Origin: Salinisphaera hydrothermalis C41B8
Lineage (GTDB): Bacteria > Pseudomonadota > Gammaproteobacteria > Nevskiales > Salinisphaeraceae
Direction: 5' to 3'
Length of the DNA: 64,000 nt
Assembly: GCF_000732535.1 (NCBI RefSeq)
Contig: NZ_APNK01000008.1
Span: forward strand, 1-64,000
Numbering within the stretch: the first letter of the stretch is position 1; the number at the start of each line of letters is the position of its first letter. The notes under the pieces were generated by a model that saw only the letters and a list, made by a program, of their open reading frames with translations, was not told the DNA's origin and ran no database searches. Shown piece by piece: positions 1 through 64,000 of this stretch. The translations under genes and the position numbers were made by a program.

Positions 1-61
1 AACCAGGCAGCTTGCCACTTAAAAATCGCTGTGGGCTGTCCAGCTCACGGGGTCCACTTCA
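1..61 (-). mobile_element. End of a probable IS3-family insertion sequence (partial, runs off window)
   Basis: Read on the minus strand from position 61, the sequence begins TGAAGTGGACCCCGTGAGC and continues with CTGGACAGCCC. That is the form of many IS3-family terminal repeats (TG..nTGnaCCCc...TGGACA). The element starts exactly where the neighbouring capsule-type reading frame stops: the gene's TGA stop is formed by the first bases of the repeat. Only this terminal piece is inside the window, so neither the transposase nor the other end can be seen. The target duplication cannot be checked. This is inference from terminus form and from truncation of the adjacent gene. Confidence 0.55.
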
Positions 62-1099
62 TACCGCATGCAGGCGACGCAGCGACGGTCGTCGATCGCC
101 GAGTTGGCGCGGGTGCTCTTTCACCACCAGGGTCATGCCGGTGGGCAAAGAGGCCGCCAGGATACGAATCGCGCGGATCTGGTCATGAAAATACCCGGCC
201 TCCGGCACTGTCGTTCGCTCGGGCTGATAGTGCAGGCCGAAATAGGCGTACGCCCCGGTCGGAGCCTGTTGGGCGGCGTGACGATCGAGATAGGCCAGAT
301 CTGCCCGGCGTTGACGATGACGTCGCCGCGCTGCGGCCACGATCGCGCGCCAGCCCAGTCGGTGGTAGTGGCGATGCGCAAGATAGTGTCGATCGCGGAA
401 ATAGCGCCAGACGATCGCGCTCCAGCGAAAAAAACCGAGCCGCTTGCGCGCGTGGCGGCTGGCGCGTTCGTTGATCGATACCGAGTTGGCCATGCGCGGC
501 GAACGCGCCCAGGCCTGATCCATCACCCAGCTTGCATCGATGGGTGTGCCGGGGCGCACCCAGTCCTGGTTGGACACCGATAGATCGGCATCAAGCAGGA
601 CCGCATCGGCGATCTGGGTCGTGCGAAAAATGTAGACCGGAACCCGGTTGACGCGACAGACTTGGTGGAACACTAGATGCCAGGGAAAGTGCGGGGTATG
701 AGCGAAAAATACGGTAAGCGGGCGCGGTGCCCGGGCTAGCCATGCCTCGAAAGCGTTGATCAGGCCGTAGAACAGCCGCTCCTGAACAGCCTGGGCCTCC
801 GGAACCAGAAACACGCGGTCCAGAGAGCGCATGAAATGATGCTTGGCGGGCTCGTAGGCATTGACACGCTCGGGTTTGACAACGGCTGTGGGATCGAGCT
901 TGTGCTCGAAATCGGCCAGGCGGAAGTAGTGTCGCCAGTCGAAATATTCATAGCGATCCAGCGAGGCGTCGGTGGGCTGACGCGTGGTTCGGCCCTGGCC
1001 GCCTACGATCAGTCGGGTTTGATCAGCTAAGCTCATGGCCGCTTCGTGCATGAACGGGTAGTCGGCGAAGTCGGCGCAGAAAACGGTGCCGTAACTCAT
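59..1099 (-). pseudogene. Capsule-polysaccharide-type biosynthesis protein, C-terminally truncated
   Basis: A 346-residue frame starts at the ATG at 1099 (MSYGTVFCADFADYPFM). A longer in-frame extension to 1507 overlaps the divergent kdkA gene and looks non-coding. The C-terminal part (LHYQPERTTVPEAGYFHDQI, then VVKEHPRQ) matches a family of roughly 450–500-residue capsule/surface-polysaccharide proteins related to the capsule-synthesis domain. In that family the KEHP segment is normally followed by about 100 more residues of a nucleotide-sugar-binding half. Here the frame ends within about 15 residues of KEHP, at a stop that coincides with what looks like an IS terminus. It is therefore probably a disrupted gene. 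Divergent from kdkA with 144 bp between starts. Confidence 0.6.
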
Positions 1100-1243
1100 G
1101 AGTCTCTCGTGGCTGGGCCAGCGGCGGGTGGCGTTCAGGTGGTGCTGGTCAGTAGAGCTTATCGAGAAATAGGCAGCGAACAACCCGTCGGATCGCCGCA
1201 GTATATGCGGCGGGGCACCGCGGCCGGGAGCGATTGTGCGACC

Positions 1244-2020
1244 ATGTCGGCAATGACAGCTGCATCCGAACTCGATCCCCCCGATCCGGTGGGCCAACAC
1301 GATGACGGCTCCCGGCGAGTGGTGTGGAACCAGACCGAGCTGGGGCCTGCTTGTCCGTCCCGAGCCTTTTTCGATTTCGGCGGCTGGCAGGCAAGCGGGC
1401 GTGTCGAAGGCCAAGGTATAGGACGCGGACAGGCGCTTTTCATCGTCGGAGAGGGCGGGGCGCGCTGGGTGCTTCGGCATTATCGTCGGGGCGGTGTAAT
1501 CGCTCATTTGAATGCCGACCGTTACTTCGGCCCCCTCAACGATCGATGCCGTCCAATGCGCGAGTTCGACTTGTTGACTCGGCTTCGGGCCATCGGACTG
1601 GATGTGCCGCGCCCGATAGCGGCTCAGGCCGTTCGTAGTGCGGGCTTGGCTTATCGAGCCGACTTGGTGACTGAGCGTATTATTGATTCGAGCCCTTTAG
1701 CCGACCACTTGACCCGAATCAGACTCGCTCAAATCCACTGGCGCCATTTGGGTCGGACATTAGCCCGATTGCATACCTGTGGTGTCTGGCACGCCGATTT
1801 GAATGCCCGCAACGTATTGATCGATGCCGACGATCGCTTCTATCTGATTGATTTCGACCGGGCGCGGTTTCGGGCCGACGGTTCGTGGCGCCAGGCTAAC
1901 CTCAAGCGTTTTCGCCGCTCGCTCGACAAGTTCGCCGGTCGCTGGGCCACGTTCAATTTCGCGGAAGCGGACTGGCAGGCCCTGCTGGAGGGCTATCGTG
2001 AGGCGTTCGGGCGTTTGTAG
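1244..2020 (+). CDS. kdkA: 3-deoxy-D-manno-octulosonic acid (Kdo) kinase
   Basis: 258 residues from the ATG at 1244; an upstream in-frame start at 1046 would overlap the divergent gene and adds non-homologous sequence. The product phosphorylates the first Kdo of lipid A–Kdo at the 4-position on the cytoplasmic face of the inner membrane. It is a small protein-kinase-fold enzyme: the catalytic loop is HADLNARNVLID (His183, catalytic Asp185) and the metal-binding segment is YLIDFDRAR. Length is close to Haemophilus/Vibrio KdkA. Its 3' end overlaps the convergent acyltransferase gene by 28 bp. With waaA nearby this implies an inner core with a phosphorylated Kdo. No clear Shine–Dalgarno precedes the start. 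Confidence 0.88.
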   Translation: MSAMTAASELDPPDPVGQHDDGSRRVVWNQTELGPACPSRAFFDFGGWQASGRVEGQGIGRGQALFIVGEGGARWVLRHYRRGGVIAHLNADRYFGPLNDRCRPMREFDLLTRLRAIGLDVPRPIAAQAVRSAGLAYRADLVTERIIDSSPLADHLTRIRLAQIHWRHLGRTLARLHTCGVWHADLNARNVLIDADDRFYLIDFDRARFRADGSWRQANLKRFRRSLDKFAGRWATFNFAEADWQALLEGYREAFGRL

Positions 2021-2949
2021 GGGTTATAGCCCTTGCGCTTGAAGCGCTGATGCAGCCAGAAATACTGGGCCGGATCCTCGTTGACCACGGATTCGATGAT
2101 CGCGTTAATCCGGCGTGCATCGGCCGCTTCGTCGTCGCTCGGAAAATCGGCGAGCGGCGGTTTGATAATCAGGCGATATCCGCGGCCGTCGTCGCGGCGC
2201 AGGGTAAAAAACGGAATGACCGCGGCTTTGGTCATCTTGGCCATACGGCTCACGGCCACGTGGGTGCGGGCCCGCTGGCCGAAGAAATCGACGACCACGC
2301 TCAGGCGTTTGCCGGCTTTCTGATCGGCCGCATACCACACGGCATCGCCGCGCCGTAGCGCGTTGAGCAGGGCGACGACATCGCTGTCGGCGATGCTGGC
2401 GCCACCGATATGGGCTTCGCGTCGGGTGCGCATCACGCGTTCGACCACGGGATCCTTGGGTGGCTTGTACATGGCGGTGGTTTGGAAGCCCAGTTCGGCC
2501 ATGTACTTTTGCGCCATGCGCACGCCGAGTTCGAGCGAGGTGGTATGGGCGGACAACAGAATAATGCCGCGTCCGCGTGTCGCGGCGTCTTCCAGATGAT
2601 GCAGCCCTTCAACGTGAGCCAGGCCGTCGACTTTCGCTTGGCTGCCCCACCAACAAATACCGGTTTCAAGCGCCCCCTGGCCGACCGAACGGAAATGTGC
2701 GTCCAGCAGATGGCGTCGCTCGGCGTCCGACAGGTCGGGATAGCAAAGTGCGAGATTGATGTCCGCAATACGCCGACGGGCAGGGACGATGTAGGCCGCG
2801 AGCTGGCCGAGGCGGGCGCCAAGCCACATCTGAAGCCGATAGGGGAGCTGGCTGAGCACCCAGCCGAGTCCCATCAAGGCCCAGCTTGGCCAATAGCGCG
2901 GCGCGATCAGACTTGGATTGTCTCGGTTTTCGGAGTCGGAAGCTGCCAT
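1993..2949 (-). CDS. Lipid A biosynthesis acyltransferase (LpxL/LpxM family)
   Basis: 318 residues. It transfers an acyl chain from acyl-ACP to a lipid A precursor at the inner membrane. The catalytic H-X4-E motif is HTTSLE at residues 135–140, after a hydrophobic N-terminal segment (about 22–57) typical of this family. Downstream blocks include GDAVWYAADQ and FGQRARTHVA, and the C-terminal YFWLHQRFKRK matches the conserved W-x-H-x-R-(F/W)K end. Convergent with kdkA and divergent from hldE (123 bp to its start). The sequence does not settle whether it acts first (LpxL-like) or second (LpxM-like), so no symbol is given. Confidence 0.88.
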   Translation of the reverse strand: MAASDSENRDNPSLIAPRYWPSWALMGLGWVLSQLPYRLQMWLGARLGQLAAYIVPARRRIADINLALCYPDLSDAERRHLLDAHFRSVGQGALETGICWWGSQAKVDGLAHVEGLHHLEDAATRGRGIILLSAHTTSLELGVRMAQKYMAELGFQTTAMYKPPKDPVVERVMRTRREAHIGGASIADSDVVALLNALRRGDAVWYAADQKAGKRLSVVVDFFGQRARTHVAVSRMAKMTKAAVIPFFTLRRDDGRGYRLIIKPPLADFPSDDEAADARRINAIIESVVNEDPAQYFWLHQRFKRKGYNPYKRPNASR

Positions 2950-3072
2950 TGAGCCTGGGCAAGCCGCCGTTTGCCGCCTGCCGCCGTTGTAGGGTCGCGT
3001 CGGTCCGGCATGCTACACAGCCTTTAACCGGCTTTGTATCATGCTCGAAACAGGCCTGCGAAGAAACCCTGG

Positions 3073-4527
3073 ATGGATTCGATCCCGTCGTTTACCGACA
3101 GCCGTGTGCTGGTTGTCGGCGATATCATGCTCGACCGTTACTGGTACGGCGACACGGGACGGATTTCGCCCGAGGCGCCAGTGCCGGTGGTGCGCATTGG
3201 CGACGAAGAGCGCCGGCTTGGCGGGGCGGCGAACGTGGCGCTCAACCTGGCTCGCATCGGGGCGCGGACGCGCTTGATCGGGGTGATCGGTAAAGACGAG
3301 CCCGGCGCGGCGACACGGGGCCTGCTCGCCGATGCCGGTATCGACGACGATCTAGTGGAAAGCTCGGATCATCCCACGATCGCCAAACTGCGGATCGTCA
3401 GTCGCAACCAGCAACTGATCCGGCTGGATTTCGAGCGCTCGTTTGCCATGGACGGCGCCTTCGACCGAACCGCGCTTGTCGCACGGGTGCGGGCGGCCCT
3501 GGCATCGACCGACGTCGTGATCTGTTCCGATTACGGCAAAGGGACGCTCGCGGATATTGCCGATGTCATCCAGTTGGCACGCGCGGCCGGTGTACCGGTG
3601 CTGGTCGATCCGAAAGGGCGCGATTGGCAGCGTTACGCCGGGGCTAGTCTCATTACCCCCAACGCGGCCGAGTTCGAGGCTTTTGTAGGCCACAGTGCGG
3701 TTGACGACGGGATCGAAGCGGACAGTTGGCTGGCCGAGCAGGCCACGCATACGCGTCGGCAGCTCGATCTCGATGCCTTACTGATTACACGCAGCGAAAA
3801 AGGGATGAACCTTTTTGCTGCGGGCGGTGACCTCCATCTGCCGACTCAGGCGCGTGAGGTTTTCGACGTGACCGGCGCCGGTGACACTGTGATCGCCATG
3901 GTGGGCGCGGGGCTGGGCGCTGGACTGAGCCTGCCGGATGCAGCGGCCGTGGCGAATCTGGCCGCCGGTATCGTGGTCGGTAAGCTCGGCACGGCGACGG
4001 TCAGCCCGGCCGAGCTGCGACAGGCCGCGCGTGCGCAGCGTGCCGGGGACCAAGGCGTGGTCGACGAGGACGTGCTGGCCGAATGGTTCGTCCAAGCGCG
4101 GGCGCGCGGCGAGCGGATTGTGATGACCAACGGCTGTTTCGATCTGCTCCACCCCGGTCATATCGCTTATCTGGAAGCGGCCCGCGCGCTGGGCGACTGG
4201 CTCGTGGTCGCGGTTAACGACGATTCATCGGTGGCGCGGCTCAAGGGGCCCGAGCGGCCGCTCAACGATCTGGCGCATCGAATGCAGGTGCTGCGTGGGC
4301 TGGCGTCGGTCGATTGGGTGGTGCCATTCTCCGAGGACACGCCGGAGCGCCTGATTTGCCGGTTGCTGCCCGATGTGTTGGTCAAAGGCGGGGATTACGA
4401 GGTCTCCGAAATCTCTGGGGGCGAGTGCGTGATCAACGCCGGCGGCGAAGTGCGGACGCTCGATTTCGTGCCCGGATTCTCGACCACTGCGATCGTTGAC
4501 CGGCTACGCCGCGATGACGACCGGTGA
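3073..4527 (+). CDS. hldE: Bifunctional heptose-7-phosphate kinase / heptose-1-phosphate adenylyltransferase
   Basis: 484 residues from the ATG at 3073; a TTG at 3034 is in frame but extends beyond the family start. The N-terminal ribokinase (PfkB) domain, about 1–330, contains LGGAANVALNLARIG and the signature DVTGAGDTV (Asp265 onward). The C-terminal nucleotidyltransferase domain begins at TNGCFDLLHPGH, with HxGH at 360–363. The enzyme makes ADP-D-glycero-beta-D-manno-heptose for the LPS core in the cytoplasm. Length matches E. coli HldE (477). waaA follows 85 bp downstream on the same strand, so the two are probably co-transcribed. Confidence 0.96.
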   Translation: MDSIPSFTDSRVLVVGDIMLDRYWYGDTGRISPEAPVPVVRIGDEERRLGGAANVALNLARIGARTRLIGVIGKDEPGAATRGLLADAGIDDDLVESSDHPTIAKLRIVSRNQQLIRLDFERSFAMDGAFDRTALVARVRAALASTDVVICSDYGKGTLADIADVIQLARAAGVPVLVDPKGRDWQRYAGASLITPNAAEFEAFVGHSAVDDGIEADSWLAEQATHTRRQLDLDALLITRSEKGMNLFAAGGDLHLPTQAREVFDVTGAGDTVIAMVGAGLGAGLSLPDAAAVANLAAGIVVGKLGTATVSPAELRQAARAQRAGDQGVVDEDVLAEWFVQARARGERIVMTNGCFDLLHPGHIAYLEAARALGDWLVVAVNDDSSVARLKGPERPLNDLAHRMQVLRGLASVDWVVPFSEDTPERLICRLLPDVLVKGGDYEVSEISGGECVINAGGEVRTLDFVPGFSTTAIVDRLRRDDDR

Positions 4528-4612
4528 AGATAGGCCGGATTATTCGACCGCGGTATATCGACAGGGCCGCTGAGGTGTCGGGCGAAAACGAATCGCGATA
4601 TCAGAGTCGGCC

Positions 4613-5899
4613 ATGATTTGGCGTGGGCTCTACGCCGGTCTCACCTATCTTTTGCTGCTCCCGGTATTCGGCTATTTCGCCTGGCGCGGACGTATCGAAC
4701 CCGACTATCGCCGACATTGGAGCGAGCGGCTCGGCTACATCGACGTGGCGGCCGGCCGTACGCTATGGATTCATGCGGCCTCGGTGGGCGAGGTGATCCT
4801 GGTGACGCCGGTGTTGGAGGCGCTCATGGGGCGCTATCCCGAGGCCAATATTTTGCTGACCACGTTCACACCGACTGGTCGGGCTGAAGCACGGCGGCGG
4901 CTCGGCGACCGGGTTCAGCTGCGCTATCTGCCGCTGGATACGCCCGGCGCGACACGACGGTTCTTGCGTCGTGCGGCGCCAGCCGTGGGCATCGTGGCCG
5001 AAACCGAGCTATGGCCGAACCTGCTGGCGTCGGCCGATCGGGCCGGCGTGCCCATGGTGCTGATCAACGCGAGCCTGTCCGAACGATCGGCGGCGCGTTA
5101 TCGGCGTTGGCCGGCGTCCCGGGCGGCGCGATTCATGCTGACTCGATTTGCCCGCATCGCGGCGGCCGGCCCTCTTCATGCCGAACGTTTCGTGGCCGCG
5201 GGCGCATCTGAAGAAACGCTCGAGGTCACCGGCAACCTCAAATACGATCGAAAAACGGATTCGAAGAGTCGGCAAGCAGCCGAAGCGCTACGCCAACAGT
5301 GGCGGGCGCGCGGGCGCCCGGTCTGGCTGACGGCGAGCACGCATGCCACCGAAGAATCGCAATTGATTGAAGCGTTCGAGGTACTCAAGGCGCGCCACCC
5401 GAACCTGCTCTGGGTGATCGCGCCGCGCCACCCTCAGCGCTTCGACGAGGTCGCCGCGCTGCTGGAGCGGACGACTTGGCGGTATGTACGACGCAGTCAG
5501 GGCGACGGCGTCGACGATCGAACCGATATTGTGCTCGCCGACACGCTCGGTGAACTTGACATGTTTTATGCCCTGGCCGATGTCGCATTCGTTGGCGGCA
5601 GCCTCGCGCCGGGAACGGGAGGGCACAATGTCATCGAGCCGGCAGCAGCCGGCTGCGTGTTTACGACGGGGCCGTATGTCGATGATTGGCATGAGGCGAT
5701 GGCGCCGATGATCGAAACGAATGGAGCTGCAATAGCCGCAGATGTTTGGGGCGTGGCGGATAAAACCGAGGCCTGGTTGCGAGACGATGTCGGCCGGCGT
5801 GCGTCCGGTCAAAAGCTGGTGGCGGTGGCGGGCGCGCATTGCGGCGCGCTGCGCCGTGTCCTCGATATACTCGAAGACGTTATGGCGCCATTTTCTTAA
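4613..5899 (+). CDS. waaA: Kdo transferase (3-deoxy-D-manno-octulosonic acid transferase)
   Basis: 428 residues, the same size as E. coli WaaA. An N-terminal membrane anchor (about 5–25) is followed by the GT30 glycosyltransferase fold. HAASVGE places the catalytic base at Glu60, as in E. coli. Other family blocks are AETELWPNLL, EVTGNLKYDRK and the nucleotide-sugar-binding GGSLAPGTGGHNVIEPA. It adds Kdo from CMP-Kdo to lipid IVA. Organisms with KdkA often have a monofunctional WaaA that adds a single Kdo; that is suggested here by kdkA but cannot be read from the sequence. No clear terminator follows. Confidence 0.96.
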   Translation: MIWRGLYAGLTYLLLLPVFGYFAWRGRIEPDYRRHWSERLGYIDVAAGRTLWIHAASVGEVILVTPVLEALMGRYPEANILLTTFTPTGRAEARRRLGDRVQLRYLPLDTPGATRRFLRRAAPAVGIVAETELWPNLLASADRAGVPMVLINASLSERSAARYRRWPASRAARFMLTRFARIAAAGPLHAERFVAAGASEETLEVTGNLKYDRKTDSKSRQAAEALRQQWRARGRPVWLTASTHATEESQLIEAFEVLKARHPNLLWVIAPRHPQRFDEVAALLERTTWRYVRRSQGDGVDDRTDIVLADTLGELDMFYALADVAFVGGSLAPGTGGHNVIEPAAAGCVFTTGPYVDDWHEAMAPMIETNGAAIAADVWGVADKTEAWLRDDVGRRASGQKLVAVAGAHCGALRRVLDILEDVMAPFS

Positions 5900-6105
5900 G
5901 GCGATTATAGCGACGCTGATCGATTAGGACGGCTCACGGCTCAGGTCGAGTCGGAGCCGGTTCAGCGTCGAAAAGGTTAACGAGTCCGGCGGTCCCAGCC
6001 GGGCGTAATCACCCGCTACCGTTTTTTGAATTCAAAAGGTTGCATTCGAGGCGCGAAGTCGGCGGGAAAACGACCGACGGGCGAGGCGCTCATACCGCGC
6101 CATGC

Positions 6106-6122
6106 TGTCGAAAAACTTGTCA
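6106..6122 (+). promoter_or_regulatory. Candidate PrsR/enhancer site upstream of PEP-CTERM gene 1
   Basis: TGTCGAAAAACTTGTCA lies 64 bp before the GG of the -24/-12 promoter. A near copy (CGTCGAGAAACTTATCA) sits 62 bp before the same element of the paralogous gene, and TGTCGAAAAACCTTTCA occurs at 15275. Matching sequence and matching spacing point to a bound activator. Naming PrsR is inference from its gene being in this locus. Confidence 0.5.
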
Positions 6123-6183
6123 AAACGTGGTTTTCAATCCTTGAGCTTTTCGCTAAGCCATTCAACCATAAAAACAAAAAATA

Positions 6184-6202
6184 TTGGCATGAGAGATGCT
6201 TC
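6184..6202 (+). promoter_or_regulatory. Sigma-54 promoter (-24/-12) of PEP-CTERM gene 1
   Basis: TTGGCATGAGAGATGCTTC: GG at 6186–6187 and GC at 6198–6199, separated by exactly 10 bases as sigma-54 RNA polymerase requires. The -24 part (TTGGCAT) is near consensus; the -12 part is ATGCT rather than TTGCT. An A-rich tract directly precedes it, exactly as at the paralogous promoter at 7635. Predicted transcript start is about 6211. Confidence 0.78.
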
Positions 6203-6261
6203 AGTATCAGGCAGCCGAGCTCGAAATTCTTCGGCAGGCGTGTCAACTCAGGGGCATGATC

Positions 6262-7050
6262 ATGAAAACGAGATTCTACGGTACTGCTGGCGCGATCGCT
6301 GCCTTGGCATTCGCCGGGTCGGCCTTTGCGAGTCAAATCGATATCAACACTGCGGCGGACGGACCCAGTGGTAATGGCGAGCCGACGATATACCAGATTG
6401 CAACCGACCCGATCTATGGTAACGGTACGCAGCCGTTGTTCAGCCCGGGCTCTATCGGCCCGTCGACCACGCAGTACAACAATGGCACTTGGCAGATTAC
6501 CGGGGCGCCGGCGAGTTCCAGTGCCCTGGAGGCCACTTATACCGCCAACTTCAGTAACGGATTATTCGGCGTTTACGATATCAATGACCCGAGTATTTCT
6601 CTGAATTTGCTTGGGCCGGGCACGCAAAACGGCCCGAACCCGGGGCGGTTCACGGATTACGCCACGTTGAGCTACAACCCGTTGACCGGCATGTTCACGG
6701 GTAAGGCGAGCGATGGAACCCAAAATTCCGCGAATTTTGGTTCCAACCTGTTCGGGTTTTTCCTGACGATCGGCGGCAATACGTATTACTCCGATCCATC
6801 GCAAAACGGCGGTGATAAAACTCGGATGGTCGGTTTCCGTGGTCTCGGTAACGCGGATCCTAACGCCTCCGCGCTGGACAGCGAATATCTCTTCGGCTGG
6901 GAGGACGGTACGGACAACGATTATCAGGACTATGTCGTGACGGTGAACGGCATTCGGCCGGTGCCGGAGCCGTCCTCGATCGCCATGTTCGGTGTCGGTC
7001 TGTTGATGATCGGTTTCGCCGCCCGTCGTCTGCAGAAGCGTGACGTTTGA
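6262..7050 (+). CDS. PEP-CTERM exported protein (copy 1)
   Basis: 262 residues from the ATG at 6262, chosen because AGGGG at 6250–6254 is well spaced for it and not for the ATG at 6256. Signal peptide 1–23 ends SAFA|SQ. The mature domain is rich in Asn, Gly, Ser and Asp and carries YLFGWEDGTDNDYQDYV, which resembles the acidic C-terminal motif of DUF4114 domains and may bind calcium. The exosortase tag is VPEPSSIAMFGVGLLMIG (from residue 234), then AARRLQKRDV. It is the predicted substrate of exosortase A encoded at 33194. The paralog at 7712 has an identical 29-residue C-terminus. Likely RpoN-dependent (promoter at 6184). Function within the matrix unknown. Confidence 0.93.
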   Translation: MKTRFYGTAGAIAALAFAGSAFASQIDINTAADGPSGNGEPTIYQIATDPIYGNGTQPLFSPGSIGPSTTQYNNGTWQITGAPASSSALEATYTANFSNGLFGVYDINDPSISLNLLGPGTQNGPNPGRFTDYATLSYNPLTGMFTGKASDGTQNSANFGSNLFGFFLTIGGNTYYSDPSQNGGDKTRMVGFRGLGNADPNASALDSEYLFGWEDGTDNDYQDYVVTVNGIRPVPEPSSIAMFGVGLLMIGFAARRLQKRDV

Positions 7051-7070
7051 ACGTCGCGAACGTACTGCCA

Positions 7071-7100
7071 CGTTGTAATCGGTAATCTCCGATTACAACG
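7071..7100 (+). other. Perfect 12-bp inverted repeat after PEP-CTERM gene 1
   Basis: CGTTGTAATCGG pairs with CCGATTACAACG around a six-base loop. It starts 20 bases after the stop codon and just before the T-tailed terminator. A 3' hairpin ahead of a terminator also follows the paralogous gene. It may protect the mRNA 3' end; no T-run follows it, so it is not itself a standard terminator. Confidence 0.6.
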
Positions 7101-7104
7101 GCTA

Positions 7105-7129
7105 GGTCCGCTTCGGCGGGCCTTTTTTT
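7105..7129 (+). terminator. Rho-independent terminator of PEP-CTERM gene 1
   Basis: A seven-base-pair stem GGTCCGC/GCGGGCC closed by a TTCG tetraloop is followed by seven Ts. Confidence 0.92.
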
Positions 7130-7558
7130 ATGCGGCGCCCCCGATGCGGCCGGACTCGAGGTCAGGGAGGGGCAGCGCGTCGAGTGAAGCGGTCCAACGC
7201 TATACGTCTTTCTATTCCTCGTTCGCGCTCGACAAGGCGTCAGCCTCAAATCAATGCGTTGAATCACACAAGTAAGAGACGTCAGTTACAGCGCGTTCTT
7301 CGTTCGACGGCGTCTCGGGTAAGGGACGTTTCTGCACCGTTATCTGGCCGGGGCGGGCGAGACAGCTTAATCAGCGCCACCCGGATCTCTCAGAACCTCA
7401 TCAGCCTGCTATGGGCGCGTCAGTCTGTCGACAGATCTAACGGTTGCGATAATTGAGCATTTTGCTGTGGAAGCATGACCGGGCAATGCATGGGCTAGCT
7501 CGAATGGATGGTGCATGCAAAAGACGATGGTCAGTAGCGCGCGATTTGTCGATGGTAC

Positions 7559-7575
7559 CGTCGAGAAACTTATCA
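7559..7575 (+). promoter_or_regulatory. Candidate PrsR/enhancer site upstream of PEP-CTERM gene 2
   Basis: CGTCGAGAAACTTATCA differs at only three of 17 positions from the site at 6106. It lies 62 bp before the sigma-54 GG, against 64 bp for copy 1. The sequence between motif and promoter is only loosely conserved, which makes the motif stand out. Confidence 0.5.
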
Positions 7576-7634
7576 TTTTCCAATGTAGACCTTTTGCGTT
7601 ACATGCAAAACATTGAAATATAAATAAAAAAATA

Positions 7635-7653
7635 TTGGCACAGGCGTTGCATT
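7635..7653 (+). promoter_or_regulatory. Sigma-54 promoter (-24/-12) of PEP-CTERM gene 2
   Basis: TTGGCACAGGCGTTGCATT is an essentially consensus element: GG at 7637–7638, ten bases, GC at 7649–7650, with TTGGCAC and TTGCA both intact. It is preceded by AAAAAAATA, as at the copy 1 promoter. Predicted start near 7662, giving a leader of about 50 bases. Confidence 0.9.
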
Positions 7654-7711
7654 AGTTGGCCCCAGCCGAGCCTTTCGGCGGTCTACTCATCCCCACACGG
7701 GAAGCTGAATA

Positions 7712-8479
7712 ATGATGAAATGGTTCTATGGTTCCGCTGCTGTGGCAGCCCTGGCCTTCGCCGGCACCGCCTTTGCCAGTCAGATCGACGTCAATACCAA
7801 TACGGGGAACGAGCCGTCGCTTTACGACATCGCGAATAGCCCGAGCTATGGCAACCCGGACGGTACCGAAGCTTTGTTTTCCGGCCTGAATGCCAATTCG
7901 GCGCAGACGAACAACGGCTACTGGACGATTGGTGCGACCAGCACCAGTACCAGCGTTCTGGAAGCGACTTGGACGGCAAACTACGATAACGCCACCTTTG
8001 GTGTTTACAGTCTTAACAATCCGTCGAATCAGCTGAACCTGCTTGGCAACGGCAGCGGTATCGGCCCGAGCACCAACGACATTACGGCGACGCTCCGCTA
8101 CAGCGGTAATGGCATGTTCGTTTCTTACGCCACGGATCGCTACGGCAACAAGGTCGGCGGCACGCAAGAGTCGAACTTCGGCAGCTCGGTATTCGGCTAC
8201 TTTCTCACCATCGGTGGGACGACTTATTACTCGGATAGTTCGCTGAATGACGGTAACAAAGACCGTATGGTGGGTTACCAGGGCAATGGCAGCGGTACTG
8301 CGTTGTCCAACGAATATCTGTTCGGATGGGAAGACGGCACCGACAACGATTATCAGGACTATGTGGCTACCGTCGAATCGGTTCGCCCGGTGCCTGAGCC
8401 TTCGTCGATCGCCATGTTCGGCGTTGGCCTGCTGATGATTGGCTTCGCCGCGCGTCGCTTGCAAAAGCGTGATGTCTAA
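7712..8479 (+). CDS. PEP-CTERM exported protein (copy 2)
   Basis: 255 residues. The start at 7712 is seven bases after GGGAAG; the next codon is also ATG. Signal peptide 1–22 (GTAFA|SQID). The mature part parallels copy 1 throughout: NEPSLYDIA, NNGYWTIG, a WTANYDNATFGVYSLN stretch, SNFGSSVFGYFLTIGGTTYY and EYLFGWEDGTDNDYQDYV. The C-terminal tag VPEPSSIAMFGVGLLMIG plus AARRLQKRDV is identical to copy 1. Together they look like a tandem duplication, each copy keeping its own promoter and terminator. Probably an abundant secreted matrix protein sorted by exosortase A; exact role unknown. Confidence 0.93.
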   Translation: MMKWFYGSAAVAALAFAGTAFASQIDVNTNTGNEPSLYDIANSPSYGNPDGTEALFSGLNANSAQTNNGYWTIGATSTSTSVLEATWTANYDNATFGVYSLNNPSNQLNLLGNGSGIGPSTNDITATLRYSGNGMFVSYATDRYGNKVGGTQESNFGSSVFGYFLTIGGTTYYSDSSLNDGNKDRMVGYQGNGSGTALSNEYLFGWEDGTDNDYQDYVATVESVRPVPEPSSIAMFGVGLLMIGFAARRLQKRDV

Positions 8480-8493
8480 GGACTTCTCGCTAT

Positions 8494-8559
8494 GACTACC
8501 CCGGTGTAGTCGGCTGTTTTCAACAGTCTATGAACGGCCCGCTCGAGCGGGCCGTTTTT
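8494..8559 (+). terminator. 3' hairpins and rho-independent terminator of PEP-CTERM gene 2
   Basis: GACTAC/GTAGTC (8494–8511) and a small CTGTT/AACAG hairpin (8514–8526) are followed by the terminator proper. That is the palindrome AACGGCCCGCTCGAGCGGGC with its completing bases and a T-run at 8555–8559. The hairpin-then-terminator order repeats that of copy 1. Confidence 0.88.
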
Positions 8560-8853
8560 CGTTCAAGTCTCTGATAAAGATACCGGGCTCGGTTCCAGCT
8601 TGGAGGGGCTGACCGGCAGTACGAGCATATCAAGCGACTCGTGCGCGGCGAACGTTGGATGGCCCTCATTCGGCCACATTAGGCGTCGGCTCGACGCGAA
8701 TTGCCAAGCGCCCTCCAAATCGCGGCTGCATGCGTTTTTTGCTGCCGCGGCCGTGAAGACCGATCGGTAACCGGCGGCGTTAGTGCTGGTTATTCACGGA
8801 ATAAGGGGTAAAGTAATTAGGCGGGCTAATACCAATCTAAAAAGGGGGACATC

Positions 8854-10350
8854 ATGGCTACCGGTGTATGGATCAGCCTGATCCTGTATTTCGCGCTGAT
8901 GCTTGCCATCGGCTTTTATGCTTGGCGGAAATCAACGTCGTCGTCAGAAGAATACATGCTGGGCGGGCGTAATCTGAGCCCGGCCGTTGCCGCCTTGTCG
9001 GCGGGCGCATCCGATATGAGCGGGTGGCTGCTGCTTGGTCTGCCAGGCGCGTTGTATGCATCCGGGCTTGTCGAGGCCTGGATCGGCATCGGTCTGTTCG
9101 TAGGGGCCTTCATCAACTGGATCGTAGTGGCGCCACGCCTCCGCGAGCAGACGGAGCGCTATGACAACAGTCTGACCATCCCGGAATTCCTGGCCAATCG
9201 GTTTCCGAGCAAGGCTATTGCGCTTCGGACGGTATCGGCGGTCATCATTGTTGTGTTCTTCGCCGTCTACACCGCGTCGGGGCTCGTGGCTGGCGGCAAG
9301 CTCTTTACCAGCGCGTTCGGCGGGCTAATTCATGTCCCCTCAATGAGCGAGTACTCGGTCGGCGTGTGGCTAACGCTGATTATCGTGCTGACCTATACCG
9401 TGGTGGGCGGTTTCCTCGCGGTGAGCCTTACTGACTTCGTTCAGGGCTGCATCATGATGATTGCGCTCATTTTGATGCCGATCGTGGTCCTGTTCGGCAG
9501 TGGGGGCGGCGGTTACGCTCAGGCATCGCATACGCTGGCTGGCGTCGATCCAAACTTTCTCTCGTGGACCCATGGCCTGACCATCATCGGCTTTTTCTCG
9601 GCCGTAACCTGGGGGCTCGGTTACTTCGGGCAGCCGCATATCATCGTGCGTTTCATGGCGGTCCGCTCGGTCTCCGAGGTGCCCAAGGCCCGAAACATTG
9701 GTATGACCTGGATGTTCATTTCGCTCGCGGGGGCGATCAGTCTGGGGGTGTTCGGTCGGGCCTACGCGGTGCGTAACGGCCTGAACGTGGACGATCCGGA
9801 GACCATCTTCATCGTATTGGCGGATCTGTTGTTCAATCCGCTAATTACAGGCTTCCTGTACGCCGCGTTGCTGGCCGCGATCATGAGTACGATTTCGAGC
9901 CAGCTGCTGGTGTCGTCTTCGTCTTTGACCGAAGATTTCTATCGGCTGTTCCTGCACAAGGAAGCCAGCGAGCGTGAAAGCGTTCTGATCGGGCGGCTCA
10001 GCGTGCTATTGGTCGGCATTATTGCGGCTTTCATAGCGCGCAACCCCAATTCCCAGGTGCTCGGTTTGGTCAGTCACGCCTGGGCCGGCTTCGGCGCGGC
10101 GTTCGGGCCGTTGATGATTCTGTCGCTGACCTGGCGACGGATGTCGGGCACGGGGGCCGTGGCTGGTCTCGTGGCAGGTGCTGTGACCGTGATCTTCTGG
10201 ATCAGCATGGGTTGGGACAGCAGCTTCCTCGGCGGGCCTGGCGTCTACGAGATCATTCCCGGCTTCATCATGGGCTGGATCGCGATCTTCGTGGTGAGCT
10301 TGATCACCGAGACGCAAGGCGAGTACCGCGCGATCGAGGCCAATTCATAA
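8854..10350 (+). CDS. putP: Sodium/proline symporter
   Basis: 498 residues, close to E. coli PutP (502). It imports proline with Na+ across the inner membrane and belongs to the sodium:solute symporter family with about 13 transmembrane helices. Family blocks seen include SEEYMLGGRNLSP, ALSAGASDMSGWLLLGLPGA, LREQTERYDNSLTIPEF and TWGLGYFGQPHIIVRFMA. A strong Shine–Dalgarno, AAGGGGG, precedes the ATG. It is unlinked in function to the surrounding exopolysaccharide genes but fits a salt-adapted host using proline as an osmolyte. Upstream, 8560–8853 shows no gene and only weak promoter-like sequence. Confidence 0.95.
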   Translation: MATGVWISLILYFALMLAIGFYAWRKSTSSSEEYMLGGRNLSPAVAALSAGASDMSGWLLLGLPGALYASGLVEAWIGIGLFVGAFINWIVVAPRLREQTERYDNSLTIPEFLANRFPSKAIALRTVSAVIIVVFFAVYTASGLVAGGKLFTSAFGGLIHVPSMSEYSVGVWLTLIIVLTYTVVGGFLAVSLTDFVQGCIMMIALILMPIVVLFGSGGGGYAQASHTLAGVDPNFLSWTHGLTIIGFFSAVTWGLGYFGQPHIIVRFMAVRSVSEVPKARNIGMTWMFISLAGAISLGVFGRAYAVRNGLNVDDPETIFIVLADLLFNPLITGFLYAALLAAIMSTISSQLLVSSSSLTEDFYRLFLHKEASERESVLIGRLSVLLVGIIAAFIARNPNSQVLGLVSHAWAGFGAAFGPLMILSLTWRRMSGTGAVAGLVAGAVTVIFWISMGWDSSFLGGPGVYEIIPGFIMGWIAIFVVSLITETQGEYRAIEANS

Positions 10351-10376
10351 GCCGCGCTCGTTCGCCATATGCCATC

Positions 10377-10414
10377 AAAACCGCTGGCGCGAATGTGCGT
10401 CAGCGGTTTTTTTT
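10377..10414 (+). terminator. Rho-independent terminator of putP
   Basis: CCGCTGGCGC pairs with GTGCGTCAGCGG around a short loop and is followed by eight Ts, about 30 bases after the stop. Confidence 0.93.
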
Positions 10415-10840
10415 GTCCCGATGTGTGGCCTCGGCTCGATGCTGGCGATAGCCCAGGGCACGGATTGCTGGTCATCCGCCGAGACCTCTCTGCCGCCGGG
10501 CGCGCCATGTGCTGCCGAAGCCAATCACGCCCAGCACGTATGGTCTTTAATCAGGGTTCAAAGCGCTCGGGATCGGCTCACGCGGCCGCGTTGGGCGTGG
10601 ACGGCCATCTCCAAATTGCTATAAATAACAATACTATGTGAGTTTTCCAGGCCAGCGCGCTATTTCGTCTTCTATCTGTAGGTTGGACGCCGGCACCCAC
10701 ATGAGCTAGGCTTCGCTCCCATAGAGGAAAGTCCGTGCTTTTACGGACCCGGCCCGAAGGCTGTTGGGCTGCCAGCACGCGTGGCGATTTCCGGGTCGTA
10801 CGGCATGCCGATGCAATAAAAAAAGGGGCCGCATCGGCTT
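10415..10840. other. Non-coding stretch rich in inverted repeats, upstream of the riboswitch promoter
   Basis: No supportable gene. The second half is unusually rich in potential stems. There is a GTCCGT/ACGGAC hairpin near 10730–10748. A GACCCGG/CCGGGTC stem (10747–10753 with 10791–10797) encloses two smaller hairpins. A perfect 8-bp GCCGATGC/GCATCGGC stem (10807–10814 with 10831–10838) follows. An extended -10 element, TGCTATAAA, ends at 10625. These could be a structured RNA leader made from that promoter, or protein-binding repeats upstream of the sigma-54 element. GAGGAAAGTCCG at about 10722 recalls RNase P RNA but the rest of that RNA is absent. Confidence 0.35.
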
Positions 10841-10849
10841 GGACAAGAT

Positions 10850-10867
10850 CAGGCACCTCTATTGCTC
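10850..10867 (+). promoter_or_regulatory. Sigma-54-like promoter upstream of the c-di-GMP riboswitch
   Basis: CAGGCACCTCTATTGCTC has GG at 10852–10853 and GC at 10864–10865 with ten bases between. Both GGCAC and TTGCT are intact; the base before GG is A instead of T. A start near 10877 would place the riboswitch aptamer at the very 5' end of the transcript, which supports the call. The 17-base motif of the other two promoters is not found upstream. Confidence 0.65.
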
Positions 10868-10890
10868 GCGTTGCGCGCGGCAATACTACC

Positions 10891-10999
10891 GACTCGATGT
10901 TTAAGACAAAGGCAAAGCCGTCGAAAGGCGGTGACGCAAAGCCACGGGTCTAACGCACGCACCGCGTGCCATGACCGCCGGGTTGCCGCTGGTCGAATC
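10891..10999 (+). promoter_or_regulatory. Cyclic di-GMP-I (GEMM) riboswitch aptamer
   Basis: The conserved GEMM-I core is present: AAGGCAAAGCC, a GAAA tetraloop hairpin (GTCGAAAGGC, then GGTG), GACGCAAAGCC (10933–10943), a GGGTCTAA segment with the P3 stem, and CCGGGTTGCCG closing the core. A flanking helix can form between GACTCGA (10891–10897) and TCGAATC (10993–10999) with one mismatch. Such aptamers bind cyclic di-GMP and control biofilm, motility and matrix genes. It precedes the lipoprotein gene at 11086 by about 85 bases. Called by eye from motif order and stems, without a covariance search. Confidence 0.9.
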
Positions 11000-11024
11000 C
11001 AGACGGCGAATTTTGATGATTCAA

Positions 11025-11064
11025 GATTCCGCAGTGCCGCTGGGTTTGCACTGAAGACGGAATC
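11025..11064 (+). promoter_or_regulatory. Candidate expression platform of the c-di-GMP riboswitch
   Basis: GATTCCG + CAGTGC (11025–11037) can pair with GCACTG ... CGGAATC (11048–11064), forming a bulged hairpin about eight bases before the Shine–Dalgarno AGAGGA (11072–11077). GATTCCG could alternatively pair with CGAATC of the aptamer's 3' closing strand, giving two exclusive folds. No T-run follows, so control of translation seems likelier than termination. The on/off direction cannot be told from sequence. Confidence 0.45.
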
Positions 11065-11085
11065 CTCGGGCAGAGGAACCGGTCC

Positions 11086-13434
11086 ATGTTAAATCGTCTC
11101 GCGATGGTTGTATTTTGCGTCGTCGCTACAGCGTCTTTGAGCGCCTGTGGCGGCGGATCCGGCGGCGGTGGTAGCGATAGTAGCGGATCCACCTCCTCCA
11201 GTAGTCAGACGGCCACCCCAAGTTCGGGCGATACGAGCAATAGTTCGACCGGTTCCAGTAGCGGCGGCTCCAGCTCGTCGGGAAGCGGCAAGAGCGGCAG
11301 CAGCTCGGATAGCAGTGGCTCCAGCTCCGGCGGGAGTAATCTCTCCAGCGTGCTCGATAGCAGCGCGCGTCATATTACCGATGTCAGCGTTCAGAATTAC
11401 GGCAGTAGCGCGTCTTCGGCCGGTAAGGTGGACGTGACCTTCGGGCAGGTGTTTGCCGACGGCGATGTCGGGGCGCAGCAGCATGTCGTGGCCGCGATCG
11501 ACGGCAAAGCGATTCCCACTCAAGTCGACCGCAAAGCGACATGGTCTGACGGTGCGCTGCGCCATGCTGTGGTCACGGTTCAGCTGACGGCGCCGGACAA
11601 CGGAGCGGCGCAGACGGTATCGCTCTACGCGGTATCCAATCCTGTCGACCTCGGGCTTGGCACCGTATCTCTGAGCGACCTTCTCGGTACCAATTTCGAT
11701 GCGACGGTGAAAATCACGCAAGGCGGGACGACCTATACCGCCAGTGCCCGAGATGCGCTCGAAAATGCCGTGCAGACCGGAAAATGCCCGAACTGGGGAG
11801 ATCCGGCCTGCAAGCGTTGGCTATCCGGCGATTTGGCCAGCGAATGGGTTGTCGCGGCGCCGCTGAAAAACGGTAATTCACAGACGCCGCGTTTGCGGGT
11901 GTTTTTCAACGTCCGGGCGTATCGCGGCGCCGATGGCGCCATTGCCAACGTGCGTGTCGACTCGGTGATCGAAAACGACCAAACATATGCCGTGGCGCCT
12001 AACAATGTCACGTACGACGCGAATATCGCGGTCGGCGACAACAGCTATTCGATCAAGAGCCTGACGCAGTATACCCAGAGTCGTTGGCACAAGGTTCTGT
12101 GGACACATGGAACGCATCCGTATTATGCAGGTGTGTCGGTATCCTATCTGCAGGCGTCGAAAGCGGTATCCAAATATGCCGACGTCAAGCCGACCGACAA
12201 ATTTCTCAGCGGTGTGCCGCAGACCAGTGTCCCCATGGATCATCTGGACCAGACGCCCCATATGGGAGATACGGGCGCGCAGGCTGGCATCGGGCCACTA
12301 CCGCGTTGGACTTCGAGCTTTGTTACGTCTGGTAAACGTCAGGCCTTCAATTGGATGCTTGCTGATGACGATGCGGCGGGAGGATATAGCTTCCATTATC
12401 GTGACGACAAAACAGGTCGTCCGGTTACAATTGTGGATCATCCCTATATTACGATCGCGGATTTGAACTGGGCGCGCCAAGCGGGTGGGGCTTTCGCGGC
12501 GGATTTGTTGCCGTCTTGCGAAAAAGATTGCAGTAACCCGAATCAATTCGATATTGCCCATCACCCATCTATTGGGTATGTGTCGTATCTCGTTTCTGGC
12601 GATTTCTACTATCTGGAGGAAATGCAGTTCACAGCCAGCTACGTCGAGTTATGGGCTAACCCGGATTATCGCAAGACGGATAAAGGGCGTTTGCTTAACG
12701 CTTTCCAACAAGTTCGAAGTCAGGCTTGGAACCTCCGGTCCATTAGCGATGCCGCATTCGCGACGCCGGATAAAGATCCGATGAAGTCCTATTTTGTCAA
12801 TCAAATCGATTACATCATTCAAGACTATCTGAATAGCTACGTTAACGCGTCGGGGCATCCGTTACACACCCTGGATGCATACGGCGCAGTGCACTATCCG
12901 GCAAATCAACCCTCGAACATAAGTATCGCACCGTGGCAAGAGGATTTCTTTACATGGGCGGTAGGACATGCTGCGGAACAGCAGGTTCCGGGGGCAAAAA
13001 AACTTTTGAATTGGTTGGCTCCTTTTCAAATTGGGCTAATGACCTCGGCGAAAGATGGGGCACAAAGTGGGTTTTGCTGGCAAGTTGCATCCGGCTATAC
13101 ATTCCAGCTTCGGGACGATAACAATTCACCGATATACACTAGCCTGGATGAGGTTTATGCCAAGACTTATCCCCGCCTAAACGGTTTGGCTTGCAATTCT
13201 CAAGCCATGGCGAATGAGTTGAGCACTACGGATGATCAGTTGAGTCCGGATCAGATGGTCGGATACGCTATTTCGCCAACCGGATTTCCTGCCAATTTAC
13301 AGATTGCCCTCGCGGTGGCGGCCGACAGCGACGCGAATAATGGAAAGCAAGCTTGGCAAGTGTTCGAGGGGCGTGTAGATAAGCCGGACTATTCCAATTA
13401 CGCAAATTTTGCCGTCGTGCCGCGTACTCAGTGA
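11086..13434 (+). CDS. Large lipoprotein of unknown function under c-di-GMP riboswitch control
   Basis: 782 residues. The signal peptide ends in the lipobox LSAC|G (Cys near 21), so it should be lipid-anchored in the envelope. Residues about 22–90 are a Ser/Gly linker. The rest is a folded domain homologous along its length to the protein at 50510. Shared blocks include PMDH, TGAQAxIGPLPrW, WMLADxDA, HyRDxxTGxP, YLVSGDFYYxEE, ANPDYR and QAWNLRSIxDAA. The C-terminal half, with repeated aromatic-rich helical segments, suggests an alpha/alpha-barrel of a sugar-active enzyme, but I cannot assign a known family. Its place in an exopolysaccharide locus behind a c-di-GMP riboswitch suggests matrix binding or trimming. 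The function remains inference. Confidence 0.85.
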   Translation: MLNRLAMVVFCVVATASLSACGGGSGGGGSDSSGSTSSSSQTATPSSGDTSNSSTGSSSGGSSSSGSGKSGSSSDSSGSSSGGSNLSSVLDSSARHITDVSVQNYGSSASSAGKVDVTFGQVFADGDVGAQQHVVAAIDGKAIPTQVDRKATWSDGALRHAVVTVQLTAPDNGAAQTVSLYAVSNPVDLGLGTVSLSDLLGTNFDATVKITQGGTTYTASARDALENAVQTGKCPNWGDPACKRWLSGDLASEWVVAAPLKNGNSQTPRLRVFFNVRAYRGADGAIANVRVDSVIENDQTYAVAPNNVTYDANIAVGDNSYSIKSLTQYTQSRWHKVLWTHGTHPYYAGVSVSYLQASKAVSKYADVKPTDKFLSGVPQTSVPMDHLDQTPHMGDTGAQAGIGPLPRWTSSFVTSGKRQAFNWMLADDDAAGGYSFHYRDDKTGRPVTIVDHPYITIADLNWARQAGGAFAADLLPSCEKDCSNPNQFDIAHHPSIGYVSYLVSGDFYYLEEMQFTASYVELWANPDYRKTDKGRLLNAFQQVRSQAWNLRSISDAAFATPDKDPMKSYFVNQIDYIIQDYLNSYVNASGHPLHTLDAYGAVHYPANQPSNISIAPWQEDFFTWAVGHAAEQQVPGAKKLLNWLAPFQIGLMTSAKDGAQSGFCWQVASGYTFQLRDDNNSPIYTSLDEVYAKTYPRLNGLACNSQAMANELSTTDDQLSPDQMVGYAISPTGFPANLQIALAVAADSDANNGKQAWQVFEGRVDKPDYSNYANFAVVPRTQ

Positions 13435-13532
13435 TCGTTATTCCAGGCGAGAATCGGTGTCCGTTGAGATTGTAGAGCGGCCGTTATGGAAATAATATGC
13501 CGTCGCTGTTGACCTAATCGAGGCCGACCATA

Positions 13533-14630
13533 GTGGCCAAAGTGGACCTGATCGCGGCGGCACGACCGAATTTCATGAAGGTCGCGCCGTTGCATCGCAT
13601 TCTGCGAAATGACGACGATATCGATGTTCGGCTCGTACACACCGGGCAGCATTACGACGCGAACATGTCGCAGGCTTTCTTTCGCGACTTTTCCCTGCCC
13701 GAGCCGGATATCAATCTTGGAATCGGGAGCGGAACGCATGCCGAGCAAACCGGCCGTACGCTCATAGCATACGAGCGGGCGTGCATCGATAATCGTCCTG
13801 ATTGGGTGATTGTGGTCGGCGACGTCAACGCGACGCTAGCCTGCTCGCTCGCGGCAAGCAAGATCGGGGTTCGGATAGGCCATGTCGAGGCCGGGTTGCG
13901 TAGTCGCGATCGTGCGATGCCGGAGGAAGTCAACCGAATCCTCACCGATGCGATTGCGGATGTGCTATGGACGCCTTCGCAGGATGCCAGTGACAACCTT
14001 AGGTCCGAAGGCATACCCGAGGGGCGTATCGAGTTGGTGGGTAACGTGATGATCGATACGTTCGAGCTCATGCGCACTCGGATCGAGGCCGCGCATGCTC
14101 GAGAAGCGTTGTCGCTCGTTAGCGGCGATTATGCTGTGGTCACGTTACATCGCCCGTCCAATGTCGATGACCCGAGCAAGCTCGCGATACTCGTTAAAGG
14201 TCTTTCGCGTATCAGTGCAGATCTGCCGTTGGTCTTTCCCGTGCACCCTCGAACCCGGCTGCGTCTTGAGCAAGCCGGGCTTTGGCAAGCAATGCAGGCC
14301 GAGCCCGGAATACAGCTGATTGAGCCTCAGGGATATATCGATTTCATGAATTTGCTTACCGGTGCAGCGCTTGCGATCACCGACTCGGGCGGAATGCAGG
14401 AAGAAACGTCCTACCTTGGCATTCCTTGTCTGACTGTTCGTGACAACACCGAGCGTCCCGTCACGTTGACACATGGCACCAACCGTCTGGTTCGTGCCGT
14501 TGACCTCGTCGAAGCCGCTCGAAGTGCAGCAGTTGGCGGGCGAAAACCCCGAGCACATCATCATCCGCCACCCTTTTGGGATGGGCGGGCTGCAGAGCGG
14601 ATCGTGGCCAGCCTCAGGCAACGAGCCTGA
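13533..14630 (+). CDS. wecB: UDP-N-acetylglucosamine 2-epimerase (non-hydrolysing)
   Basis: 365 residues from a GTG at 13533. Cytoplasmic enzyme interconverting UDP-GlcNAc and UDP-ManNAc, giving ManNAc units for the polymer. Family features are AAARPNFMKVAPLHR, HTGQHYDANMS, the catalytic-region HVEAGLRSRD, VTLHRPSNVD, FPVHPRTR and the UDP-binding ITDSGGMQEETSYLGIPCLTVR. The C-terminus WDGRAAERIVASLR is as in the family, although the preceding RKPRAHHHPP is unusual. It lies 99 bp after the riboswitch-controlled gene, with no terminator seen between, so read-through is possible. Confidence 0.92.
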   Translation: MAKVDLIAAARPNFMKVAPLHRILRNDDDIDVRLVHTGQHYDANMSQAFFRDFSLPEPDINLGIGSGTHAEQTGRTLIAYERACIDNRPDWVIVVGDVNATLACSLAASKIGVRIGHVEAGLRSRDRAMPEEVNRILTDAIADVLWTPSQDASDNLRSEGIPEGRIELVGNVMIDTFELMRTRIEAAHAREALSLVSGDYAVVTLHRPSNVDDPSKLAILVKGLSRISADLPLVFPVHPRTRLRLEQAGLWQAMQAEPGIQLIEPQGYIDFMNLLTGAALAITDSGGMQEETSYLGIPCLTVRDNTERPVTLTHGTNRLVRAVDLVEAARSAAVGGRKPRAHHHPPPFWDGRAAERIVASLRQRA

Positions 14631-14750
14631 GTCGGTCCAAGCGCTTCGCTTGACGGAATGGCTGAGTGTCGACTGATTTGACACCTTATGAGTCGTGGTA
14701 TTGGGCCTATTCCGGCGGTCACAGAAATTAGCCGGATATTTCGGGAAACT

Positions 14751-14759
14751 TGTTATACT
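14751..14759 (+). promoter_or_regulatory. Extended -10 promoter for the small PEP-CTERM gene
   Basis: TGTTATACT is a near-perfect extended -10 element 44 bases before the ATG. No good -35 sits at the right distance, as is usual for extended -10 promoters. No -24/-12 element is seen here, unlike the two larger PEP-CTERM genes. Confidence 0.5.
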
Positions 14760-14802
14760 GACTCCCAGTTGAAGCGCAAATATGCGGCCTGGAGTTTTTC
14801 CA

Positions 14803-15117
14803 ATGAAAAACATGATCGCGAACAAACCCCGTCTTACTCGTCTGGCCGCCCGAACTGCGGTCGTGGCGTTGTGCCTTGGCGTAGCCCCGATGGCATTGGC
14901 TCAGTCGACCGGGACCACAGCTCCGGATGGCGCTGGCTATTTGTTGTCGTATGGCTCGAATTACTATAAATCGAGCGGTTTTCAAGGTGGTGGCATTGGT
15001 GGATATGGTTCCAGCCATAATGTTCCGGAGCCGGCCACTTGGGGCATGTTCGGGCTTGGGCTGGCCATGATTGGCGTTGGTGTTGCAAGCCGCCGCCGGC
15101 TGCGCTCGAATCGATAA
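14803..15117 (+). CDS. Very small PEP-CTERM protein
   Basis: 104 residues; GGAG at 14791–14794 sets the ATG at 14803. The signal peptide ends at about residue 34 (MALA|QS). It leaves a mature region of only about 40 residues, rich in Gly, Tyr and Ser (YLLSYGSNYYKSSGF, GGGIGGYGSS), before the sorting tag VPEPATWGMFGLGLAMIG and RRRLRSNR. The tag differs from that of the 6262/7712 pair, so this is an independent exosortase substrate. Small PEP-CTERM proteins next to an initiating glycosyltransferase are known from floc-forming bacteria; a structural role in the matrix is inference. Confidence 0.88.
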   Translation: MKNMIANKPRLTRLAARTAVVALCLGVAPMALAQSTGTTAPDGAGYLLSYGSNYYKSSGFQGGGIGGYGSSHNVPEPATWGMFGLGLAMIGVGVASRRRLRSNR

Positions 15118-15172
15118 CTGCTGACTGCCGCGCCGGGCAGTACGCCGCCCGGCAGGCTTGGCCTGTGTTCAA

Positions 15173-15207
15173 AACCCGGTTGCCGAATATCGGCATCCGG
15201 GTTTTTT
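15173..15207 (+). terminator. Rho-independent terminator of the small PEP-CTERM gene
   Basis: AACCCGG + TGCCGA pairs with TCGGCA + CCGGGTT, followed by six Ts. A second GC-rich hairpin, GCCGGGC/GCCCGGC, lies at 15131–15152 between the stop and the terminator. Confidence 0.9.
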
Positions 15208-15746
15208 ATTGCGCGTAGCCTCGGTTCATGGGCTATTGCGGTCGAGGCAAACGGCAGTACACCCATTCCAGAGGTGTCGAAAAACCTTTCAAGCCGCTGA
15301 CAGTTTCTTAAGCGATTGATTTGGTTCATATTGTCTGTTGAAAAATCGAGGGCGCGTTAACTGTGGCTCGCTCGCGGGCCCGCGACGGCGGAATATATCA
15401 AAGCGTAATTTATAATAACTTTCTGATATTTAAGTAATTTATTTTTGCGCGCCCGTCTCTTGCAAAGCCCCCCTTCAAACAACTTCGCCCGCTGTCGTCG
15501 TCACGCGCACAGCAGGCTACGGCGCAAATCGTCGAAATAATTAACTCTCAAGCCCAGCCGGAAGAGAAATTGCGGTAGTATCAGGCCCAGCTGAGTTGTC
15601 GATACAGCACAAGCCGCCGGCCAGGGTCGGCATTGAGTTGGCGTTGTCGGCAAGGGTGGGCGGCTCGCTAAGTATCGCAACTGAAAAGGGAGCGCGTTGG
15701 TCCCGGTACTATGCTGATGGGACGCAGCGTTCAATGCTGGGGATTC
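15208..15746. other. Intergenic control region upstream of the initiating sugar transferase
   Basis: 539 bases without a supportable gene. It contains the third copy of the 17-base motif (15275–15291) and a very AT-rich block (about 15395–15450) with TATAAT at 15411. A weak GG-N10-GC match at 15629–15642 (CGGCATTGAGTTGGC) also occurs. The AT-rich block is the likeliest promoter region for the exopolysaccharide operon; which sigma factor uses it is not clear. Confidence 0.5.
15275..15291 (+). promoter_or_regulatory. Third copy of the candidate PrsR/enhancer motif
   Basis: TGTCGAAAAACCTTTCA matches the site at 6106 at 15 of 17 positions. It lies about 455 bases upstream of the sugar transferase start. 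No clear -24/-12 promoter is found at the 62–64 base spacing seen for the PEP-CTERM genes, so its role here is less certain. Confidence 0.4.
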
Positions 15747-17153
15747 ATGAATACGCTTCGTATTTTCAATCACCACGTCCATATCAAGTTTGTACTTTTG
15801 GGCGTGTTGCATTTTCTGATTCTGGTCGGATCCGTCTTTGCAGCCGTCAACATTCGTTTTATCACGGCCGACGGCTCGGTCATCGCCGATTATCCGTTGA
15901 TGACGCTCAAGGCAGTCGCCTACGCCGTGATCATTGTGCTTTGTCTCAGCGCGATGGGCTTATACCGCGCGCAACGAGAGAATCGCTATCTGGCGTTGTT
16001 CGTGCGCGTTGTGGTGGCGTTGGTTTTCGGCGCGGTGCTCGCGGTCGTCGTATATTACGTATTGCCGGGCCTATATCTCGGACGCGGCATATTCGGCTTG
16101 TCGTTATTGCTATCTCTGATCGGCATAGCCAGCGCGCAACTGCTTTTCCACGCGACCGTCGATCAGAAATCAGCCCCCTGGCGTGTGCTGCTCTATGGCG
16201 CCGGGGAGAATGCGACCGAGTTGCTGGCCTTTCTGCGCCGGCGCAGCGACCGTTCGTTGTTCAACTTAATGGGGTGCGTCGTGATTGACGATGAGCCCTG
16301 CAAAGTCGACGAATCCCTTCAGTGCAGGCTTGATGTTCCGCTCGCCGAATATGCCCGGCAGCGAAATATCGATGAGGTAGTCGTTGCCATGGACGATCGG
16401 CGCCGTAATTTCCCGGCGGATGCACTGATCGAATGCCGTGTTTCGGGTATCAATGTCGTGGATATGTTGACGTTCTATGAGCGTCAGACCGGGAAAGTAA
16501 AAACCGAGCTGTTGCAGCCCAGCTGGATTATTTTCTCCCATGGTTTTCGCCAAAGCGCGGTCGACAACGTGCTTAAACGTCTGCTCGACCTGCTTGCGTC
16601 GCTTGTGCTGCTGCTCGTGCTGTGGCCGTTCATGGTGGTCGCGGCCGTGGCGATCAAGGTGGAGGACGGTTTATCGGCGCCGGTTTTGTTCCGCCAGACC
16701 CGTGTCGGCCTGAATGGTCGCGAGTTTGCCATTTACAAATTCCGCAGTATGCGGATTGATGCCGAGGCCATGTCCGGCCCGCAGTGGGCGTCACAGAATG
16801 ATCCGCGCGTGACGCGAGTCGGCCATATCATTCGTAAGCTTCGTATCGACGAGCTGCCACAGCTGTGGAATGTGTTTATCGGCGATATGAGTCTGGTGGG
16901 GCCTCGCCCGGAACGCCCTGAATTTGTCGAGCACCTCACCACGATTCTGCCGTATTACCGCGTTCGGGAATGCGTCAAGCCTGGGGTGACGGGGTGGGCG
17001 CAACTCGGTTATCCGTACGGCGCCTCGGATGAGGACGCCAATGGCAAGCTTCAGCTGGATCTCTATTATGTAAAGAATCGCAGCCTGTTTCTGGACTTGC
17101 TCATTCTGATCAACACGATCGAGGTTGTGTTGTTTCGGAAGGGTAGCCGTTAA
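15747..17153 (+). CDS. Initiating sugar transferase, XrtA/PEP-CTERM type
   Basis: 468 residues; GGGGA sets the ATG at 15747. Four N-terminal transmembrane helices and a Rossmann-like CoA-binding domain ([20 protein letters not shown]) are followed by the bacterial sugar transferase domain from about residue 275. That domain carries [56 protein letters not shown] and PRPERPEF. It attaches the first sugar-phosphate to undecaprenyl phosphate in the inner membrane. This is the form associated with PEP-CTERM loci (EpsB-like). First gene of a long co-directional run; prsK follows after 45 bp. Confidence 0.93.
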
Positions 17154-17198
17154 TCCGCGTTCGCGGCCTGTCGTCGTGCTGATTGCGAATCGTCGACA

Positions 17199-19310
17199 AT
17201 GTTTCCCGATCTCAACTTGACTCAGATCTGGCTGCTGTCCAATGGCATCGGCGCGGTGGCTTTTTTGGCTGTGGCCGCGTTCATGGTTTTCGGGGTTCAT
17301 GCCCGCCACGCCGCGTCTCGGCTGTTACTGGCGGCCTGCGTGGTATCCGCGGGCTGGTTTACGTTTCTGGCCGCGGCGCCGCTGGTTTCGATCAGCGGAC
17401 CCTGGCTGGATGTGATCGAGACCGCGCGTACCGGCTTCTGGCTCGTGACGGCAGCCTGGGTCGTGCCGCGCGTTTCAAATTCGCTACGCCATTGCTGGCT
17501 GCGTGGTCTGGCGGCGGCCATTCCGGCTCTGGTGCTGTCCTATCTGCTCTGGCGTGTAGTCGCTGAGGGCGGGGCGACGACCGGCGGCCACAGCATGGTC
17601 TTCACGATCGGCGCGCTGGTCATGAGTCTGTATGGGCTGGTGCTGGTCGAGCAAACCTATAGAGCCAGCGGCCTGGATGCGCGCTGGGCCGTCAAGTATC
17701 TCTGCCTCGCCCTGGCGACGATCTTCGCCTACGATTTCGTTATGTATTCAGGCGCGCTCGTGGCGCATCGCATCGCGTTGTCGGTATGGAACGCGCGCGG
17801 CGCGGTCAACGCCCTCGTGGCGCCTTTGATCGGATTGGCCGCCGTACGCAACGCGCAATGGTCTGCTCGCCTGAGTGTTTCTAACCAAGTGATCTTCGGG
17901 ACCGGCGCCCTGATCGTCGCCGGGGCCTATCTGATGATCGTGGCCGGCGGCAGTACCTATATTCGACGATTCGACAGCAGCTGGGCTGAGGTGGGCGCGT
18001 TGCTGTTCACCATCATGTCGACCCTGCTACTCGTGGTGTTCTTTCTGTCCGGTCAGGTGCGTGGTTATGCGCGCGTCATGCTGCACAAGCATCTGCTGCC
18101 GTATCGCTACGATTACCGCGAACAGTGGCTGGCGCTGACACGTCGGCTGAGCCGTGACGACGGTGATTCGGATGTCTATGAACGGGCGATACGAGCTATC
18201 GCGGAGCCGGTCGACAGTCCGGCCGGCGCGCTCTGGCTGGCGCGCGATGGGCGTTTCACTTACGTGACCGATTGGAACATGACGTCGGCCGTTGATGTCT
18301 TCGAACGCGAAGACGGGGCGTTGGCTGATTATCTGGCCCGGACCGGCTGGGTGATCGACCGCGAGGAGTTCGAACGCGACCCGGCGAAATACGACGGTCT
18401 GGCGCTGCCGCCCTGGTTCCTTGGATTGGAGCGCGCCCGGTTCATCATTCCGTTATTCGCCGGGCAGCGTCGCTTGGTGGGCTTTCTCGTCTTGGCTGAG
18501 CCCCGCGCATCGTTCGAGCTCAACTGGGAAGAGATTGATCTGCTCAAAGCCTTTGCACAACAGGTTGGGGTGTATCTCGATTATCAAGAGGCCAACCGCG
18601 CGCTGACGCAGGCCCGTCAATTCGAAGCCTTCAACCGTCTGACGGCGTTCTTGATGCACGACCTCAAGAATATCGCTGGCCAGCAGTCGCTGATGCTGGA
18701 AAACGCCGAGCGGCATAAGAAGAACCCGGCGTTCGTCGACGACATGATCGCCACGATCGATCACTCGGTCACCCGCATGCGAGGGTTGCTCAATCAGTTG
18801 CAGAAAGTCTCGCGCTCCGAGCATCGCACAGAGCGTGTCGACGTTGATGCCGCCGTCGATCAGCTGATCGGCGATTTGGCGAGTACGCGGCCGACGCCGG
18901 TGCGTCGCGGGTCGACTTCCGGAGCCGTGGTCGACGCAGACCGTGATCGGTTGATCATGGTTCTGCGCCATGTAGTGCGTAATGCGCAGGATGCGACGGG
19001 GGACGATGGCCGGGTCGAAGTCGAAACACGGGCTCGCGATGGCGGCGTCGAAATCGCGGTGAGTGATAACGGCGAAGGTATGACTGCGGCATTCATTCGT
19101 GATTCGCTTTTTCAGCCGTTCGTGAGTACGAAATCGGCGCGCGGCATGGGCATCGGGGCGTATCAGGTTCGGGACTTCGCGCGTTCGTCGGGCGGCGATG
19201 TCATCGTCGACAGCACGCCCGGACAAGGGACGCGGTTTGCCATAGTGTTACCGGTGGTGGCCGATTCGGCAGCCGGGACCGACTTAATCCAGGGGAGCAT
19301 CGATCCATGA
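17199..19310 (+). CDS. prsK: PEP-CTERM system sensor histidine kinase
   Basis: 703 residues. About eight transmembrane helices in residues 1–290 are followed by a GAF-like domain (about 310–460). The dimerisation/phosphoacceptor segment is AFLMHDLKNIAGQQ, with His487, and the ATPase domain has VLRHVVRNAQDAT, DNGEGM and a GMGIGAYQVRDFARSSGG block. It phosphorylates the response regulator encoded next, whose ATG overlaps its TGA by four bases. PrsK/PrsR pairs accompany exosortase A loci and control PEP-CTERM and polysaccharide genes. The signal sensed is unknown. Confidence 0.94.
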   Translation: MFPDLNLTQIWLLSNGIGAVAFLAVAAFMVFGVHARHAASRLLLAACVVSAGWFTFLAAAPLVSISGPWLDVIETARTGFWLVTAAWVVPRVSNSLRHCWLRGLAAAIPALVLSYLLWRVVAEGGATTGGHSMVFTIGALVMSLYGLVLVEQTYRASGLDARWAVKYLCLALATIFAYDFVMYSGALVAHRIALSVWNARGAVNALVAPLIGLAAVRNAQWSARLSVSNQVIFGTGALIVAGAYLMIVAGGSTYIRRFDSSWAEVGALLFTIMSTLLLVVFFLSGQVRGYARVMLHKHLLPYRYDYREQWLALTRRLSRDDGDSDVYERAIRAIAEPVDSPAGALWLARDGRFTYVTDWNMTSAVDVFEREDGALADYLARTGWVIDREEFERDPAKYDGLALPPWFLGLERARFIIPLFAGQRRLVGFLVLAEPRASFELNWEEIDLLKAFAQQVGVYLDYQEANRALTQARQFEAFNRLTAFLMHDLKNIAGQQSLMLENAERHKKNPAFVDDMIATIDHSVTRMRGLLNQLQKVSRSEHRTERVDVDAAVDQLIGDLASTRPTPVRRGSTSGAVVDADRDRLIMVLRHVVRNAQDATGDDGRVEVETRARDGGVEIAVSDNGEGMTAAFIRDSLFQPFVSTKSARGMGIGAYQVRDFARSSGGDVIVDSTPGQGTRFAIVLPVVADSAAGTDLIQGSIDP

Positions 19311-20671
19311 ACGCCGTAGCCGAAAGACTGTTGATCGTCGAGGACGATCCCGGGCTGACGCGACAGCTGCGCTGGAGTTTCGATCAATACGATCCGGTCT
19401 TCGCTGAAGACCGCGGTGCCGCCATCGATCAGGTTCGTCGGCATGAGCCACAGGTCGTGTTGCTCGATCTGGGGCTGCCGCCGGAGGCCGACGGAATCGA
19501 CGAGGGGATGCGGGCGTTGTCCGATATCCTGCGTCTTGCACCGGCGACCAAGGTCATTGTCGTGACCGGTAACGGCGACGAAGAAAGTGCGATCAAGGCG
19601 ATCGCGGCGGGCGCTTACGATTTCTATCAGAAGCCGGTGGAGATTCAGGTCGTCGAGCTGATCATCCAGCGGGCATTTCATATCTGGCAGCTCGAGCGTC
19701 AGAACCGACGGCTGCGTGCCGACGCGGATCGCCCGTTGGATGGCCTGATTGCAATTAGCGAGCCGATGCGCCGCATCGTGCGTCAAATCGAGAAGATTGC
19801 CCCTACGAATGCAACCACGTTGCTGCAGGGGGATACCGGCTCGGGCAAGGAAGTGCTCGCTCGGGCCTTACATCGCCTGAGCCCACGTGCGGAGCATCCG
19901 TTCGTGGCTATCAACTGCGCGGCAATTCCCGAGCATCTGCTTGAAAGTGAACTGTTCGGTTACGAAAAAGGCGCGTTCACCGGCGCGCAGAAACAGACCC
20001 TCGGGAAGGTCGAGCTTGCCGAAGGCGGAACGCTGTTCCTGGATGAGATCGGCGACATGGCCCATGGTCTGCAGGCCAAGCTGCTGCGCTTTCTGCAGGA
20101 GCGGGTCATCGAGCGCGTTGGCGGGCGGCACGAAATCCCGGTCGATGCGCGGGTCGTCTGTGCGACGCATCGCGATTTACAGGCGCTCATTGCCGAGGGC
20201 GAGTTTCGCGAGGATCTCTACTACCGCGTAGCAGAAATCACTATTCGTATTCCGCCGCTCCGCGATCGTCAGGGCGATGCGATCGCGATTGCAAAAGCCT
20301 TGTTCGAGCGAGCTAACAAGGAACACGGACGATCACTGCGCGGGTTTTCCGCCGACGCGTTGGCTGCAATCGAGCAGCACGGTTGGCCGGGGAACGTGCG
20401 TGAACTGGAACATCGCGTAAACCGGGCGGTGATTCTCGCCGATGGCAAGTTGATCGATGCCGAGGACCTCGGGCTGGCGAACGCGGCTGCAGAAGACGAC
20501 GACAATCTGCTCAATCTGCGGCAAGTGCGCGATGCGGCAGAACGCGGTGCGCTGGAGAAGAGCCTGGGCCGCGCCGACGGCAATATTTCGAAAGCGGCGA
20601 GACTGCTGGGCGTATCGCGCCCCGCCATTTACGATCTGATGCGCAAGCACGGCATTGATACGAACAACTAA
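19307..20671 (+). CDS. prsR: PEP-CTERM system response regulator, sigma-54 activator
   Basis: 454 residues in NtrC order. The receiver domain has phosphoacceptor Asp54 in VVLLDLGLPP. The AAA+ domain has Walker A GDTGSGKE, the sigma-54-contact motif GAFTGA at 222–227 (ELFGYEKGAFTGA) and GTLFLDEIGDM. The C-terminal Fis-type helix-turn-helix reads GNISKAARLLGVSRPAIYDL. The intact GAFTGA means it can activate RpoN promoters, and such promoters lie at 6184, 7635 and probably 10850. Translationally coupled to prsK; prsT follows 13 bases later. Confidence 0.95.
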   Translation: MNAVAERLLIVEDDPGLTRQLRWSFDQYDPVFAEDRGAAIDQVRRHEPQVVLLDLGLPPEADGIDEGMRALSDILRLAPATKVIVVTGNGDEESAIKAIAAGAYDFYQKPVEIQVVELIIQRAFHIWQLERQNRRLRADADRPLDGLIAISEPMRRIVRQIEKIAPTNATTLLQGDTGSGKEVLARALHRLSPRAEHPFVAINCAAIPEHLLESELFGYEKGAFTGAQKQTLGKVELAEGGTLFLDEIGDMAHGLQAKLLRFLQERVIERVGGRHEIPVDARVVCATHRDLQALIAEGEFREDLYYRVAEITIRIPPLRDRQGDAIAIAKALFERANKEHGRSLRGFSADALAAIEQHGWPGNVRELEHRVNRAVILADGKLIDAEDLGLANAAAEDDDNLLNLRQVRDAAERGALEKSLGRADGNISKAARLLGVSRPAIYDLMRKHGIDTNN

Positions 20672-20684
20672 AAGGAGCCGGGGG

Positions 20685-23534
20685 ATGATCAAGATGAACA
20701 ACGGGCAGGTGCGGTCCAGCCGTGTTGTCGCCGGTCTGATTCCAGTCTGCCTGGCCGGCGTCGTGTTTCTGGCCGGGTGTAGTTCCGCGACGCCTGAGCA
20801 ACGCGTGGCCAAAGCAAGACAGGCTTATCAGCAGCACAATTATCATGCGGCGGAGGTTCAGCTGAAAACGGTGCTACGCAAGCATCCCGATAACGGTGCC
20901 GCATGGGCTTTGCTGGGACACACGTCGTTGGCCGAGCGCCAGTACGATGACGCGATCCATCAGTTCAACAAAGCCAAAACCAACGGTCAGCCGGCGGCCG
21001 CGTTAGCGCTGCCGCTGGGTCGTGCTCTGGTGGCCAGTGGCAAGTATCAACAGGCCCTGAACGCCCTGAACGAACCTGAAAGCAAGTCGCCCGACCATGT
21101 GAGGGCCCTTGTTGCAAGCCTTCGCGGCGACGCCGAACTCGGCCTCGGAGACCGTGACAAGGCGGCCAAGGCCTACGACGATGCGCTTTCGATCGAGCCC
21201 GGCCTGCCCGATGCGCTCCAGGGCAAAGCCCGGCTCGCTCTACTGCGTGGCGACCTGGCCGGCGCTCAGGCCGCCTTGTCGAAGGCGGTTTCCGCGCATC
21301 CTGACGATGTCGGTTCGTTGGTATTGCTCGGCCAGGTCGATTATCGATCCAATCGTTGCGAAGATGCCGTTAAACGTCTGAACCACGCCATGAAAGTGGG
21401 CGGCCAGTCGATGACTGCTTCGCAACAACAGAGCGGATGGGCGCTGTTGGCCGATTGCGAGTTGCGCACAGGCGATCCCGACGCCGCCCGGAAAAACATC
21501 AATTCGCTTCTGGCTGCGAACCAGAACAACCCGTTCGGCAATTATCTGCAGGCGCTGATGGATATTCGCCAGGGCGACTATCAGAACGCGGCGAACCATG
21601 TACAGGCCGCGCTCAACGTCGACCCGAATAATGTGCGCAGTATGACGTTGATGGCATGGATACGGATCGCCCAGGGACGCCCCGATGCCGCACAGCCATT
21701 TCTGACGCGCGTTCTGGCCCGCTCACCGGATGACATGGCGGCGTTACGGCTTCAGGCCGGGCTGTGGATGGCGCAAAACCAGGACGATCAGGCGCGAGAT
21801 CTTCTCGAAAACGCCTATCAGCGACATCCTGACCAGCCGGGTTTGCATCAGGCGTTGTCCGACGTGCTCAAACAGCTCAAGCAAAAACAGTCGGGCGGTG
21901 ATCAGGCGGGCGCCGGGCTCAACACCGTGTCGGTGCAGCTCGATCTGGCGCGCTCACTGGCGCGTATGGGGAGCGAAGCGGCCGCACAGACGGTGCTGTC
22001 TAAAATCAAGCCCAGCACCGCGGCCGAGCAAAGCGAGGTCGCGGCCGCTCGGGTGCAAATCGCCCTGGCCGCGGGGCATGGCGAACAAGCCTTGCAGCAG
22101 GCTAAGGCATTGGCAGACCAAGCGCCCCAGGACGCGAATGCGCAGAAGTTGCTGGCCCAGAGTTATGTGGCGGCCGGGGATATCGCAAAAGCCGCGGACG
22201 TGCTGGCCAAAGCGCATGCCGCCAATCCCGACGACGCTTCGATTATCCGCGCTCAAGCCAGAGTGGCCGTCAGCCAAGGGCTTTATGCCGACGCAATCGC
22301 CGATCTGAAGCCGCTCCATGAGGCGCATCCGGACGACACGAGTCTGACCCTTGCGCTGGCTGGCCTGTACACCAAAGCGGGGCAGGCAGATCGGGGCATC
22401 GACCTGTTGCAATCGGCCGTTCACAACCAGCCGCAGTCCGACGCATTGAATCAGGCTTTGGCGCGTGCCTATCTATTCGCCGGCAAAACTGACCAAGCGG
22501 TGACGCTGATCAATACCCAGCTCGCTGCGCACAAGCAGGATGCGGATTGGCTACATCTTCTGGGGGTCGCGCAGTTGATCAAGGGCAATACGGACGCAGG
22601 ACTGAAAACGCTTGAGCGTGCTGCCGAACAGGCGCCCGATCGGCCCGGTTATGCCTTGGACGTGGCGAAGGCCGATTTGTCGTCTGGCCACCGTGATGAG
22701 GCTATCGACCGATTGCAGAAACTACGTCGCCAGTCGCCAGACTTCTGGCCGGCGGCCGGTTTCCTTGCCTTGGCGCAAGCAGGCGGCGGCGACATCGATG
22801 CGGCGTTGAAACAGGTCTCGGCGCTTCGCGAGGCCGGTCGCGATTATGAAGCGAACGTGCTCGACGGCGATGTATTGCGTGCGGCCAAGCGTTTCGAGCA
22901 ATCCGACGCGGCTTATGAAAAAGCCTACAAGCAGCATCCCAGCCGCCAGTTGGCCATGGCCATGTTCGACGTGCGCCAGGCCGGTCAGTTAAATGATCCG
23001 GCCAAGCCGCTCGAGCAGTGGCTCAACGACTCACCGGACGACGCCGAGACCATGCTGACACTCGCCGCCTGGGATCAGCAACACGCTAAAGCCGATCGTG
23101 CGGCGGCTTTATATCGAAAAGTTCTCGACGAACATCCGGACTCGGTCGTTGCACTCAACAATCTGGCGTTGATCAATGCCGGCGATCATCCACAACGCGC
23201 CCTCGACTATGCGCGCCGCGCCCACCAACAAGCCCCAGCCAACCCTGCCATTGCCGATACGCTTGGTTGGATCATGGTTGGGCAGGGAGATTTGGGCTCG
23301 GGCATTCCGTTACTGGAAACGGCCGAGAAATCTGCAGGCGATTCCAGTCCGGAAATTCGTTTTCACTTGGGTGCGGCGCTGGCCAAACGCGGTCGCGCGA
23401 GTGACCAGACGCGCGCTCGGTCGCTGTTGAGCAAAGCGATATCTGCTGGCTTGCCAAAGGATGAGGAAGCCAGCGCACAACGTCTTATCAAGCAGCTCGG
23501 TAAAACCCCTGATGCGAATGGGGCCGCTGAATGA
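20685..23534 (+). CDS. prsT: PEP-CTERM system TPR-repeat lipoprotein
   Basis: 949 residues from the ATG at 20685, behind AAGGAG; an in-frame start at 20655 would overlap prsR. Signal peptide with lipobox LAGC|SS, then roughly twenty tetratricopeptide repeats along the whole length (for example PDNGAAWALLGHTSLAERQY). The length matches the long TPR lipoproteins of exosortase A loci. It is expected at the outer membrane's periplasmic face as a scaffold for the secretion/assembly complex; the exact partner is not known. Same strand and close spacing make it part of the prsK–prsR unit. Confidence 0.93.
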   Translation: MIKMNNGQVRSSRVVAGLIPVCLAGVVFLAGCSSATPEQRVAKARQAYQQHNYHAAEVQLKTVLRKHPDNGAAWALLGHTSLAERQYDDAIHQFNKAKTNGQPAAALALPLGRALVASGKYQQALNALNEPESKSPDHVRALVASLRGDAELGLGDRDKAAKAYDDALSIEPGLPDALQGKARLALLRGDLAGAQAALSKAVSAHPDDVGSLVLLGQVDYRSNRCEDAVKRLNHAMKVGGQSMTASQQQSGWALLADCELRTGDPDAARKNINSLLAANQNNPFGNYLQALMDIRQGDYQNAANHVQAALNVDPNNVRSMTLMAWIRIAQGRPDAAQPFLTRVLARSPDDMAALRLQAGLWMAQNQDDQARDLLENAYQRHPDQPGLHQALSDVLKQLKQKQSGGDQAGAGLNTVSVQLDLARSLARMGSEAAAQTVLSKIKPSTAAEQSEVAAARVQIALAAGHGEQALQQAKALADQAPQDANAQKLLAQSYVAAGDIAKAADVLAKAHAANPDDASIIRAQARVAVSQGLYADAIADLKPLHEAHPDDTSLTLALAGLYTKAGQADRGIDLLQSAVHNQPQSDALNQALARAYLFAGKTDQAVTLINTQLAAHKQDADWLHLLGVAQLIKGNTDAGLKTLERAAEQAPDRPGYALDVAKADLSSGHRDEAIDRLQKLRRQSPDFWPAAGFLALAQAGGGDIDAALKQVSALREAGRDYEANVLDGDVLRAAKRFEQSDAAYEKAYKQHPSRQLAMAMFDVRQAGQLNDPAKPLEQWLNDSPDDAETMLTLAAWDQQHAKADRAAALYRKVLDEHPDSVVALNNLALINAGDHPQRALDYARRAHQQAPANPAIADTLGWIMVGQGDLGSGIPLLETAEKSAGDSSPEIRFHLGAALAKRGRASDQTRARSLLSKAISAGLPKDEEASAQRLIKQLGKTPDANGAAE

Positions 23535-23691
23535 ATAACCTGTCGCGCGGTCGGCATGATAATTTCGTTTACAATGCGACGAATACCGCTGCATGATGCG
23601 GCGGACTGGCGTTGGCCGCAAAGTGATTGTGGCGGATAGAGGGCGCACGCGCCGGTCGTACACTCGGGCTCGGCTTTTGGGGGATGGCACT

Positions 23692-24303
23692 GTGGTTCAA
23701 AATCGTTTCTTTCTGACTTGGGTCCTGGCGATTCTCGCGGTCTGCTTCGTGGCGGGTTGCGCCTCGGCGCCACCCAAAGTGCTGCAGGGCCAAGCGCCGG
23801 ACAGTGCATACCGCATCGGGCCCGGTGATCAGCTCCAGATCTACGTGCGTAACAACCCGGATCTGAGCATGTCGGTTCCGGTGAGGCCGGACGGCAAAAT
23901 CTCGATTCCGCTGGTGCAGTCCATGCAGGCGTCCGATAAGACGCCCAAGCAGCTTGCCAGCGACCTGCAGAACGCGTTGTCGGCCTACGTGCGAGATCCG
24001 CGGGTGACCGTGATCGTGACGCAGTTCCACGGCACCTACGCCGATCAAGTGCGTGTCGTCGGCGAGGCGACCCGGCCGCAGTCCATGCCTTACCGGACCG
24101 GCATGACGCTGCTCGACGTGATGATCAACGTCGGCGGTTTGACGCAGTTCGCCGCCGGGAATCGCGCCAAGCTGGTGCGTCACGAAAACGGTCAAACCAA
24201 GACCTTCAACGTGGATATACAGGACCTGCTCAACGGCGATATCAAAGATAACGTGCCGGTCCATCCGGGGGATGTGATCATCATTCCCCGAACGTATTTC
24301 TAG
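23692..24303 (+). CDS. Polysaccharide export lipoprotein (Wza/EpsA type, XrtA-associated)
   Basis: 204 residues from a GTG at 23692, supported by GGGGGA eight bases upstream and by a signal peptide starting right there. The lipobox is FVAGC|AS. YRIGPGDQLQIYV marks the polysaccharide export (poly-Ala-rich PES) domain, followed by two SLBB-like segments (VRVVGEATRPQSMPYRTG and VPVHPGDVIIIP). It should form or line the outer-membrane export pore. At 204 residues it is shorter than Wza (379), as is usual for exosortase-associated versions. The chain-length gene starts 67 bp downstream. Confidence 0.93.
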   Translation: MVQNRFFLTWVLAILAVCFVAGCASAPPKVLQGQAPDSAYRIGPGDQLQIYVRNNPDLSMSVPVRPDGKISIPLVQSMQASDKTPKQLASDLQNALSAYVRDPRVTVIVTQFHGTYADQVRVVGEATRPQSMPYRTGMTLLDVMINVGGLTQFAAGNRAKLVRHENGQTKTFNVDIQDLLNGDIKDNVPVHPGDVIIIPRTYF

Positions 24304-24370
24304 TATTTCGGTGCATTGCGGCCGGGTCGCGCGGCGCCTGCCGCAACGTGCGTCAAGTTGAGCGAGGGCC

Positions 24371-25960
24371 ATGCAGGAAATCCTCTCACTTGTCCTGGGG
24401 CAACTGCGCAATATCTGGCGATTTCGCTGGATCGCGCTGGGTATTGCCTGGGTGATCGCTATCGTCGGCTGGCTGTATGTCTACAGCCTGCCCGACGAGT
24501 ACAGTTCGTCCGCCCGGGTGCATATCGATACCAAGTCGGCGATCGATCCGTTGCTGAGTGGTATGGCTGTCACGCCGAACGCGGATCAGGAGGTCAGCCT
24601 GCTGATTCGTACGGTACTCAGCCGCCCGCACCTTCGAGACATCGCACGCGCGACCGGCCTTGACCTCAAGGTCACCACGCCGGAGCAAGAGCAGGCGCTC
24701 ATCGAAGGGCTGCAGAAGCGCCTGACGCTCACCAATACGGGGGGGGGCACCGATCTATATACGATCAGCTACACCAGTTCCCAGCCCAAGCTCGCGCAAT
24801 CGGTCGTGCAGCAGGTCATGAGCATCATGACCACCATGAACCTGTCCAACAAAAACGGAGGCGATACGACGCAGGCGGTGTCGTTTCTGAATAACGAGGT
24901 CGACAAGTACAAGCAAAAGCTCAATGAAACGGAGCAGAAGCTAGCCGATTTCAAGAAAAACCACGCCGAGTTGATGCCGGGTACCGACGACTACGTGAGC
25001 CAGGTTCAGAAACTCAACGCCAATATCGACTCGCTCCAGGACCAGTTGTCGACCGCGCGCGACCGCAAGGCCAATATTCTTCAGCGGATGCGTTCCGGAG
25101 GCGGGGGCGGTGCAACGGTGACGCCGGCGCGCAGTCAACAGATCCAACGTATCGACAGTCAGCTCGACGCTGAACAGCAGAAGCTCTCTGATCTGTTGAC
25201 GAAATACACGCCGAAGCATCCCGACGTCATCGATGCCAAGCGTCAGATCGCGGCACTCAAGCAGCGCCGCAGCGATACGCTCGCGCAGTTGCGTGCGCAT
25301 CCGAGCGAGATCCAGGCCCCGGCGGGCGCCTCGTCCGGCGGCGGAGGCGGCGGCAATCAGCTTTCGGGCCAACTCAACGATACCGAAGTGAAGATCAGCA
25401 CGCTGGAGTCTTCACTCGAGCGTAAACAGTCTCAGCTCAAAAAGCTGCAGGCCGGGGCCGATTCGATGAACGATGCCCAAGCCCAGCTGGCCGAGTTGAG
25501 CCGTAACTATGAAGTCACGCGCGACCAGTACGAGAAGCTCTTGTCGCGTTTATACAGTGCGCGGCTGTCGACCGATGTGCAGAACGACAGCAATGCGCTC
25601 CAGTTTCGCGTCATCGACCCGCCGGAAGTGCCGGCCGAACCGTCCGGCCCGAAACGGCTGATACTCATGGCGATGGCTCTGGTCGGAGCGCTGATCGCAG
25701 GCCTGGCTTTCGCGTGGTTTCTGGCGCAGATCCGTCCCGTGTTCTCCAGTCGCCGCGATCTGACCGAGGCCACCGGGTTTCCGGTGATCGGCTCGGTCAG
25801 TCTCGCGCTCAGTCCCGCGCAGCGGGCCGACCGGCGACGTTCCATCGTCGTGTTTTTCGTCTGTTGTATATCGCTGCTGATCGGCTTTGCTGCGGCGGTA
25901 GCGCTGATACCGGTCGGCGTGCATTGGGTCCCGAACATCGTGTCCGGACAGGTGCTATGA
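24371..25960 (+). CDS. Polysaccharide chain-length determinant (Wzz-type, XrtA-associated)
   Basis: 529 residues. A Wzz domain with transmembrane helix at about 20–40 leads to a long periplasmic coiled coil (KQKLNETEQKLADFKKNHAE and later repeats). Then comes the family's Pro-rich segment (PPEVPAEPSGPKR) and a second helix at about 435–455; a further hydrophobic helix lies near 495–515. A Gly-rich break (SSGGGGGG) interrupts the coiled coil near residue 320. It sets polymer length together with the tyrosine kinase, whose ATG overlaps its stop (ATGA at 25957). Confidence 0.93.
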   Translation: MQEILSLVLGQLRNIWRFRWIALGIAWVIAIVGWLYVYSLPDEYSSSARVHIDTKSAIDPLLSGMAVTPNADQEVSLLIRTVLSRPHLRDIARATGLDLKVTTPEQEQALIEGLQKRLTLTNTGGGTDLYTISYTSSQPKLAQSVVQQVMSIMTTMNLSNKNGGDTTQAVSFLNNEVDKYKQKLNETEQKLADFKKNHAELMPGTDDYVSQVQKLNANIDSLQDQLSTARDRKANILQRMRSGGGGGATVTPARSQQIQRIDSQLDAEQQKLSDLLTKYTPKHPDVIDAKRQIAALKQRRSDTLAQLRAHPSEIQAPAGASSGGGGGGNQLSGQLNDTEVKISTLESSLERKQSQLKKLQAGADSMNDAQAQLAELSRNYEVTRDQYEKLLSRLYSARLSTDVQNDSNALQFRVIDPPEVPAEPSGPKRLILMAMALVGALIAGLAFAWFLAQIRPVFSSRRDLTEATGFPVIGSVSLALSPAQRADRRRSIVVFFVCCISLLIGFAAAVALIPVGVHWVPNIVSGQVL

Positions 25961-26829
25961 GTATTGTCGAAAAAGCCGCCGAACGGCTGAAACGCCAGGA
26001 ACGGCGGCGGCCGGTTGCTACGTTCGAAGACGAGACTTTCAACGACCAATACGCTTTCGAATCGCGCGAGCCGGGCCAGCGGGAGCCGTTGGAGCTCGAC
26101 GATGTGCGGTTGCGACGGGTCGGATTGTTGCCACCGGAATCCATGGCGCAATGGATCGGTCGTGAGTTGCAGCGTATTAAACGGCCGATACTCAACGCCT
26201 TGAACGCCGAGGCGCCGATAGACGCCCCACCGGCCAATCGGATTATGGTGACGAGCGCCAACCCGGGCGAGGGCAAGAGTTTTACGACCTTTAATCTGGC
26301 CATGAGCCTGGCCAACGAGCTCGATCACTCGGTGCTGCTCATCGATGGCGACGTGGCGAAGCCGGGCATCAGTCGTAGTCTGGGGCTGGAGCGCGAGCCG
26401 GGGTTGATGCACCTGCTGACGCATGCGGATGCCGATCCGGAGGCGTGCGTCGTGCCCACGAGCGAGCCTCGGCTTTCGATTCTGCCCGCGGGGCGTCGCA
26501 GCCGCCGCGCTGCAGAAAGCCTATCCAGTCGGCGGATGCGGTCCGTGCTCGACGAGCTGTCAGCCGATCCGGCCCGAATCCTGTTGTTCGACTCCGCGCC
26601 GTTACTGGCCACCGCCGAATCCCAATCTTTGGCGGTGAACGTGGGTCAGATACTCATGGTCGTGCGTGCCGAGCACACTGAAAAACGGGCAGTCGAGGCC
26701 GCGCTGTCGCTGATCGAACCGGCGGCGGCCGAGATCAGTCTGATTCTGAGCCAAGGGCATCAGCTGTTTGGCGAACGTCATGCCGGCTACTACGGGATGT
26801 ATCCGGCGGAGCCGGATCGATCGGAGTAA
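25957..26829 (+). CDS. XrtA-associated BY-type tyrosine-protein kinase
   Basis: 290 residues from the ATG overlapping the previous stop. It has an N-terminal linker and a P-loop kinase domain. Walker A is GEGKS at 104–108, in SANPGEGKSFTTFNLAMSLA. Walker A' is LLIDGDVAKPG with Asp130 and Asp132, and Walker B is RILLFDSAPLL. A short tail HAGYYGMYPAEP holds three tyrosines, a likely autophosphorylation cluster. Separated from its membrane activator (the preceding Wzz-type protein), as in Gram-positive-like CpsC/CpsD pairs. It cycles phosphorylation to regulate chain length and export. Confidence 0.93.
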   Translation: MSIVEKAAERLKRQERRRPVATFEDETFNDQYAFESREPGQREPLELDDVRLRRVGLLPPESMAQWIGRELQRIKRPILNALNAEAPIDAPPANRIMVTSANPGEGKSFTTFNLAMSLANELDHSVLLIDGDVAKPGISRSLGLEREPGLMHLLTHADADPEACVVPTSEPRLSILPAGRRSRRAAESLSSRRMRSVLDELSADPARILLFDSAPLLATAESQSLAVNVGQILMVVRAEHTEKRAVEAALSLIEPAAAEISLILSQGHQLFGERHAGYYGMYPAEPDRSE

Positions 26830-26833
26830 TTTC

Positions 26834-28726
26834 ATGTCGCCAGCGCGCCTCATTCCCTTGTGCGACCCGGTCGGTGGTCTGGTGCGTCGCGCGACCTGTG
26901 TTCGTGTTTGTGTAGTCGCCATGCCGCTGGCTCTGGCTTTGAGTGGTCATGCCTTGGCCGCGGATGCCAACGCCGGCGGTAGCGGCGCGAGTAGCGGTGG
27001 TGTGAGTGGTGCCAGTGGCGGCGGCGCCGTCGTATCCGGCAGCAGCAGCGGGACCGGCACCTCGTCGTCCGGTCAAAATCCTTATGAAGACAACCGCCCC
27101 GTGGTTATCGGCGGTTCGAACAGTAACGACTATTCGTTAAGCGGAGCCGGAACCAGCAACCCGCTTGGATTCGCCAGTGGCTTTGCGCCATCCGGCTGCG
27201 CACCTAGCCTGAGCTTCGGCAACGTGGCCGACGCCGAGACGGCTTCGGTGATGGATCAGCCGTCGTCCCCGCAGCGCTCTGCCGGTCGTTATATCCAGGC
27301 TTCGGTCTCGGGCTCGGAGACCTATACCGATAACCTCAATCTGGATTCGAGTCATCGGCAATCGGATTTCGTCACCACGGTGGCGCCGCGTATCGATGCC
27401 TGTTCCTCGACCGGTCGTATCCGGGGCCAGGCGAGTTATCAGCTCGAGGGCGTGGTGTATGCCAATCACGGCCATTACAACGATGTCTACAACGATCTCC
27501 AGGGCAGCACGACGATCGACCTGATTGAAAACCATCTGTATCTGGATGCGGATACCGAATACGGCCAGCAGGTGATCGATCCCGCGGTCGGCTATTCGAA
27601 CTCCAACATCATCCGTCCGAACGACAACAAAACCTCCGCCTGGCAGACCAATCTCAGTCCGTACTTCGTTCAGTCGCTCGGCTTGCTGGGGCAGGGCATG
27701 CTGCGTTACCGCTACGGGCGTTCGATTTACGGTGATCGCAGCGTGCCGGACACGACCGTGCAAAGCGTGGCGGCGAGTCTGAACAGCCCGGATAAAGTCG
27801 AGCCGTACAGCTGGCAGGCACAGGTCATCACCCAGGCGGTCAAAAGTTCGGGCGGCGATCAACAGCGTTTCCTCGACCAGTTCCGACAGATCTTCGGCAA
27901 CGATGCCTTGCCACCGGGTTACAGCAATCCGAACCAAAATCAGCACTTCGACAGCGCCACGCTGCAGCTTGGTTATCGAGTGTCTCCAACGCTGACGCTC
28001 ACGACCCTGGGCGGCGTCGAAGACAAATATCGCAACAATGGCAAGAACGACCGTTGGTCGGCGCCACGCTGGCAGGTCGGCGCGCGTTGGGCCAGTGGCA
28101 CGAATTCTCTGGAAGTCAATTACGGCCATCGTTTCTACGGGCCGAGCTATTCGCTGTCGGCTTCACACCATGGCCGTGTGATCGATCTTTCGCTGTCGTA
28201 CACGGAGGATCCGTCTTCACCGGGACTCGATGCGCTCAACAATACCGGCAACGGCTATACGTTTGGCTCGGTCGGCTCGATCGGCGATCTACTGGGTGGT
28301 AACGGCAGCGGCTATAACGGCACCAATTCGCTGCTTGACCGCGGCGTCTATGTGCGAAAGCGGTGGCAGGGGCGTATCGGTTTCGATACGGCGCTGACCC
28401 AGACCGAAATCACGGGCTACTCTCAGCGCGAGAACTATCAAGCGCCGGGTGTGCCGGATAGTCGCCGGCACGGCATCGAGATCGATACGCGTTACGCCGT
28501 CCGTCCGCGAACGAGTATCGTGCCCTCCGCGAGCTGGGATCATTACGAGGGCGGCTTCGATACCGTTTCCAGTTCCGACGACTACACGGCCGGTGTCTCC
28601 GTGGTGCGTGCGATTTCACGTAGCGCCGAGGCGGCCATCGGCTACTCTCGACAATGGCGTAACGATGGCAACGGATACGGCTATCGTGAAAATCGCGTCA
28701 CGCTGCAATTTCGTAAAGCGTTCTAG
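26834..28726 (+). CDS. Outer-membrane beta-barrel protein, PEP-CTERM system associated
   Basis: 630 residues; GGAG seven bases before the ATG at 26834 supports the start. Signal peptide ends near residue 42 (HALA|AD). A Gly/Ser-rich stretch follows to about residue 80. The remainder, from about 165, is alternating amphipathic strands ending in a terminal aromatic (LQFRKAF), as in outer-membrane barrels. It corresponds to the uncharacterised family found next to the kinase and ATPase in exosortase A loci. A role as the outer-membrane export or anchoring component is plausible but unproven. Four bases separate it from the kinase gene. Confidence 0.88.
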   Translation: MSPARLIPLCDPVGGLVRRATCVRVCVVAMPLALALSGHALAADANAGGSGASSGGVSGASGGGAVVSGSSSGTGTSSSGQNPYEDNRPVVIGGSNSNDYSLSGAGTSNPLGFASGFAPSGCAPSLSFGNVADAETASVMDQPSSPQRSAGRYIQASVSGSETYTDNLNLDSSHRQSDFVTTVAPRIDACSSTGRIRGQASYQLEGVVYANHGHYNDVYNDLQGSTTIDLIENHLYLDADTEYGQQVIDPAVGYSNSNIIRPNDNKTSAWQTNLSPYFVQSLGLLGQGMLRYRYGRSIYGDRSVPDTTVQSVAASLNSPDKVEPYSWQAQVITQAVKSSGGDQQRFLDQFRQIFGNDALPPGYSNPNQNQHFDSATLQLGYRVSPTLTLTTLGGVEDKYRNNGKNDRWSAPRWQVGARWASGTNSLEVNYGHRFYGPSYSLSASHHGRVIDLSLSYTEDPSSPGLDALNNTGNGYTFGSVGSIGDLLGGNGSGYNGTNSLLDRGVYVRKRWQGRIGFDTALTQTEITGYSQRENYQAPGVPDSRRHGIEIDTRYAVRPRTSIVPSASWDHYEGGFDTVSSSDDYTAGVSVVRAISRSAEAAIGYSRQWRNDGNGYGYRENRVTLQFRKAF

Positions 28727-28728
28727 CC

Positions 28729-29928
28729 GTGTACGAGGATTTCTACAAGCTCCAGGCGCGACCGTTCCAGCTGATGCCGGATCCGCGGCGGCTGTTTGAA
28801 ACGGCCAGCCATACGCGGGGACTGTCGTATCTGATCTACGGGCTCGAGCGAGGCGAGGGGTTCGTGGTCGTGACCGGCCCGGTGGGCACGGGCAAGACCC
28901 TGCTTCTGCAAGTGCTTTTGGAGCAGATCAAGACACGTCATCTGCTCGTGGCCCGCGTGGCCATGGCCAATGTGGATGCCGATAACGTCGTGGCTACCGT
29001 GGCGGCGGCGTTCGGTGTCCCGGTACGAGGGTTGGCCAAATACGAGATGCTCGACAACCTCGTCGGCAAACTGTCGGCCGCACGCAACCGGCGCGCCTTG
29101 CTGATCGTCGACGAGGCTCAGACCTGCAGCACGGCGGCGCTCGAGGAGCTGCGCATCGTATCGAACCTGCAGGCGCGGGGGCAGGCGTTGGTGCAAGTGG
29201 TGCTGGTCGGGCAGAGCGAACTTCGCGATCTGCTCATGCGTCCGGCGATGTCGCATCTGCGGCAACGCGTCGTCGCTTCGTATCATTTGGAACCGTTGGC
29301 CGCCGATGAGGTGCCGGGCTATATCGAGCATCGGCTGAATACGGTCGGCTGGCGTGCCGATCGGCTTTCGTTCGGGCCCGGTGTCTACGATCGCGTCTAC
29401 GAATGGTCGGGCGGCATTCCGCGCCGTATCAACCAGATCATGGATCGGTTGCTATTGCTGGGCTATCTGGAAGAAAAGCGCGAACTCACCCGGTCGGATC
29501 TGGATACTGCAATCGACGAGTTCCAGGCCGAATTCGCCAGCGACGGGCTGGTTTACGACGGCGCGCCTGGCGAAGCCCTGCAATCGGACGCGCCGCCGAC
29601 GTCGCCGCAGCTGGATCCGCTTCTGGAACGTGTTGCCGCGGTCGAACGCGCGTTGCGGGCAGCTTACGGCGAAGAACGCGTAGCCGAGTTGATGCGCCAT
29701 CACGAAACGAGTGCCGCGCATCGTGAGTTGGTCGACGCGATTCTGCGTGTCGAACGTCTCGAGGCCACCATGCAGGATTTGGTGCCCGAGACCGCCACGG
29801 CGCCGGAGCCGGTTGCGCAGACTACTGCGGCGCACACGGAATGGCCCGAAAACGATCGACGCACGCTCCCCCCGGCCGCGCCGGGCTCGGCGGCGTATAA
29901 ACTTCGGCGTTTGTTTAACCGGGAGTGA
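28729..29928 (+). CDS. Putative secretion ATPase, PEP-CTERM locus type
   Basis: 399 residues from a GTG two bases after the preceding stop. An ExeA/GspA-like AAA ATPase: Walker A GPVGTGKT at 50–57, Walker B ALLIVDEAQT near 124–133, and the sensor-like GQSELRDLL. The opening MYEDFYKLQARPFQLMPDPR is typical of this family. The C-terminal 120 residues are acidic and poorly conserved. Expected to be cytoplasmic or membrane-associated and to power part of the export machine. No membrane helix is evident. Confidence 0.92.
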   Translation: MYEDFYKLQARPFQLMPDPRRLFETASHTRGLSYLIYGLERGEGFVVVTGPVGTGKTLLLQVLLEQIKTRHLLVARVAMANVDADNVVATVAAAFGVPVRGLAKYEMLDNLVGKLSAARNRRALLIVDEAQTCSTAALEELRIVSNLQARGQALVQVVLVGQSELRDLLMRPAMSHLRQRVVASYHLEPLAADEVPGYIEHRLNTVGWRADRLSFGPGVYDRVYEWSGGIPRRINQIMDRLLLLGYLEEKRELTRSDLDTAIDEFQAEFASDGLVYDGAPGEALQSDAPPTSPQLDPLLERVAAVERALRAAYGEERVAELMRHHETSAAHRELVDAILRVERLEATMQDLVPETATAPEPVAQTTAAHTEWPENDRRTLPPAAPGSAAYKLRRLFNRE

Positions 29929-29933
29929 GCCTC

Positions 29934-30845
29934 GTGACGGCCCTCGACTGGCATCCGCAATCGATGCCCAAACCCACGTGTATCAACGCCAATGCCATGA
30001 CGGTCGACGTGGAAGAATACTTCCAGGTATCGGCCTTCGAGCAGCATATCGGCTTCGAGCAATGGGCGCGCATGCCCTCGCGGGTCGAGGCCAGCACCGA
30101 TCGCATTCTGGCCATGTTCGAACTCGCGAATGTGCGGGCGACATTTTTTACCCTGGGCTGGGTCGCCGAACGCCATCCTGGCTTGATCCGCCGCATTGTG
30201 GATGCCGGCCATGAGCTCGCCAGTCACGGCCAGAATCACGTGCGTGTGATCAATCAGGATCGCAAGACGTTCGGAGCGGATATCCGCAAGGCCAAGGCCG
30301 TACTCGAGGAGACGGGCGGGCAGGCCGTCCGCGGCTATCGCGCGGCCAGCTTCTCGATTGGCGCGACGAATCTCTGGGCGCTGGATGAATTGGCCGAAGC
30401 GGGATACGACTACAGTTCCAGCATTTACCCTGGAACCCACGATGCGTACGGCATGCCCGAAGCACCGCGATTCCCGTTTCGGCCGCGACCCGGCGGGCTG
30501 CTCGAAATCCCGGTGACGACCGTGGATGTCGGCGGGCGGCGCTTGCCCTGTGCCGGCGGTGGTTTTTTTCGGCTGTATCCCTATCGGGCGACCCGCGCCG
30601 CGCTGCGCCGCGTCAATCGCCGAGACGGTCAGCCCACGATTTTCTATTTCCATCCTTGGGAAATCGATCCCGAGCAGCCACGCGTGCCCGGCCTAGACGC
30701 CAAGCGCCGTTTTCGCCACTACCTCAATATTGACCGGGTCGAACCCCGGCTGCGACGCCTCCTGACCGATTTCCGCTGGGACCGTATGGACCGAGTTTTT
30801 CCCGTGAACGCCGAATCCGATTGGCCAACCGCGAGCCCTGCATGA
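29934..30845 (+). CDS. XrtA-system polysaccharide deacetylase
   Basis: 303 residues from the GTG at 29934, which has GGGAG at 29921–29925 at good spacing; the GTG at 29925 is also in frame. NodB-type carbohydrate esterase family 4 fold: the metal/catalytic Asp is in MTVDVEEYFQ, the metal-binding histidines are in ASHGQNHVRV, and the C-terminal FYFHPWEIDPEQPR is characteristic. It removes N-acetyl groups from the polymer. No signal peptide is seen, so cytoplasmic or inner-face action is likely, as in other exosortase A loci. Its stop overlaps the FemAB gene start (ATGA). Confidence 0.93.
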   Translation: MTALDWHPQSMPKPTCINANAMTVDVEEYFQVSAFEQHIGFEQWARMPSRVEASTDRILAMFELANVRATFFTLGWVAERHPGLIRRIVDAGHELASHGQNHVRVINQDRKTFGADIRKAKAVLEETGGQAVRGYRAASFSIGATNLWALDELAEAGYDYSSSIYPGTHDAYGMPEAPRFPFRPRPGGLLEIPVTTVDVGGRRLPCAGGGFFRLYPYRATRAALRRVNRRDGQPTIFYFHPWEIDPEQPRVPGLDAKRRFRHYLNIDRVEPRLRRLLTDFRWDRMDRVFPVNAESDWPTASPA

Positions 30846-31876
30846 GTGCGGCTGCTTTGCACATTCGTACGCTGGACCACGACAACGCGGCCTGGGAGGC
30901 TTTCGTCGCCGCGAGCCCCGCGGCAACATTCTTCCACCGGGCCGGATGGAAGGAGGTCATCGAGCGCGCCTTCGGCCATCGCTGCTATTTCCTCTATGCC
31001 GAGCGTGACGGCCGGATCGAGGGCATTCTGCCCCTGGTTCATGTCAAGAGCCGACTGTTCGCGAATGCTCTGATTTCGACGCCCTTCTGCGTGTACGGCG
31101 GAGTGGTTGCCGATACGGCCGAGGCCGAGTCGGCGTTGTATACCGAGGCCTGCGCGCGCGCCGATGCGCTCGGCGTCGATTATTTCGAATCGCGCGAGCG
31201 TGCGCCGCGACACGAAGCCTGGCCACGCAAGGATTTGTACTACACGTTTCGCCGCGAACTCGCCGATAACGACGACGACAACCTCCAGCGCATCCCACGC
31301 AAGCAGCGGGCCGTGGTGCGTAAGGGCATCAAGAACGGGCTGACCTGGTCGATCGACAAGGATATCGATCGTCTTTATCCGCTGTATGCGTACAACCTGC
31401 GCAGTCTGGGCACGCCGGTGTTCTCTCAGAAATACATGCGCGAATTGCTGCGGGTGTTCGGGCGCGACTGCGACGTATTGACCGTTACGCACGAAGGCGA
31501 GGCCGTGGCAGCGGTGCTCAATTTCTATTTTCGTGACGAAGTATTGCCTTACTACTCCGGCGCGGGCCCCAGTGCGCGCGATCTCAAGGCTAACGATTAT
31601 CTCTACTGGGCGCTGATGCAACATGCCGTCGCCCGGGGTGCCCGCGTGTTCGACTTCGGCCGCAGTAAAACCGACACCGGGCCGTATCATTTCAAACGCC
31701 ACTGGGGCTTCGAGCCGCAACCGCTGGCTTATGAATACTACCTGTCGGGGATGGACGCCATGCCTGATATCAGCCCGAACAATCCGAAATACGCGATGTT
31801 CATCAAGGCCTGGCAGAGGCTGCCGCTGCCGGTCACACGGGTTGTCGGTCCGTGGCTATCCAAGGATCTGGGTTAG
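30842..31876 (+). CDS. FemAB-related GNAT-fold protein, PEP-CTERM system associated
   Basis: 344 residues, with the ATG overlapping the deacetylase stop. Two GNAT-like halves can be seen (ILPLVHVKSRLFANALIST and VAAVLNFYFRDEVLPYYSGA). The C-terminal VFDFGRSKTDTGPYHFKRHWG is conserved in this exosortase-linked family. FemAB proteins transfer amino acids from aminoacyl-tRNA, and this branch may modify the polysaccharide or its amino sugars exposed by the neighbouring deacetylase. The substrate is not known. A 91-bp gap then precedes the sugar transferase. Confidence 0.91.
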   Translation: MSAAALHIRTLDHDNAAWEAFVAASPAATFFHRAGWKEVIERAFGHRCYFLYAERDGRIEGILPLVHVKSRLFANALISTPFCVYGGVVADTAEAESALYTEACARADALGVDYFESRERAPRHEAWPRKDLYYTFRRELADNDDDNLQRIPRKQRAVVRKGIKNGLTWSIDKDIDRLYPLYAYNLRSLGTPVFSQKYMRELLRVFGRDCDVLTVTHEGEAVAAVLNFYFRDEVLPYYSGAGPSARDLKANDYLYWALMQHAVARGARVFDFGRSKTDTGPYHFKRHWGFEPQPLAYEYYLSGMDAMPDISPNNPKYAMFIKAWQRLPLPVTRVVGPWLSKDLG

Positions 31877-31967
31877 TGCGTTGCAATAACCGACGGCGCC
31901 TGAACGGCGACGCACGGCTCGCCCCGATGACCGGGCGTCATCTCAACACGCCTTAGTGCAAGCGCCC

Positions 31968-33197
31968 ATGGCCGAATTGCTTTACCTCTGTCACCGCATT
32001 CCCTATCCGCCGAATAAGGGCGACAAGATTCGGGCCTTCAATTGGTTACGTGCTCTGGCGCGTCGGCATACGGTCCACTTGGGCAGTTTTGTTGACGATC
32101 CGGACGATTGGTCGTATGCGGATGCGCTGGCGCGTTGGTGCGAATCAGTCCGTCTGCGCCCACTCGCGCCGCGTTGGGCCAAGCTGCGGAGTTTGTCCGG
32201 TGTCGTTCGTGGCGAGGCGTTGAGTTTCGCCTATTATCGGGATGGGGGCATGCAGGCCTGGGTGGATCGGCTCATGCAGGAACGCGCTATCGACGCCGTG
32301 CTGGTGTTTTCGTCAACCATGGCACCGTATGTTGCCCGCTACGATCATGTTCGGCGCATACTCGATTTCGTCGACGTGGATTCCGATAAGTGGGCGCAAT
32401 ATGCGGTCCACGCGCGGGCGCCCATGCGCTGGATCTATGCGCGTGAGGCCAAGGCTCTCGCGGCCGGTGAACGCCGACTCGCACGCGCATTCGATGCCAG
32501 CGTTTTCGTGTCAGCCGCGGAGGCCGATTTTTTCCGGCGCATCGCGCCCGATTGCAGCACCCGCGTTCATGCCATAGCCAATGGTGTGGACGCGGATTAT
32601 TTCGATCCCGGTGGCTCTTATCCGGACCCCGCGCGGGGTGATGCGCATATCGTGTTCACTGGCGCGATGGACTATGGCGCCAACGTCGATGCGGTGTGCT
32701 GGTTCGTCGAAGAGGTGTTTGATCGCGTCCGGGCGGTGGTTCCCGAGGCCCGGTTCACGATTGTAGGCACCCGCCCGACGCGTCAGGTCCGAGCGCTGGC
32801 GCAGCGTGACGGTATCGAGGTCACGGGCGCGGTGCCCGATGTTCGTCCTTACCTGGCCCATGCGCGGCTCGCGGTGGCCCCCATGCGTATTGCACGTGGG
32901 CTGCAGAACAAGGTGCTCGAAGCGTTATCCATGTCGCTGCCGGTCGTATTGACGCCCCAGGCCGCGGCGGGATTGGAGAATGGGACCGGCGCCGCCTGCG
33001 ATGTCGCGGACACGCCCGGTGCATTCGCCGAAGCGGTTATTGCGCGTTTGACGAGCGCGCCGGACGACGACACGCGTGGCGCGGCCCGCGCCTATGTGCT
33101 GGCCCACTATGCATGGGACGCGCGCTCTGCCGAACTGGATCGGCTGCTCACGGCGTCGCACGAGAGCGCCGGGCCTGGGATGGAGACCCGACAATGA
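31968..33197 (+). CDS. Glycosyltransferase family 4, PEP-CTERM/EpsH1-associated (type 1)
   Basis: 409 residues from the ATG at 31968; a GTG at 31956 is the alternative. The N-terminus LLYLCHRIPYPPNKGDKIRAFNW is diagnostic for this exosortase-linked transferase. The GT-B donor half has VPEARFTIVGTRP, EVTGAVPDVRPYLAHARLAV and the E-x7-E-like RGLQNKVLEALSMSLPVV. Transfers a sugar from an NDP-sugar to the lipid-linked repeat unit in the cytoplasm. Its stop overlaps the exosortase start by four bases. Confidence 0.93.
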   Translation: MAELLYLCHRIPYPPNKGDKIRAFNWLRALARRHTVHLGSFVDDPDDWSYADALARWCESVRLRPLAPRWAKLRSLSGVVRGEALSFAYYRDGGMQAWVDRLMQERAIDAVLVFSSTMAPYVARYDHVRRILDFVDVDSDKWAQYAVHARAPMRWIYAREAKALAAGERRLARAFDASVFVSAAEADFFRRIAPDCSTRVHAIANGVDADYFDPGGSYPDPARGDAHIVFTGAMDYGANVDAVCWFVEEVFDRVRAVVPEARFTIVGTRPTRQVRALAQRDGIEVTGAVPDVRPYLAHARLAVAPMRIARGLQNKVLEALSMSLPVVLTPQAAAGLENGTGAACDVADTPGAFAEAVIARLTSAPDDDTRGAARAYVLAHYAWDARSAELDRLLTASHESAGPGMETRQ

Positions 33198-34735
33198 CCG
33201 AGAGTCGAACCCAACGCAGTACCATCGAACGAGCGATGGCGGGCCGTGCCGGCGAAAACAGCGCACAGGTCGCGGTGCACGTAGGGTTCGTGGTCTGCAT
33301 GCTCGTATTCGTCGTGCTGTATGCGGAGACGTATCGGTCGCTGATCAGAACCTGGGCCGATACCGGCACCTTCCAATATGCTTTTCTCATCTTTCCGATC
33401 TCCGCGGTACTGATCTGGGCGCGCCGTCACTGGCTGGCCCGGGTTGCGGCGCGGCCGCGACCGATCGCTTTCATCGGCTTGGCCGCGCTCGGCCTGTTGT
33501 GGTTACTTGGCGCGGTTGCGGACATCAATCTGGCCTTGCATATCACCGCCGTTTTGATCTGGCCCGTGATGGTGTACTTGTTCTACGGGCCGCGTGTTGC
33601 CGGCGTTCTGGCGTTCGCGCTCGGTTATCTTCTGTTCGCGATTCCGTTCGGCAACTTCATGGTCGGCCCGCTGCAGACGGTGACGGCGCATCTGTCTGTC
33701 CTGGCACTCGAATTAACGGGTGTCCCGGTCGTCATGGATGGCCACTTCATCGATACGCCGGCTTCGGCCTGGCATGTGGCCGAGGCCTGTAGCGGCATCA
33801 AGTTCTTCGTCGCCACCACGGCGTTTGGCGTGCTATATGCGCATCTGTTCTATACCAGTCTGCGGCGACGCCTGGTTTTCGTCGGCTGTGCGCTGGTGGT
33901 GCCGATCATCGCCAATGCGCTACGCGTGTATTTCACCATCCTGATCGGTGAGTATTTCGGGCTGAAATACGCCACCGGCACCGATCATCTCATTTTCGGC
34001 TGGCAATTCTTCGGCACGGTACTGCTTGTGTTGTTCCTCTGCGGCTGGCCGTGGCATCAGGCACCGCCGAAAGGCCCAGAACCGGACCCCGGCGTGGTCG
34101 AGGACGGATCGGCGCGCATGCGCTGGATGGTGCCGGCGGCCCTCGCACTGATCGTGCTACCCGCCACCTGGTACGCGGTTACCGGCTTGCTGGCTGCCTG
34201 CGACGATCGGCCAGGGCCGTCCACGCTACCCAGCCGTTTGGCCGATCAGCCGGCCTTGAGCGATGACGGGAATGGTCACCCGGCACCGCCGACACACGGT
34301 CTGGATGTTCATCTGGCCCGCCGTTATGGCGATATCGCGCGCCCGGTACAGGTGGATTATCTCGGCGTCGATGCCGGCAGCGACGGGCCGGATATTCTCG
34401 ATATCAGGCAAGGGCTCTACGACGCGGCGGCATGGCACGTGGTTGGCATGCCCAAGGTGGTGACGCCGTCTACGGGCGGCCCAGGCTTCCAGACGCTTAC
34501 GCTCAAGGCGGCACACGGCGATGGGACGCGAGTTCTGCTTTATAGCTATCGTATCGGTGAGCGCTGGCTGTCTTCGCCGCTGCATTTCAAGATGTGGCAA
34601 TCGCTTGATCGGCTGTTCGGCCAACCGGCGCCGGCCGGCATTCTGGTCGTGTCGGAAGCGGGCGATCCACGCCCCGATGAGCTTGCTCGAATGGCCGCCG
34701 ATGCGGCCGCTGCCTTGCAAAGGCCGGAGCGATGA
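33194..34735 (+). CDS. xrtA: Exosortase A fused to an EpsI-type C-terminal domain
   Basis: 513 residues. About eight transmembrane helices carry the exosortase active site: Cys199 in VAEACSGIKF, Arg244 in ANALRVYF and His265 in TGTDHLIFGWQFFG. This cysteine transpeptidase-like enzyme recognises PEP-CTERM tails and processes them at the inner membrane; its substrates here are at 6262, 7712 and 14803. After a ninth helix (about 310–335) comes a periplasmic EpsI/DUF3485-type domain (VDYLGVD, AAWHVVGMP, VLLYSYRIGERWL), fused in one chain as is usual for type A. Embedded in an unbroken chain of overlapping genes. Confidence 0.96.
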   Translation: MTESRTQRSTIERAMAGRAGENSAQVAVHVGFVVCMLVFVVLYAETYRSLIRTWADTGTFQYAFLIFPISAVLIWARRHWLARVAARPRPIAFIGLAALGLLWLLGAVADINLALHITAVLIWPVMVYLFYGPRVAGVLAFALGYLLFAIPFGNFMVGPLQTVTAHLSVLALELTGVPVVMDGHFIDTPASAWHVAEACSGIKFFVATTAFGVLYAHLFYTSLRRRLVFVGCALVVPIIANALRVYFTILIGEYFGLKYATGTDHLIFGWQFFGTVLLVLFLCGWPWHQAPPKGPEPDPGVVEDGSARMRWMVPAALALIVLPATWYAVTGLLAACDDRPGPSTLPSRLADQPALSDDGNGHPAPPTHGLDVHLARRYGDIARPVQVDYLGVDAGSDGPDILDIRQGLYDAAAWHVVGMPKVVTPSTGGPGFQTLTLKAAHGDGTRVLLYSYRIGERWLSSPLHFKMWQSLDRLFGQPAPAGILVVSEAGDPRPDELARMAADAAAALQRPER

Positions 34736-35874
34736 CCGCCTCGACTCGTGCTCATGCGCGCCCTCGCGTGGTTCACATTATCGATCGCTTGAACGTCGGC
34801 GGCATGGAGTCGGTGGCACTGGCCGTCATTGCCGCCACGCGCGATCGATACGAGCACGTGATTATCGGTTTGCGCGAGCGCGGCGAGCTGGCAGCCCGGG
34901 CGGAAACGCTCGGTATTCCGGTCGAATCGATCGGTAAACAGCCGGGGAAGGATCCGGCCGCTTATATGCGCTTGTACCATCGGCTTCGAGCACTCGCGCC
35001 CGATATCGTGCACAGCTACAACATTGGCGCTCTGGATGCGGCGGTGCCGGCACGACTGGCCGGCTGTCGGCGTGTCGTGCATGCCGAACACGGCCGCGAT
35101 GCGGCGGATCCAAACGGTTCGAACCGCAAGTATCGTTGGCTACGCCGGCTGATGGCGCCGGCGATCAGTCGCTTCGTGCCGGTGTCGGCCGATCTGGCTC
35201 GTTGGCTTGAGCAGGAGGTTCGCATCCCGCGAGCGAAGATCGCGCTCATCCGCAACGGCATCGATACCGAGCGCTTCGCGCCCGGGCCCGCGGTAGCCGT
35301 GCCGGGGCTGCCCACGTGCGCCGAAGGAACCCGCGTGATCGGCACCGTCGGACGGTTGGACCCGGTCAAGGGGTTCGATCATCTGCTCGAGGCGATGGCG
35401 AGTCTGGTGGCACGAAAGCAGTTGCCACCGCTGCATCTGGTGATCATCGGCGGCGGACCGGAATACTCGCGGTTGGCACGGCGGGTGGACGAACTGGGCT
35501 TGACCCCCTATGTCACGCTCACGGGCCAGCGCGACGATGCCGATGCTTGGTTCAAACATTTCGATGTATACGTATGCTCGTCGATTGCCGAGGGAATTGC
35601 GCTCACTGTGCTGGAAGCCATGGCAAGCGCGCTGCCGGTGGTGGCGACCGCGGTTGGCGGCAATCCCGAGTTGGTCGCTGACGGCGAGACCGGGTTGCTG
35701 GTGCCGGCGCGGCGACCGGAGGCGCTCGCGGATGCGCTGGCCCGCGTCGTGGCAGATCCCGAGCGGGCCCGGACAATGGGGGAGGCCGGGCGTCGCCGGG
35801 TGCAGGCGCATTTCAGTGTGGGGTCGATGGTCGATGGCTACGGCACGCTTTACGATGCGCTGCTCGCGCGCTGA
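34732..35874 (+). CDS. Glycosyltransferase family 4, PEP-CTERM/EpsH1-associated (type 2)
   Basis: 380 residues, ATGA overlap with xrtA. The N-terminus VVHIIDRLNVGGMESVALAV is typical of this exosortase-linked transferase. The donor domain has IGTVGRLDPVKGFDHLLEAM, LVIIGGGPEYSRL, YVTLTGQRDDADAW and the EGIALTVLEAMASALPVVAT signature of retaining GT4 enzymes. Adds a sugar to the growing lipid-linked repeat in the cytoplasm. asnB-like gene follows after 15 bp. Confidence 0.93.
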   Translation: MTASTRAHARPRVVHIIDRLNVGGMESVALAVIAATRDRYEHVIIGLRERGELAARAETLGIPVESIGKQPGKDPAAYMRLYHRLRALAPDIVHSYNIGALDAAVPARLAGCRRVVHAEHGRDAADPNGSNRKYRWLRRLMAPAISRFVPVSADLARWLEQEVRIPRAKIALIRNGIDTERFAPGPAVAVPGLPTCAEGTRVIGTVGRLDPVKGFDHLLEAMASLVARKQLPPLHLVIIGGGPEYSRLARRVDELGLTPYVTLTGQRDDADAWFKHFDVYVCSSIAEGIALTVLEAMASALPVVATAVGGNPELVADGETGLLVPARRPEALADALARVVADPERARTMGEAGRRRVQAHFSVGSMVDGYGTLYDALLAR

Positions 35875-35889
35875 CCAGGAGAACGCCGC

Positions 35890-37803
35890 ATGTGTGGTCT
35901 GACAGGAATCGTCACCGGCGGTGGGCGGCGCCCCGACGCTGCCGTACTCGATGCCATGAATACCGTCCAGGCGCACCGCGGGCCGGACCAGCACGACCAG
36001 ATTCTGTTGCCCGGTTGTGGTTTGGCACATCGCCGGTTGACGATCCTTGATCCCACCAGCGGCGAGCAGCCGATGGCGACCGAGGATGGCCGTTTTACGT
36101 TGGTCTATAACGGCGAAATCTATAACTACCGCGAGATCAACCGCGAACTTGAGACCGCGGGCTATCGGTTCGAGGGGCATTGCGATACTGAAACCCTGTT
36201 GCGTGCGTGGCAGCATTGGGGCGCCGAATGCGTGCATCGCCTGCGGGGCATGTTTGCCTTCGCGGTCTGGGACGCGAAGAACGGTCGTATTCATTTGGTC
36301 CGGGATCGTCTGGGCATCAAGCCGTTGTATTACGCGACGACGGCACGCGGTGACCTGGTGTTCGGCTCGGAACTCAAGACATTGATGGCGCACCCCGATC
36401 TCTCGCGCCGGCTGGAGCCCCGAGCGATCGAGGGCTATCTCGCGCTGGGCTACGTGCCGGAACCGCTGTCGATCTTTGCCGACGCCTACAAGCTTTCGGC
36501 CGGGCACCGCCTGTCGTGGTCGGCGGGCGACGGCGAGCCACGGGCCGAGGCGTACTGGGATGTCGATTTCGCCACGCGTGCCGCGCCCAACGAGGCAGCC
36601 GCTGCCGACGAACTCCACGCGCGCCTGGACGACGCCGTGCGCATGCGGCTGGTGGCCGATGTGCCGCTCGGCGCGTTTTTGTCGGGTGGCGTGGATTCGA
36701 GCGCGGTGGTTTCACTGATGGCCGATGCGTCGGACGACCCGGTCAAGACCTGTGCCATCGGGTTTGAGGAGGCGACGTTCGATGAATCCGATTATGCCCG
36801 TCGTATCGCTGACCAATACCACACCGATCATCGCGAGCATCGGATATCGGGCGACGATTTTGGCCTGATCGATACGCTGGTCGATGTCTATGACGAGCCC
36901 TTTGCCGATAGTTCGGCGCTGCCGACGTATCGCGTCTGCGAACTGGCCCGTCAACAGGTTACGGTGGCGCTATCCGGCGATGGCGGCGACGAGGATTTTG
37001 CCGGCTATCGCCGCTACCGACTGCACGCGGCCGAGTCGCGCGCTCGCAGCCGCATCCCGCGCGCGATCCGCAAGCCGGTGTTCGGCGCGCTGGGGCGTTT
37101 GTACCCGAAGCTCGATCGTGCACCGCAGTTTCTGCGTGCGAAGACTACGTTCCAGGCCCTTGCCATGGATACGGCCGAAGCTTATTGCCACAGTGTGTCG
37201 ATGGTGTCCGAGGATATTCGCGACAGCCTCTACAGCCTGGCCTTCAAGCAAGAGCTCAACGGCTATCGGGTGCGCGATCTGTTCACCGAGCTGGCGCCGC
37301 AGGCAGGCAGCGAGGATCCGGTCTCCATTGCTCAGTATCTGGATTACAAAACCTGGCTGCCGGGCGACATTCTGACCAAGGTGGATCGCGCGAGCATGGC
37401 GCATAGCCTCGAAGTGCGCGTGCCGTTGCTGGACCACGAATTCGTCGGCTGGGCCGCGGGGTTGCCGCGCGATTACAAGCTACGCCGCGGTGAGGGCAAG
37501 TATCTGCTCAAGAAAAGTTTCGAAGGCCATCTGCCAAACGACATTCTCTATCGCCAGAAAAAAGGCTTCTCCGTGCCGCTTGCTGATTGGTTCCGCGGGC
37601 CGTTGCGCGATGTCGGGGCGGCCGCGCTGCAGTCGGGGCCGCTGGCGGAATCCGGCATCTTCGAGCCGGAGCGATTGCAGCGTATATGGGCCGATCACCA
37701 GAACGGCCGGAGCGATTACGGCACCGTGATCTGGTCGCTGCTCATGTTGTCTCGTTTTCTTGAGCGGGAAGCCGGCGTGCAGCCGGTGGCTTCTTATGCG
37801 TGA
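35890..37803 (+). CDS. Exosortase A-associated amidotransferase 1 (asparagine synthase-like)
   Basis: 637 residues. N-terminal class II glutamine amidotransferase with catalytic Cys2 (MCGLTGIV) and VYNGEIYNYREI, then an asparagine-synthase ATP-binding domain with FLSGGVDSSAVVSLM and LSGDGGDEDFAGYRRY. In exosortase loci this protein is thought to amidate a uronic-acid sugar of the polymer or a related substrate rather than to make free asparagine. Uronic acids could come from Ugd at 61359. AGGAG before the ATG supports the start. Homologous genes in floc-forming Zoogloea are needed for exopolysaccharide. Confidence 0.92.
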   Translation: MCGLTGIVTGGGRRPDAAVLDAMNTVQAHRGPDQHDQILLPGCGLAHRRLTILDPTSGEQPMATEDGRFTLVYNGEIYNYREINRELETAGYRFEGHCDTETLLRAWQHWGAECVHRLRGMFAFAVWDAKNGRIHLVRDRLGIKPLYYATTARGDLVFGSELKTLMAHPDLSRRLEPRAIEGYLALGYVPEPLSIFADAYKLSAGHRLSWSAGDGEPRAEAYWDVDFATRAAPNEAAAADELHARLDDAVRMRLVADVPLGAFLSGGVDSSAVVSLMADASDDPVKTCAIGFEEATFDESDYARRIADQYHTDHREHRISGDDFGLIDTLVDVYDEPFADSSALPTYRVCELARQQVTVALSGDGGDEDFAGYRRYRLHAAESRARSRIPRAIRKPVFGALGRLYPKLDRAPQFLRAKTTFQALAMDTAEAYCHSVSMVSEDIRDSLYSLAFKQELNGYRVRDLFTELAPQAGSEDPVSIAQYLDYKTWLPGDILTKVDRASMAHSLEVRVPLLDHEFVGWAAGLPRDYKLRRGEGKYLLKKSFEGHLPNDILYRQKKGFSVPLADWFRGPLRDVGAAALQSGPLAESGIFEPERLQRIWADHQNGRSDYGTVIWSLLMLSRFLEREAGVQPVASYA

Positions 37804-37842
37804 TGGCGTCGTATTGATGGGTGGCTGTGCCAGAGGTGATTT

Positions 37843-39084
37843 GTGAGTCGACGGCCTCTGCGTATCGCGGTTGTCACGAGTCTGTATCCGAACGAGGCTC
37901 AGCCGCGGCATGGCATCTTCGTCGAGGAACGCCTGCGCGGGTTGGTCGATACCGGCCGCGTCGAGGCTCGGGTCATCGCGCCGGTGCCCTGGTTTTTTTC
38001 GACCCATCCGCGTTTCGGGCGTTACGCCCAGATGGCCGCGGTTCCGGCCCGCGAGACGCGATACGGCATTCAAATCGAGCATCCACGCTACATCGTCGTG
38101 CCCAAAGTCGGCATGACCTGGGTACCGACGCTGATGGCGCGCGCGGTCGCACCGTATCTGCAACGGTTGCGCGATACGGGCTTCGATTTCGACCTCATCG
38201 ATGCCCATTACGTTTACCCGGACGGGGTCGCGGCCGCCCGGCTCGCGGCCCGGTTCGATCGACCACTCACGATCACGGCCCGGGGCGCCGACATCAATCA
38301 GATCGCGAATCTGCGTATTCCCCAACGACAGATCCGGCAGGCAGCGAGCGGCGCCGGCGGCCTGATTGCCGTGTCGCAGGCGCTGGCGGATGGCATGCAT
38401 CGGCTCGGACTGCCCGGCGATCGGATTCATACGCTACGTAACGGCGTCGACCTCAGTCGCTTCGCGCCGCGTGATCGCGAAAGCGCGCGTGCTCGGCTGG
38501 GCCTGGCCGGACGTATCTGGCTGTGTGTGGGCCATCTGATCGAACGCAAAGGTATGCATATCGCGCTCGAAGCACTGGCCGAGACGACGGACGTCACGTT
38601 GGTCCTGGTCGGCGACGGGCCCGAAGAACAGGCCTTGCGGGCTCAGGCCGCCCGTCTGGGCATCGGCGATCGTGTGCGTTTCGAAGGCGCGATCGCACAC
38701 GATGACTTGCCGGATTATTTTTCGGCGGCGGACGTGCTGATGCATGCCGCCGGATCGGAAGGCATGCCCAACGTCGTGCTGGAAGCGCTGGCCTGTGGTT
38801 GTGCCGTGATCGCGACGCCGGTAGGCGGAATTCCGGAGATCATGGATGGGCCGCCGGCCGGGCATCTGATGGTTGCGCGGGAGGCCGCCGCCATGCTCGC
38901 GTGCTGGCGCCAGCTCGAGTCGTCTGATCTGTTGAACGAGGCCGGCCGTCGGGCACGTCGGCGTTATGCCGAGCAATTCGGCTGGGAGCCGACCACTCGG
39001 GGACAGCTCGCCATCTTCTCTCGACTCACAGCGATCGAGCTCGATGACTCATCGAGTGCATCGGCCAGCGCGGAACGCTCATGA
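37843..39084 (+). CDS. Glycosyltransferase family 4
   Basis: 413 residues from a GTG at 37843 preceded by AGAGGTG. GT-B fold: N-terminal RIAVVTSLYPNEAQPRHGIF, donor-binding HLIERKGMHIALEAL, LVLVGDGPEEQALRAQA and the GSEGMPNVVLEALACGCAVI signature. Probably extends the repeat unit on undecaprenyl diphosphate at the cytoplasmic membrane face. Sugar specificity cannot be read. Overlaps the next glycosyltransferase gene by four bases. Confidence 0.9.
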   Translation: MSRRPLRIAVVTSLYPNEAQPRHGIFVEERLRGLVDTGRVEARVIAPVPWFFSTHPRFGRYAQMAAVPARETRYGIQIEHPRYIVVPKVGMTWVPTLMARAVAPYLQRLRDTGFDFDLIDAHYVYPDGVAAARLAARFDRPLTITARGADINQIANLRIPQRQIRQAASGAGGLIAVSQALADGMHRLGLPGDRIHTLRNGVDLSRFAPRDRESARARLGLAGRIWLCVGHLIERKGMHIALEALAETTDVTLVLVGDGPEEQALRAQAARLGIGDRVRFEGAIAHDDLPDYFSAADVLMHAAGSEGMPNVVLEALACGCAVIATPVGGIPEIMDGPPAGHLMVAREAAAMLACWRQLESSDLLNEAGRRARRRYAEQFGWEPTTRGQLAIFSRLTAIELDDSSSASASAERS

Positions 39085-40265
39085 AAATCCTGTATCACCA
39101 CCGTATCGGGTCGAAGGACGGACAGTACGTCCATATCGAGGAGATGGTCGATGCGTTCCGAGCCGACGGGCACGAGGTTCGCGTGGTGGGGCCCGAGGGG
39201 TTCGATCAGCGTGAGTTCGGGGGCGAGTCGGGGCTGGTATCGCGGCTCAAGGCCGGGATTCCGGGCTCGATCTACGAATTGCTGGAGGTCGGGTACAACG
39301 CGCTGGACTATGCGCGCTTGGCACGCGCGATTCGCGAATTCCGCCCCGATGTGATCTACGAGCGCTACAACCTGTCGTTATTGTCGGGCGTCATGGCGCG
39401 CCGCCGGCTGGGTATTCCGTTATTGCTCGAGGTCAACGCGCCGCTTTTCGCCGAGCGCTCTGCATATGGCGGCCTCAAGCTGGCGGGTCTGGCCCGTTGG
39501 ACCGAACGGCGTGCGTGGCGAGCGGCCGATCATGTGTTTGCGGTCACCGAGGTACTGGCGGGTCAGATCGTCGATGCCGGCGTGGAGCGATCACGAATCA
39601 CGGTCACGCCAAACGGAATCAACCACCAGCGATTCGCGCCGGCCATAGACAGTGAGTCGGCCAAGAAGTCGCTCGGCCTCGATCCGCAGGCTATGGTGAT
39701 TGGTTTCGTGGGCTTCGCCCGCGAATGGCATGGGCTCGATGCGGTGATCGAGCTGCTGGCGGAATATGGCGACGCGCGTCCGCTGCATTTTCTGTTGGTC
39801 GGCGACGGGCCGGCCACGGCGCAATTGAAACAACAGGCGGCGCGAGCCGGTGTCGCCGATCGGCTCACCGTCACGGGCGTCGTCGAGCGCGACGATGTGC
39901 AGCGTTACGTCAAAGCATTCGATGTGGCGATGCTACCGAACGTGGTGGCCTATGCGTCACCGTTGAAGCTGTTCGAGTACATGGCCTGCAGCAAGGCAAT
40001 CTTGGCGCCGAATCAGGCCAACCTGCGCGAAATTTTGACCCACGACCACGACGCGGTGTTGTTCGAACCGGGCTCACGCGATGCGTTCAAAGCGACCATG
40101 CGCCGTCTGATCGAGGATGACGACAATAGGGCGCGCTTGGCGTCCAACGCGCGCGCTACGCTTGTGGCGCGTGATCTCAGCTGGGCCGCCAATGCGCGCC
40201 ACGTCGCCGAAATCGCGGACCAGCTCGCCGAAGGTCGACCGAGTGGGATACGAGGCGGCGGATGA
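39081..40265 (+). CDS. Glycosyltransferase family 4
   Basis: 394 residues, ATGA overlap with the preceding gene. The N-terminus KILYHHRIGSKDGQYVHIEE and the donor half (GFVGFAREWHGLDAVIELL, LLVGDGPATAQLKQQA, AMLPNVVAYASPLKLFEYMA) place it in GT4. The P-LK-FEYMA form resembles mannosyl- or related transferases, but the donor is not certain. Member of the translationally coupled run 37843–42630. Confidence 0.9.
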   Translation: MKILYHHRIGSKDGQYVHIEEMVDAFRADGHEVRVVGPEGFDQREFGGESGLVSRLKAGIPGSIYELLEVGYNALDYARLARAIREFRPDVIYERYNLSLLSGVMARRRLGIPLLLEVNAPLFAERSAYGGLKLAGLARWTERRAWRAADHVFAVTEVLAGQIVDAGVERSRITVTPNGINHQRFAPAIDSESAKKSLGLDPQAMVIGFVGFAREWHGLDAVIELLAEYGDARPLHFLLVGDGPATAQLKQQAARAGVADRLTVTGVVERDDVQRYVKAFDVAMLPNVVAYASPLKLFEYMACSKAILAPNQANLREILTHDHDAVLFEPGSRDAFKATMRRLIEDDDNRARLASNARATLVARDLSWAANARHVAEIADQLAEGRPSGIRGGG

Positions 40266-41479
40266 TCGGCGACCGGCTGAGATATCGGCAGCGCCGTTCG
40301 GGCGCAGCGGGGCAGCGACCGGCAGCTGTGGTGGTCGGCGGCGGGCTCAACGCGCTTGGCGTGGTGCGCAGTCTGGCCGCAGCCCGTGTCGACGTGCATC
40401 TGTTGGCCGGGTCGCACGCCATGCCGGCGGCCCGTAGTCGCTATGCCCGTGTGCATTGTTACGACGACACGACAGCCGATCGTATCGTGCCGGCGTTGAT
40501 CGACTGGGCGGCTCGATTTCCAGCCACGAGCCGGCGCCCCTTGATTCTGACCGAGGAAGAAAAGGTGGCCGCAGTTTCGACGCAGCGCGAACGTCTGACT
40601 CAGGATTTCGTGCTGCAATTGCCGCCCGAGGCCTCCGTCACACGGCTGTTGCACAAGGATGGGTTCCGTGCTGCGGCCGAGGCCGGTGGTTATTGCGTGC
40701 CGCGCAGCCGGCGCATTCGTTCGTCCCAGGATCTGGGTGGTCTGACGACACTCGTGCCGCCGCTGGTGATCAAACCGGCCGGGCGACAATCGGCTTTTCT
40801 AGCGCACTTCCCGCGTGCCCTGCGTGTCGAATCGGTCGACGCCGCCCGCGAGCAGCTCGAGCAGATGCTGACCGTATCGGATGATATCGTCGTGCAGGAA
40901 TGGATCGATGGAGATGATTCGACGATCTATTTCTGTCTCCAGTGTCTGCCCCAAGACGGCGGCGAGCCGGTGTCGTTCGTCGGCCGCAAACTACGCGCCT
41001 GGCCGCGCCAGACCGGCGGCACGGCACGCTGTGTGGCCGCGCCCGAGGCGGCCGATGCCTTGGTGCCGATCACAACTCGTTTTTTTCAAGGTGAGGGCGT
41101 GATCGGGCTGGCCGGCATGGAATACAAATGGCGCGCCGCGACACAGGAATACGTGATGATCGAACCGACCATCGGGCGGACTGACCATCAGGAAGAAATC
41201 GCCACCCTGAACGGTATCAATCTGCCTTGGGCGGCGTATTGCCAGGCCGTCGGCGTCGAGGCGCCGCGCGCGACCCCTGTGACGCCGGCGCGGATCTGGA
41301 AAGATCCCATGGCCGATGCGAACGCGGCCGCCGAATATCCCGAGATCGCCGTTCCGGCCTCACACGATGCCCAGGTGATCGACGCGCTATGGCGATGGGA
41401 CGATCCCGCGCCGGGCCTCTTGGGCCTGTATTGCCGGGCTCGAAGGCGGTTCCGGCGTCTTGCGACACGCGCCTCATGA
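40262..41479 (+). CDS. ATP-grasp family ligase
   Basis: 405 residues, overlapping the previous stop. It starts with a Rossmann-like segment (AAVVVGGGLNALGVVRSLAA) followed by an ATP-grasp fold (PPLVIKPAGRQ, DIVVQEWIDGDDSTIYFCLQ, YKWRAATQEYVMIEPTIGR). Related proteins join a carboxylate to an amine using ATP. In this cluster it may attach an amino acid to a sugar acid of the polymer or act on a lipid-linked intermediate; the substrate is unknown. Coupled to the downstream alpha/alpha-toroid gene (ATGA). Confidence 0.82.
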   Translation: MIGDRLRYRQRRSGAAGQRPAAVVVGGGLNALGVVRSLAAARVDVHLLAGSHAMPAARSRYARVHCYDDTTADRIVPALIDWAARFPATSRRPLILTEEEKVAAVSTQRERLTQDFVLQLPPEASVTRLLHKDGFRAAAEAGGYCVPRSRRIRSSQDLGGLTTLVPPLVIKPAGRQSAFLAHFPRALRVESVDAAREQLEQMLTVSDDIVVQEWIDGDDSTIYFCLQCLPQDGGEPVSFVGRKLRAWPRQTGGTARCVAAPEAADALVPITTRFFQGEGVIGLAGMEYKWRAATQEYVMIEPTIGRTDHQEEIATLNGINLPWAAYCQAVGVEAPRATPVTPARIWKDPMADANAAAEYPEIAVPASHDAQVIDALWRWDDPAPGLLGLYCRARRRFRRLATRAS

Positions 41480-42630
41480 TGACGACGATTCTGCAACGCG
41501 CGCACCCGCGCTGGCTCGGACACGAATGGCGGCGATGGGCGCGGCGTGGCCGCCATTCGGTCGGTGACCCCGAAATCCATCTTCGCGCCGCCGCGCAGTG
41601 GCTCGCGCATGCACATGACGTCGGCAAGTATGGCGGCGTGCCCGCGTTCTACGACGTGCAGCGCGAACGCTGGGAGGCGTCTTATCCGGAGACCACCGGC
41701 TACATCATTCCGACGTTCTATGCTTACGCCGATCGGTCCGGAGACGCGAGCTATTTCGATCGCGCGACGCGCATGGCGCACTGGGAGTCCGACGTCCAGT
41801 TAGACAACGGTGCCGTCTGCGCCGGTACGCTCGCCGCACCGCGCATGGTGCCCACGGTATTCAATACCGGCCAGGTCCTGTTCGGCTGGGCGGCCGCTTT
41901 CGAGCGCACGCGCGAGCCGCGTTTCGCCGATTCGCTGAGACGAGCAGCGGACTGGCTGGTGTCGGTACAGGACGACGACGGGGCCTGGCGCCGACACGGT
42001 TCCCCGTTCGCGACGCATCCGCTTAACACCTACAACACGCGGACCGCGCTTGGCCTGCTTGATGCCGCCCGGGCGCTCGACGAGCCGAGCTACAGCGATG
42101 CGGCCCGGGCCAATTTGAACTGGGCGCTGACCCAGATGCGCCCCAACGGCTGGCTGGACAACAACGACCTCGAAGATAATCGGCGCCCGTTGACCCACAC
42201 GCTTGGCTATGCATTGCAAGGCATGCTGGAAGCGGGTATGCGGCTCGGCGATACGCGATTCGTCGACGCGGCCCGGCTCGGCCTCGGACGTATTGTCCAC
42301 TGTCAGCGTCGAGATGGCAGCCTGCCGGGCCGGCTCGACGATCGCTGGCGGGCGGCCGCGCCCTGGAGCTGCCTCACCGGTGACGTACAGATCGCCTATG
42401 CCTGGCTGCAACTGGCGCGGTTCGACGACAGCGTGGACTGGGGCGGCCACGCCCGGCGTTCGATCGAATTCGTGCAGTCCACGCAAGACCTTGCCACAAT
42501 GGATCTGAATCGGCGGGGCGGGGTTGCCGGTTCGTATCCTGGCCATGGGGGCTACATGACCCATCGTTATCCGAATTGGGCGGCTAAGTTCTTCATGGAC
42601 GCGCTCATGCTGTCGCTTGAGGCGCGCTAA
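41476..42630 (+). CDS. Alpha/alpha-toroid protein, probable polysaccharide-active enzyme
   Basis: 384 residues from the ATG overlapping the ATP-grasp stop. It contains repeated helix pairs with aromatic/Gly turns (ETTGYIIPTFYAYADRSG, NTGQVLFGWAAAFERT, DLNRRGGVAGSYPGHGGYMT), the layout of six-hairpin glycosidase/lyase-type toroids. No signal peptide is visible, so it may act in the cytoplasm or be exported another way. It is a regular companion of exosortase A loci, sometimes given misleading metabolic names. Activity unproven. Confidence 0.75.
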   Translation: MMTTILQRAHPRWLGHEWRRWARRGRHSVGDPEIHLRAAAQWLAHAHDVGKYGGVPAFYDVQRERWEASYPETTGYIIPTFYAYADRSGDASYFDRATRMAHWESDVQLDNGAVCAGTLAAPRMVPTVFNTGQVLFGWAAAFERTREPRFADSLRRAADWLVSVQDDDGAWRRHGSPFATHPLNTYNTRTALGLLDAARALDEPSYSDAARANLNWALTQMRPNGWLDNNDLEDNRRPLTHTLGYALQGMLEAGMRLGDTRFVDAARLGLGRIVHCQRRDGSLPGRLDDRWRAAAPWSCLTGDVQIAYAWLQLARFDDSVDWGGHARRSIEFVQSTQDLATMDLNRRGGVAGSYPGHGGYMTHRYPNWAAKFFMDALMLSLEAR

Positions 42631-42632
42631 GC

Positions 42633-44009
42633 ATGCGTTCCCTGGCGTTGCTTCTGTTCGTGGCCGGCACGTTGCCGATGGCGTTCGTGCGCCCGATCAT
42701 CGGACTGCTGCTGTGGATGATGTTCAGTTATCTCAATCCACATCGGCTGACCTGGGGCTTCGCCGTGGATTTCCCCTGGGTTTTCATCACCGCGGGTGCG
42801 ACTCTCGTGGCTCTCCTGGCCCATCCGGGTGAACGCCAGGCGCCGCCGATGAAGCCCATCGTGGTTCTCATGACGTTGTTTCTGGGTTGGATCACGCTAT
42901 CCACATTCCAGGCCACGGTGCCCGACGCTGCGTTCACGCGTTACGAACAATTCTTGAAGATGATGACGATGGCCTACGTCACTCTGATGCTGGTCATAGA
43001 CCGCCAGCGTCTCGACTGGGTGATCTGGACCATTGTTGCCTCGTTCGGTTTCTGGGGGTTCAAGGGCGGGCTGTTCACGCTACTGACAGGCGGCAACTAC
43101 CATGTGATGGGGCCGGAGAGCAGCTTTTTTACCGACAACAACATCTTCGCGTTGATCATGTGCATGACGCTGCCGCTCATGCGCTATGTCCAGTTACAGG
43201 TACAGCATCGCTGGCTGCGGCTCGGGCTGTGGCTGCTGATGGGGTTGACTGCGGTGAGCATAGTCGGCACCTACTCGCGTGGCGGTTTGCTGGCGCTCGC
43301 GGTGACCGCCACCATGCTGATCTGGAAGAGCCGGCGCCGGGCCATGCTGATTCTGGTGGCCCCGGTGGCCGCGCTCGCGCTGGCGTCGTTCATGCCGCCG
43401 CAGTACTTCCATCGTATGCATACGATCGATAAATATCACCAGGATGCATCGGCACAAGGGCGAATCGAATCCTGGAAGTTCGCCACACATGTGGCGTTGG
43501 CACATCCGCTAGTCGGCGGTGGTATGGAGGTATGGTCCAGCCATGATATGTGGCGACGCTATGGGCCGGAGGGCGCCGTCCCGGGGCGCGCGATCCACAG
43601 TATCTTCTTCGAAGTGCTGGGCGAGCAGGGTTTCGTTGGCCTTGGACTATTTCTGGCGTCACTGCTTGCCGGCTATCTCGGCCTCGGTCGGGTTCGGCGC
43701 CGCGCGCGCGCCGGCCCGACCGAGGCTTGGTGGCTTGCTGATCTTGCAAGCATGATGCAGGTGAGTCTGATCGCTTATATAGCAGCAGGCGCGCTATTGC
43801 CGATGCCTTATATCGATCTGTTGTATCAATTGTTTGCGCTAATCGCGGTTATGCAGTTGCTGACCGAAAAGGTCGGCGTATCTGAGGTGTTGGCACAGCC
43901 CGAGAGTACTCCCGGTCGGCGTCCACCCCGACCACGCCGTCCCCGGACACCGAAACAGCGACACGGCGGTGATGGCGTGCGCAATACACAGGATCTGCCA
44001 CATTGGTAG
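42633..44009 (+). CDS. Putative O-ligase/polymerase, exosortase A system associated
   Basis: 458 residues with about ten transmembrane helices and an O-antigen ligase/polymerase (Wzy/WaaL) domain. The conserved region reads GTYSRGGLLALAVT, then a large periplasmic loop and AHPLVGGGMEVW with IHSIFFEVLGEQGFVGLGL. The opening MRSLALLLFVAGTLPMAFV is typical of the exosortase-linked family. It joins repeat units or transfers glycan to acceptors on the periplasmic side. The C-terminal 50 residues are Pro/Arg-rich and cytoplasmic. Confidence 0.9.
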   Translation: MRSLALLLFVAGTLPMAFVRPIIGLLLWMMFSYLNPHRLTWGFAVDFPWVFITAGATLVALLAHPGERQAPPMKPIVVLMTLFLGWITLSTFQATVPDAAFTRYEQFLKMMTMAYVTLMLVIDRQRLDWVIWTIVASFGFWGFKGGLFTLLTGGNYHVMGPESSFFTDNNIFALIMCMTLPLMRYVQLQVQHRWLRLGLWLLMGLTAVSIVGTYSRGGLLALAVTATMLIWKSRRRAMLILVAPVAALALASFMPPQYFHRMHTIDKYHQDASAQGRIESWKFATHVALAHPLVGGGMEVWSSHDMWRRYGPEGAVPGRAIHSIFFEVLGEQGFVGLGLFLASLLAGYLGLGRVRRRARAGPTEAWWLADLASMMQVSLIAYIAAGALLPMPYIDLLYQLFALIAVMQLLTEKVGVSEVLAQPESTPGRRPPRPRRPRTPKQRHGGDGVRNTQDLPHW

Positions 44010-44026
44010 ATGAAGGGGGATATGCT

Positions 44027-45268
44027 ATGCGCCATGTGCTCATGGTGGCTTTCCACTATCCGCCGATAGCAGCATCGGCGGGGGCGCTGCGCACTCGTGC
44101 GTTCGTGCGCTATCTGGCAGAGCACGGCTGGCACGCCCACGTGTTGGTGCCCAAACAGAGCGCGTATCCCGAGACCGAAACGGTTACCGACGAAGACATC
44201 GGTGATATTCGCCGTTGCTGGGCTTTCGATGCACGCCGACATTTGGGTTGGCAGGGACGCTACCCGGCGCTGGCGGCCGTGCCGGACCGCTGGATCAGCT
44301 GGGCGCCATCGGCGATCGCTACCGGCCGGCGGCTGTTACGGGAGTTTCCCATCGAGGCCATCTGGTCCACCTATCCCATCGCGACCAGCCATCTGATCGC
44401 CGACGTCCTGGCGGCGACCTCGAAACGGCCATGGGTCGCCGAATTCCGTGATCCAGTGTGTGCGAACGGCGGCCGAATCCAGCGCATGGCCCAGCAAGCG
44501 ATCGAGGCGCGTGCGATGCGCGCGGCCACGCGCAATGTATTCGTGACGCCGGGTGCGCGACGCCACGCCCTCAAGCGTTTCCCGGAGGCAGCATCTCGCA
44601 GTTATGTTCTGGCCAACGGGTACGACGAAGCGCTCGAGGTCGATCGGGGCGCGCCGCCGCCGCTGAAAGGGCGTCCGGTAGTCCTTCTGCACAGCGGACA
44701 TCTGTATCCGGTCGGCCGGAACCCGAGATCGTTGCTAGAAGCGATTGCCCGGCTCAAGTCGGCCGGTCGGATCGACCGGCGACGGTTGCGGGTCGTGTTC
44801 CGGAATACTCAGCAGGACGATCAGGTGCGGCCAGAGATCGAGCAGCTCGGCGTCGGGGATATCGTCCAGCTCGCTGCTCGGGTGCCGCATGCCGAGGCGC
44901 TCGCCGAGCAGCGACAGGCAGACGGGTTGCTGTTGCTTCAAGGCCGGGCATTTAATGCCCAGGTGCCAGCCAAGGTGTTCGAATATCTACGAGCCGGACG
45001 GCCCACGTTGGCTCTGGTTTCGCCCGGAGGCGACACGGCGGGGCTGCTGACCGAGCTCGGCGCCGGAATCCAGGCCGACCCGGACGATGTGGACGCAGTA
45101 GAGCGGGCACTGCTGGATTTCGTATCCGGGCTGGAGCGCCAGTCCGGGGGTGAGCCGATCTGGCAGCCTGACGCCGAACGGTTGTCGCAGTATTCCAGGC
45201 GGCGCCAGACGGCCGAGCTTGCCGCGTTGTTCGATGCGGTGGCCGGCGTGAAGACGGTCGATTCGTGA
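44027..45268 (+). CDS. Glycosyltransferase (GT4-like)
   Basis: 413 residues; GGGGGA six bases before the ATG at 44027 decides the start over an upstream in-frame codon. MRHVLMVAFHYPPIAASAGALRT is a typical GT-B N-terminus. The donor half has VLLHSGHLYPVGRNPRSLLE, QLAARVPHAEALAEQRQADG and the C-terminal QVPAKVFEYLRAGRPTLALV. It resembles transferases of capsule and exopolysaccharide clusters. Specificity unknown. Overlaps the next gene start (GTGA). Confidence 0.87.
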   Translation: MRHVLMVAFHYPPIAASAGALRTRAFVRYLAEHGWHAHVLVPKQSAYPETETVTDEDIGDIRRCWAFDARRHLGWQGRYPALAAVPDRWISWAPSAIATGRRLLREFPIEAIWSTYPIATSHLIADVLAATSKRPWVAEFRDPVCANGGRIQRMAQQAIEARAMRAATRNVFVTPGARRHALKRFPEAASRSYVLANGYDEALEVDRGAPPPLKGRPVVLLHSGHLYPVGRNPRSLLEAIARLKSAGRIDRRRLRVVFRNTQQDDQVRPEIEQLGVGDIVQLAARVPHAEALAEQRQADGLLLLQGRAFNAQVPAKVFEYLRAGRPTLALVSPGGDTAGLLTELGAGIQADPDDVDAVERALLDFVSGLERQSGGEPIWQPDAERLSQYSRRRQTAELAALFDAVAGVKTVDS

Positions 45269-46473
45269 GCGCACCGGATCAAGCGGATCGCGTGCGCGTT
45301 ACGGCGATCATATCCACATACAACCGTGCCGGTTTCCTCGCCGAGGCGATCGACAGTCTGCTCGCGCAAACGCGGGTGCCGGATGAGCTTATCATCATCG
45401 ACGATGCATCGACTGATCGAACGCCCGACGTACTGGCGTGCTACGGTGCTTCGCTTCAGGTCATCCGCCATGCCGAGAACCGAGGCAAGCCTGCTGGGCT
45501 GAACGAGGTGATCCCTCAGGCTGCAGGCGATTATGTCTGGCTTTTCGACGACGACGACGTGGCGTTGCCCGATGCATTGGCCCGGCACATAGATTTCCTC
45601 GATAGCCATCCGGATATCGATTTCACCCATAGCGGTGCCTTCCATGCGCCGGGAAGGCGTCCGATCTGGGATCGTGCCGGCTGGCGTGTGAATCCGGTGC
45701 CACAGGTCGCGCCTGAAGCGCTGCTCGTCGAAACCATGATGGCGATGTACAGCCTGATGCAAGGCATGCTCATTCCTCGCAACGCTTTGGTCGACATCGG
45801 CTTGTTCGATACAACGCTTGACCGCTGCGAGGATCTTGACATGCTGTTGCGCTTGGCTGCGGCATATCGCGGTGGCGCGCTGGCCGAGCCTACGTATGTC
45901 TACCGCGACCATGACGGTATTCGTGGCGCCTTGGGAAAGCAGCACGCGGGGCAGGATCGGGTAGCGGTGATGATGGCCTACCGCCGGCGAATATTCGAGG
46001 CTGTTTATACGAGGCTGGCCTTGCCCACCTACGTCCGCCATGTTGGTCAAGTGGGCGATCGCGATGCTGATTGCGAGGTGCCGGCGGCGTTGTTGCAGCG
46101 CGGTTGCATCATGATGCGCCAGGGACTGCTGGAGCGGGCGTTCGCCGATTTCGCTCAGGCATTCGCGCATCCCGGGTTCTCCGGTCTGGATCCAGTGTGG
46201 CGCGATACGGTGCTTTCCCGTGCCTGTGATCCGGAACCGTGGGTTTTCGATGCGCCGTTGCGCACGGCGCGGACGCTGGTTCGGCTGCTCGAAAAACACG
46301 GCCAGGCTTCACTCACGCGTGCCTTCATGCGCGGCGCCTACTGGGCGTTCCGGCGTGCCATGGCCACGAGGGATCGTCGGACGGCCGCACAGTCCGCGAG
46401 CTTCCTGGCGGGGCTGCAGAAAACGAGAGCCGTCGAAGCAGGGCGGCACAAACTGCGACTGATTTTTCCTTGA
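45265..46473 (+). CDS. Glycosyltransferase family 2
   Basis: 402 residues from a GTG overlapping the preceding stop. GT-A fold: VTAIISTYNRAGFLAEAIDS, LIIIDDASTDRT and the metal-binding WLFDDDDVALPDAL, ending in a C-terminal helical region. Inverting sugar transfer in the cytoplasm; donor and acceptor cannot be told. Part of the variable, strain-specific-looking half of the locus. Confidence 0.88.
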   Translation: MSAPDQADRVRVTAIISTYNRAGFLAEAIDSLLAQTRVPDELIIIDDASTDRTPDVLACYGASLQVIRHAENRGKPAGLNEVIPQAAGDYVWLFDDDDVALPDALARHIDFLDSHPDIDFTHSGAFHAPGRRPIWDRAGWRVNPVPQVAPEALLVETMMAMYSLMQGMLIPRNALVDIGLFDTTLDRCEDLDMLLRLAAAYRGGALAEPTYVYRDHDGIRGALGKQHAGQDRVAVMMAYRRRIFEAVYTRLALPTYVRHVGQVGDRDADCEVPAALLQRGCIMMRQGLLERAFADFAQAFAHPGFSGLDPVWRDTVLSRACDPEPWVFDAPLRTARTLVRLLEKHGQASLTRAFMRGAYWAFRRAMATRDRRTAAQSASFLAGLQKTRAVEAGRHKLRLIFP

Positions 46474-46502
46474 ACAAGACTAGCGGGATACTCTCGAATC
46501 CG

Positions 46503-47522
46503 ATGGTCAACATTAGCCAGCGACAGACGGTGCGGGCGATCAAATATTATGGCAGCGCCCTGGCGATCCTCGGTCGGTTTAGCCTAGGCCGGCTTCGATT
46601 CAGAAATCGCCCGGTGAACATCTCCTTTCGCCGTCATGCGCCGTTGTCGGTCGTGAAGGGCCGGCCTGCGCAGCGAGCCGGCGGCCGTGCGGTACCGCGT
46701 ATCGTCTGGATGTACTGGAACGAGCTGGACCCGCCCGAGATCGTCCAGTTTGCAAAGCGTCGGATCGAAGCGCTGAATCCGGATTACGAGGTCCGGTTGC
46801 TGAACCGTCACACCATTGTTGAATGGCTGCCGGAGTTCAACTACCCGTCGGAACTTATCTCGATACAGCATTTCACCGACGTACTCCGGCTGGACCTGCT
46901 TGAAGCCTACGGCGGTGTCTGGATCGATGCCTCGTTGTTGTGTTTCGCGCCTCTTTGCGCGCTCTTTTGCGGGAAAATCGAGGACCCGAAAAGCGATTCG
47001 GATCTGTTTGCCTTCTATATCGACAAGTTCTCGAGCCACTATGATCCGCCGATCATAGAGAATTGGTTTCTGGCTGCGCCGCCCGGATCAGTGATCATTA
47101 AAGCTTGGCGCAAGGAGCTTGAAGTCCTGCGTGCAGGTGGCGAGGAGAATTTCTCTGCCTGGCTCAAGGCGCTGCCGGATTATGATGAATTGAAGCAGGA
47201 GATGCTTTTGGATGAGTATCTCGTCTCGCACATCGCGCTCCAGAAAGCGCTGAAAAGACTGGACAATTACAAGCTATGGCTCGAACGAGCCGAGGACGAG
47301 GCCTTTGCCTTTCAGGTCAGCGGCAGCTGGGATCCGCATGTTCTGGTCCGCGATCTGCTGGGTCGGACGTTCCACGGCAAGCCGCCGCGCGTGGTCAAGC
47401 TGACCGGCTATGATCGCCATCTCGCAGATCTGCTCGTTCGGCGGGGCCTCGTGGACCAGCACAGTCTGCTGGGGCGCGCCTTTGCGGAAGATGCCGAATC
47501 AGCGAACGGCGACGCCCTTTAG
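46503..47522 (+). CDS. Capsular polysaccharide-type glycosyltransferase (GT32-like)
   Basis: 339 residues from the ATG at 46503; a TTG at 46470 overlapping the previous stop is possible. Typical blocks are VPRIVWMYWNELDPPEIVQF, ALNPDYEVRLLNRHTIVEWL, FTDVLRLDLLEAYGGVWIDA (the DxD-like site is WIDAS) and PIIENWFLAAPPGSVIIKAW. This matches capsular polysaccharide synthesis transferases. Its last 24 bases overlap the convergent gene on the other strand. Confidence 0.87.
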   Translation: MVNISQRQTVRAIKYYGSALAILGRFSLGRLRFRNRPVNISFRRHAPLSVVKGRPAQRAGGRAVPRIVWMYWNELDPPEIVQFAKRRIEALNPDYEVRLLNRHTIVEWLPEFNYPSELISIQHFTDVLRLDLLEAYGGVWIDASLLCFAPLCALFCGKIEDPKSDSDLFAFYIDKFSSHYDPPIIENWFLAAPPGSVIIKAWRKELEVLRAGGEENFSAWLKALPDYDELKQEMLLDEYLVSHIALQKALKRLDNYKLWLERAEDEAFAFQVSGSWDPHVLVRDLLGRTFHGKPPRVVKLTGYDRHLADLLVRRGLVDQHSLLGRAFAEDAESANGDAL

Positions 47523-48527
47523 CCGACTCGCCAGCCTGGCTTTCAGCTGGCCAGTATCATGAAGCAGGAAATGGCCGGCGCGTTCCAGGCCGAGAATATA
47601 GAGTAGGCTGCCACCTGCCATTTTCAGGCCGTATTGGCGCCGGATGTGGCCCAGTCTTACCCGCTGGCGGTTCGGCAGGCGGCGGAGCATTCCGGCAATA
47701 TAGCGCTGGCGCGTCTGTCGGTCTTCGATCATTCGGCTTCTATGCAGAATACCCGGAATGAAGATCTGCACGGTCTCGAACCGAGCCCGCCAGTCGGGCC
47801 CCAGACGTGCTTCCGCAGAAGGGATGCGGCCATTGGATTCGTCCCGGAGGATGCGCTCGATACAGCGGCTGGCTGAATCCGAAAGTTCGTAGAGCCGGTC
47901 GACGTTGACGCTGTTGGTGATCGAAGCGGCACGATCGCGACGGTAGTTGTAGAGAACGGCGTCGACAGTGAGTGGATTACGGGCGCGCGCGAACAGAAAC
48001 GGCACGATCGCGAGATCCTCGTACCAGATGCCGATATCGAAGCGGACGTCGTCGAAAAGCTGCCGTGCGAACAGTTTGTTGCACGCCGAATTGGTCATGC
48101 GCCAGAAGTCGGCGCTACAGCACGCCACGGTACGTTGAGTATCCCGGACCTCATAGAAGCTGAATATCAGGAGGTCCGCCTCGGGGTGTGATGTGAGTGC
48201 CGCATCGAACTGTACGGTCAAGTCCGGTTCGACCCAGTCGTCGCCGTCGACGAACATCAGGTATTCGCCGCGGGCCGCATTGATGCCAGCATTGCGGGCG
48301 TCGCTCAGCCCGCCGTTGGCTTTGTCGATGACCCGGATTCTCGGATCCGGTTCGTAAGCCGCGATTCGGGCGCGCGTGTCGTCGGTGGAGCCGTCGTCGA
48401 CCACCAGGATTTCGCAATCGGCGATGCTCGGGGCGGTGAGCGAGGCTAGACAGGTATCGATTTCGTCGGCGACGTTGTAGGCGGCGACGATGATCGAATA
48501 ACGGAGGCGCGGGGGCGTACCGCTCAT
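47499..48527 (-). CDS. Glycosyltransferase family 2 (minus strand)
   Basis: 342 residues from the ATG at 48527, just after the stop of the upstream minus-strand gene. GT-A fold: YSIIVAAYNVADEIDTCLAS, ILVVDDGSTDDT, GGLSDARNAGINAARGEYLM and metal-binding FVDGDDW. It resembles the neighbouring transferase at 48529 over most of its length, so the two look like an old tandem duplication. The minus-strand pair interrupts an otherwise plus-strand locus. Confidence 0.88.
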   Translation of the reverse strand: MSGTPPRLRYSIIVAAYNVADEIDTCLASLTAPSIADCEILVVDDGSTDDTRARIAAYEPDPRIRVIDKANGGLSDARNAGINAARGEYLMFVDGDDWVEPDLTVQFDAALTSHPEADLLIFSFYEVRDTQRTVACCSADFWRMTNSACNKLFARQLFDDVRFDIGIWYEDLAIVPFLFARARNPLTVDAVLYNYRRDRAASITNSVNVDRLYELSDSASRCIERILRDESNGRIPSAEARLGPDWRARFETVQIFIPGILHRSRMIEDRQTRQRYIAGMLRRLPNRQRVRLGHIRRQYGLKMAGGSLLYILGLERAGHFLLHDTGQLKARLASRLKGVAVR

Positions 48528-48528
48528 A

Positions 48529-49620
48529 TCACGCTTTTCCGCGCGGCGAGGAGTCGATGCCCAGCCGATGGGCCACGCGGCGCTTGTAATGGCCGAGGTC
48601 TGACAGCAAGAAGTCCGCCAGCCGGTAGGCGCGGCGTTTGTAGCATTCGCCAATCAGCGCGATCTTCGGGCCGAAGTCGCGCGTGAGGAGGCGCGTGCTG
48701 GGCAGATCCAGCGGCGGCAGGGTGTCCATGAAACGAGCGATGTAATCGTGCCGGGTGGCGCGATCGTCGATTTCGATCGACCAATAGATTACACCCGGTA
48801 CGAATACGTCGCTGGTATAGAACCGGCGTTTCCAGTCCGAACCCAGGGCAGTATTCGAGCCATCCGCCTCGATGCGTTCAACGCAGCGTTCGGCCGCGGT
48901 GAAGAGTTCGAAAAAGCGTGAGATATCCCGCGAGTTCATGATCGAACCGGAGCGCGTGTTCCGATAGTGGTACAGGGCTTTATCGATATGTATCGGGTGG
49001 CGCGCCCGGGCAACCCAAGGCCGGACCGCGGCCAGATCCTCGTAGATTATGTCGGTATCGAACCGATGCTCACCGATGAGCGCCCGGGCATAGACTTTGT
49101 TCCAGGCGGCGTTCTTGGTGCCCCAGAAATCGGGCCGGCAGATTCTACGTCGTGTGCTATGGGGGCGGACATCGATATAGTCAAACACCAGCAGATCGGC
49201 TTGCGGGCTGTTCTCGATTGCACCGAGACAGCTGTCTACAGCATCCGGTTCCAGCCAGTCGTCGCCGTCGACGAACATGATGTAGCGGCCATGGGCGGCT
49301 TCGATCCCCGAATTGCGTGCCGCGCCCAGGCCGCCATTGGGTCGCTGGACGATACGCAGTCGCGGGTCCGCGGTGAAGGCGTTAGCCTTTTCGTTCGTGT
49401 CGTCGGTGGAACCGTCGTCGACGACGATCACTTCGAAAGCCAGGGATCGGCTGGCGAGAATCGACGCTAGACAGGCGTCGATGAAGCCGGCGATGTTGTA
49501 CGCTGCGACAATAACGCTGATTGTTGGATGACGGGTCGAGTGAGTATTCGAGGCGTCGCAGCGATCGGCGATCGGTTGTGTTTGAGAGCCGCTGTCCACA
49601 GGGGGTTGACGTCCGGTCAC
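48529..49620 (-). CDS. Glycosyltransferase family 2 (minus strand)
   Basis: 363 residues if the GTG at 49620 is used. A longer frame to 49776 would overlap the divergent gene, and its extra residues are not family-like. Motifs: ISVIVAAYNIAGFIDACLAS, VIVVDDGSTDDT, GGLGAARNSGIEAAHGRYIM and FVDGDDW. Related to the gene at 47499, which follows directly on the same strand. Divergent from the gene at 49732 with 111 bp between, where the promoters for both directions must lie. Confidence 0.87.
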   Translation of the reverse strand: MTGRQPPVDSGSQTQPIADRCDASNTHSTRHPTISVIVAAYNIAGFIDACLASILASRSLAFEVIVVDDGSTDDTNEKANAFTADPRLRIVQRPNGGLGAARNSGIEAAHGRYIMFVDGDDWLEPDAVDSCLGAIENSPQADLLVFDYIDVRPHSTRRRICRPDFWGTKNAAWNKVYARALIGEHRFDTDIIYEDLAAVRPWVARARHPIHIDKALYHYRNTRSGSIMNSRDISRFFELFTAAERCVERIEADGSNTALGSDWKRRFYTSDVFVPGVIYWSIEIDDRATRHDYIARFMDTLPPLDLPSTRLLTRDFGPKIALIGECYKRRAYRLADFLLSDLGHYKRRVAHRLGIDSSPRGKA

Positions 49621-49731
49621 TGCTATCTCGAACTCTGGAATAAAACGTTTTTTTAGTGTAGCGCACAATGTGAAGAGGCCGGCTGCTGCGCCGGGTGGCC
49701 GTGTTAGATTGTTTGTCCATCGGCGAGGGAG

Positions 49732-50529
49732 ATGAATCGGTTGTCCGACACAGGCGAAGGCACGTTGAACACGCAAGCTTCGGCGCTCTCGTTGAGGCCT
49801 CTCTTTGCGTTCTGGCTCGGTGACAACGAGATGTCGGAGGCTCGGCGATCGGCGTGGGAGTCCTTACGCAACGCCGGCCTAGAGGTTGTTTTCATCACGC
49901 GCGCTAACCTGGCCGAGCACATCGCTCCAGGCAGTCTGCATCCGGCCTTTCGTTATCTGAACCTCGCGCATCAGGCCGATTATCTTCGCTGTTACTTCAT
50001 GCACTTTATCGGCGGCGGCTATACCGATATCAAGTGGGTCGGCCAATCCTGGCTGCCCGCCGTGGCCGAGATCGAGGAACAATCGAGCCTCTGGGCAGGT
50101 GGATACGCCGAGGTCAGCCCGTACACGGTGTCCAACATCGAGCATTTCCCGGCACGCCTCCCGATTTCGCGTTTTCGCCATACTAGGCTTGAGCTCGAGA
50201 AGCGGTGGTATCGACGCCGTTATCGCCGGCTTATCGCGAACAGCGCCTTCTATTTTAAGCCCGGCACCCCGATCACGTCGGCCTGGTGGCGTGAACTCAA
50301 TTTGCGAATGGATGCACTGGCACCCTTGCTGGCGGAGTCGCCGGCCCGGCTGCCTAAGGAAAAGCCGGGCGATCTGGTCGACGGCCGTCCGTCGACCTAT
50401 CCCGTGCCATGGACCTTCCTGCTCGGAAGCATTCTTCACCCGCTCAGTTATCGTTATCGTCGTCATATCTCGCTACGGTTACCGCAGCCTGTTTTCGAGC
50501 ACCCGATCCATGGCCATTATCATTCCTAG
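49732..50529 (+). CDS. Glycosyltransferase-like protein (GT32/capsular type)
   Basis: 265 residues, GGGAG before the ATG. LRPLFAFWLGDNEMSEARRS and YLNLAHQADYLRCYFMHFIG with GGGYTDIKWVG match the sugar-binding/DxD region of GT32-like enzymes, here with TDI in place of the common DxD. C-terminal sequence is poorly conserved. Its final 20 bases overlap the start of the large exported protein. Probably transfers one sugar of the polymer. Confidence 0.8.
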   Translation: MNRLSDTGEGTLNTQASALSLRPLFAFWLGDNEMSEARRSAWESLRNAGLEVVFITRANLAEHIAPGSLHPAFRYLNLAHQADYLRCYFMHFIGGGYTDIKWVGQSWLPAVAEIEEQSSLWAGGYAEVSPYTVSNIEHFPARLPISRFRHTRLELEKRWYRRRYRRLIANSAFYFKPGTPITSAWWRELNLRMDALAPLLAESPARLPKEKPGDLVDGRPSTYPVPWTFLLGSILHPLSYRYRRHISLRLPQPVFEHPIHGHYHS

Positions 50530-52738
50530 GCGCCCGCGTGCCGCCCGGGCCATGCCGTTGCCGGATACCGGATCCAGCGTCTTGTTTCCCGGTGTTCTGA
50601 ATCTGTTCACAACGATGCTACTGAGCCTGATGCTCGTTGTCGTATTCGCTGGTACGGCTTTGGCTCAGGGCGGAGCTGAGGGCCGGTCGGTCACGGATCT
50701 TCGGCTGGCGCATCTAACCCATGACTGCCGGCGAGATGCGCCGGTCACTTTCGGTCAGCCATTCCGGCCAGGCGATGTGCCGGCGGGGACCACAGTCCAG
50801 GTGTTCGGTGACGGCAAGCCGATTCCGACGCAGGTGGACGTGAAGGCACGTAACGCCGATGGCTCCGTGCGGCATGCTGTTATATCGCTGAATGTGCCTT
50901 GCGATATCGACCGCAATGACCGACTCACGATCGTCACCGCGAGCGCCTCCAGCCAGTCCACTTCCGGTTCGCTGAGTCTGGAGGATCTGGCCTCGTCCGG
51001 ATTCGACGCCCGGATCGAGTTATCGCAGCAGGGTCGACAGTGGGCGCTGTCGGCGCACGATCTCCTTCAGCGCGTGGTACGCGACGGCGGTTGCCATGCG
51101 ACCACGGTCTACTGCCGGCGCTGGCTGGCGGGACCCGTGGCGAACGAATGGATCGTCGGCGCGCCGCCGGTGGGCGCATCCGGTCAGGTACAGCCGCAGT
51201 TGATGGTGTTCTTCGCGATTCGGGCCTACGGGCAGGGGGCGGTTCGCTCGGCTCGTGTCGATACGGTGGTCGAGAACGACTGGGCCTATGCCGATGCACC
51301 GCAGAACATCGACTACAGCGCGACCCTGCAAATACCGGGGCGTTCGCCTGTCCAAATCGGCCATTTGGGGCACTATGCGCACGCGCGCTGGCATCAGGTG
51401 GCATGGTACGGCGATCACTCGGCCGAGCCGTGGTTTGCCGCCCTGAGTGGCCCCTATCTCCAGGCTACCCCGGCGGTACCACGCTACGAGGATGTCCAGT
51501 TGGATTCGCAGATGCTGTCGCAGGTCAGACAGTCATGTGCGCCCATGGATCATTGCGATGTCATGGATCATATGGAAGCGACCGGCGCCCAGGCCCAGAT
51601 CGGGCCGCTTCCGCAATGGAGCAGCGCCTATGTCGTGAATCCGCACGACTACCGAACGTACCGCTGGATGCTCGCCGATAGCGACGCGCTGGGCGCCTAC
51701 AGTATTCACTTTCGTGAACGGGATACCGGCAACCCGCTGTCGCTGGACCGCCACCCCTGTGCCACCCTGATCGGGCCCGCCGAGCAGTCTCAGTGCCAGG
51801 CTGCGCCGCATGGGGATGACCGATTCCCGCGATGCGTGAACTGCGATACGCCGCTGGAGGCCGAGTCGGCACATCACGGTGCGCCGGCCTATGTTGCCTA
51901 TCTGGTCACCGGCGACTGGTACTACGAGCAGGAGCTGACGTTCTGGGCCGACTGGGTCGAGTTCTTCCAGAACCCGGAATATCGCGATTACCAGCACGGT
52001 CTCGTTCAGCGGCAACAGATCCGGGGGCAGGCCTGGTCGCTCCGAACGATCGGCGATGCGGCTTACCTTTTGCCGGACGATTCGCCCCACAAGGCGTTCT
52101 TCAATTCAGCGGTGGCGAACAACATCCGCTGGTACACCAGCCACGACGTGAACGGTGGTGATGCCAACCCGCTCGGGATTCTGACGCGCGGCGATGCGAT
52201 CACTTATCCGTTGTCCGGCTCGAATCGCCATACCGCGATAGCGACATGGCAAATGTCGTTTTTCAACTGGGCGGTGGGCAATCTGGCGGATCAGGGATTT
52301 GCGGGGGCGGATCGCTTGCGCGACTACTTTTCGCGCTTCCAGATCGGTAGCCTGAACAGCCCGGGGTTCTGTCCTCTCATGGCCAGCGCCTATACATTGC
52401 AGGTTCGCGATCAGGAGCAGGCCCCTCTCTATCAGGATTTCGATACCGTATACCGTAAGACCTTCCCGGGTCTGGCTAGCTTGAGTTGCGGTTCCGCTGC
52501 CTTCCAGCGAGCCTTGCAGAAAGACCCGAGCTTCGACGGCTTTCCGTATCCGAGAGGCACGATGGTAGGTTATCCGGCTTCGGATACCGGTTTCGTGGCC
52601 AATTATCAGATCGGAATGGCGTCGGCGGCCAGCTCGGATCGACCGGGCGCTCGCGATGCTTGGTCTTGGTTCGTGCAGCGCCCGGTACGTCCGGACTATA
52701 CTCACGCGCCGCAGTTTGCTGTCGTGCCCACCCATTAG
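50510..52738 (+). CDS. Large secreted protein of unknown function, paralog of the riboswitch-controlled lipoprotein
   Basis: 742 residues from the ATG at 50510 (overlapping the previous gene); the ATG at 50552 is an alternative. The hydrophobic segment MLLSLMLVVVFAGTALA|QG is a type I signal peptide without a lipobox cysteine, so unlike the protein at 11086 it should be soluble. It also lacks the Ser/Gly linker. Homology spans the full domain: PTQVDVKArNaDGSVRHAVI, TGAQAQIGPLPQWSSAYV, WMLADSDALGAYSIHFRER, YLVTGDWYYEQE, QAWSLRTIGDAAYLLPD and ATWQMSFFNWAVGNLADQG. It has several cysteine pairs absent from the paralog. Probably a periplasmic or secreted polysaccharide-active enzyme; the activity is inferred only. 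Confidence 0.83.
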   Translation: MAIIIPRRPRAARAMPLPDTGSSVLFPGVLNLFTTMLLSLMLVVVFAGTALAQGGAEGRSVTDLRLAHLTHDCRRDAPVTFGQPFRPGDVPAGTTVQVFGDGKPIPTQVDVKARNADGSVRHAVISLNVPCDIDRNDRLTIVTASASSQSTSGSLSLEDLASSGFDARIELSQQGRQWALSAHDLLQRVVRDGGCHATTVYCRRWLAGPVANEWIVGAPPVGASGQVQPQLMVFFAIRAYGQGAVRSARVDTVVENDWAYADAPQNIDYSATLQIPGRSPVQIGHLGHYAHARWHQVAWYGDHSAEPWFAALSGPYLQATPAVPRYEDVQLDSQMLSQVRQSCAPMDHCDVMDHMEATGAQAQIGPLPQWSSAYVVNPHDYRTYRWMLADSDALGAYSIHFRERDTGNPLSLDRHPCATLIGPAEQSQCQAAPHGDDRFPRCVNCDTPLEAESAHHGAPAYVAYLVTGDWYYEQELTFWADWVEFFQNPEYRDYQHGLVQRQQIRGQAWSLRTIGDAAYLLPDDSPHKAFFNSAVANNIRWYTSHDVNGGDANPLGILTRGDAITYPLSGSNRHTAIATWQMSFFNWAVGNLADQGFAGADRLRDYFSRFQIGSLNSPGFCPLMASAYTLQVRDQEQAPLYQDFDTVYRKTFPGLASLSCGSAAFQRALQKDPSFDGFPYPRGTMVGYPASDTGFVANYQIGMASAASSDRPGARDAWSWFVQRPVRPDYTHAPQFAVVPTH

Positions 52739-52813
52739 CGCCACTTTCAGGAATGGTTCGGTCTTCAGTTCGGCCGCATACCGCCGCGACTCATCGTAAA
52801 ACGATCCGATCTA

Positions 52814-54328
52814 ATGCCTAGCAATGATCCGGCTAGCCCGGCCATGGAACAGTACCAGCCGAACAAGCGCCGCTCGCTGAGGTTGTCGCTAGCCATGTCG
52901 ACGGCCCAGCAGTACACCGAGCTGTTAATCACCATACCGTCGATGATGATTATGAGCCGGCTGCTTACGCCTGCTGAGATCGGGGTCTATTCGGTTGCGA
53001 TCTCGTTCGTGAACGTGGTCCACATGCTGCGTGATTTCGGCACCAGCGAATATATCGTGCAATCCACGTCGCTGGCTGGGAACGTGGCGCGTTCGGCTTT
53101 CACGATTACCTTGATACTGGCGTGGTCGCTAGCAGGTCTTCTGTTCGTGGCCAGCCCGTGGATCGGCCTGTTCTTTCGCGAGGAAGGACTGGGCGCCGTG
53201 CTGCGCATTCTTTGCCTGACCTATCTCATGCTCCCGATTGGCTCGACCGTCAACGCGATGCTGATTCGCGAGATGGAGTTCGGGTTGCGTTATCGCATCA
53301 ATACCGCGCAGAGTCTGGTGCAGAACGTGGTGACGATCGTACTTGCCTGGCATGGGTTCGGTTATTTCAGCCCGGCCTGGGGCGCTGTAGCAGGCATGGC
53401 GACATCCGTGGCGGGATGCTTCTACTGGGCCGGCCATTATCGGATACGGGGCGGCTTCAGTCTCGAATACTGGCGCCCGGTACTAAATTTCGGGATGAAC
53501 AAAACCGCCGGCTCGATCATGATCCGCCTGGGCGACAGCGCCCCGGACTTTATCATCGGGCGCCTGCTCGGTTTCACCCAGGTGGGTATCTTCAGCCGCG
53601 GCTACGGCCTCGTCCGGATGTTCCAAGGCAACATCAGCGGTGCGGTCGGGGCGGTCGTGTTTTCCGAATTTTCGCAGCGACACCGCGACGGGTCGGGCGC
53701 GGGAGCGCTTTACCTGCGCTCGATCACCTACATCACGGGAATTGGCTGGCCGTTTCTGGGCTGCGCGGCTCTGACTGCCTTCCCGGTAATGCGAATCGTC
53801 TTCGGGGATCAGTGGGACGCGGCAGTGCCGATCCTGAGGCTGCTGGCGGTGCAGGGCATGTTCGCCTTGATCGTCCTACATTTCCAGGAATTGTTTACCG
53901 GCACGGGCCGGGTTGGGTTGGCCACGATCTGGGTCACCGTATGGCAGACCCTGATCATCATCAGCCTCTTGGCCACCGCGGCGTTTGGGCTGATCGTACT
54001 ATCGGCTGCGCTGATCCCGGTTACCGCTTTGGCAACGCTATGCGTGATGATCGGTATTACTCGCGCGACCGAAATCACTTTCTCGGCTTTCCTGAAGGCG
54101 CTGCTGCCGAGTTTCGCGGTAGCGCTGTTCGCTCTGGTTCCGGGCGGGGTCGTCCGTTGGTTCTATCCCGCGTCGCCCGAAGCGCTCTGGGGGCCGATGC
54201 TGGCTGTCTCGGCCGTCGTGACGGCTGGCTCGCTGCTGGGTGGCTGGCTGGTGCAGCACCCAGTCTGGCTCGAACTGCACGGCGTATTCGCTGCCCGGCT
54301 TGGACGTTTCCGCAAGAGTGGTGTCTGA
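52814..54328 (+). CDS. Polysaccharide flippase (Wzx-like, PST family)
   Basis: 504 residues with about 12–14 transmembrane helices of the MOP superfamily oligosaccharide flippases. Visible features include SRLLTPAEIGVYSVAISFVN near the N-terminus, FGMNKTAGSIMIRLGDSAPD and the helix-rich C-terminal half. It moves the lipid-linked repeat unit from the cytoplasmic to the periplasmic leaflet. It is the only flippase in the window, so the system probably follows a Wzx/Wzy-type route with the polymerase at 42633. Seven bases separate it from the next gene. Confidence 0.9.
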   Translation: MPSNDPASPAMEQYQPNKRRSLRLSLAMSTAQQYTELLITIPSMMIMSRLLTPAEIGVYSVAISFVNVVHMLRDFGTSEYIVQSTSLAGNVARSAFTITLILAWSLAGLLFVASPWIGLFFREEGLGAVLRILCLTYLMLPIGSTVNAMLIREMEFGLRYRINTAQSLVQNVVTIVLAWHGFGYFSPAWGAVAGMATSVAGCFYWAGHYRIRGGFSLEYWRPVLNFGMNKTAGSIMIRLGDSAPDFIIGRLLGFTQVGIFSRGYGLVRMFQGNISGAVGAVVFSEFSQRHRDGSGAGALYLRSITYITGIGWPFLGCAALTAFPVMRIVFGDQWDAAVPILRLLAVQGMFALIVLHFQELFTGTGRVGLATIWVTVWQTLIIISLLATAAFGLIVLSAALIPVTALATLCVMIGITRATEITFSAFLKALLPSFAVALFALVPGGVVRWFYPASPEALWGPMLAVSAVVTAGSLLGGWLVQHPVWLELHGVFAARLGRFRKSGV

Positions 54329-54335
54329 GACCGAT

Positions 54336-55970
54336 ATGAAGCCGTATATTTCGGCACCGCGTTACCGACCATGGGTCGCATGCGCTGCACTTGTCGTACT
54401 GGTTCTCATCCTGTTCGTATGGGCGCCAACGAATTACGCATTCTATTATTCCGACGCGCCACGCCACGCGCTAAACGGCGCCTTCATTCTCGACCTGGTG
54501 AAGGCCTTTCCGATCCATGATCCGGTTCAGTGGGCGTATAACTACTACGCGCAGTACCCGGCGCTCACGATCCTGTTCTATCCGCCTCTCTACCCGGCGG
54601 TTCTGGCCGTGGCCTATGCCATTTTGGGTGTTTCGCAGGCCAGCGCCGTCGTTGTCAATGCGCTTTTCTACACGGCCCTCCTGATCGGCAGCTACCGGCT
54701 GGCGTGTCGATACGTGGACCGCATTCCGGCGTTTTTCGTCGCGTTTCTTATTGGAGCAGCGCCGGAAATGGCGTTCTGGGGTCGGCAGATTATGACCGAT
54801 GTCCCGGCGACGGCAGCCGCGGTCTGGGCCATGGAGCTGTTGTTGGCCTATGCGGTATCGCACGATCGGCGAGTGCTGTGGCTTGGCGCGGCGATCGCGG
54901 TGGTCGCGGTCTGGCTCAAGATAACAGTGTGCTTCCTGTTGCCGGTGCTGGCTCTCGGGCTCGTCCAAATCGACGGCTGGGCCGTATGGCGTCGGCCGCG
55001 GAATCTGGTCATGGGCTGCGGCGTTGTCCTGCTGATGCTACCGCTGCTCTGGCTAACCATTCATTTCGGTCAGACCAACGTGCAATCCGTGACCGGCGTT
55101 GCAGATGGCGCCACGCCGCGTTCCTCTCTCTCGAACTGGCTCTGGTACGCGCGCAGTCTGCCGCTGCAATTGGGGTGGCCCGTCACCGCCGCGGTCGCTC
55201 TCGGCGCCGTAGCAGGCGTTGTTCGAGTCGTCCGTTCCCGGCATCTGCCGGCGCACTGGGGGCTGCTCGCGGCGTGGGTAGTCGTAGGCTATTTGTTTTT
55301 CTCCACCATTGATCTGAAGGATCCGCGGTTCACGATTCCTTTGCTGCCGCCGTTCGTTCTGATCGGCGTATGGGGTGTTTGCTGGCTATTCGGTGCCCGG
55401 GCCCGCTGGGCTGGCCTGCTGCTCGCGGCTATCGGCGCCGCGACTCTGATTACGACACTGGTCTATCGACCGCCGCTCTACGTATCGGGTTATGCCCACA
55501 TCGTGAAGGATGTCGCCCGGCTGGCACCCGAAAATTCGAACGTCGTGTTCTCGGGTTATCGCGATGGCGCCTTCATCTTCGCGATGCGGGCCATCGGCCA
55601 TCGTCCCGATGTGGATACCATTCGGGCAGACAAAATGCTGCTTAGCATTGCGATTCGGCGCTCGACTGGGGTCAGGGAGAAACATCTCACGCGGGCGCAG
55701 ATTGGGCAGGAGCTGACACGTCAGAAAGCGGCTTATGTAGTGGCGCAGGACGATTTCTGGACGGATCTTACCGAAATGCGACGGCTTCAGTGGGTGTTGC
55801 ATTCACCCCAGTTCACGCCGGTGGCACATTACCGCATGCATGCGAACTTCAATGCGCCGGAGAAGACCATCACGGTCTATCGGAACAACGCGCCGCTGCC
55901 CGCAAAGCGTCCGCCGCGTTCGATTGATCTGCCCGCCATCGACCGAACCGTCACTCAAGGGAAGGGCTGA
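54336..55970 (+). CDS. GT39-type membrane glycosyltransferase
   Basis: 544 residues, about eleven transmembrane helices. The N-terminal periplasmic motif (YYSDAPRHALNGAFI, then YPALTILFYPPLYPAV) has the acidic dyad position of PMT/ArnT-like (GT-C) enzymes. The C-terminal third is a soluble periplasmic domain (NSNVVFSGYRDGAFIFAMRA). Such enzymes use polyprenyl-phosphate sugars to decorate proteins or glycans on the outer side of the inner membrane. The acceptor here could be the polymer or the PEP-CTERM proteins. Start fixed by the ATG at 54336 after the flippase stop. Confidence 0.83.
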   Translation: MKPYISAPRYRPWVACAALVVLVLILFVWAPTNYAFYYSDAPRHALNGAFILDLVKAFPIHDPVQWAYNYYAQYPALTILFYPPLYPAVLAVAYAILGVSQASAVVVNALFYTALLIGSYRLACRYVDRIPAFFVAFLIGAAPEMAFWGRQIMTDVPATAAAVWAMELLLAYAVSHDRRVLWLGAAIAVVAVWLKITVCFLLPVLALGLVQIDGWAVWRRPRNLVMGCGVVLLMLPLLWLTIHFGQTNVQSVTGVADGATPRSSLSNWLWYARSLPLQLGWPVTAAVALGAVAGVVRVVRSRHLPAHWGLLAAWVVVGYLFFSTIDLKDPRFTIPLLPPFVLIGVWGVCWLFGARARWAGLLLAAIGAATLITTLVYRPPLYVSGYAHIVKDVARLAPENSNVVFSGYRDGAFIFAMRAIGHRPDVDTIRADKMLLSIAIRRSTGVREKHLTRAQIGQELTRQKAAYVVAQDDFWTDLTEMRRLQWVLHSPQFTPVAHYRMHANFNAPEKTITVYRNNAPLPAKRPPRSIDLPAIDRTVTQGKG

Positions 55971-55984
55971 CGGCGGCCCGGCGA

Positions 55985-56596
55985 TCACCGTTTGACGATG
56001 TCCACTTCGTTACCGACTCGCACGGCGCCGTAGCTATCGAACAGTTTTCGCGTTTCGCTGTCATACCAGTCGCCAATCGGGAAGGACCAGTTAAGTTCCA
56101 TGTGCAGCCGGCCGCTCGCAGCGAGATGATGGCCGATTACGTCCTCGAGAAAGAACGCCCATTCGGCCGCGCGCCAGCGTTCGTCCGTTCCCGGCCGGTT
56201 GAAGGCGACTTGGTAGGCAGTGACGTAGTCGTGGGGGCCGGAAGACGCCGGCAGCGGCTCGAACGGATTGATGAAGTGGTGGGCACGATCGACCTTCAGG
56301 GTCTCGATCACGCGATCGTAGAGTCGGTGACCGGGTATATCCAGTGCCGCTGCGTGGTGTTCCATGAACTCGCAAATATAAGGGAAATAGCCGAAGCCGG
56401 TTCCGATATCGAGGATCCGGCGGCCGCGACAATCATCCAGCCCCAGCCGTAGAGCCCGCTTAATGTTCTCGACGATCCATGGTCGGATATTGAAATACTT
56501 GAAGTCCACCAAGCGACGGTCGCTTCTGGCCACCTCTTCATCGCGAATCGCGAGCAGTTCCTTTGTGTTCAGCGTCGCCATGACATGCTCAGCCAT
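55985..56596 (-). CDS. SAM-dependent methyltransferase
   Basis: 203 residues from the ATG at 56596 (the ATG at 56581 is equally possible; neither has a good Shine–Dalgarno). Class I Rossmann methyltransferase: RRILDIGTGFGYFPYICEF is motif I. A later acidic segment ends a beta-strand, followed by the aromatic region HLAASGRLHMELNWSFPIGD. Convergent with the GT39-type gene. It may methylate a sugar of the polymer; no substrate evidence exists. Confidence 0.82.
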   Translation of the reverse strand: MAEHVMATLNTKELLAIRDEEVARSDRRLVDFKYFNIRPWIVENIKRALRLGLDDCRGRRILDIGTGFGYFPYICEFMEHHAAALDIPGHRLYDRVIETLKVDRAHHFINPFEPLPASSGPHDYVTAYQVAFNRPGTDERWRAAEWAFFLEDVIGHHLAASGRLHMELNWSFPIGDWYDSETRKLFDSYGAVRVGNEVDIVKR

Positions 56597-56805
56597 GCGA
56601 TTTGCGGCGTAGGTATAGCGAAGTTCGCGTGGGTGGAGTCGATGGCGCTGCACTGGAGACCTTTTATTCGTACAAAAATGCATTCTACCCGTGGAGCATA
56701 CAAAGCGCGCGAGCCCGGTAGACATGTGGTTTCGGACATTTGCACGCGAGTGAAGCGATTAGCGATTACAATGCCACAGTCGAAAAGGTATTACGGAGCA
56801 CATGG

Positions 56806-57636
56806 ATGACGGACAGCGACTTGCCGACGCCGGATACTGCCGCCGGCAAACGTCGACGACGGTTGCTGCTTCGTAAGCGATTCTACCAGCGGCTCTGGGG
56901 CGGCCGTGCCGCTAACGAAACGCCGGTTGTCGTCTTTCTCGCCGGTACGCCGGATATCGCCAACGGCCACATCATCAGTGCGCTCGAGGCAAATTTCGAT
57001 ACCGATCTGTATCGGGCCGGCGACCCGCGTGTATTCGAGGATCAGCGGCTCCGTCCGGACGACGATCTGCGTCAGCTGATTCGCAAGTCGCGGGCGCCGG
57101 CCGTAATTTTTGTGGCCGGTGGCGAGTCGGATTCGATGGCCACCCTGATCGAGCGGTTTTCTCCGGCGCGCGTCTTGTGGTTCTACGAGCCGCTGACGCG
57201 CTTTGTCGAACGCGCGCCTCGGGCGTTGGATGAGACAACGACACGTCGGCTTCTGGCCGCGCGTAGCGATCGCGATGACGATGCGTTGCCGGCTCCGCTT
57301 GCCTTGTTCGCCAACAGTCAAGAAACCGATGTGCCCACGATTTGGGCTTTAGCTTGGTACGTCATTCACGATGCTTACCGGCGCCAGCGCCTCGGCAAGC
57401 GTGGCGCCGCGCATCTGATTTCAGAGCGTGCCTTGATTGCGGCGCCCGGCGCGACTCTGGACGGCATATTCGAAATCGTCGGCGTGGGCGCGCGTCGGAA
57501 CAAACAGGCGCCGCGAATCCGGACCAAGCGCCAGCGTTTCAGCGACTCGATGTTGCCCGAGCCGGTGCGCGAAGCCTGCGCCGAGCTCCAGGGCTGGCTC
57601 GACGCGCACGCCGAAGATCCGGCCGATCTCGCATGA
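56806..57636 (+). CDS. Hypothetical protein with a sulfotransferase-like N-terminal segment
   Basis: 276 residues; ACGGAG seven bases upstream supports the ATG at 56806. I do not recognise it with confidence. After a very basic start (GKRRRRLLLRKRFYQRLW) comes VVVFLAGTPDIANGHIISAL and later ALFANSQETDVPTIWALAWY. These weakly recall a P-loop-like PAPS-binding sulfotransferase fold, but the usual GxxxSGT loop is absent. No signal peptide or membrane helix. Its stop overlaps the start of the decarboxylase-like gene (ATGA), so the two are translationally coupled. Confidence 0.6.
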   Translation: MTDSDLPTPDTAAGKRRRRLLLRKRFYQRLWGGRAANETPVVVFLAGTPDIANGHIISALEANFDTDLYRAGDPRVFEDQRLRPDDDLRQLIRKSRAPAVIFVAGGESDSMATLIERFSPARVLWFYEPLTRFVERAPRALDETTTRRLLAARSDRDDDALPAPLALFANSQETDVPTIWALAWYVIHDAYRRQRLGKRGAAHLISERALIAAPGATLDGIFEIVGVGARRNKQAPRIRTKRQRFSDSMLPEPVREACAELQGWLDAHAEDPADLA

Positions 57637-58322
57637 TCCTGGCCGCTCAGCTCGTCGTGCTCGGCGTGCTGGTGGTCGCCCTGATGCTGCTCCGGCGGCA
57701 CTGGCCGTATCCGTCGCCTTTGATTCGTCCTTTCTTGCCGCCGCAGCGGCGCTGGCCCGAAGCCCAGATCCGCGGTTGGCTCCGAACCAAGCGTTTCCAC
57801 CCGGGTTATCTGGCGTTCTTCGATCGCGATCCCGAGCGCATCGTGCCATCGGGTCCGGCTTTGCTGGCACCAGCGGATGGTTTGGTAACCAGTGTCGACT
57901 GTCGTGACGGTATTCGCTATATCGTGATCGCATTGTCGTTCTGGGACATGCACGTCCAGCGCAGTCCGGCGACCGGGCGGGTCGTATCCGTCGAGCGATT
58001 GGGCGCGACATATACGGACGGGGAGGGGCGCGACTTCGCTTTTCTCCGCGACAAATATTGTCCGGTGCAGGCCCGCACCTTGTTCGAATGCAACGCCGGC
58101 AGGGTTGCGGTGCGCCAGATTACCAGCGTCGCCGCCCGCCGGATCGAGACGTGGGTCGTGCCCGGCCAACCGGTGGAACGAGGGCAGCGCATGGGGCGTA
58201 TTCGGCTGGGCAGCACCGTCGTGCTCGAGGCGGACGCATCACTGGCCTGCCGTGTAGCGGTGGGCGAGCGCGTGCGTGCCGGGGAAACGGCCCTGCTGGA
58301 AGTGAGCGAGGTCGCGTGCTGA
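57633..58322 (+). CDS. Phosphatidylserine decarboxylase-like protein (short type)
   Basis: 229 residues. N-terminal membrane segment (ILAAQLVVLGVLVVALMLL), then LLAPADGLVTSVD and ALSFWDMHVQRSPATGRV, which correspond to the PADG and DxHxxRxPxxG blocks of phosphatidylserine decarboxylases. RIRLGSTVVLE supplies the self-cleavage Gly193–Ser194 that would become the pyruvoyl group. Length fits the short type A branch. Predicted to form phosphatidylethanolamine or a related amine lipid at the inner membrane. The coupling to an unknown gene and the location beside an exosortase locus are notable. May have a specialised substrate. Confidence 0.8.
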   Translation: MILAAQLVVLGVLVVALMLLRRHWPYPSPLIRPFLPPQRRWPEAQIRGWLRTKRFHPGYLAFFDRDPERIVPSGPALLAPADGLVTSVDCRDGIRYIVIALSFWDMHVQRSPATGRVVSVERLGATYTDGEGRDFAFLRDKYCPVQARTLFECNAGRVAVRQITSVAARRIETWVVPGQPVERGQRMGRIRLGSTVVLEADASLACRVAVGERVRAGETALLEVSEVAC

Positions 58323-58511
58323 ATGCCGGATTGGTTTTTCATAAACGGCCACCTGGGCTGGCCGCTGTTTACGGTCATGGCCTACAGCGGGTTCGGCATG
58401 CTGGTCGCGGATTATGTATGGCGCCGCGTTACCATGCCCGCCAAGTGGTTGTTTACGGGTTTGCTGGGAATATGGCTGCTCGGCCTGCTGCTACTGGCCG
58501 CGTTGTGGTAA
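58323..58511 (+). CDS. Small two-helix membrane protein
   Basis: 62 residues starting immediately after the decarboxylase-like stop. Two hydrophobic stretches (LFTVMAYSGFGMLVADY and LFTGLLGIWLLGLLLLAALW) flank a short basic loop (WRRVTMPAK). No family is recognised. Zero spacing suggests co-expression and perhaps a membrane partner of the decarboxylase-like protein. Confidence 0.6.
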   Translation: MPDWFFINGHLGWPLFTVMAYSGFGMLVADYVWRRVTMPAKWLFTGLLGIWLLGLLLLAALW

Positions 58512-58554
58512 GCCGCGGCTCCAAAGTCTGCACGAATCAATCGAAGATATTGTT

Positions 58555-59604
58555 ATGAAAGTCTTTCTTACCGGCGGCGCCGGTTTTATCGGCTCCCATA
58601 CGGCGCTCGTGCTCATCGAGGCCGGCCACGATGTGATCGTCTACGACAATCTGTCGAATGCATCGCGTGAGTCGCTGCGCCGGGTCGAGGATCTGACGGG
58701 CAAGCCGATCGATTTCATCGAGGGTGATATTCGTGACGCGGCGCATCTCGATCGCGTGTTCGCGGATCGAAATATCGACGCCGTGATTCACTTCGCGGGC
58801 CTCAAGGCCGTGGGCGAAAGCACGGAACAGCCCTTGGCGTACTACGAGAACAACGTGGCCGGCACGCTCACGCTTTGCCAGGCCATGGATCGGGCGGGCC
58901 TTCGTGCCTTGGTGTTCAGCTCGTCGGCCACGGTGTATAGCGAATCACGTGACATGCCGTTGTCGGAAGACGCGCCCACCGGCCGCCCCACCAATCCCTA
59001 CGGCAGTTCGAAGCTGATGATCGAATGGCTGCTGCGCGATCTTCAGGCCGCCGATCCCCGATGGTCGATCGCGCTATTGCGCTACTTCAATCCGGTAGGC
59101 GCCCACGAGAGCGGGCGCATCGGCGAAGACCCGCAAGGTAAGCCGAACAACCTGCTGCCGTTCATCAGCCAGGTCGCGGTCGGCCGCTTGCCGGAACTCG
59201 CGGTCTACGGCGACGACTATCCGACGCCGGACGGCACCGGCGTGCGCGATTACATCCATGTCATGGATCTGGCTGAGGGCCACCGGGCGGCGTTGGATGC
59301 GATCGCCGGCGAGACGGGCCTGCGGACCTGGAACCTCGGCACCGGGCGTGGTTATTCCGTGCTGGAAATGATCCGCGCGTTCGAGCAGGCAGCAGGCCGT
59401 GATGTGGCTTATCGCATCACCTCTCGCCGTCCAGGGGATGTGGCCGAATGCTGGGCAGACGCTTCTCGCGCTGAGCGGGATCTCGGATGGCGGGCCGAGC
59501 GTGGCTTGGGCGCAATCATGCGGGATGCATGGCGTTGGCAGCGCGACAATCCGAACGGTTATCGCGACAGCAAGCCGACTAAAACTGACGCCGCGGCGGG
59601 TTAG
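58555..59604 (+). CDS. galE: UDP-glucose 4-epimerase
   Basis: 349 residues from the ATG at 58555; the longer frame upstream is read-through of the small-protein region. NAD-binding GGAGFIGSHTA, the Ser of SSSATVYS, and Tyr-x3-Lys in NPYGSSK make the catalytic set. NPVGAHESGRIGEDPQGKPN and GTGVRDYIHVMDLAEGH are GalE-specific. Supplies UDP-galactose for the polymer and LPS. The residue after VY is Ser instead of the usual Gly. A shared bidirectional terminator follows. Confidence 0.95.
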   Translation: MKVFLTGGAGFIGSHTALVLIEAGHDVIVYDNLSNASRESLRRVEDLTGKPIDFIEGDIRDAAHLDRVFADRNIDAVIHFAGLKAVGESTEQPLAYYENNVAGTLTLCQAMDRAGLRALVFSSSATVYSESRDMPLSEDAPTGRPTNPYGSSKLMIEWLLRDLQAADPRWSIALLRYFNPVGAHESGRIGEDPQGKPNNLLPFISQVAVGRLPELAVYGDDYPTPDGTGVRDYIHVMDLAEGHRAALDAIAGETGLRTWNLGTGRGYSVLEMIRAFEQAAGRDVAYRITSRRPGDVAECWADASRAERDLGWRAERGLGAIMRDAWRWQRDNPNGYRDSKPTKTDAAAG

Positions 59605-59633
59605 AGGCCCGGGCTGGCTTGTCTAAACGAAAA

Positions 59634-59655
59634 ACGGCGCCTGAAAAGGCGCCGT
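59634..59655. terminator. Bidirectional terminator between galE and tRNA-Val
   Basis: ACGGCGCC/GGCGCCGT stem with loop TGAAAA. On the minus strand it is followed by TTTTT, terminating the tRNA transcript; on the plus strand it follows galE with only a weak tail. Confidence 0.85.
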
Positions 59656-59667
59656 AAATCGTTGATC

Positions 59668-59742
59668 TGGTGGGCGGTACTAGATTCGAACTAGTGACCC
59701 CTGCCGTGTGAAGACAGTGCTCTACCACTGAGCTAACCGCCC
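59668..59742 (-). tRNA. tRNA-Val(CAC)
   Basis: 75 nt including an encoded CCA. Acceptor GGGCGGT/ACCGCCC, D-arm AGCTCAGTGGTAGAGC, anticodon stem CTGTC/GGCAG with loop TTCACAC giving anticodon CAC, and T-loop GTTCGAATC. The discriminator is A. CAC-reading tRNA-Val is expected in a GTG-rich, high-GC genome. Confidence 0.95.
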
Positions 59743-59913
59743 GAGGAATGCGAAGTTTATCCGCGCACTTCGCAGGGGTCAACGTGTATCGCCAGTGTTC
59801 AGCCTCGGCGATGCCAGGGCCTGTTGCCGTTTGGCGCGGACTCGCACGAAACGGCAACAGGCCCTAGACTCCGCTTCGATTACGTTCCGTTTACGGGAGT
59901 CGGGGTGGCCGCC

Positions 59914-60996
59914 ATGCAGTTGATCGATCTCCAGACACAGTATCGGCGCATCAAGTCGGAGGTGGATGCCGGTATTCACGCCGTGCTCGAGCACGGTCGT
60001 TATGTGAACGGCCCCGAAATCGAGACGTTGGAGGCGCGTCTAGCCGAATACGCCGGCGTGTCGCATTGCGTGGCGTTGTCCAGCGGCACCGATGCCTTGC
60101 TGGTAACGCTGATGGCGTTGGGTATCGGTCGCGGCGACGAAGTCATCACCACGCCATTCACGTTCATCGCGACGGGCGAGATGATCGGGCTGCTGGGTGC
60201 CACACCGGTGTTCGTCGACATCGACCCGGCAACCTACAACATCGACGCCGCTCGTATCGAGGCAGCCATCACTGAGCGCACCAAGGCGATCATGCCGGTG
60301 AGTTTGTTCGGCCAGATGGCCGATATGCCGGCCATCAATGCCATCGGTGAGCACCACGGCATCCCGGTCATCGAGGATGCGGCGCAGAGTTTTGGTGCCA
60401 CCTTCGCTGGTCAGCGTTCCTGTGGTGCGTCGCTGCTGGCGGCGACGTCGTTCTTCCCGGCCAAGCCGCTGGGTTGTTACGGCGATGGCGGGGCGGCCTT
60501 TACCACGGACGGGGCGCTCGCCGAGCGTATGCGGCAATTGCGTAATCACGGGCAGACAGCGCCGTATCAGCATTCGATGCTCGGCATCAACGGGCGATTG
60601 GATACCATGCAGGCGGCGGTGCTGTTGGCCAAACTCGATGTGTTTGACGATGAGGTGGCCCGACGCGAGCAAGTGGCGACGCGTTATAGCAGCGCCTTGT
60701 CGGAGCATGTCACGACTCCGGCGCTCGACGAGCGCGCAACCAGCGTCTATGCGCAATACACGATTCAAGTCGACAATCGCGAGGCCGTGCGCAGCGCCCT
60801 GGATGCGGCCGGTATCCCGAGCGCGGTTTATTACCCCGTGCCGTTGAATCGCCAGCCGCCGTTGTATTCGGATGTACCGATCCCGGAATCGGAAGCCGCC
60901 GCGGAACGTGTGCTCAGTATTCCCATGCATCCGTACCTCGATCCCGCCGATCAGGACCGTGTCATCGAAGCGCTCATCGCAGCTGTAAAAAAATAA
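59914..60996 (+). CDS. PLP-dependent sugar aminotransferase (DegT/WbpE-like)
   Basis: 360 residues from the ATG at 59914; a GTG at 59905 with GGGAG five bases upstream is a good alternative. Very similar in pattern to P. aeruginosa WbpE: FIDLxxQxxRIKxxIDAGIxxVL at the start, ALSSGTDALLVTLMALGIG, DEVITTPFTFIATGE, VIEDAAQSFGA, and the PLP lysine (Lys184) in TSFFPAKPLGCYGDGG. WbpE aminates a 3-keto-GlcNAcA nucleotide sugar; the partner genes wbpA, wbpB and wbpD are not in this window. Probably makes an amino sugar for the surface glycan. Confidence 0.92.
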   Translation: MQLIDLQTQYRRIKSEVDAGIHAVLEHGRYVNGPEIETLEARLAEYAGVSHCVALSSGTDALLVTLMALGIGRGDEVITTPFTFIATGEMIGLLGATPVFVDIDPATYNIDAARIEAAITERTKAIMPVSLFGQMADMPAINAIGEHHGIPVIEDAAQSFGATFAGQRSCGASLLAATSFFPAKPLGCYGDGGAAFTTDGALAERMRQLRNHGQTAPYQHSMLGINGRLDTMQAAVLLAKLDVFDDEVARREQVATRYSSALSEHVTTPALDERATSVYAQYTIQVDNREAVRSALDAAGIPSAVYYPVPLNRQPPLYSDVPIPESEAAAERVLSIPMHPYLDPADQDRVIEALIAAVKK

Positions 60997-61008
60997 TGAC
61001 GCGGAGGG

Positions 61009-61037
61009 TTGGCAATGGCGAATCTCGTGTCTATAAT
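61009..61037 (+). promoter_or_regulatory. Sigma-70 promoter of the tRNA-Ala/tRNA-Glu unit
   Basis: -35 TTGGCA (61009–61014), spacer of exactly 17 bases, and consensus -10 TATAAT (61032–61037), followed by a GC-rich discriminator (GCGCCGC). Start expected near 61044. Confidence 0.88.
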
Positions 61038-61057
61038 GCGCCGCTCACAAGGTCATC

Positions 61058-61133
61058 GGGGCCATAGCTCAGCTGGGAGAGCGCAACACTGGCAGTGTTG
61101 AGGTCGGCGGTTCGATCCCGCCTGGCTCCACCA
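61058..61133 (+). tRNA. tRNA-Ala(GGC)
   Basis: 76 nt with encoded CCA. Acceptor GGGGCCA/TGGCTCC, anticodon stem CAACA/TGTTG with loop CTGGCAG, anticodon GGC. T-loop GTTCGATCC. Confidence 0.97.
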
Positions 61134-61139
61134 AAGTCA

Positions 61140-61215
61140 GTCCCCATCGTCTAGAGGCCTAGGACACTGCCCTTTCACGGCAGCGACAGGGGTTCGAATC
61201 CCCTTGGGGACGCCA
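61140..61215 (+). tRNA. tRNA-Glu(TTC)
   Basis: 76 nt with encoded CCA, six bases after tRNA-Ala. Acceptor GTCCCCA/TGGGGAC with discriminator G, anticodon stem CTGCC/GGCAG with loop CTTTCAC, anticodon TTC. Co-transcribed with tRNA-Ala. Confidence 0.97.
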
Positions 61216-61230
61216 TTACACGATGGCTTA

Positions 61231-61265
61231 AAGGCCGCAAGCCGCAAGGTTTGCGGCCTTTTTTT
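61231..61265 (+). terminator. Rho-independent terminator of the tRNA unit
   Basis: AAGGCCGCAA pairs with TTTGCGGCCTT around a short loop and is followed by a run of Ts to 61265. Confidence 0.93.
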
Positions 61266-61358
61266 ATGGCGTTCATTGCGTATTCGTCTTTTTGTCGATA
61301 AAACGCGGGTTCGCTACCCGTCTTTTCGGTCTCGGCCTTCCAAGTAACAGGGGTTCTC

Positions 61359-62711
61359 ATGCGCGTCACCATCTTCGGCACCGGTTATGTCGGCCTGGTT
61401 ACCGGCGCCTGCCTTGCGCATAGCGGCAACCACGTGGTGTGCGTGGATATCGACGAGGACAAAATCGCGCGGCTGACGCGCGGCGAGATCCCGATCTACG
61501 AGCCCGGCCTGGAAACGTTGGTGCACGACAATGTCGAAGCCGGGCGCCTGCGCTTTACCACGGACGCCGCGGCCGCGATCGATCACGGCATGCTGCAGTT
61601 CATCGCCGTCGGCACGCCGCCGGACGAGGATGGCAGTGCCGATCTGAAGTATGTGCTGAAAGTGGCCGAGACCATCGGCGCGCACATGACCGATTATCGG
61701 CTGGTGATCACCAAGTCGACCGTGCCGGTTGGCACGTCGGACAAGGTGCGCGAACAATTGGCCCAGGCGATTTCGGCGCGCGGCGCGTCGGTGGAGTTCG
61801 ACGTCGCCTCGAATCCGGAATTCCTGAAAGAGGGCGCGGCGATCGACGACTTCATGAAGCCGGATCGGGTCGTCGTGGGCGTGGACAACGAGCGCGCCGC
61901 GGATCACCTGCGCGCGCTGTATGCGCCGTTCAACCGCCAGCACGACCGCACCATGGTCATGGACATCCGTTCGGCGGAGCTGACCAAGTACGCCGCGAAC
62001 ATCATGCTGGCGACCAAGATCAGCCTGATGAACGAGCTGTCGCAGGTGGCCGATCGGCTCGATGCCGATATCGAGCAGGTGCGCAAGGCCATCGGCGCCG
62101 ATCATCGCATCGGTTACCACTTCATCTATCCCGGCTGCGGTTTCGGCGGCTCGTGCTTCCCGAAAGACGTGCGCGCGCTGGCGCATACCGCGTCGAAAAT
62201 CGGCTATGAGACCGAGATCATTAACGCCGTCGAGCGCGTGAACAATCGCCAGAAGACGGTCCTGTTCGACAAACTCCAGGCGCATTTTGACGGCGATCTG
62301 GCGGGCAAGACCGTCGCCCTGTGGGGCTTGGCGTTCAAGCCAAACACCGACGATATGCGCGAGGCGCCGGCTTGCACGCTCATGGAAGCGCTCTGGGACG
62401 CGGGCGCCACGGTGCGTGCGTTCGACCCGGAAGCGATGGATGAAACCCGCCGCATTTATGGCGAGCGCGACGATCTGGTGCTTTGTCACGACGCTGAGGA
62501 AGCCGCCACCGATGCGGATGCGCTCGTGCTGGTTACCGAATGGCATATTTTCCGGACGCCGGATTTCCACGAGCTGGCGCGCCTCATGAAACAGCCCGTG
62601 CTTGTTGACGGACGGAATATCTACAAACCGTCCTACGTCGCGGCAGCTGGCTTCTCGTATTACGGCATCGGGCGCTCCGCGGCCACTGGCGCGCAGCGCA
62701 CAGTGGGCTAA
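61359..62711 (+). CDS. ugd: UDP-glucose 6-dehydrogenase
   Basis: 450 residues. NAD-dependent four-electron oxidation of UDP-glucose to UDP-glucuronate. N-terminal [14 protein letters not shown] binds [13 protein letters not shown] is family-specific, and the catalytic Cys266 sits in [16 protein letters not shown]. The C-terminal UDP-binding domain has [16 protein letters not shown]. Possible donor of uronic acid to the polymer, and so of the substrate for the amidotransferase at 35890. Confidence 0.96.
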
Positions 62712-62755
62712 AATATCGCGCATTCCGATCCAGGATTGGCGTTGGGAGTCAAAGA

Positions 62756-63118
62756 ATGCCCATTTATGAATATGTGTGCACGAACTGCGGCGAGCCGCTC
62801 GAGAAGTTGCAGAAGCTCTCGGATGCGCCGCTGACCGAATGCCCGGCCTGCGGCCAGGCGACACTCAAGCGCAAGGTCTCGGCGGCCGGCTTTCGTCTGG
62901 CCGGCGGTGGTTGGTATGAGACGGACTTCAAGTCCGACAACCGGCGTAACCTCACCGGCGATGGCAACGCGCCCAAAGCCGCCTCTTCGAATGGCGATGC
63001 TTCGGGCGGCGGATCGTCCGGCAGCGAGTCGAAGTCGTCGGACACGGCCAGCAAGCCGAGCGGCGAGTCGAAGAGCGCGAAGCCGGCGCAGAAATCGTCG
63101 AGCGCGAGCAGCGACTGA
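62756..63118 (+). CDS. FmdB-family zinc-ribbon regulatory protein
   Basis: 120 residues. MPIYEYVCTNCGEPLEKLQK starts the FmdB zinc ribbon; Cys8/Cys11 and Cys29/Cys32 are the metal ligands. GGGWYETDFKSDNRRN follows as in the family. The C-terminal 55 residues are a Ser/Lys-rich low-complexity tail. Placement directly before aspS is common in gammaproteobacteria. Role not established. Confidence 0.92.
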   Translation: MPIYEYVCTNCGEPLEKLQKLSDAPLTECPACGQATLKRKVSAAGFRLAGGGWYETDFKSDNRRNLTGDGNAPKAASSNGDASGGGSSGSESKSSDTASKPSGESKSAKPAQKSSSASSD

Positions 63119-63192
63119 CGCCGTCGACATTACGAAACCCTCGTATTGACGCGGGCCGCGGCGGGAATCCGGGCACGGTCCGCCCACAATTC

Positions 63193-63221
63193 CCCGGGCC
63201 GGGCTACCGGCCGGGCCCGGG
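63193..63221. other. Very GC-rich hairpin upstream of aspS
   Basis: CCCGGGCC (63193–63200) pairs with GGCCCGGG (63214–63221) and further bases can pair inside. No T-run follows. It sits 46 bases before the aspS start and could be a leader hairpin or the 3' end of the fmdB message. Confidence 0.5.
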
Positions 63222-63266
63222 CTCTTGGTAGACTCGCGCTCTTTTGCGAGGCTTGAGGCGCGCGCC

Positions 63267-64000
<734 letters not shown>

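Follow-up and report, generated by a model that had tools for sequence, protein, structure and literature searches.

The riboswitch locus

The window (i.e. the whole 64,000-nt stretch of Salinisphaera hydrothermalis C41B8 DNA that was analysed) carries a predicted c-di-GMP-I riboswitch directly upstream of a gene for a putative lipoprotein. The preliminary description placed this pair inside an exosortase locus, which is correct: prsK and prsR lie downstream, PEP-CTERM genes flank the riboswitch gene on both sides, and XrtA is encoded at 33287–34057. The features discussed below are as follows (coordinates of the window, strand, feature).

10851–10866, +: sigma-54-like GG-N10-GC match (AGGCACCTCTATTGCT), 10/12 to a sigma-54 consensus, probably not the conserved promoter
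10901–10990, +: c-di-GMP-I riboswitch aptamer (Rfam RF01051, 82.4 bits), with G10911 as the G20 equivalent and the conserved 3' UGCC at 10984–10987
10983–11009, +: possible helix S, UUGCCG (10983–10988) and CUGG (10989–10992) with CCAG (10999–11002) and CGGCGA (11004–11009)
10994–11048, +: possible helix M, strand S' (10994–11002 and 11004–11007) with a downstream copy of the aptamer end (11036–11039 and 11040–11048), 13 pairs
11009–11028, +: helix T, local hairpin AAUUUUGA/UCAAGAUU, in the consensus fold, can absorb part of strand X
11025–11064, +: possible helix XY (anti-anti-SD), GAUUCCG/CGGAAUC and CAGUG/CACUG, 17/500 shuffles in this leader (L001)
11058–11081, +: possible helix YSD (anti-SD), UCCUC (11063–11067) with the Shine-Dalgarno sequence GAGGA (11073–11077), plus CGG/CCG
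11086–13434, +: regulated gene, encoding a 782-aa predicted lipoprotein with a Ser/Gly-rich linker and a PL26-like core (PF19501, AlphaFold, match to 5xqo)
17199–20671, +: prsK (17199–19310; TIGR02916, 639.6 bits) and prsR (19307–20671; TIGR02915, 694.5 bits), regulators of the exosortase locus

The gene is accompanied by wecB, epsB2 and prsK in five loci (our own, G012, G016, G013 and contig C12 of G005); prsR falls within the stretch read in four of these and just beyond it in G016. The riboswitch copies L061 (G015) and L062 (contig C43 of G005) sit outside this context. A second PL26-like protein, 41% identical, is encoded in the window at 50687–52732 without a riboswitch, and a third on contig C3.

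The aptamer and its linkage to one gene

The Rfam covariance search identified RF01051 at 10901–10990 (+) over the full model (1–87) with a score well above the gathering value of 35 (E 1e-14), which upholds the initial claim of a c-di-GMP-I riboswitch. The anatomy is that of the class, with the GAAA loop, P2/P3, the conserved 3' UGCC and a G at the position equivalent to 20. RF01051 is the sole Rfam family reported for 10340–11100 at E<=1, in a listing that leaves out two lower-scoring matches of the same clan, and no support was obtained for any other known RNA family upstream. We conclude from the sequence that this is a genuine c-di-GMP-I aptamer and a predicted sensor of c-di-GMP.

A genome-wide search found the aptamer in a single copy in the 4.28-Mb genome. 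Nine copies are spread over seven of the 17 genomes of the family; none was found in the remaining 78 of the 85 genomes of the order, searched with stricter filters, and the positives are the same seven. All nine lie directly upstream of a homolog of the 11086–13434 gene, 88–102 nt from the assumed start codon (in G006 one riboswitch-gene pair is split across two contig ends, and we infer the joining). The arrangement of a riboswitch before an envelope lipoprotein gene, noted at the outset for this locus, is thus kept in seven Salinisphaera genomes. The copy from S. orenii (L076:1375–1469) was assigned to RF03167 (c-di-GMP-I-GGC, a variant family; 63.6 bits) instead of RF01051. A plasmid search yielded one short aptamer-level match, from Alicyclobacillus.

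The protein family is broader than the riboswitch. Among the 19 protein matches of the genus above 200 bits, nine come with the riboswitch. Our first protein search of the genome contigs returned no relatives, while an alignment-based query returned 136, and the best 80 of them, in 79 loci (Massilia, Rhodanobacter and others), served as a sample of the wider family. In this sample the riboswitch precedes the gene in five of the 79 loci, all five from Salinisphaera, a count to be read with the fact that several loci (e.g. L077, L107, L121, L123, L136, L145) start near the match and show little or no leader. One clear homolog was found outside the family (G073, E 3e-58), and no riboswitch was found there. 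The nine riboswitch genes cluster together (support 84/78) when 59 proteins are placed in a tree, and their cluster includes L025 from G016, which comes without a riboswitch; the group splits into six genes (98/96) and three genes plus L025 (100/98). The riboswitch label requires two changes on this tree, compared with a mean of 8.6 in shuffles. The leader of L025 shows no trace of the aptamer at E<=1, which, judged from its sequence and its place in the clade, is likely due to loss.

PrsR scores over the cut-off in exactly the seven riboswitch genomes among the 17 (weaker matches occur in all 17), so that riboswitch, homolog and PrsR co-occur in the same seven. XrtA was found in six of the seven and is absent in G015; these six genomes are the sources of the six-member subgroup and of the six leaders with the expression platform described below. 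Such genome counts ignore relatedness, and the coincidence of riboswitch, PrsR and XrtA may therefore reflect a single gain or a single loss.

The gene behind the riboswitch encodes a predicted PL26-like lipoprotein

The 782-aa protein has a lipobox-like LSAC and a Ser/Gly-rich linker; its core spans nearly 690 aa. Sequence searches were of limited help: NCBIfam gave no match, no PEP-CTERM match was detected in the protein, and the PDB, searched by sequence, gave nothing useful (best E 0.53). Pfam returned a marginal hit to PF19501, the PcRGLX N-terminal domain (23.1 bits, cut-off 22.1); six members of the protein family were scanned, with three above the cut-off (P0001, L024, L032) and three below it (L015, L028, L017).

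The AlphaFold model of residues 97–782, built from 50 aligned sequences, has a mean pLDDT of 92.3. The top ten Foldseek matches are all chains of PL26 exo-rhamnogalacturonan lyase (E to 5e-7, with TM just 0.31–0.34). In the VIA structural alignment four PL26 entries come top, with Z 12.0–12.2 over 487–501 residues spanning residues 1–686 of the model (5xqo, Z 12.2); GH88/GH105-type alpha/alpha folds follow at Z 9.7 or less, and almost all of these lower matches fall on the alpha/alpha part. On the strength of this lead, the modelled protein is, most likely, a lyase-type surface enzyme active on polysaccharides. The label "uncharacterised" given to it at first can thus be replaced, as the protein has relatives and its core is predicted to fold like a PL26 lyase. 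The PL26 exo-rhamnogalacturonan lyase of Penicillium chrysogenum (5xqo, 5xq3, 5xqg, 5xqj) resembles it in the fold over the whole length and in the N-terminal PF19501 domain, but at an identity of 10–13% and a TM of 0.31–0.34, and the protein described here is a bacterial predicted lipoprotein. Elsewhere in the protein family, twelve Massilia loci (L092, L094, L095, L099, L101, L103, L104, L110, L112, L114, L120, L143) carry a tRNA gene on the opposite strand, about 1.4–2.0 kb before the PL26-like match.

Four possible, mutually exclusive helices downstream of the aptamer

In six of the nine leaders the helices S, M, XY and YSD are possible at matching places between the aptamer and the start codon, with matching arms no more than about 15 nt apart between leaders. 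S and M share the strand S', M and XY cross, and XY and YSD share the strand Y. Helix S uses the conserved UGCC and is hence incompatible with ligand binding, and 8 nt separate the end of XY from the Shine-Dalgarno sequence. The hairpin at 11025–11064 that the preliminary description proposed is a possible pairing (GATTCCG/CGGAATC plus CAGTG/CACTG, about 12 pairs), but its supposed competition with the closing strand of the aptamer does not stand, as the element able to pair with that strand is 10999–11009 (helix S), the hairpin being placed one step later in the chain of helices. The block GCGGCAATAC at 10877–10886, just 5' of the aptamer and common to the G012 ortholog, can pair with the aptamer 3' end UUGCCGC, and might either close the aptamer with an additional outer helix or act as one more competing strand.

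Folding of the region 11020–11095 alone is unremarkable (z -0.20; 77/200 shuffles fold as well), while 10991–11100 gives z -2.52 (3/200). RNAalifold on the six leaders recovered S, T and YSD unprompted. In its consensus 16 of the 49 pairs, the aptamer's included, are altered on both sides at least once; such changes affect three of the nine pairs of S (columns 94–108, 96–105 and 98–103) and five pairs of YSD. Not every leader keeps all consensus pairs: one or two leaders lose some of those in S, T and YSD. The consensus fold contains neither M nor XY, the two helices that are incompatible with S or with YSD. The arms of XY vary in sequence between leaders with the pairing kept: GAUUCCG/CGGAAUC (L001, L004), GUUCCG/CGGAAC (L002), GAUCUCG/CGAGAUC (L003) and AGGUUUCCG/CGGAAACCU (L005, L006).

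The shuffles (of 500) that reached the score of the natural leader are given below, in the order L001, L004, L002, L003, L005, L006; the fixed windows, measured from the start codon, were chosen after inspection of the same leaders.

Fixed windows, S+M+XY+YSD summed: 2, 8, 1, 0, 0, 0
Fixed windows, S alone: 120, 49, 80, 107, 127, 95
Fixed windows, M alone: 16, 73, 166, 11, 67, 90
Fixed windows, XY alone: 17, 23, 4, 5, 1, 3
Fixed windows, YSD alone: 157, 216, 3, 6, 66, 69
Duplex test, S: 2, 17, 39, 73, 96, 108
Duplex test, M: 1, 11, 116, 53, 102, 120

Individual helices are often non-significant in the fixed windows; the duplex test sets M apart most clearly in L001 and L004, and less so in the other four. 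The summed score of L007, L008 and L009 was reached by 112, 352 and 244 of 500 shuffles, and we therefore regard these three leaders as devoid of the platform. When the four helices were allowed free positions, 28, 4, 2, 7, 8 and 7 of 100 shuffles did as well, a poor separation in which partly other helices were picked. A duplex test of Shine-Dalgarno masking (327, 210, 388, 500, 19 and 19 of 500, same leader order) was set aside, as it splits the hairpin by design. L001/L004 and L005/L006 are close pairs, hence the six leaders amount to about four independent lineages. To judge from sequence comparison, six leaders share the potential to form S, M, XY and YSD as mutually exclusive helices.

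A possible translational switch and its polarity

A single terminator-like site was detected in 10360–11090, at 10377–10410, i.e. upstream, and no intrinsic terminator was found as an output of the riboswitch. Our preferred reading is that the c-di-GMP-I riboswitch controls translation of the PL26-like surface lipoprotein in the XrtA/PEP-CTERM locus and acts as a translational OFF switch; we consider the case for it to be evenly balanced. The polarity is predicted from the order of the strands and the topology of the helices. Without ligand, the aptamer 3' end UUGCCG would pair with S' to form helix S, XY could form, and the Shine-Dalgarno sequence would be left open (ON). With c-di-GMP bound, UGCC would be kept in the aptamer and S' released, to be captured by the downstream copy of the aptamer end in helix M. 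As M crosses XY, the latter would be prevented from forming, and the freed strand Y could then form YSD, mask the Shine-Dalgarno sequence and block translation (OFF).

Two-state energies were computed for five leaders (L001, L003, L004, L005, L006), no position of M having been located in L002. With UGCC kept free, M+YSD is the minimum-energy fold in four of the five (L001, L003, L005, L006) and not in L004, where M+YSD is 7–9 kcal/mol worse than the folds that contain S. In the same four leaders the OFF fold is equal to or below the ON fold by 0.2–2.3 kcal/mol with no ligand term. S+YSD lies below S+XY in all five, by 1.0–3.5 kcal/mol, so the Shine-Dalgarno sequence is predicted to be masked even with S formed. 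The mean accessibility of the start region in the ON and OFF folds is mixed across the five: 0.53/0.43 (L001), 0.33/0.45 (L004), 0.44/0.46 (L003), 0.45/0.32 (L005) and 0.23/0.32 (L006). Holding UGCC free leaves the accessibility of the Shine-Dalgarno sequence nearly unchanged in L001–L006 and raises it in L008 (0.36 to 0.54) and L009 (0.34 to 0.46). Thus, the computed energies and accessibilities give the OFF polarity no clear support, and the accessibilities together with the S+YSD energies weigh against it.

These figures, which favour OFF unclearly and point in the opposite direction in some leaders, are one argument for an ON switch with the same riboswitch and gene, in which c-di-GMP would raise expression, e.g. 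if S or XY were the blocking structure (through RNA decay or Rho) and M relieved the block. GEMM-I includes activators such as Vc1/gbpA (PMC11218506). Against this, the topology in six leaders couples the formation of M to the release of Y, which can then mask the Shine-Dalgarno region, and XY stops 8 nt short of the Shine-Dalgarno sequence and leaves it open; we consider the ON switch rather unlikely.

Under the OFF reading, co-transcriptional folding, in which S would form first and XY before the Shine-Dalgarno sequence exists, could favour the ON state without ligand. On the same reading the enzyme would be made as c-di-GMP falls, for release or turnover of the matrix, and would be held back in the biofilm state. 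Extending this to the locus as a whole, we tentatively suggest that in XrtA-bearing Salinisphaera a surface polysaccharide lyase is directly silenced by c-di-GMP. The signal would pass along an RNA relay in which the switching strand is taken over by a second copy, located downstream, of the aptamer 3' end; genes for matrix synthesis and for matrix cutting would be oppositely controlled in one locus, and the enzyme would be released at low c-di-GMP. Taken as a whole, this fuller picture is rather unlikely.

The promoter region and the ligand

The preliminary description further proposed a two-input gate, with a sigma-54 promoter under PrsK/PrsR just upstream of the aptamer. The sequence AGGCACCTCTATTGCT at 10851–10866 agrees with the sigma-54 consensus (TGGCAC/TTGC context) at 10 of the 12 positions scored, a result equalled by 21 of 1000 shuffles of the surrounding stretch of about 210 nt. 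The strict pattern GGCAC-N5-TTGCW occurs 18 times genome-wide and the reversed control pattern 17 times, hence the match alone says little. The element is thus present as described, with the GG-N10-GC spacing, but it is weak. The start predicted from it (about 10877) lies 24 nt upstream of the aptamer model and about 34 nt upstream of the conserved GGC, not about 14 bases before the aptamer helix as stated initially.

None of the other eight leaders has a sigma-54-like site above 9/12 within 200 nt upstream; GG-N10-GC elements with TTGC and without GGCAC lie far upstream in L004 (-199) and L008 (-129). The closest ortholog (G012, leader L004; 74% protein identity) shows strong conservation of the aptamer and of the leader behind it, but has no sigma-54-like site. 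L007–L009 bear TTGACA-N17-TAGNNT boxes. In our own leader no sigma-70 promoter was reported by the prediction tool, and the best match in a separate scan was 7/12. A sigma-54 start may exist in this species alone. The idea that it is species-specific and driven from about 10877 by another enhancer-binding protein draws on the match and its spacing, and on the 25 TIGR02915 matches of the genome (a single one exceeds the cut-off), which indicate that other response regulators of this kind exist; no enhancer site was identified and the ortholog lacks the site, so that we consider this version improbable.

In PEP-CTERM genes a 17-nt motif lies 32–92 nt before the sigma-54 motif, according to Haft et al. 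(PMC1569441). Six promoters of the nine PEP-CTERM matches in this genome were tested (leaving out L067, L072 and L073), and four of them have a PrsR box (TGTCGAAAAACTTRTCA-like, 12–17/17) 60–64 nt upstream of the sigma-54 element: L069, L070, L071 and L074 (0, 0, 20 and 22 of 1000 shuffles). The box consensus is this genome's own version, drawn from L069 and L070, so that only L071 and L074 are independent. The box is missing in L066 (8/17; 918/1000 shuffles) and weak in L042 (11/17; 206/1000), which was assigned by position as the promoter of the L068 gene. Two of the four box-bearing promoters lie within 5 kb of the riboswitch leader. PrsR-like boxes at 6106–6122 and 7559–7575 precede sigma-54 elements at 6185–6200 and 7636–7651, respectively, by 60–62 nt, and the two PEP-CTERM genes concerned are good candidates for members of the PrsK/PrsR/RpoN regulon. 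Another PrsR-like box (TGTCGAAAAACCTTTCA) is found at 15275–15291 upstream of epsB2, with no clear sigma-54 element in the following 100 bases.

At the riboswitch leader, the best PrsR box at 32–92 nt from the sigma-54-like site scores 9/17, matched by 567 of 1000 shuffles, and none of the five matches of the box pattern TGTCGAAAANNNNNNCA in the genome falls there. With the box missing, control by PrsR is not supported. The leader thus shares the locus with the PrsK/PrsR/sigma-54 promoters of PEP-CTERM genes (PMC1569441), but has no upstream PrsR motif, and its protein has no PEP-CTERM match. A conserved sigma-54/PrsR gate was rejected after the consensus scan, the shuffles, the genome count, the comparison of nine leaders and the PrsR-box test.

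For the gate as proposed, i.e. transcription by PrsK/PrsR–RpoN through 10851–10866 combined with control of the leader by c-di-GMP, one can cite the score with its correct spacing and shuffle value, the presence of rpoN in the genome and of PrsK/PrsR nearby, the occurrence of GCGGCAATAC, the block at the predicted start, in the G012 ortholog as well, and the observation that a clear box is likewise missing from two of the six PEP-CTERM promoters tested. Set against this are the sigma-54-like site in only one of nine leaders (all others at most 9/12), the ortholog that does without it, the genome-wide count equal to the control and the missing PrsR box. Control of the riboswitch gene by sigma-54/PrsR is unlikely, and the gate as a whole very improbable; the two-input claim, from which the finding drew its apparent exceptionality, is unsupported.

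As for the ligand, we transferred the Vc2 position numbering to G10911, presumably the equivalent of position 20. That cGAMP is sensed instead of c-di-GMP, as by some GEMM-I members, is barely credible, since the discriminating position, at which PMC6456294 describes the role of A20G in c-di-GMP versus cGAMP sensing, is G and not A in our own leader and in the other eight (9/9).

Novelty and significance

Among the matches listed for the open-licence literature on c-di-GMP (GEMM) riboswitches with sigma54/RpoN, exopolysaccharide or exosortases and on riboswitches in Salinisphaera, no title or beginning of an abstract presents a PL26-like lipoprotein as the target of a c-di-GMP riboswitch, or the platform described here. 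As far as these matches show, the riboswitch class is known, the target is new and the platform is undescribed. The proposed switch would tie a candidate matrix-cutting enzyme to c-di-GMP by a testable, RNA-only route in an exosortase/PEP-CTERM system, whose control has so far been described in terms of sigma-54 and PrsK/PrsR. The comparison of six leaders also offers a model of a translational c-di-GMP-I platform with predictions at the level of single bases.

Comparison with known systems

The Salinisphaera aptamer shows no visible departure from the RF01051 class; what differs, as far as the listed matches show, is the target gene. A c-di-GMP riboswitch (Inuzuka 2018) reportedly represses translation by masking a distant ribosome-binding site; the outcome proposed here would be similar, with the ligand likewise hiding such a site at a distance from the aptamer. 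The Cd1 riboswitch of Clostridioides difficile is described (PMC9262584) as a transcriptional OFF switch in which a switching strand T pairs either with the aptamer strand A, forming an antiterminator, or with a downstream strand H, forming a terminator. On that description the possible helix S resembles the A:T pairing of Cd1 and the possible helix M the T:H pairing. The Cd1-type pairing of the aptamer 3' strand with a switching strand is possible, as helix S, in all six platform leaders, and would there represent the ligand-free state. The Salinisphaera leader differs from Cd1 in that no intrinsic terminator was found in it, and its proposed output would instead pass through a second layer of helices (XY/YSD) to the Shine-Dalgarno sequence.
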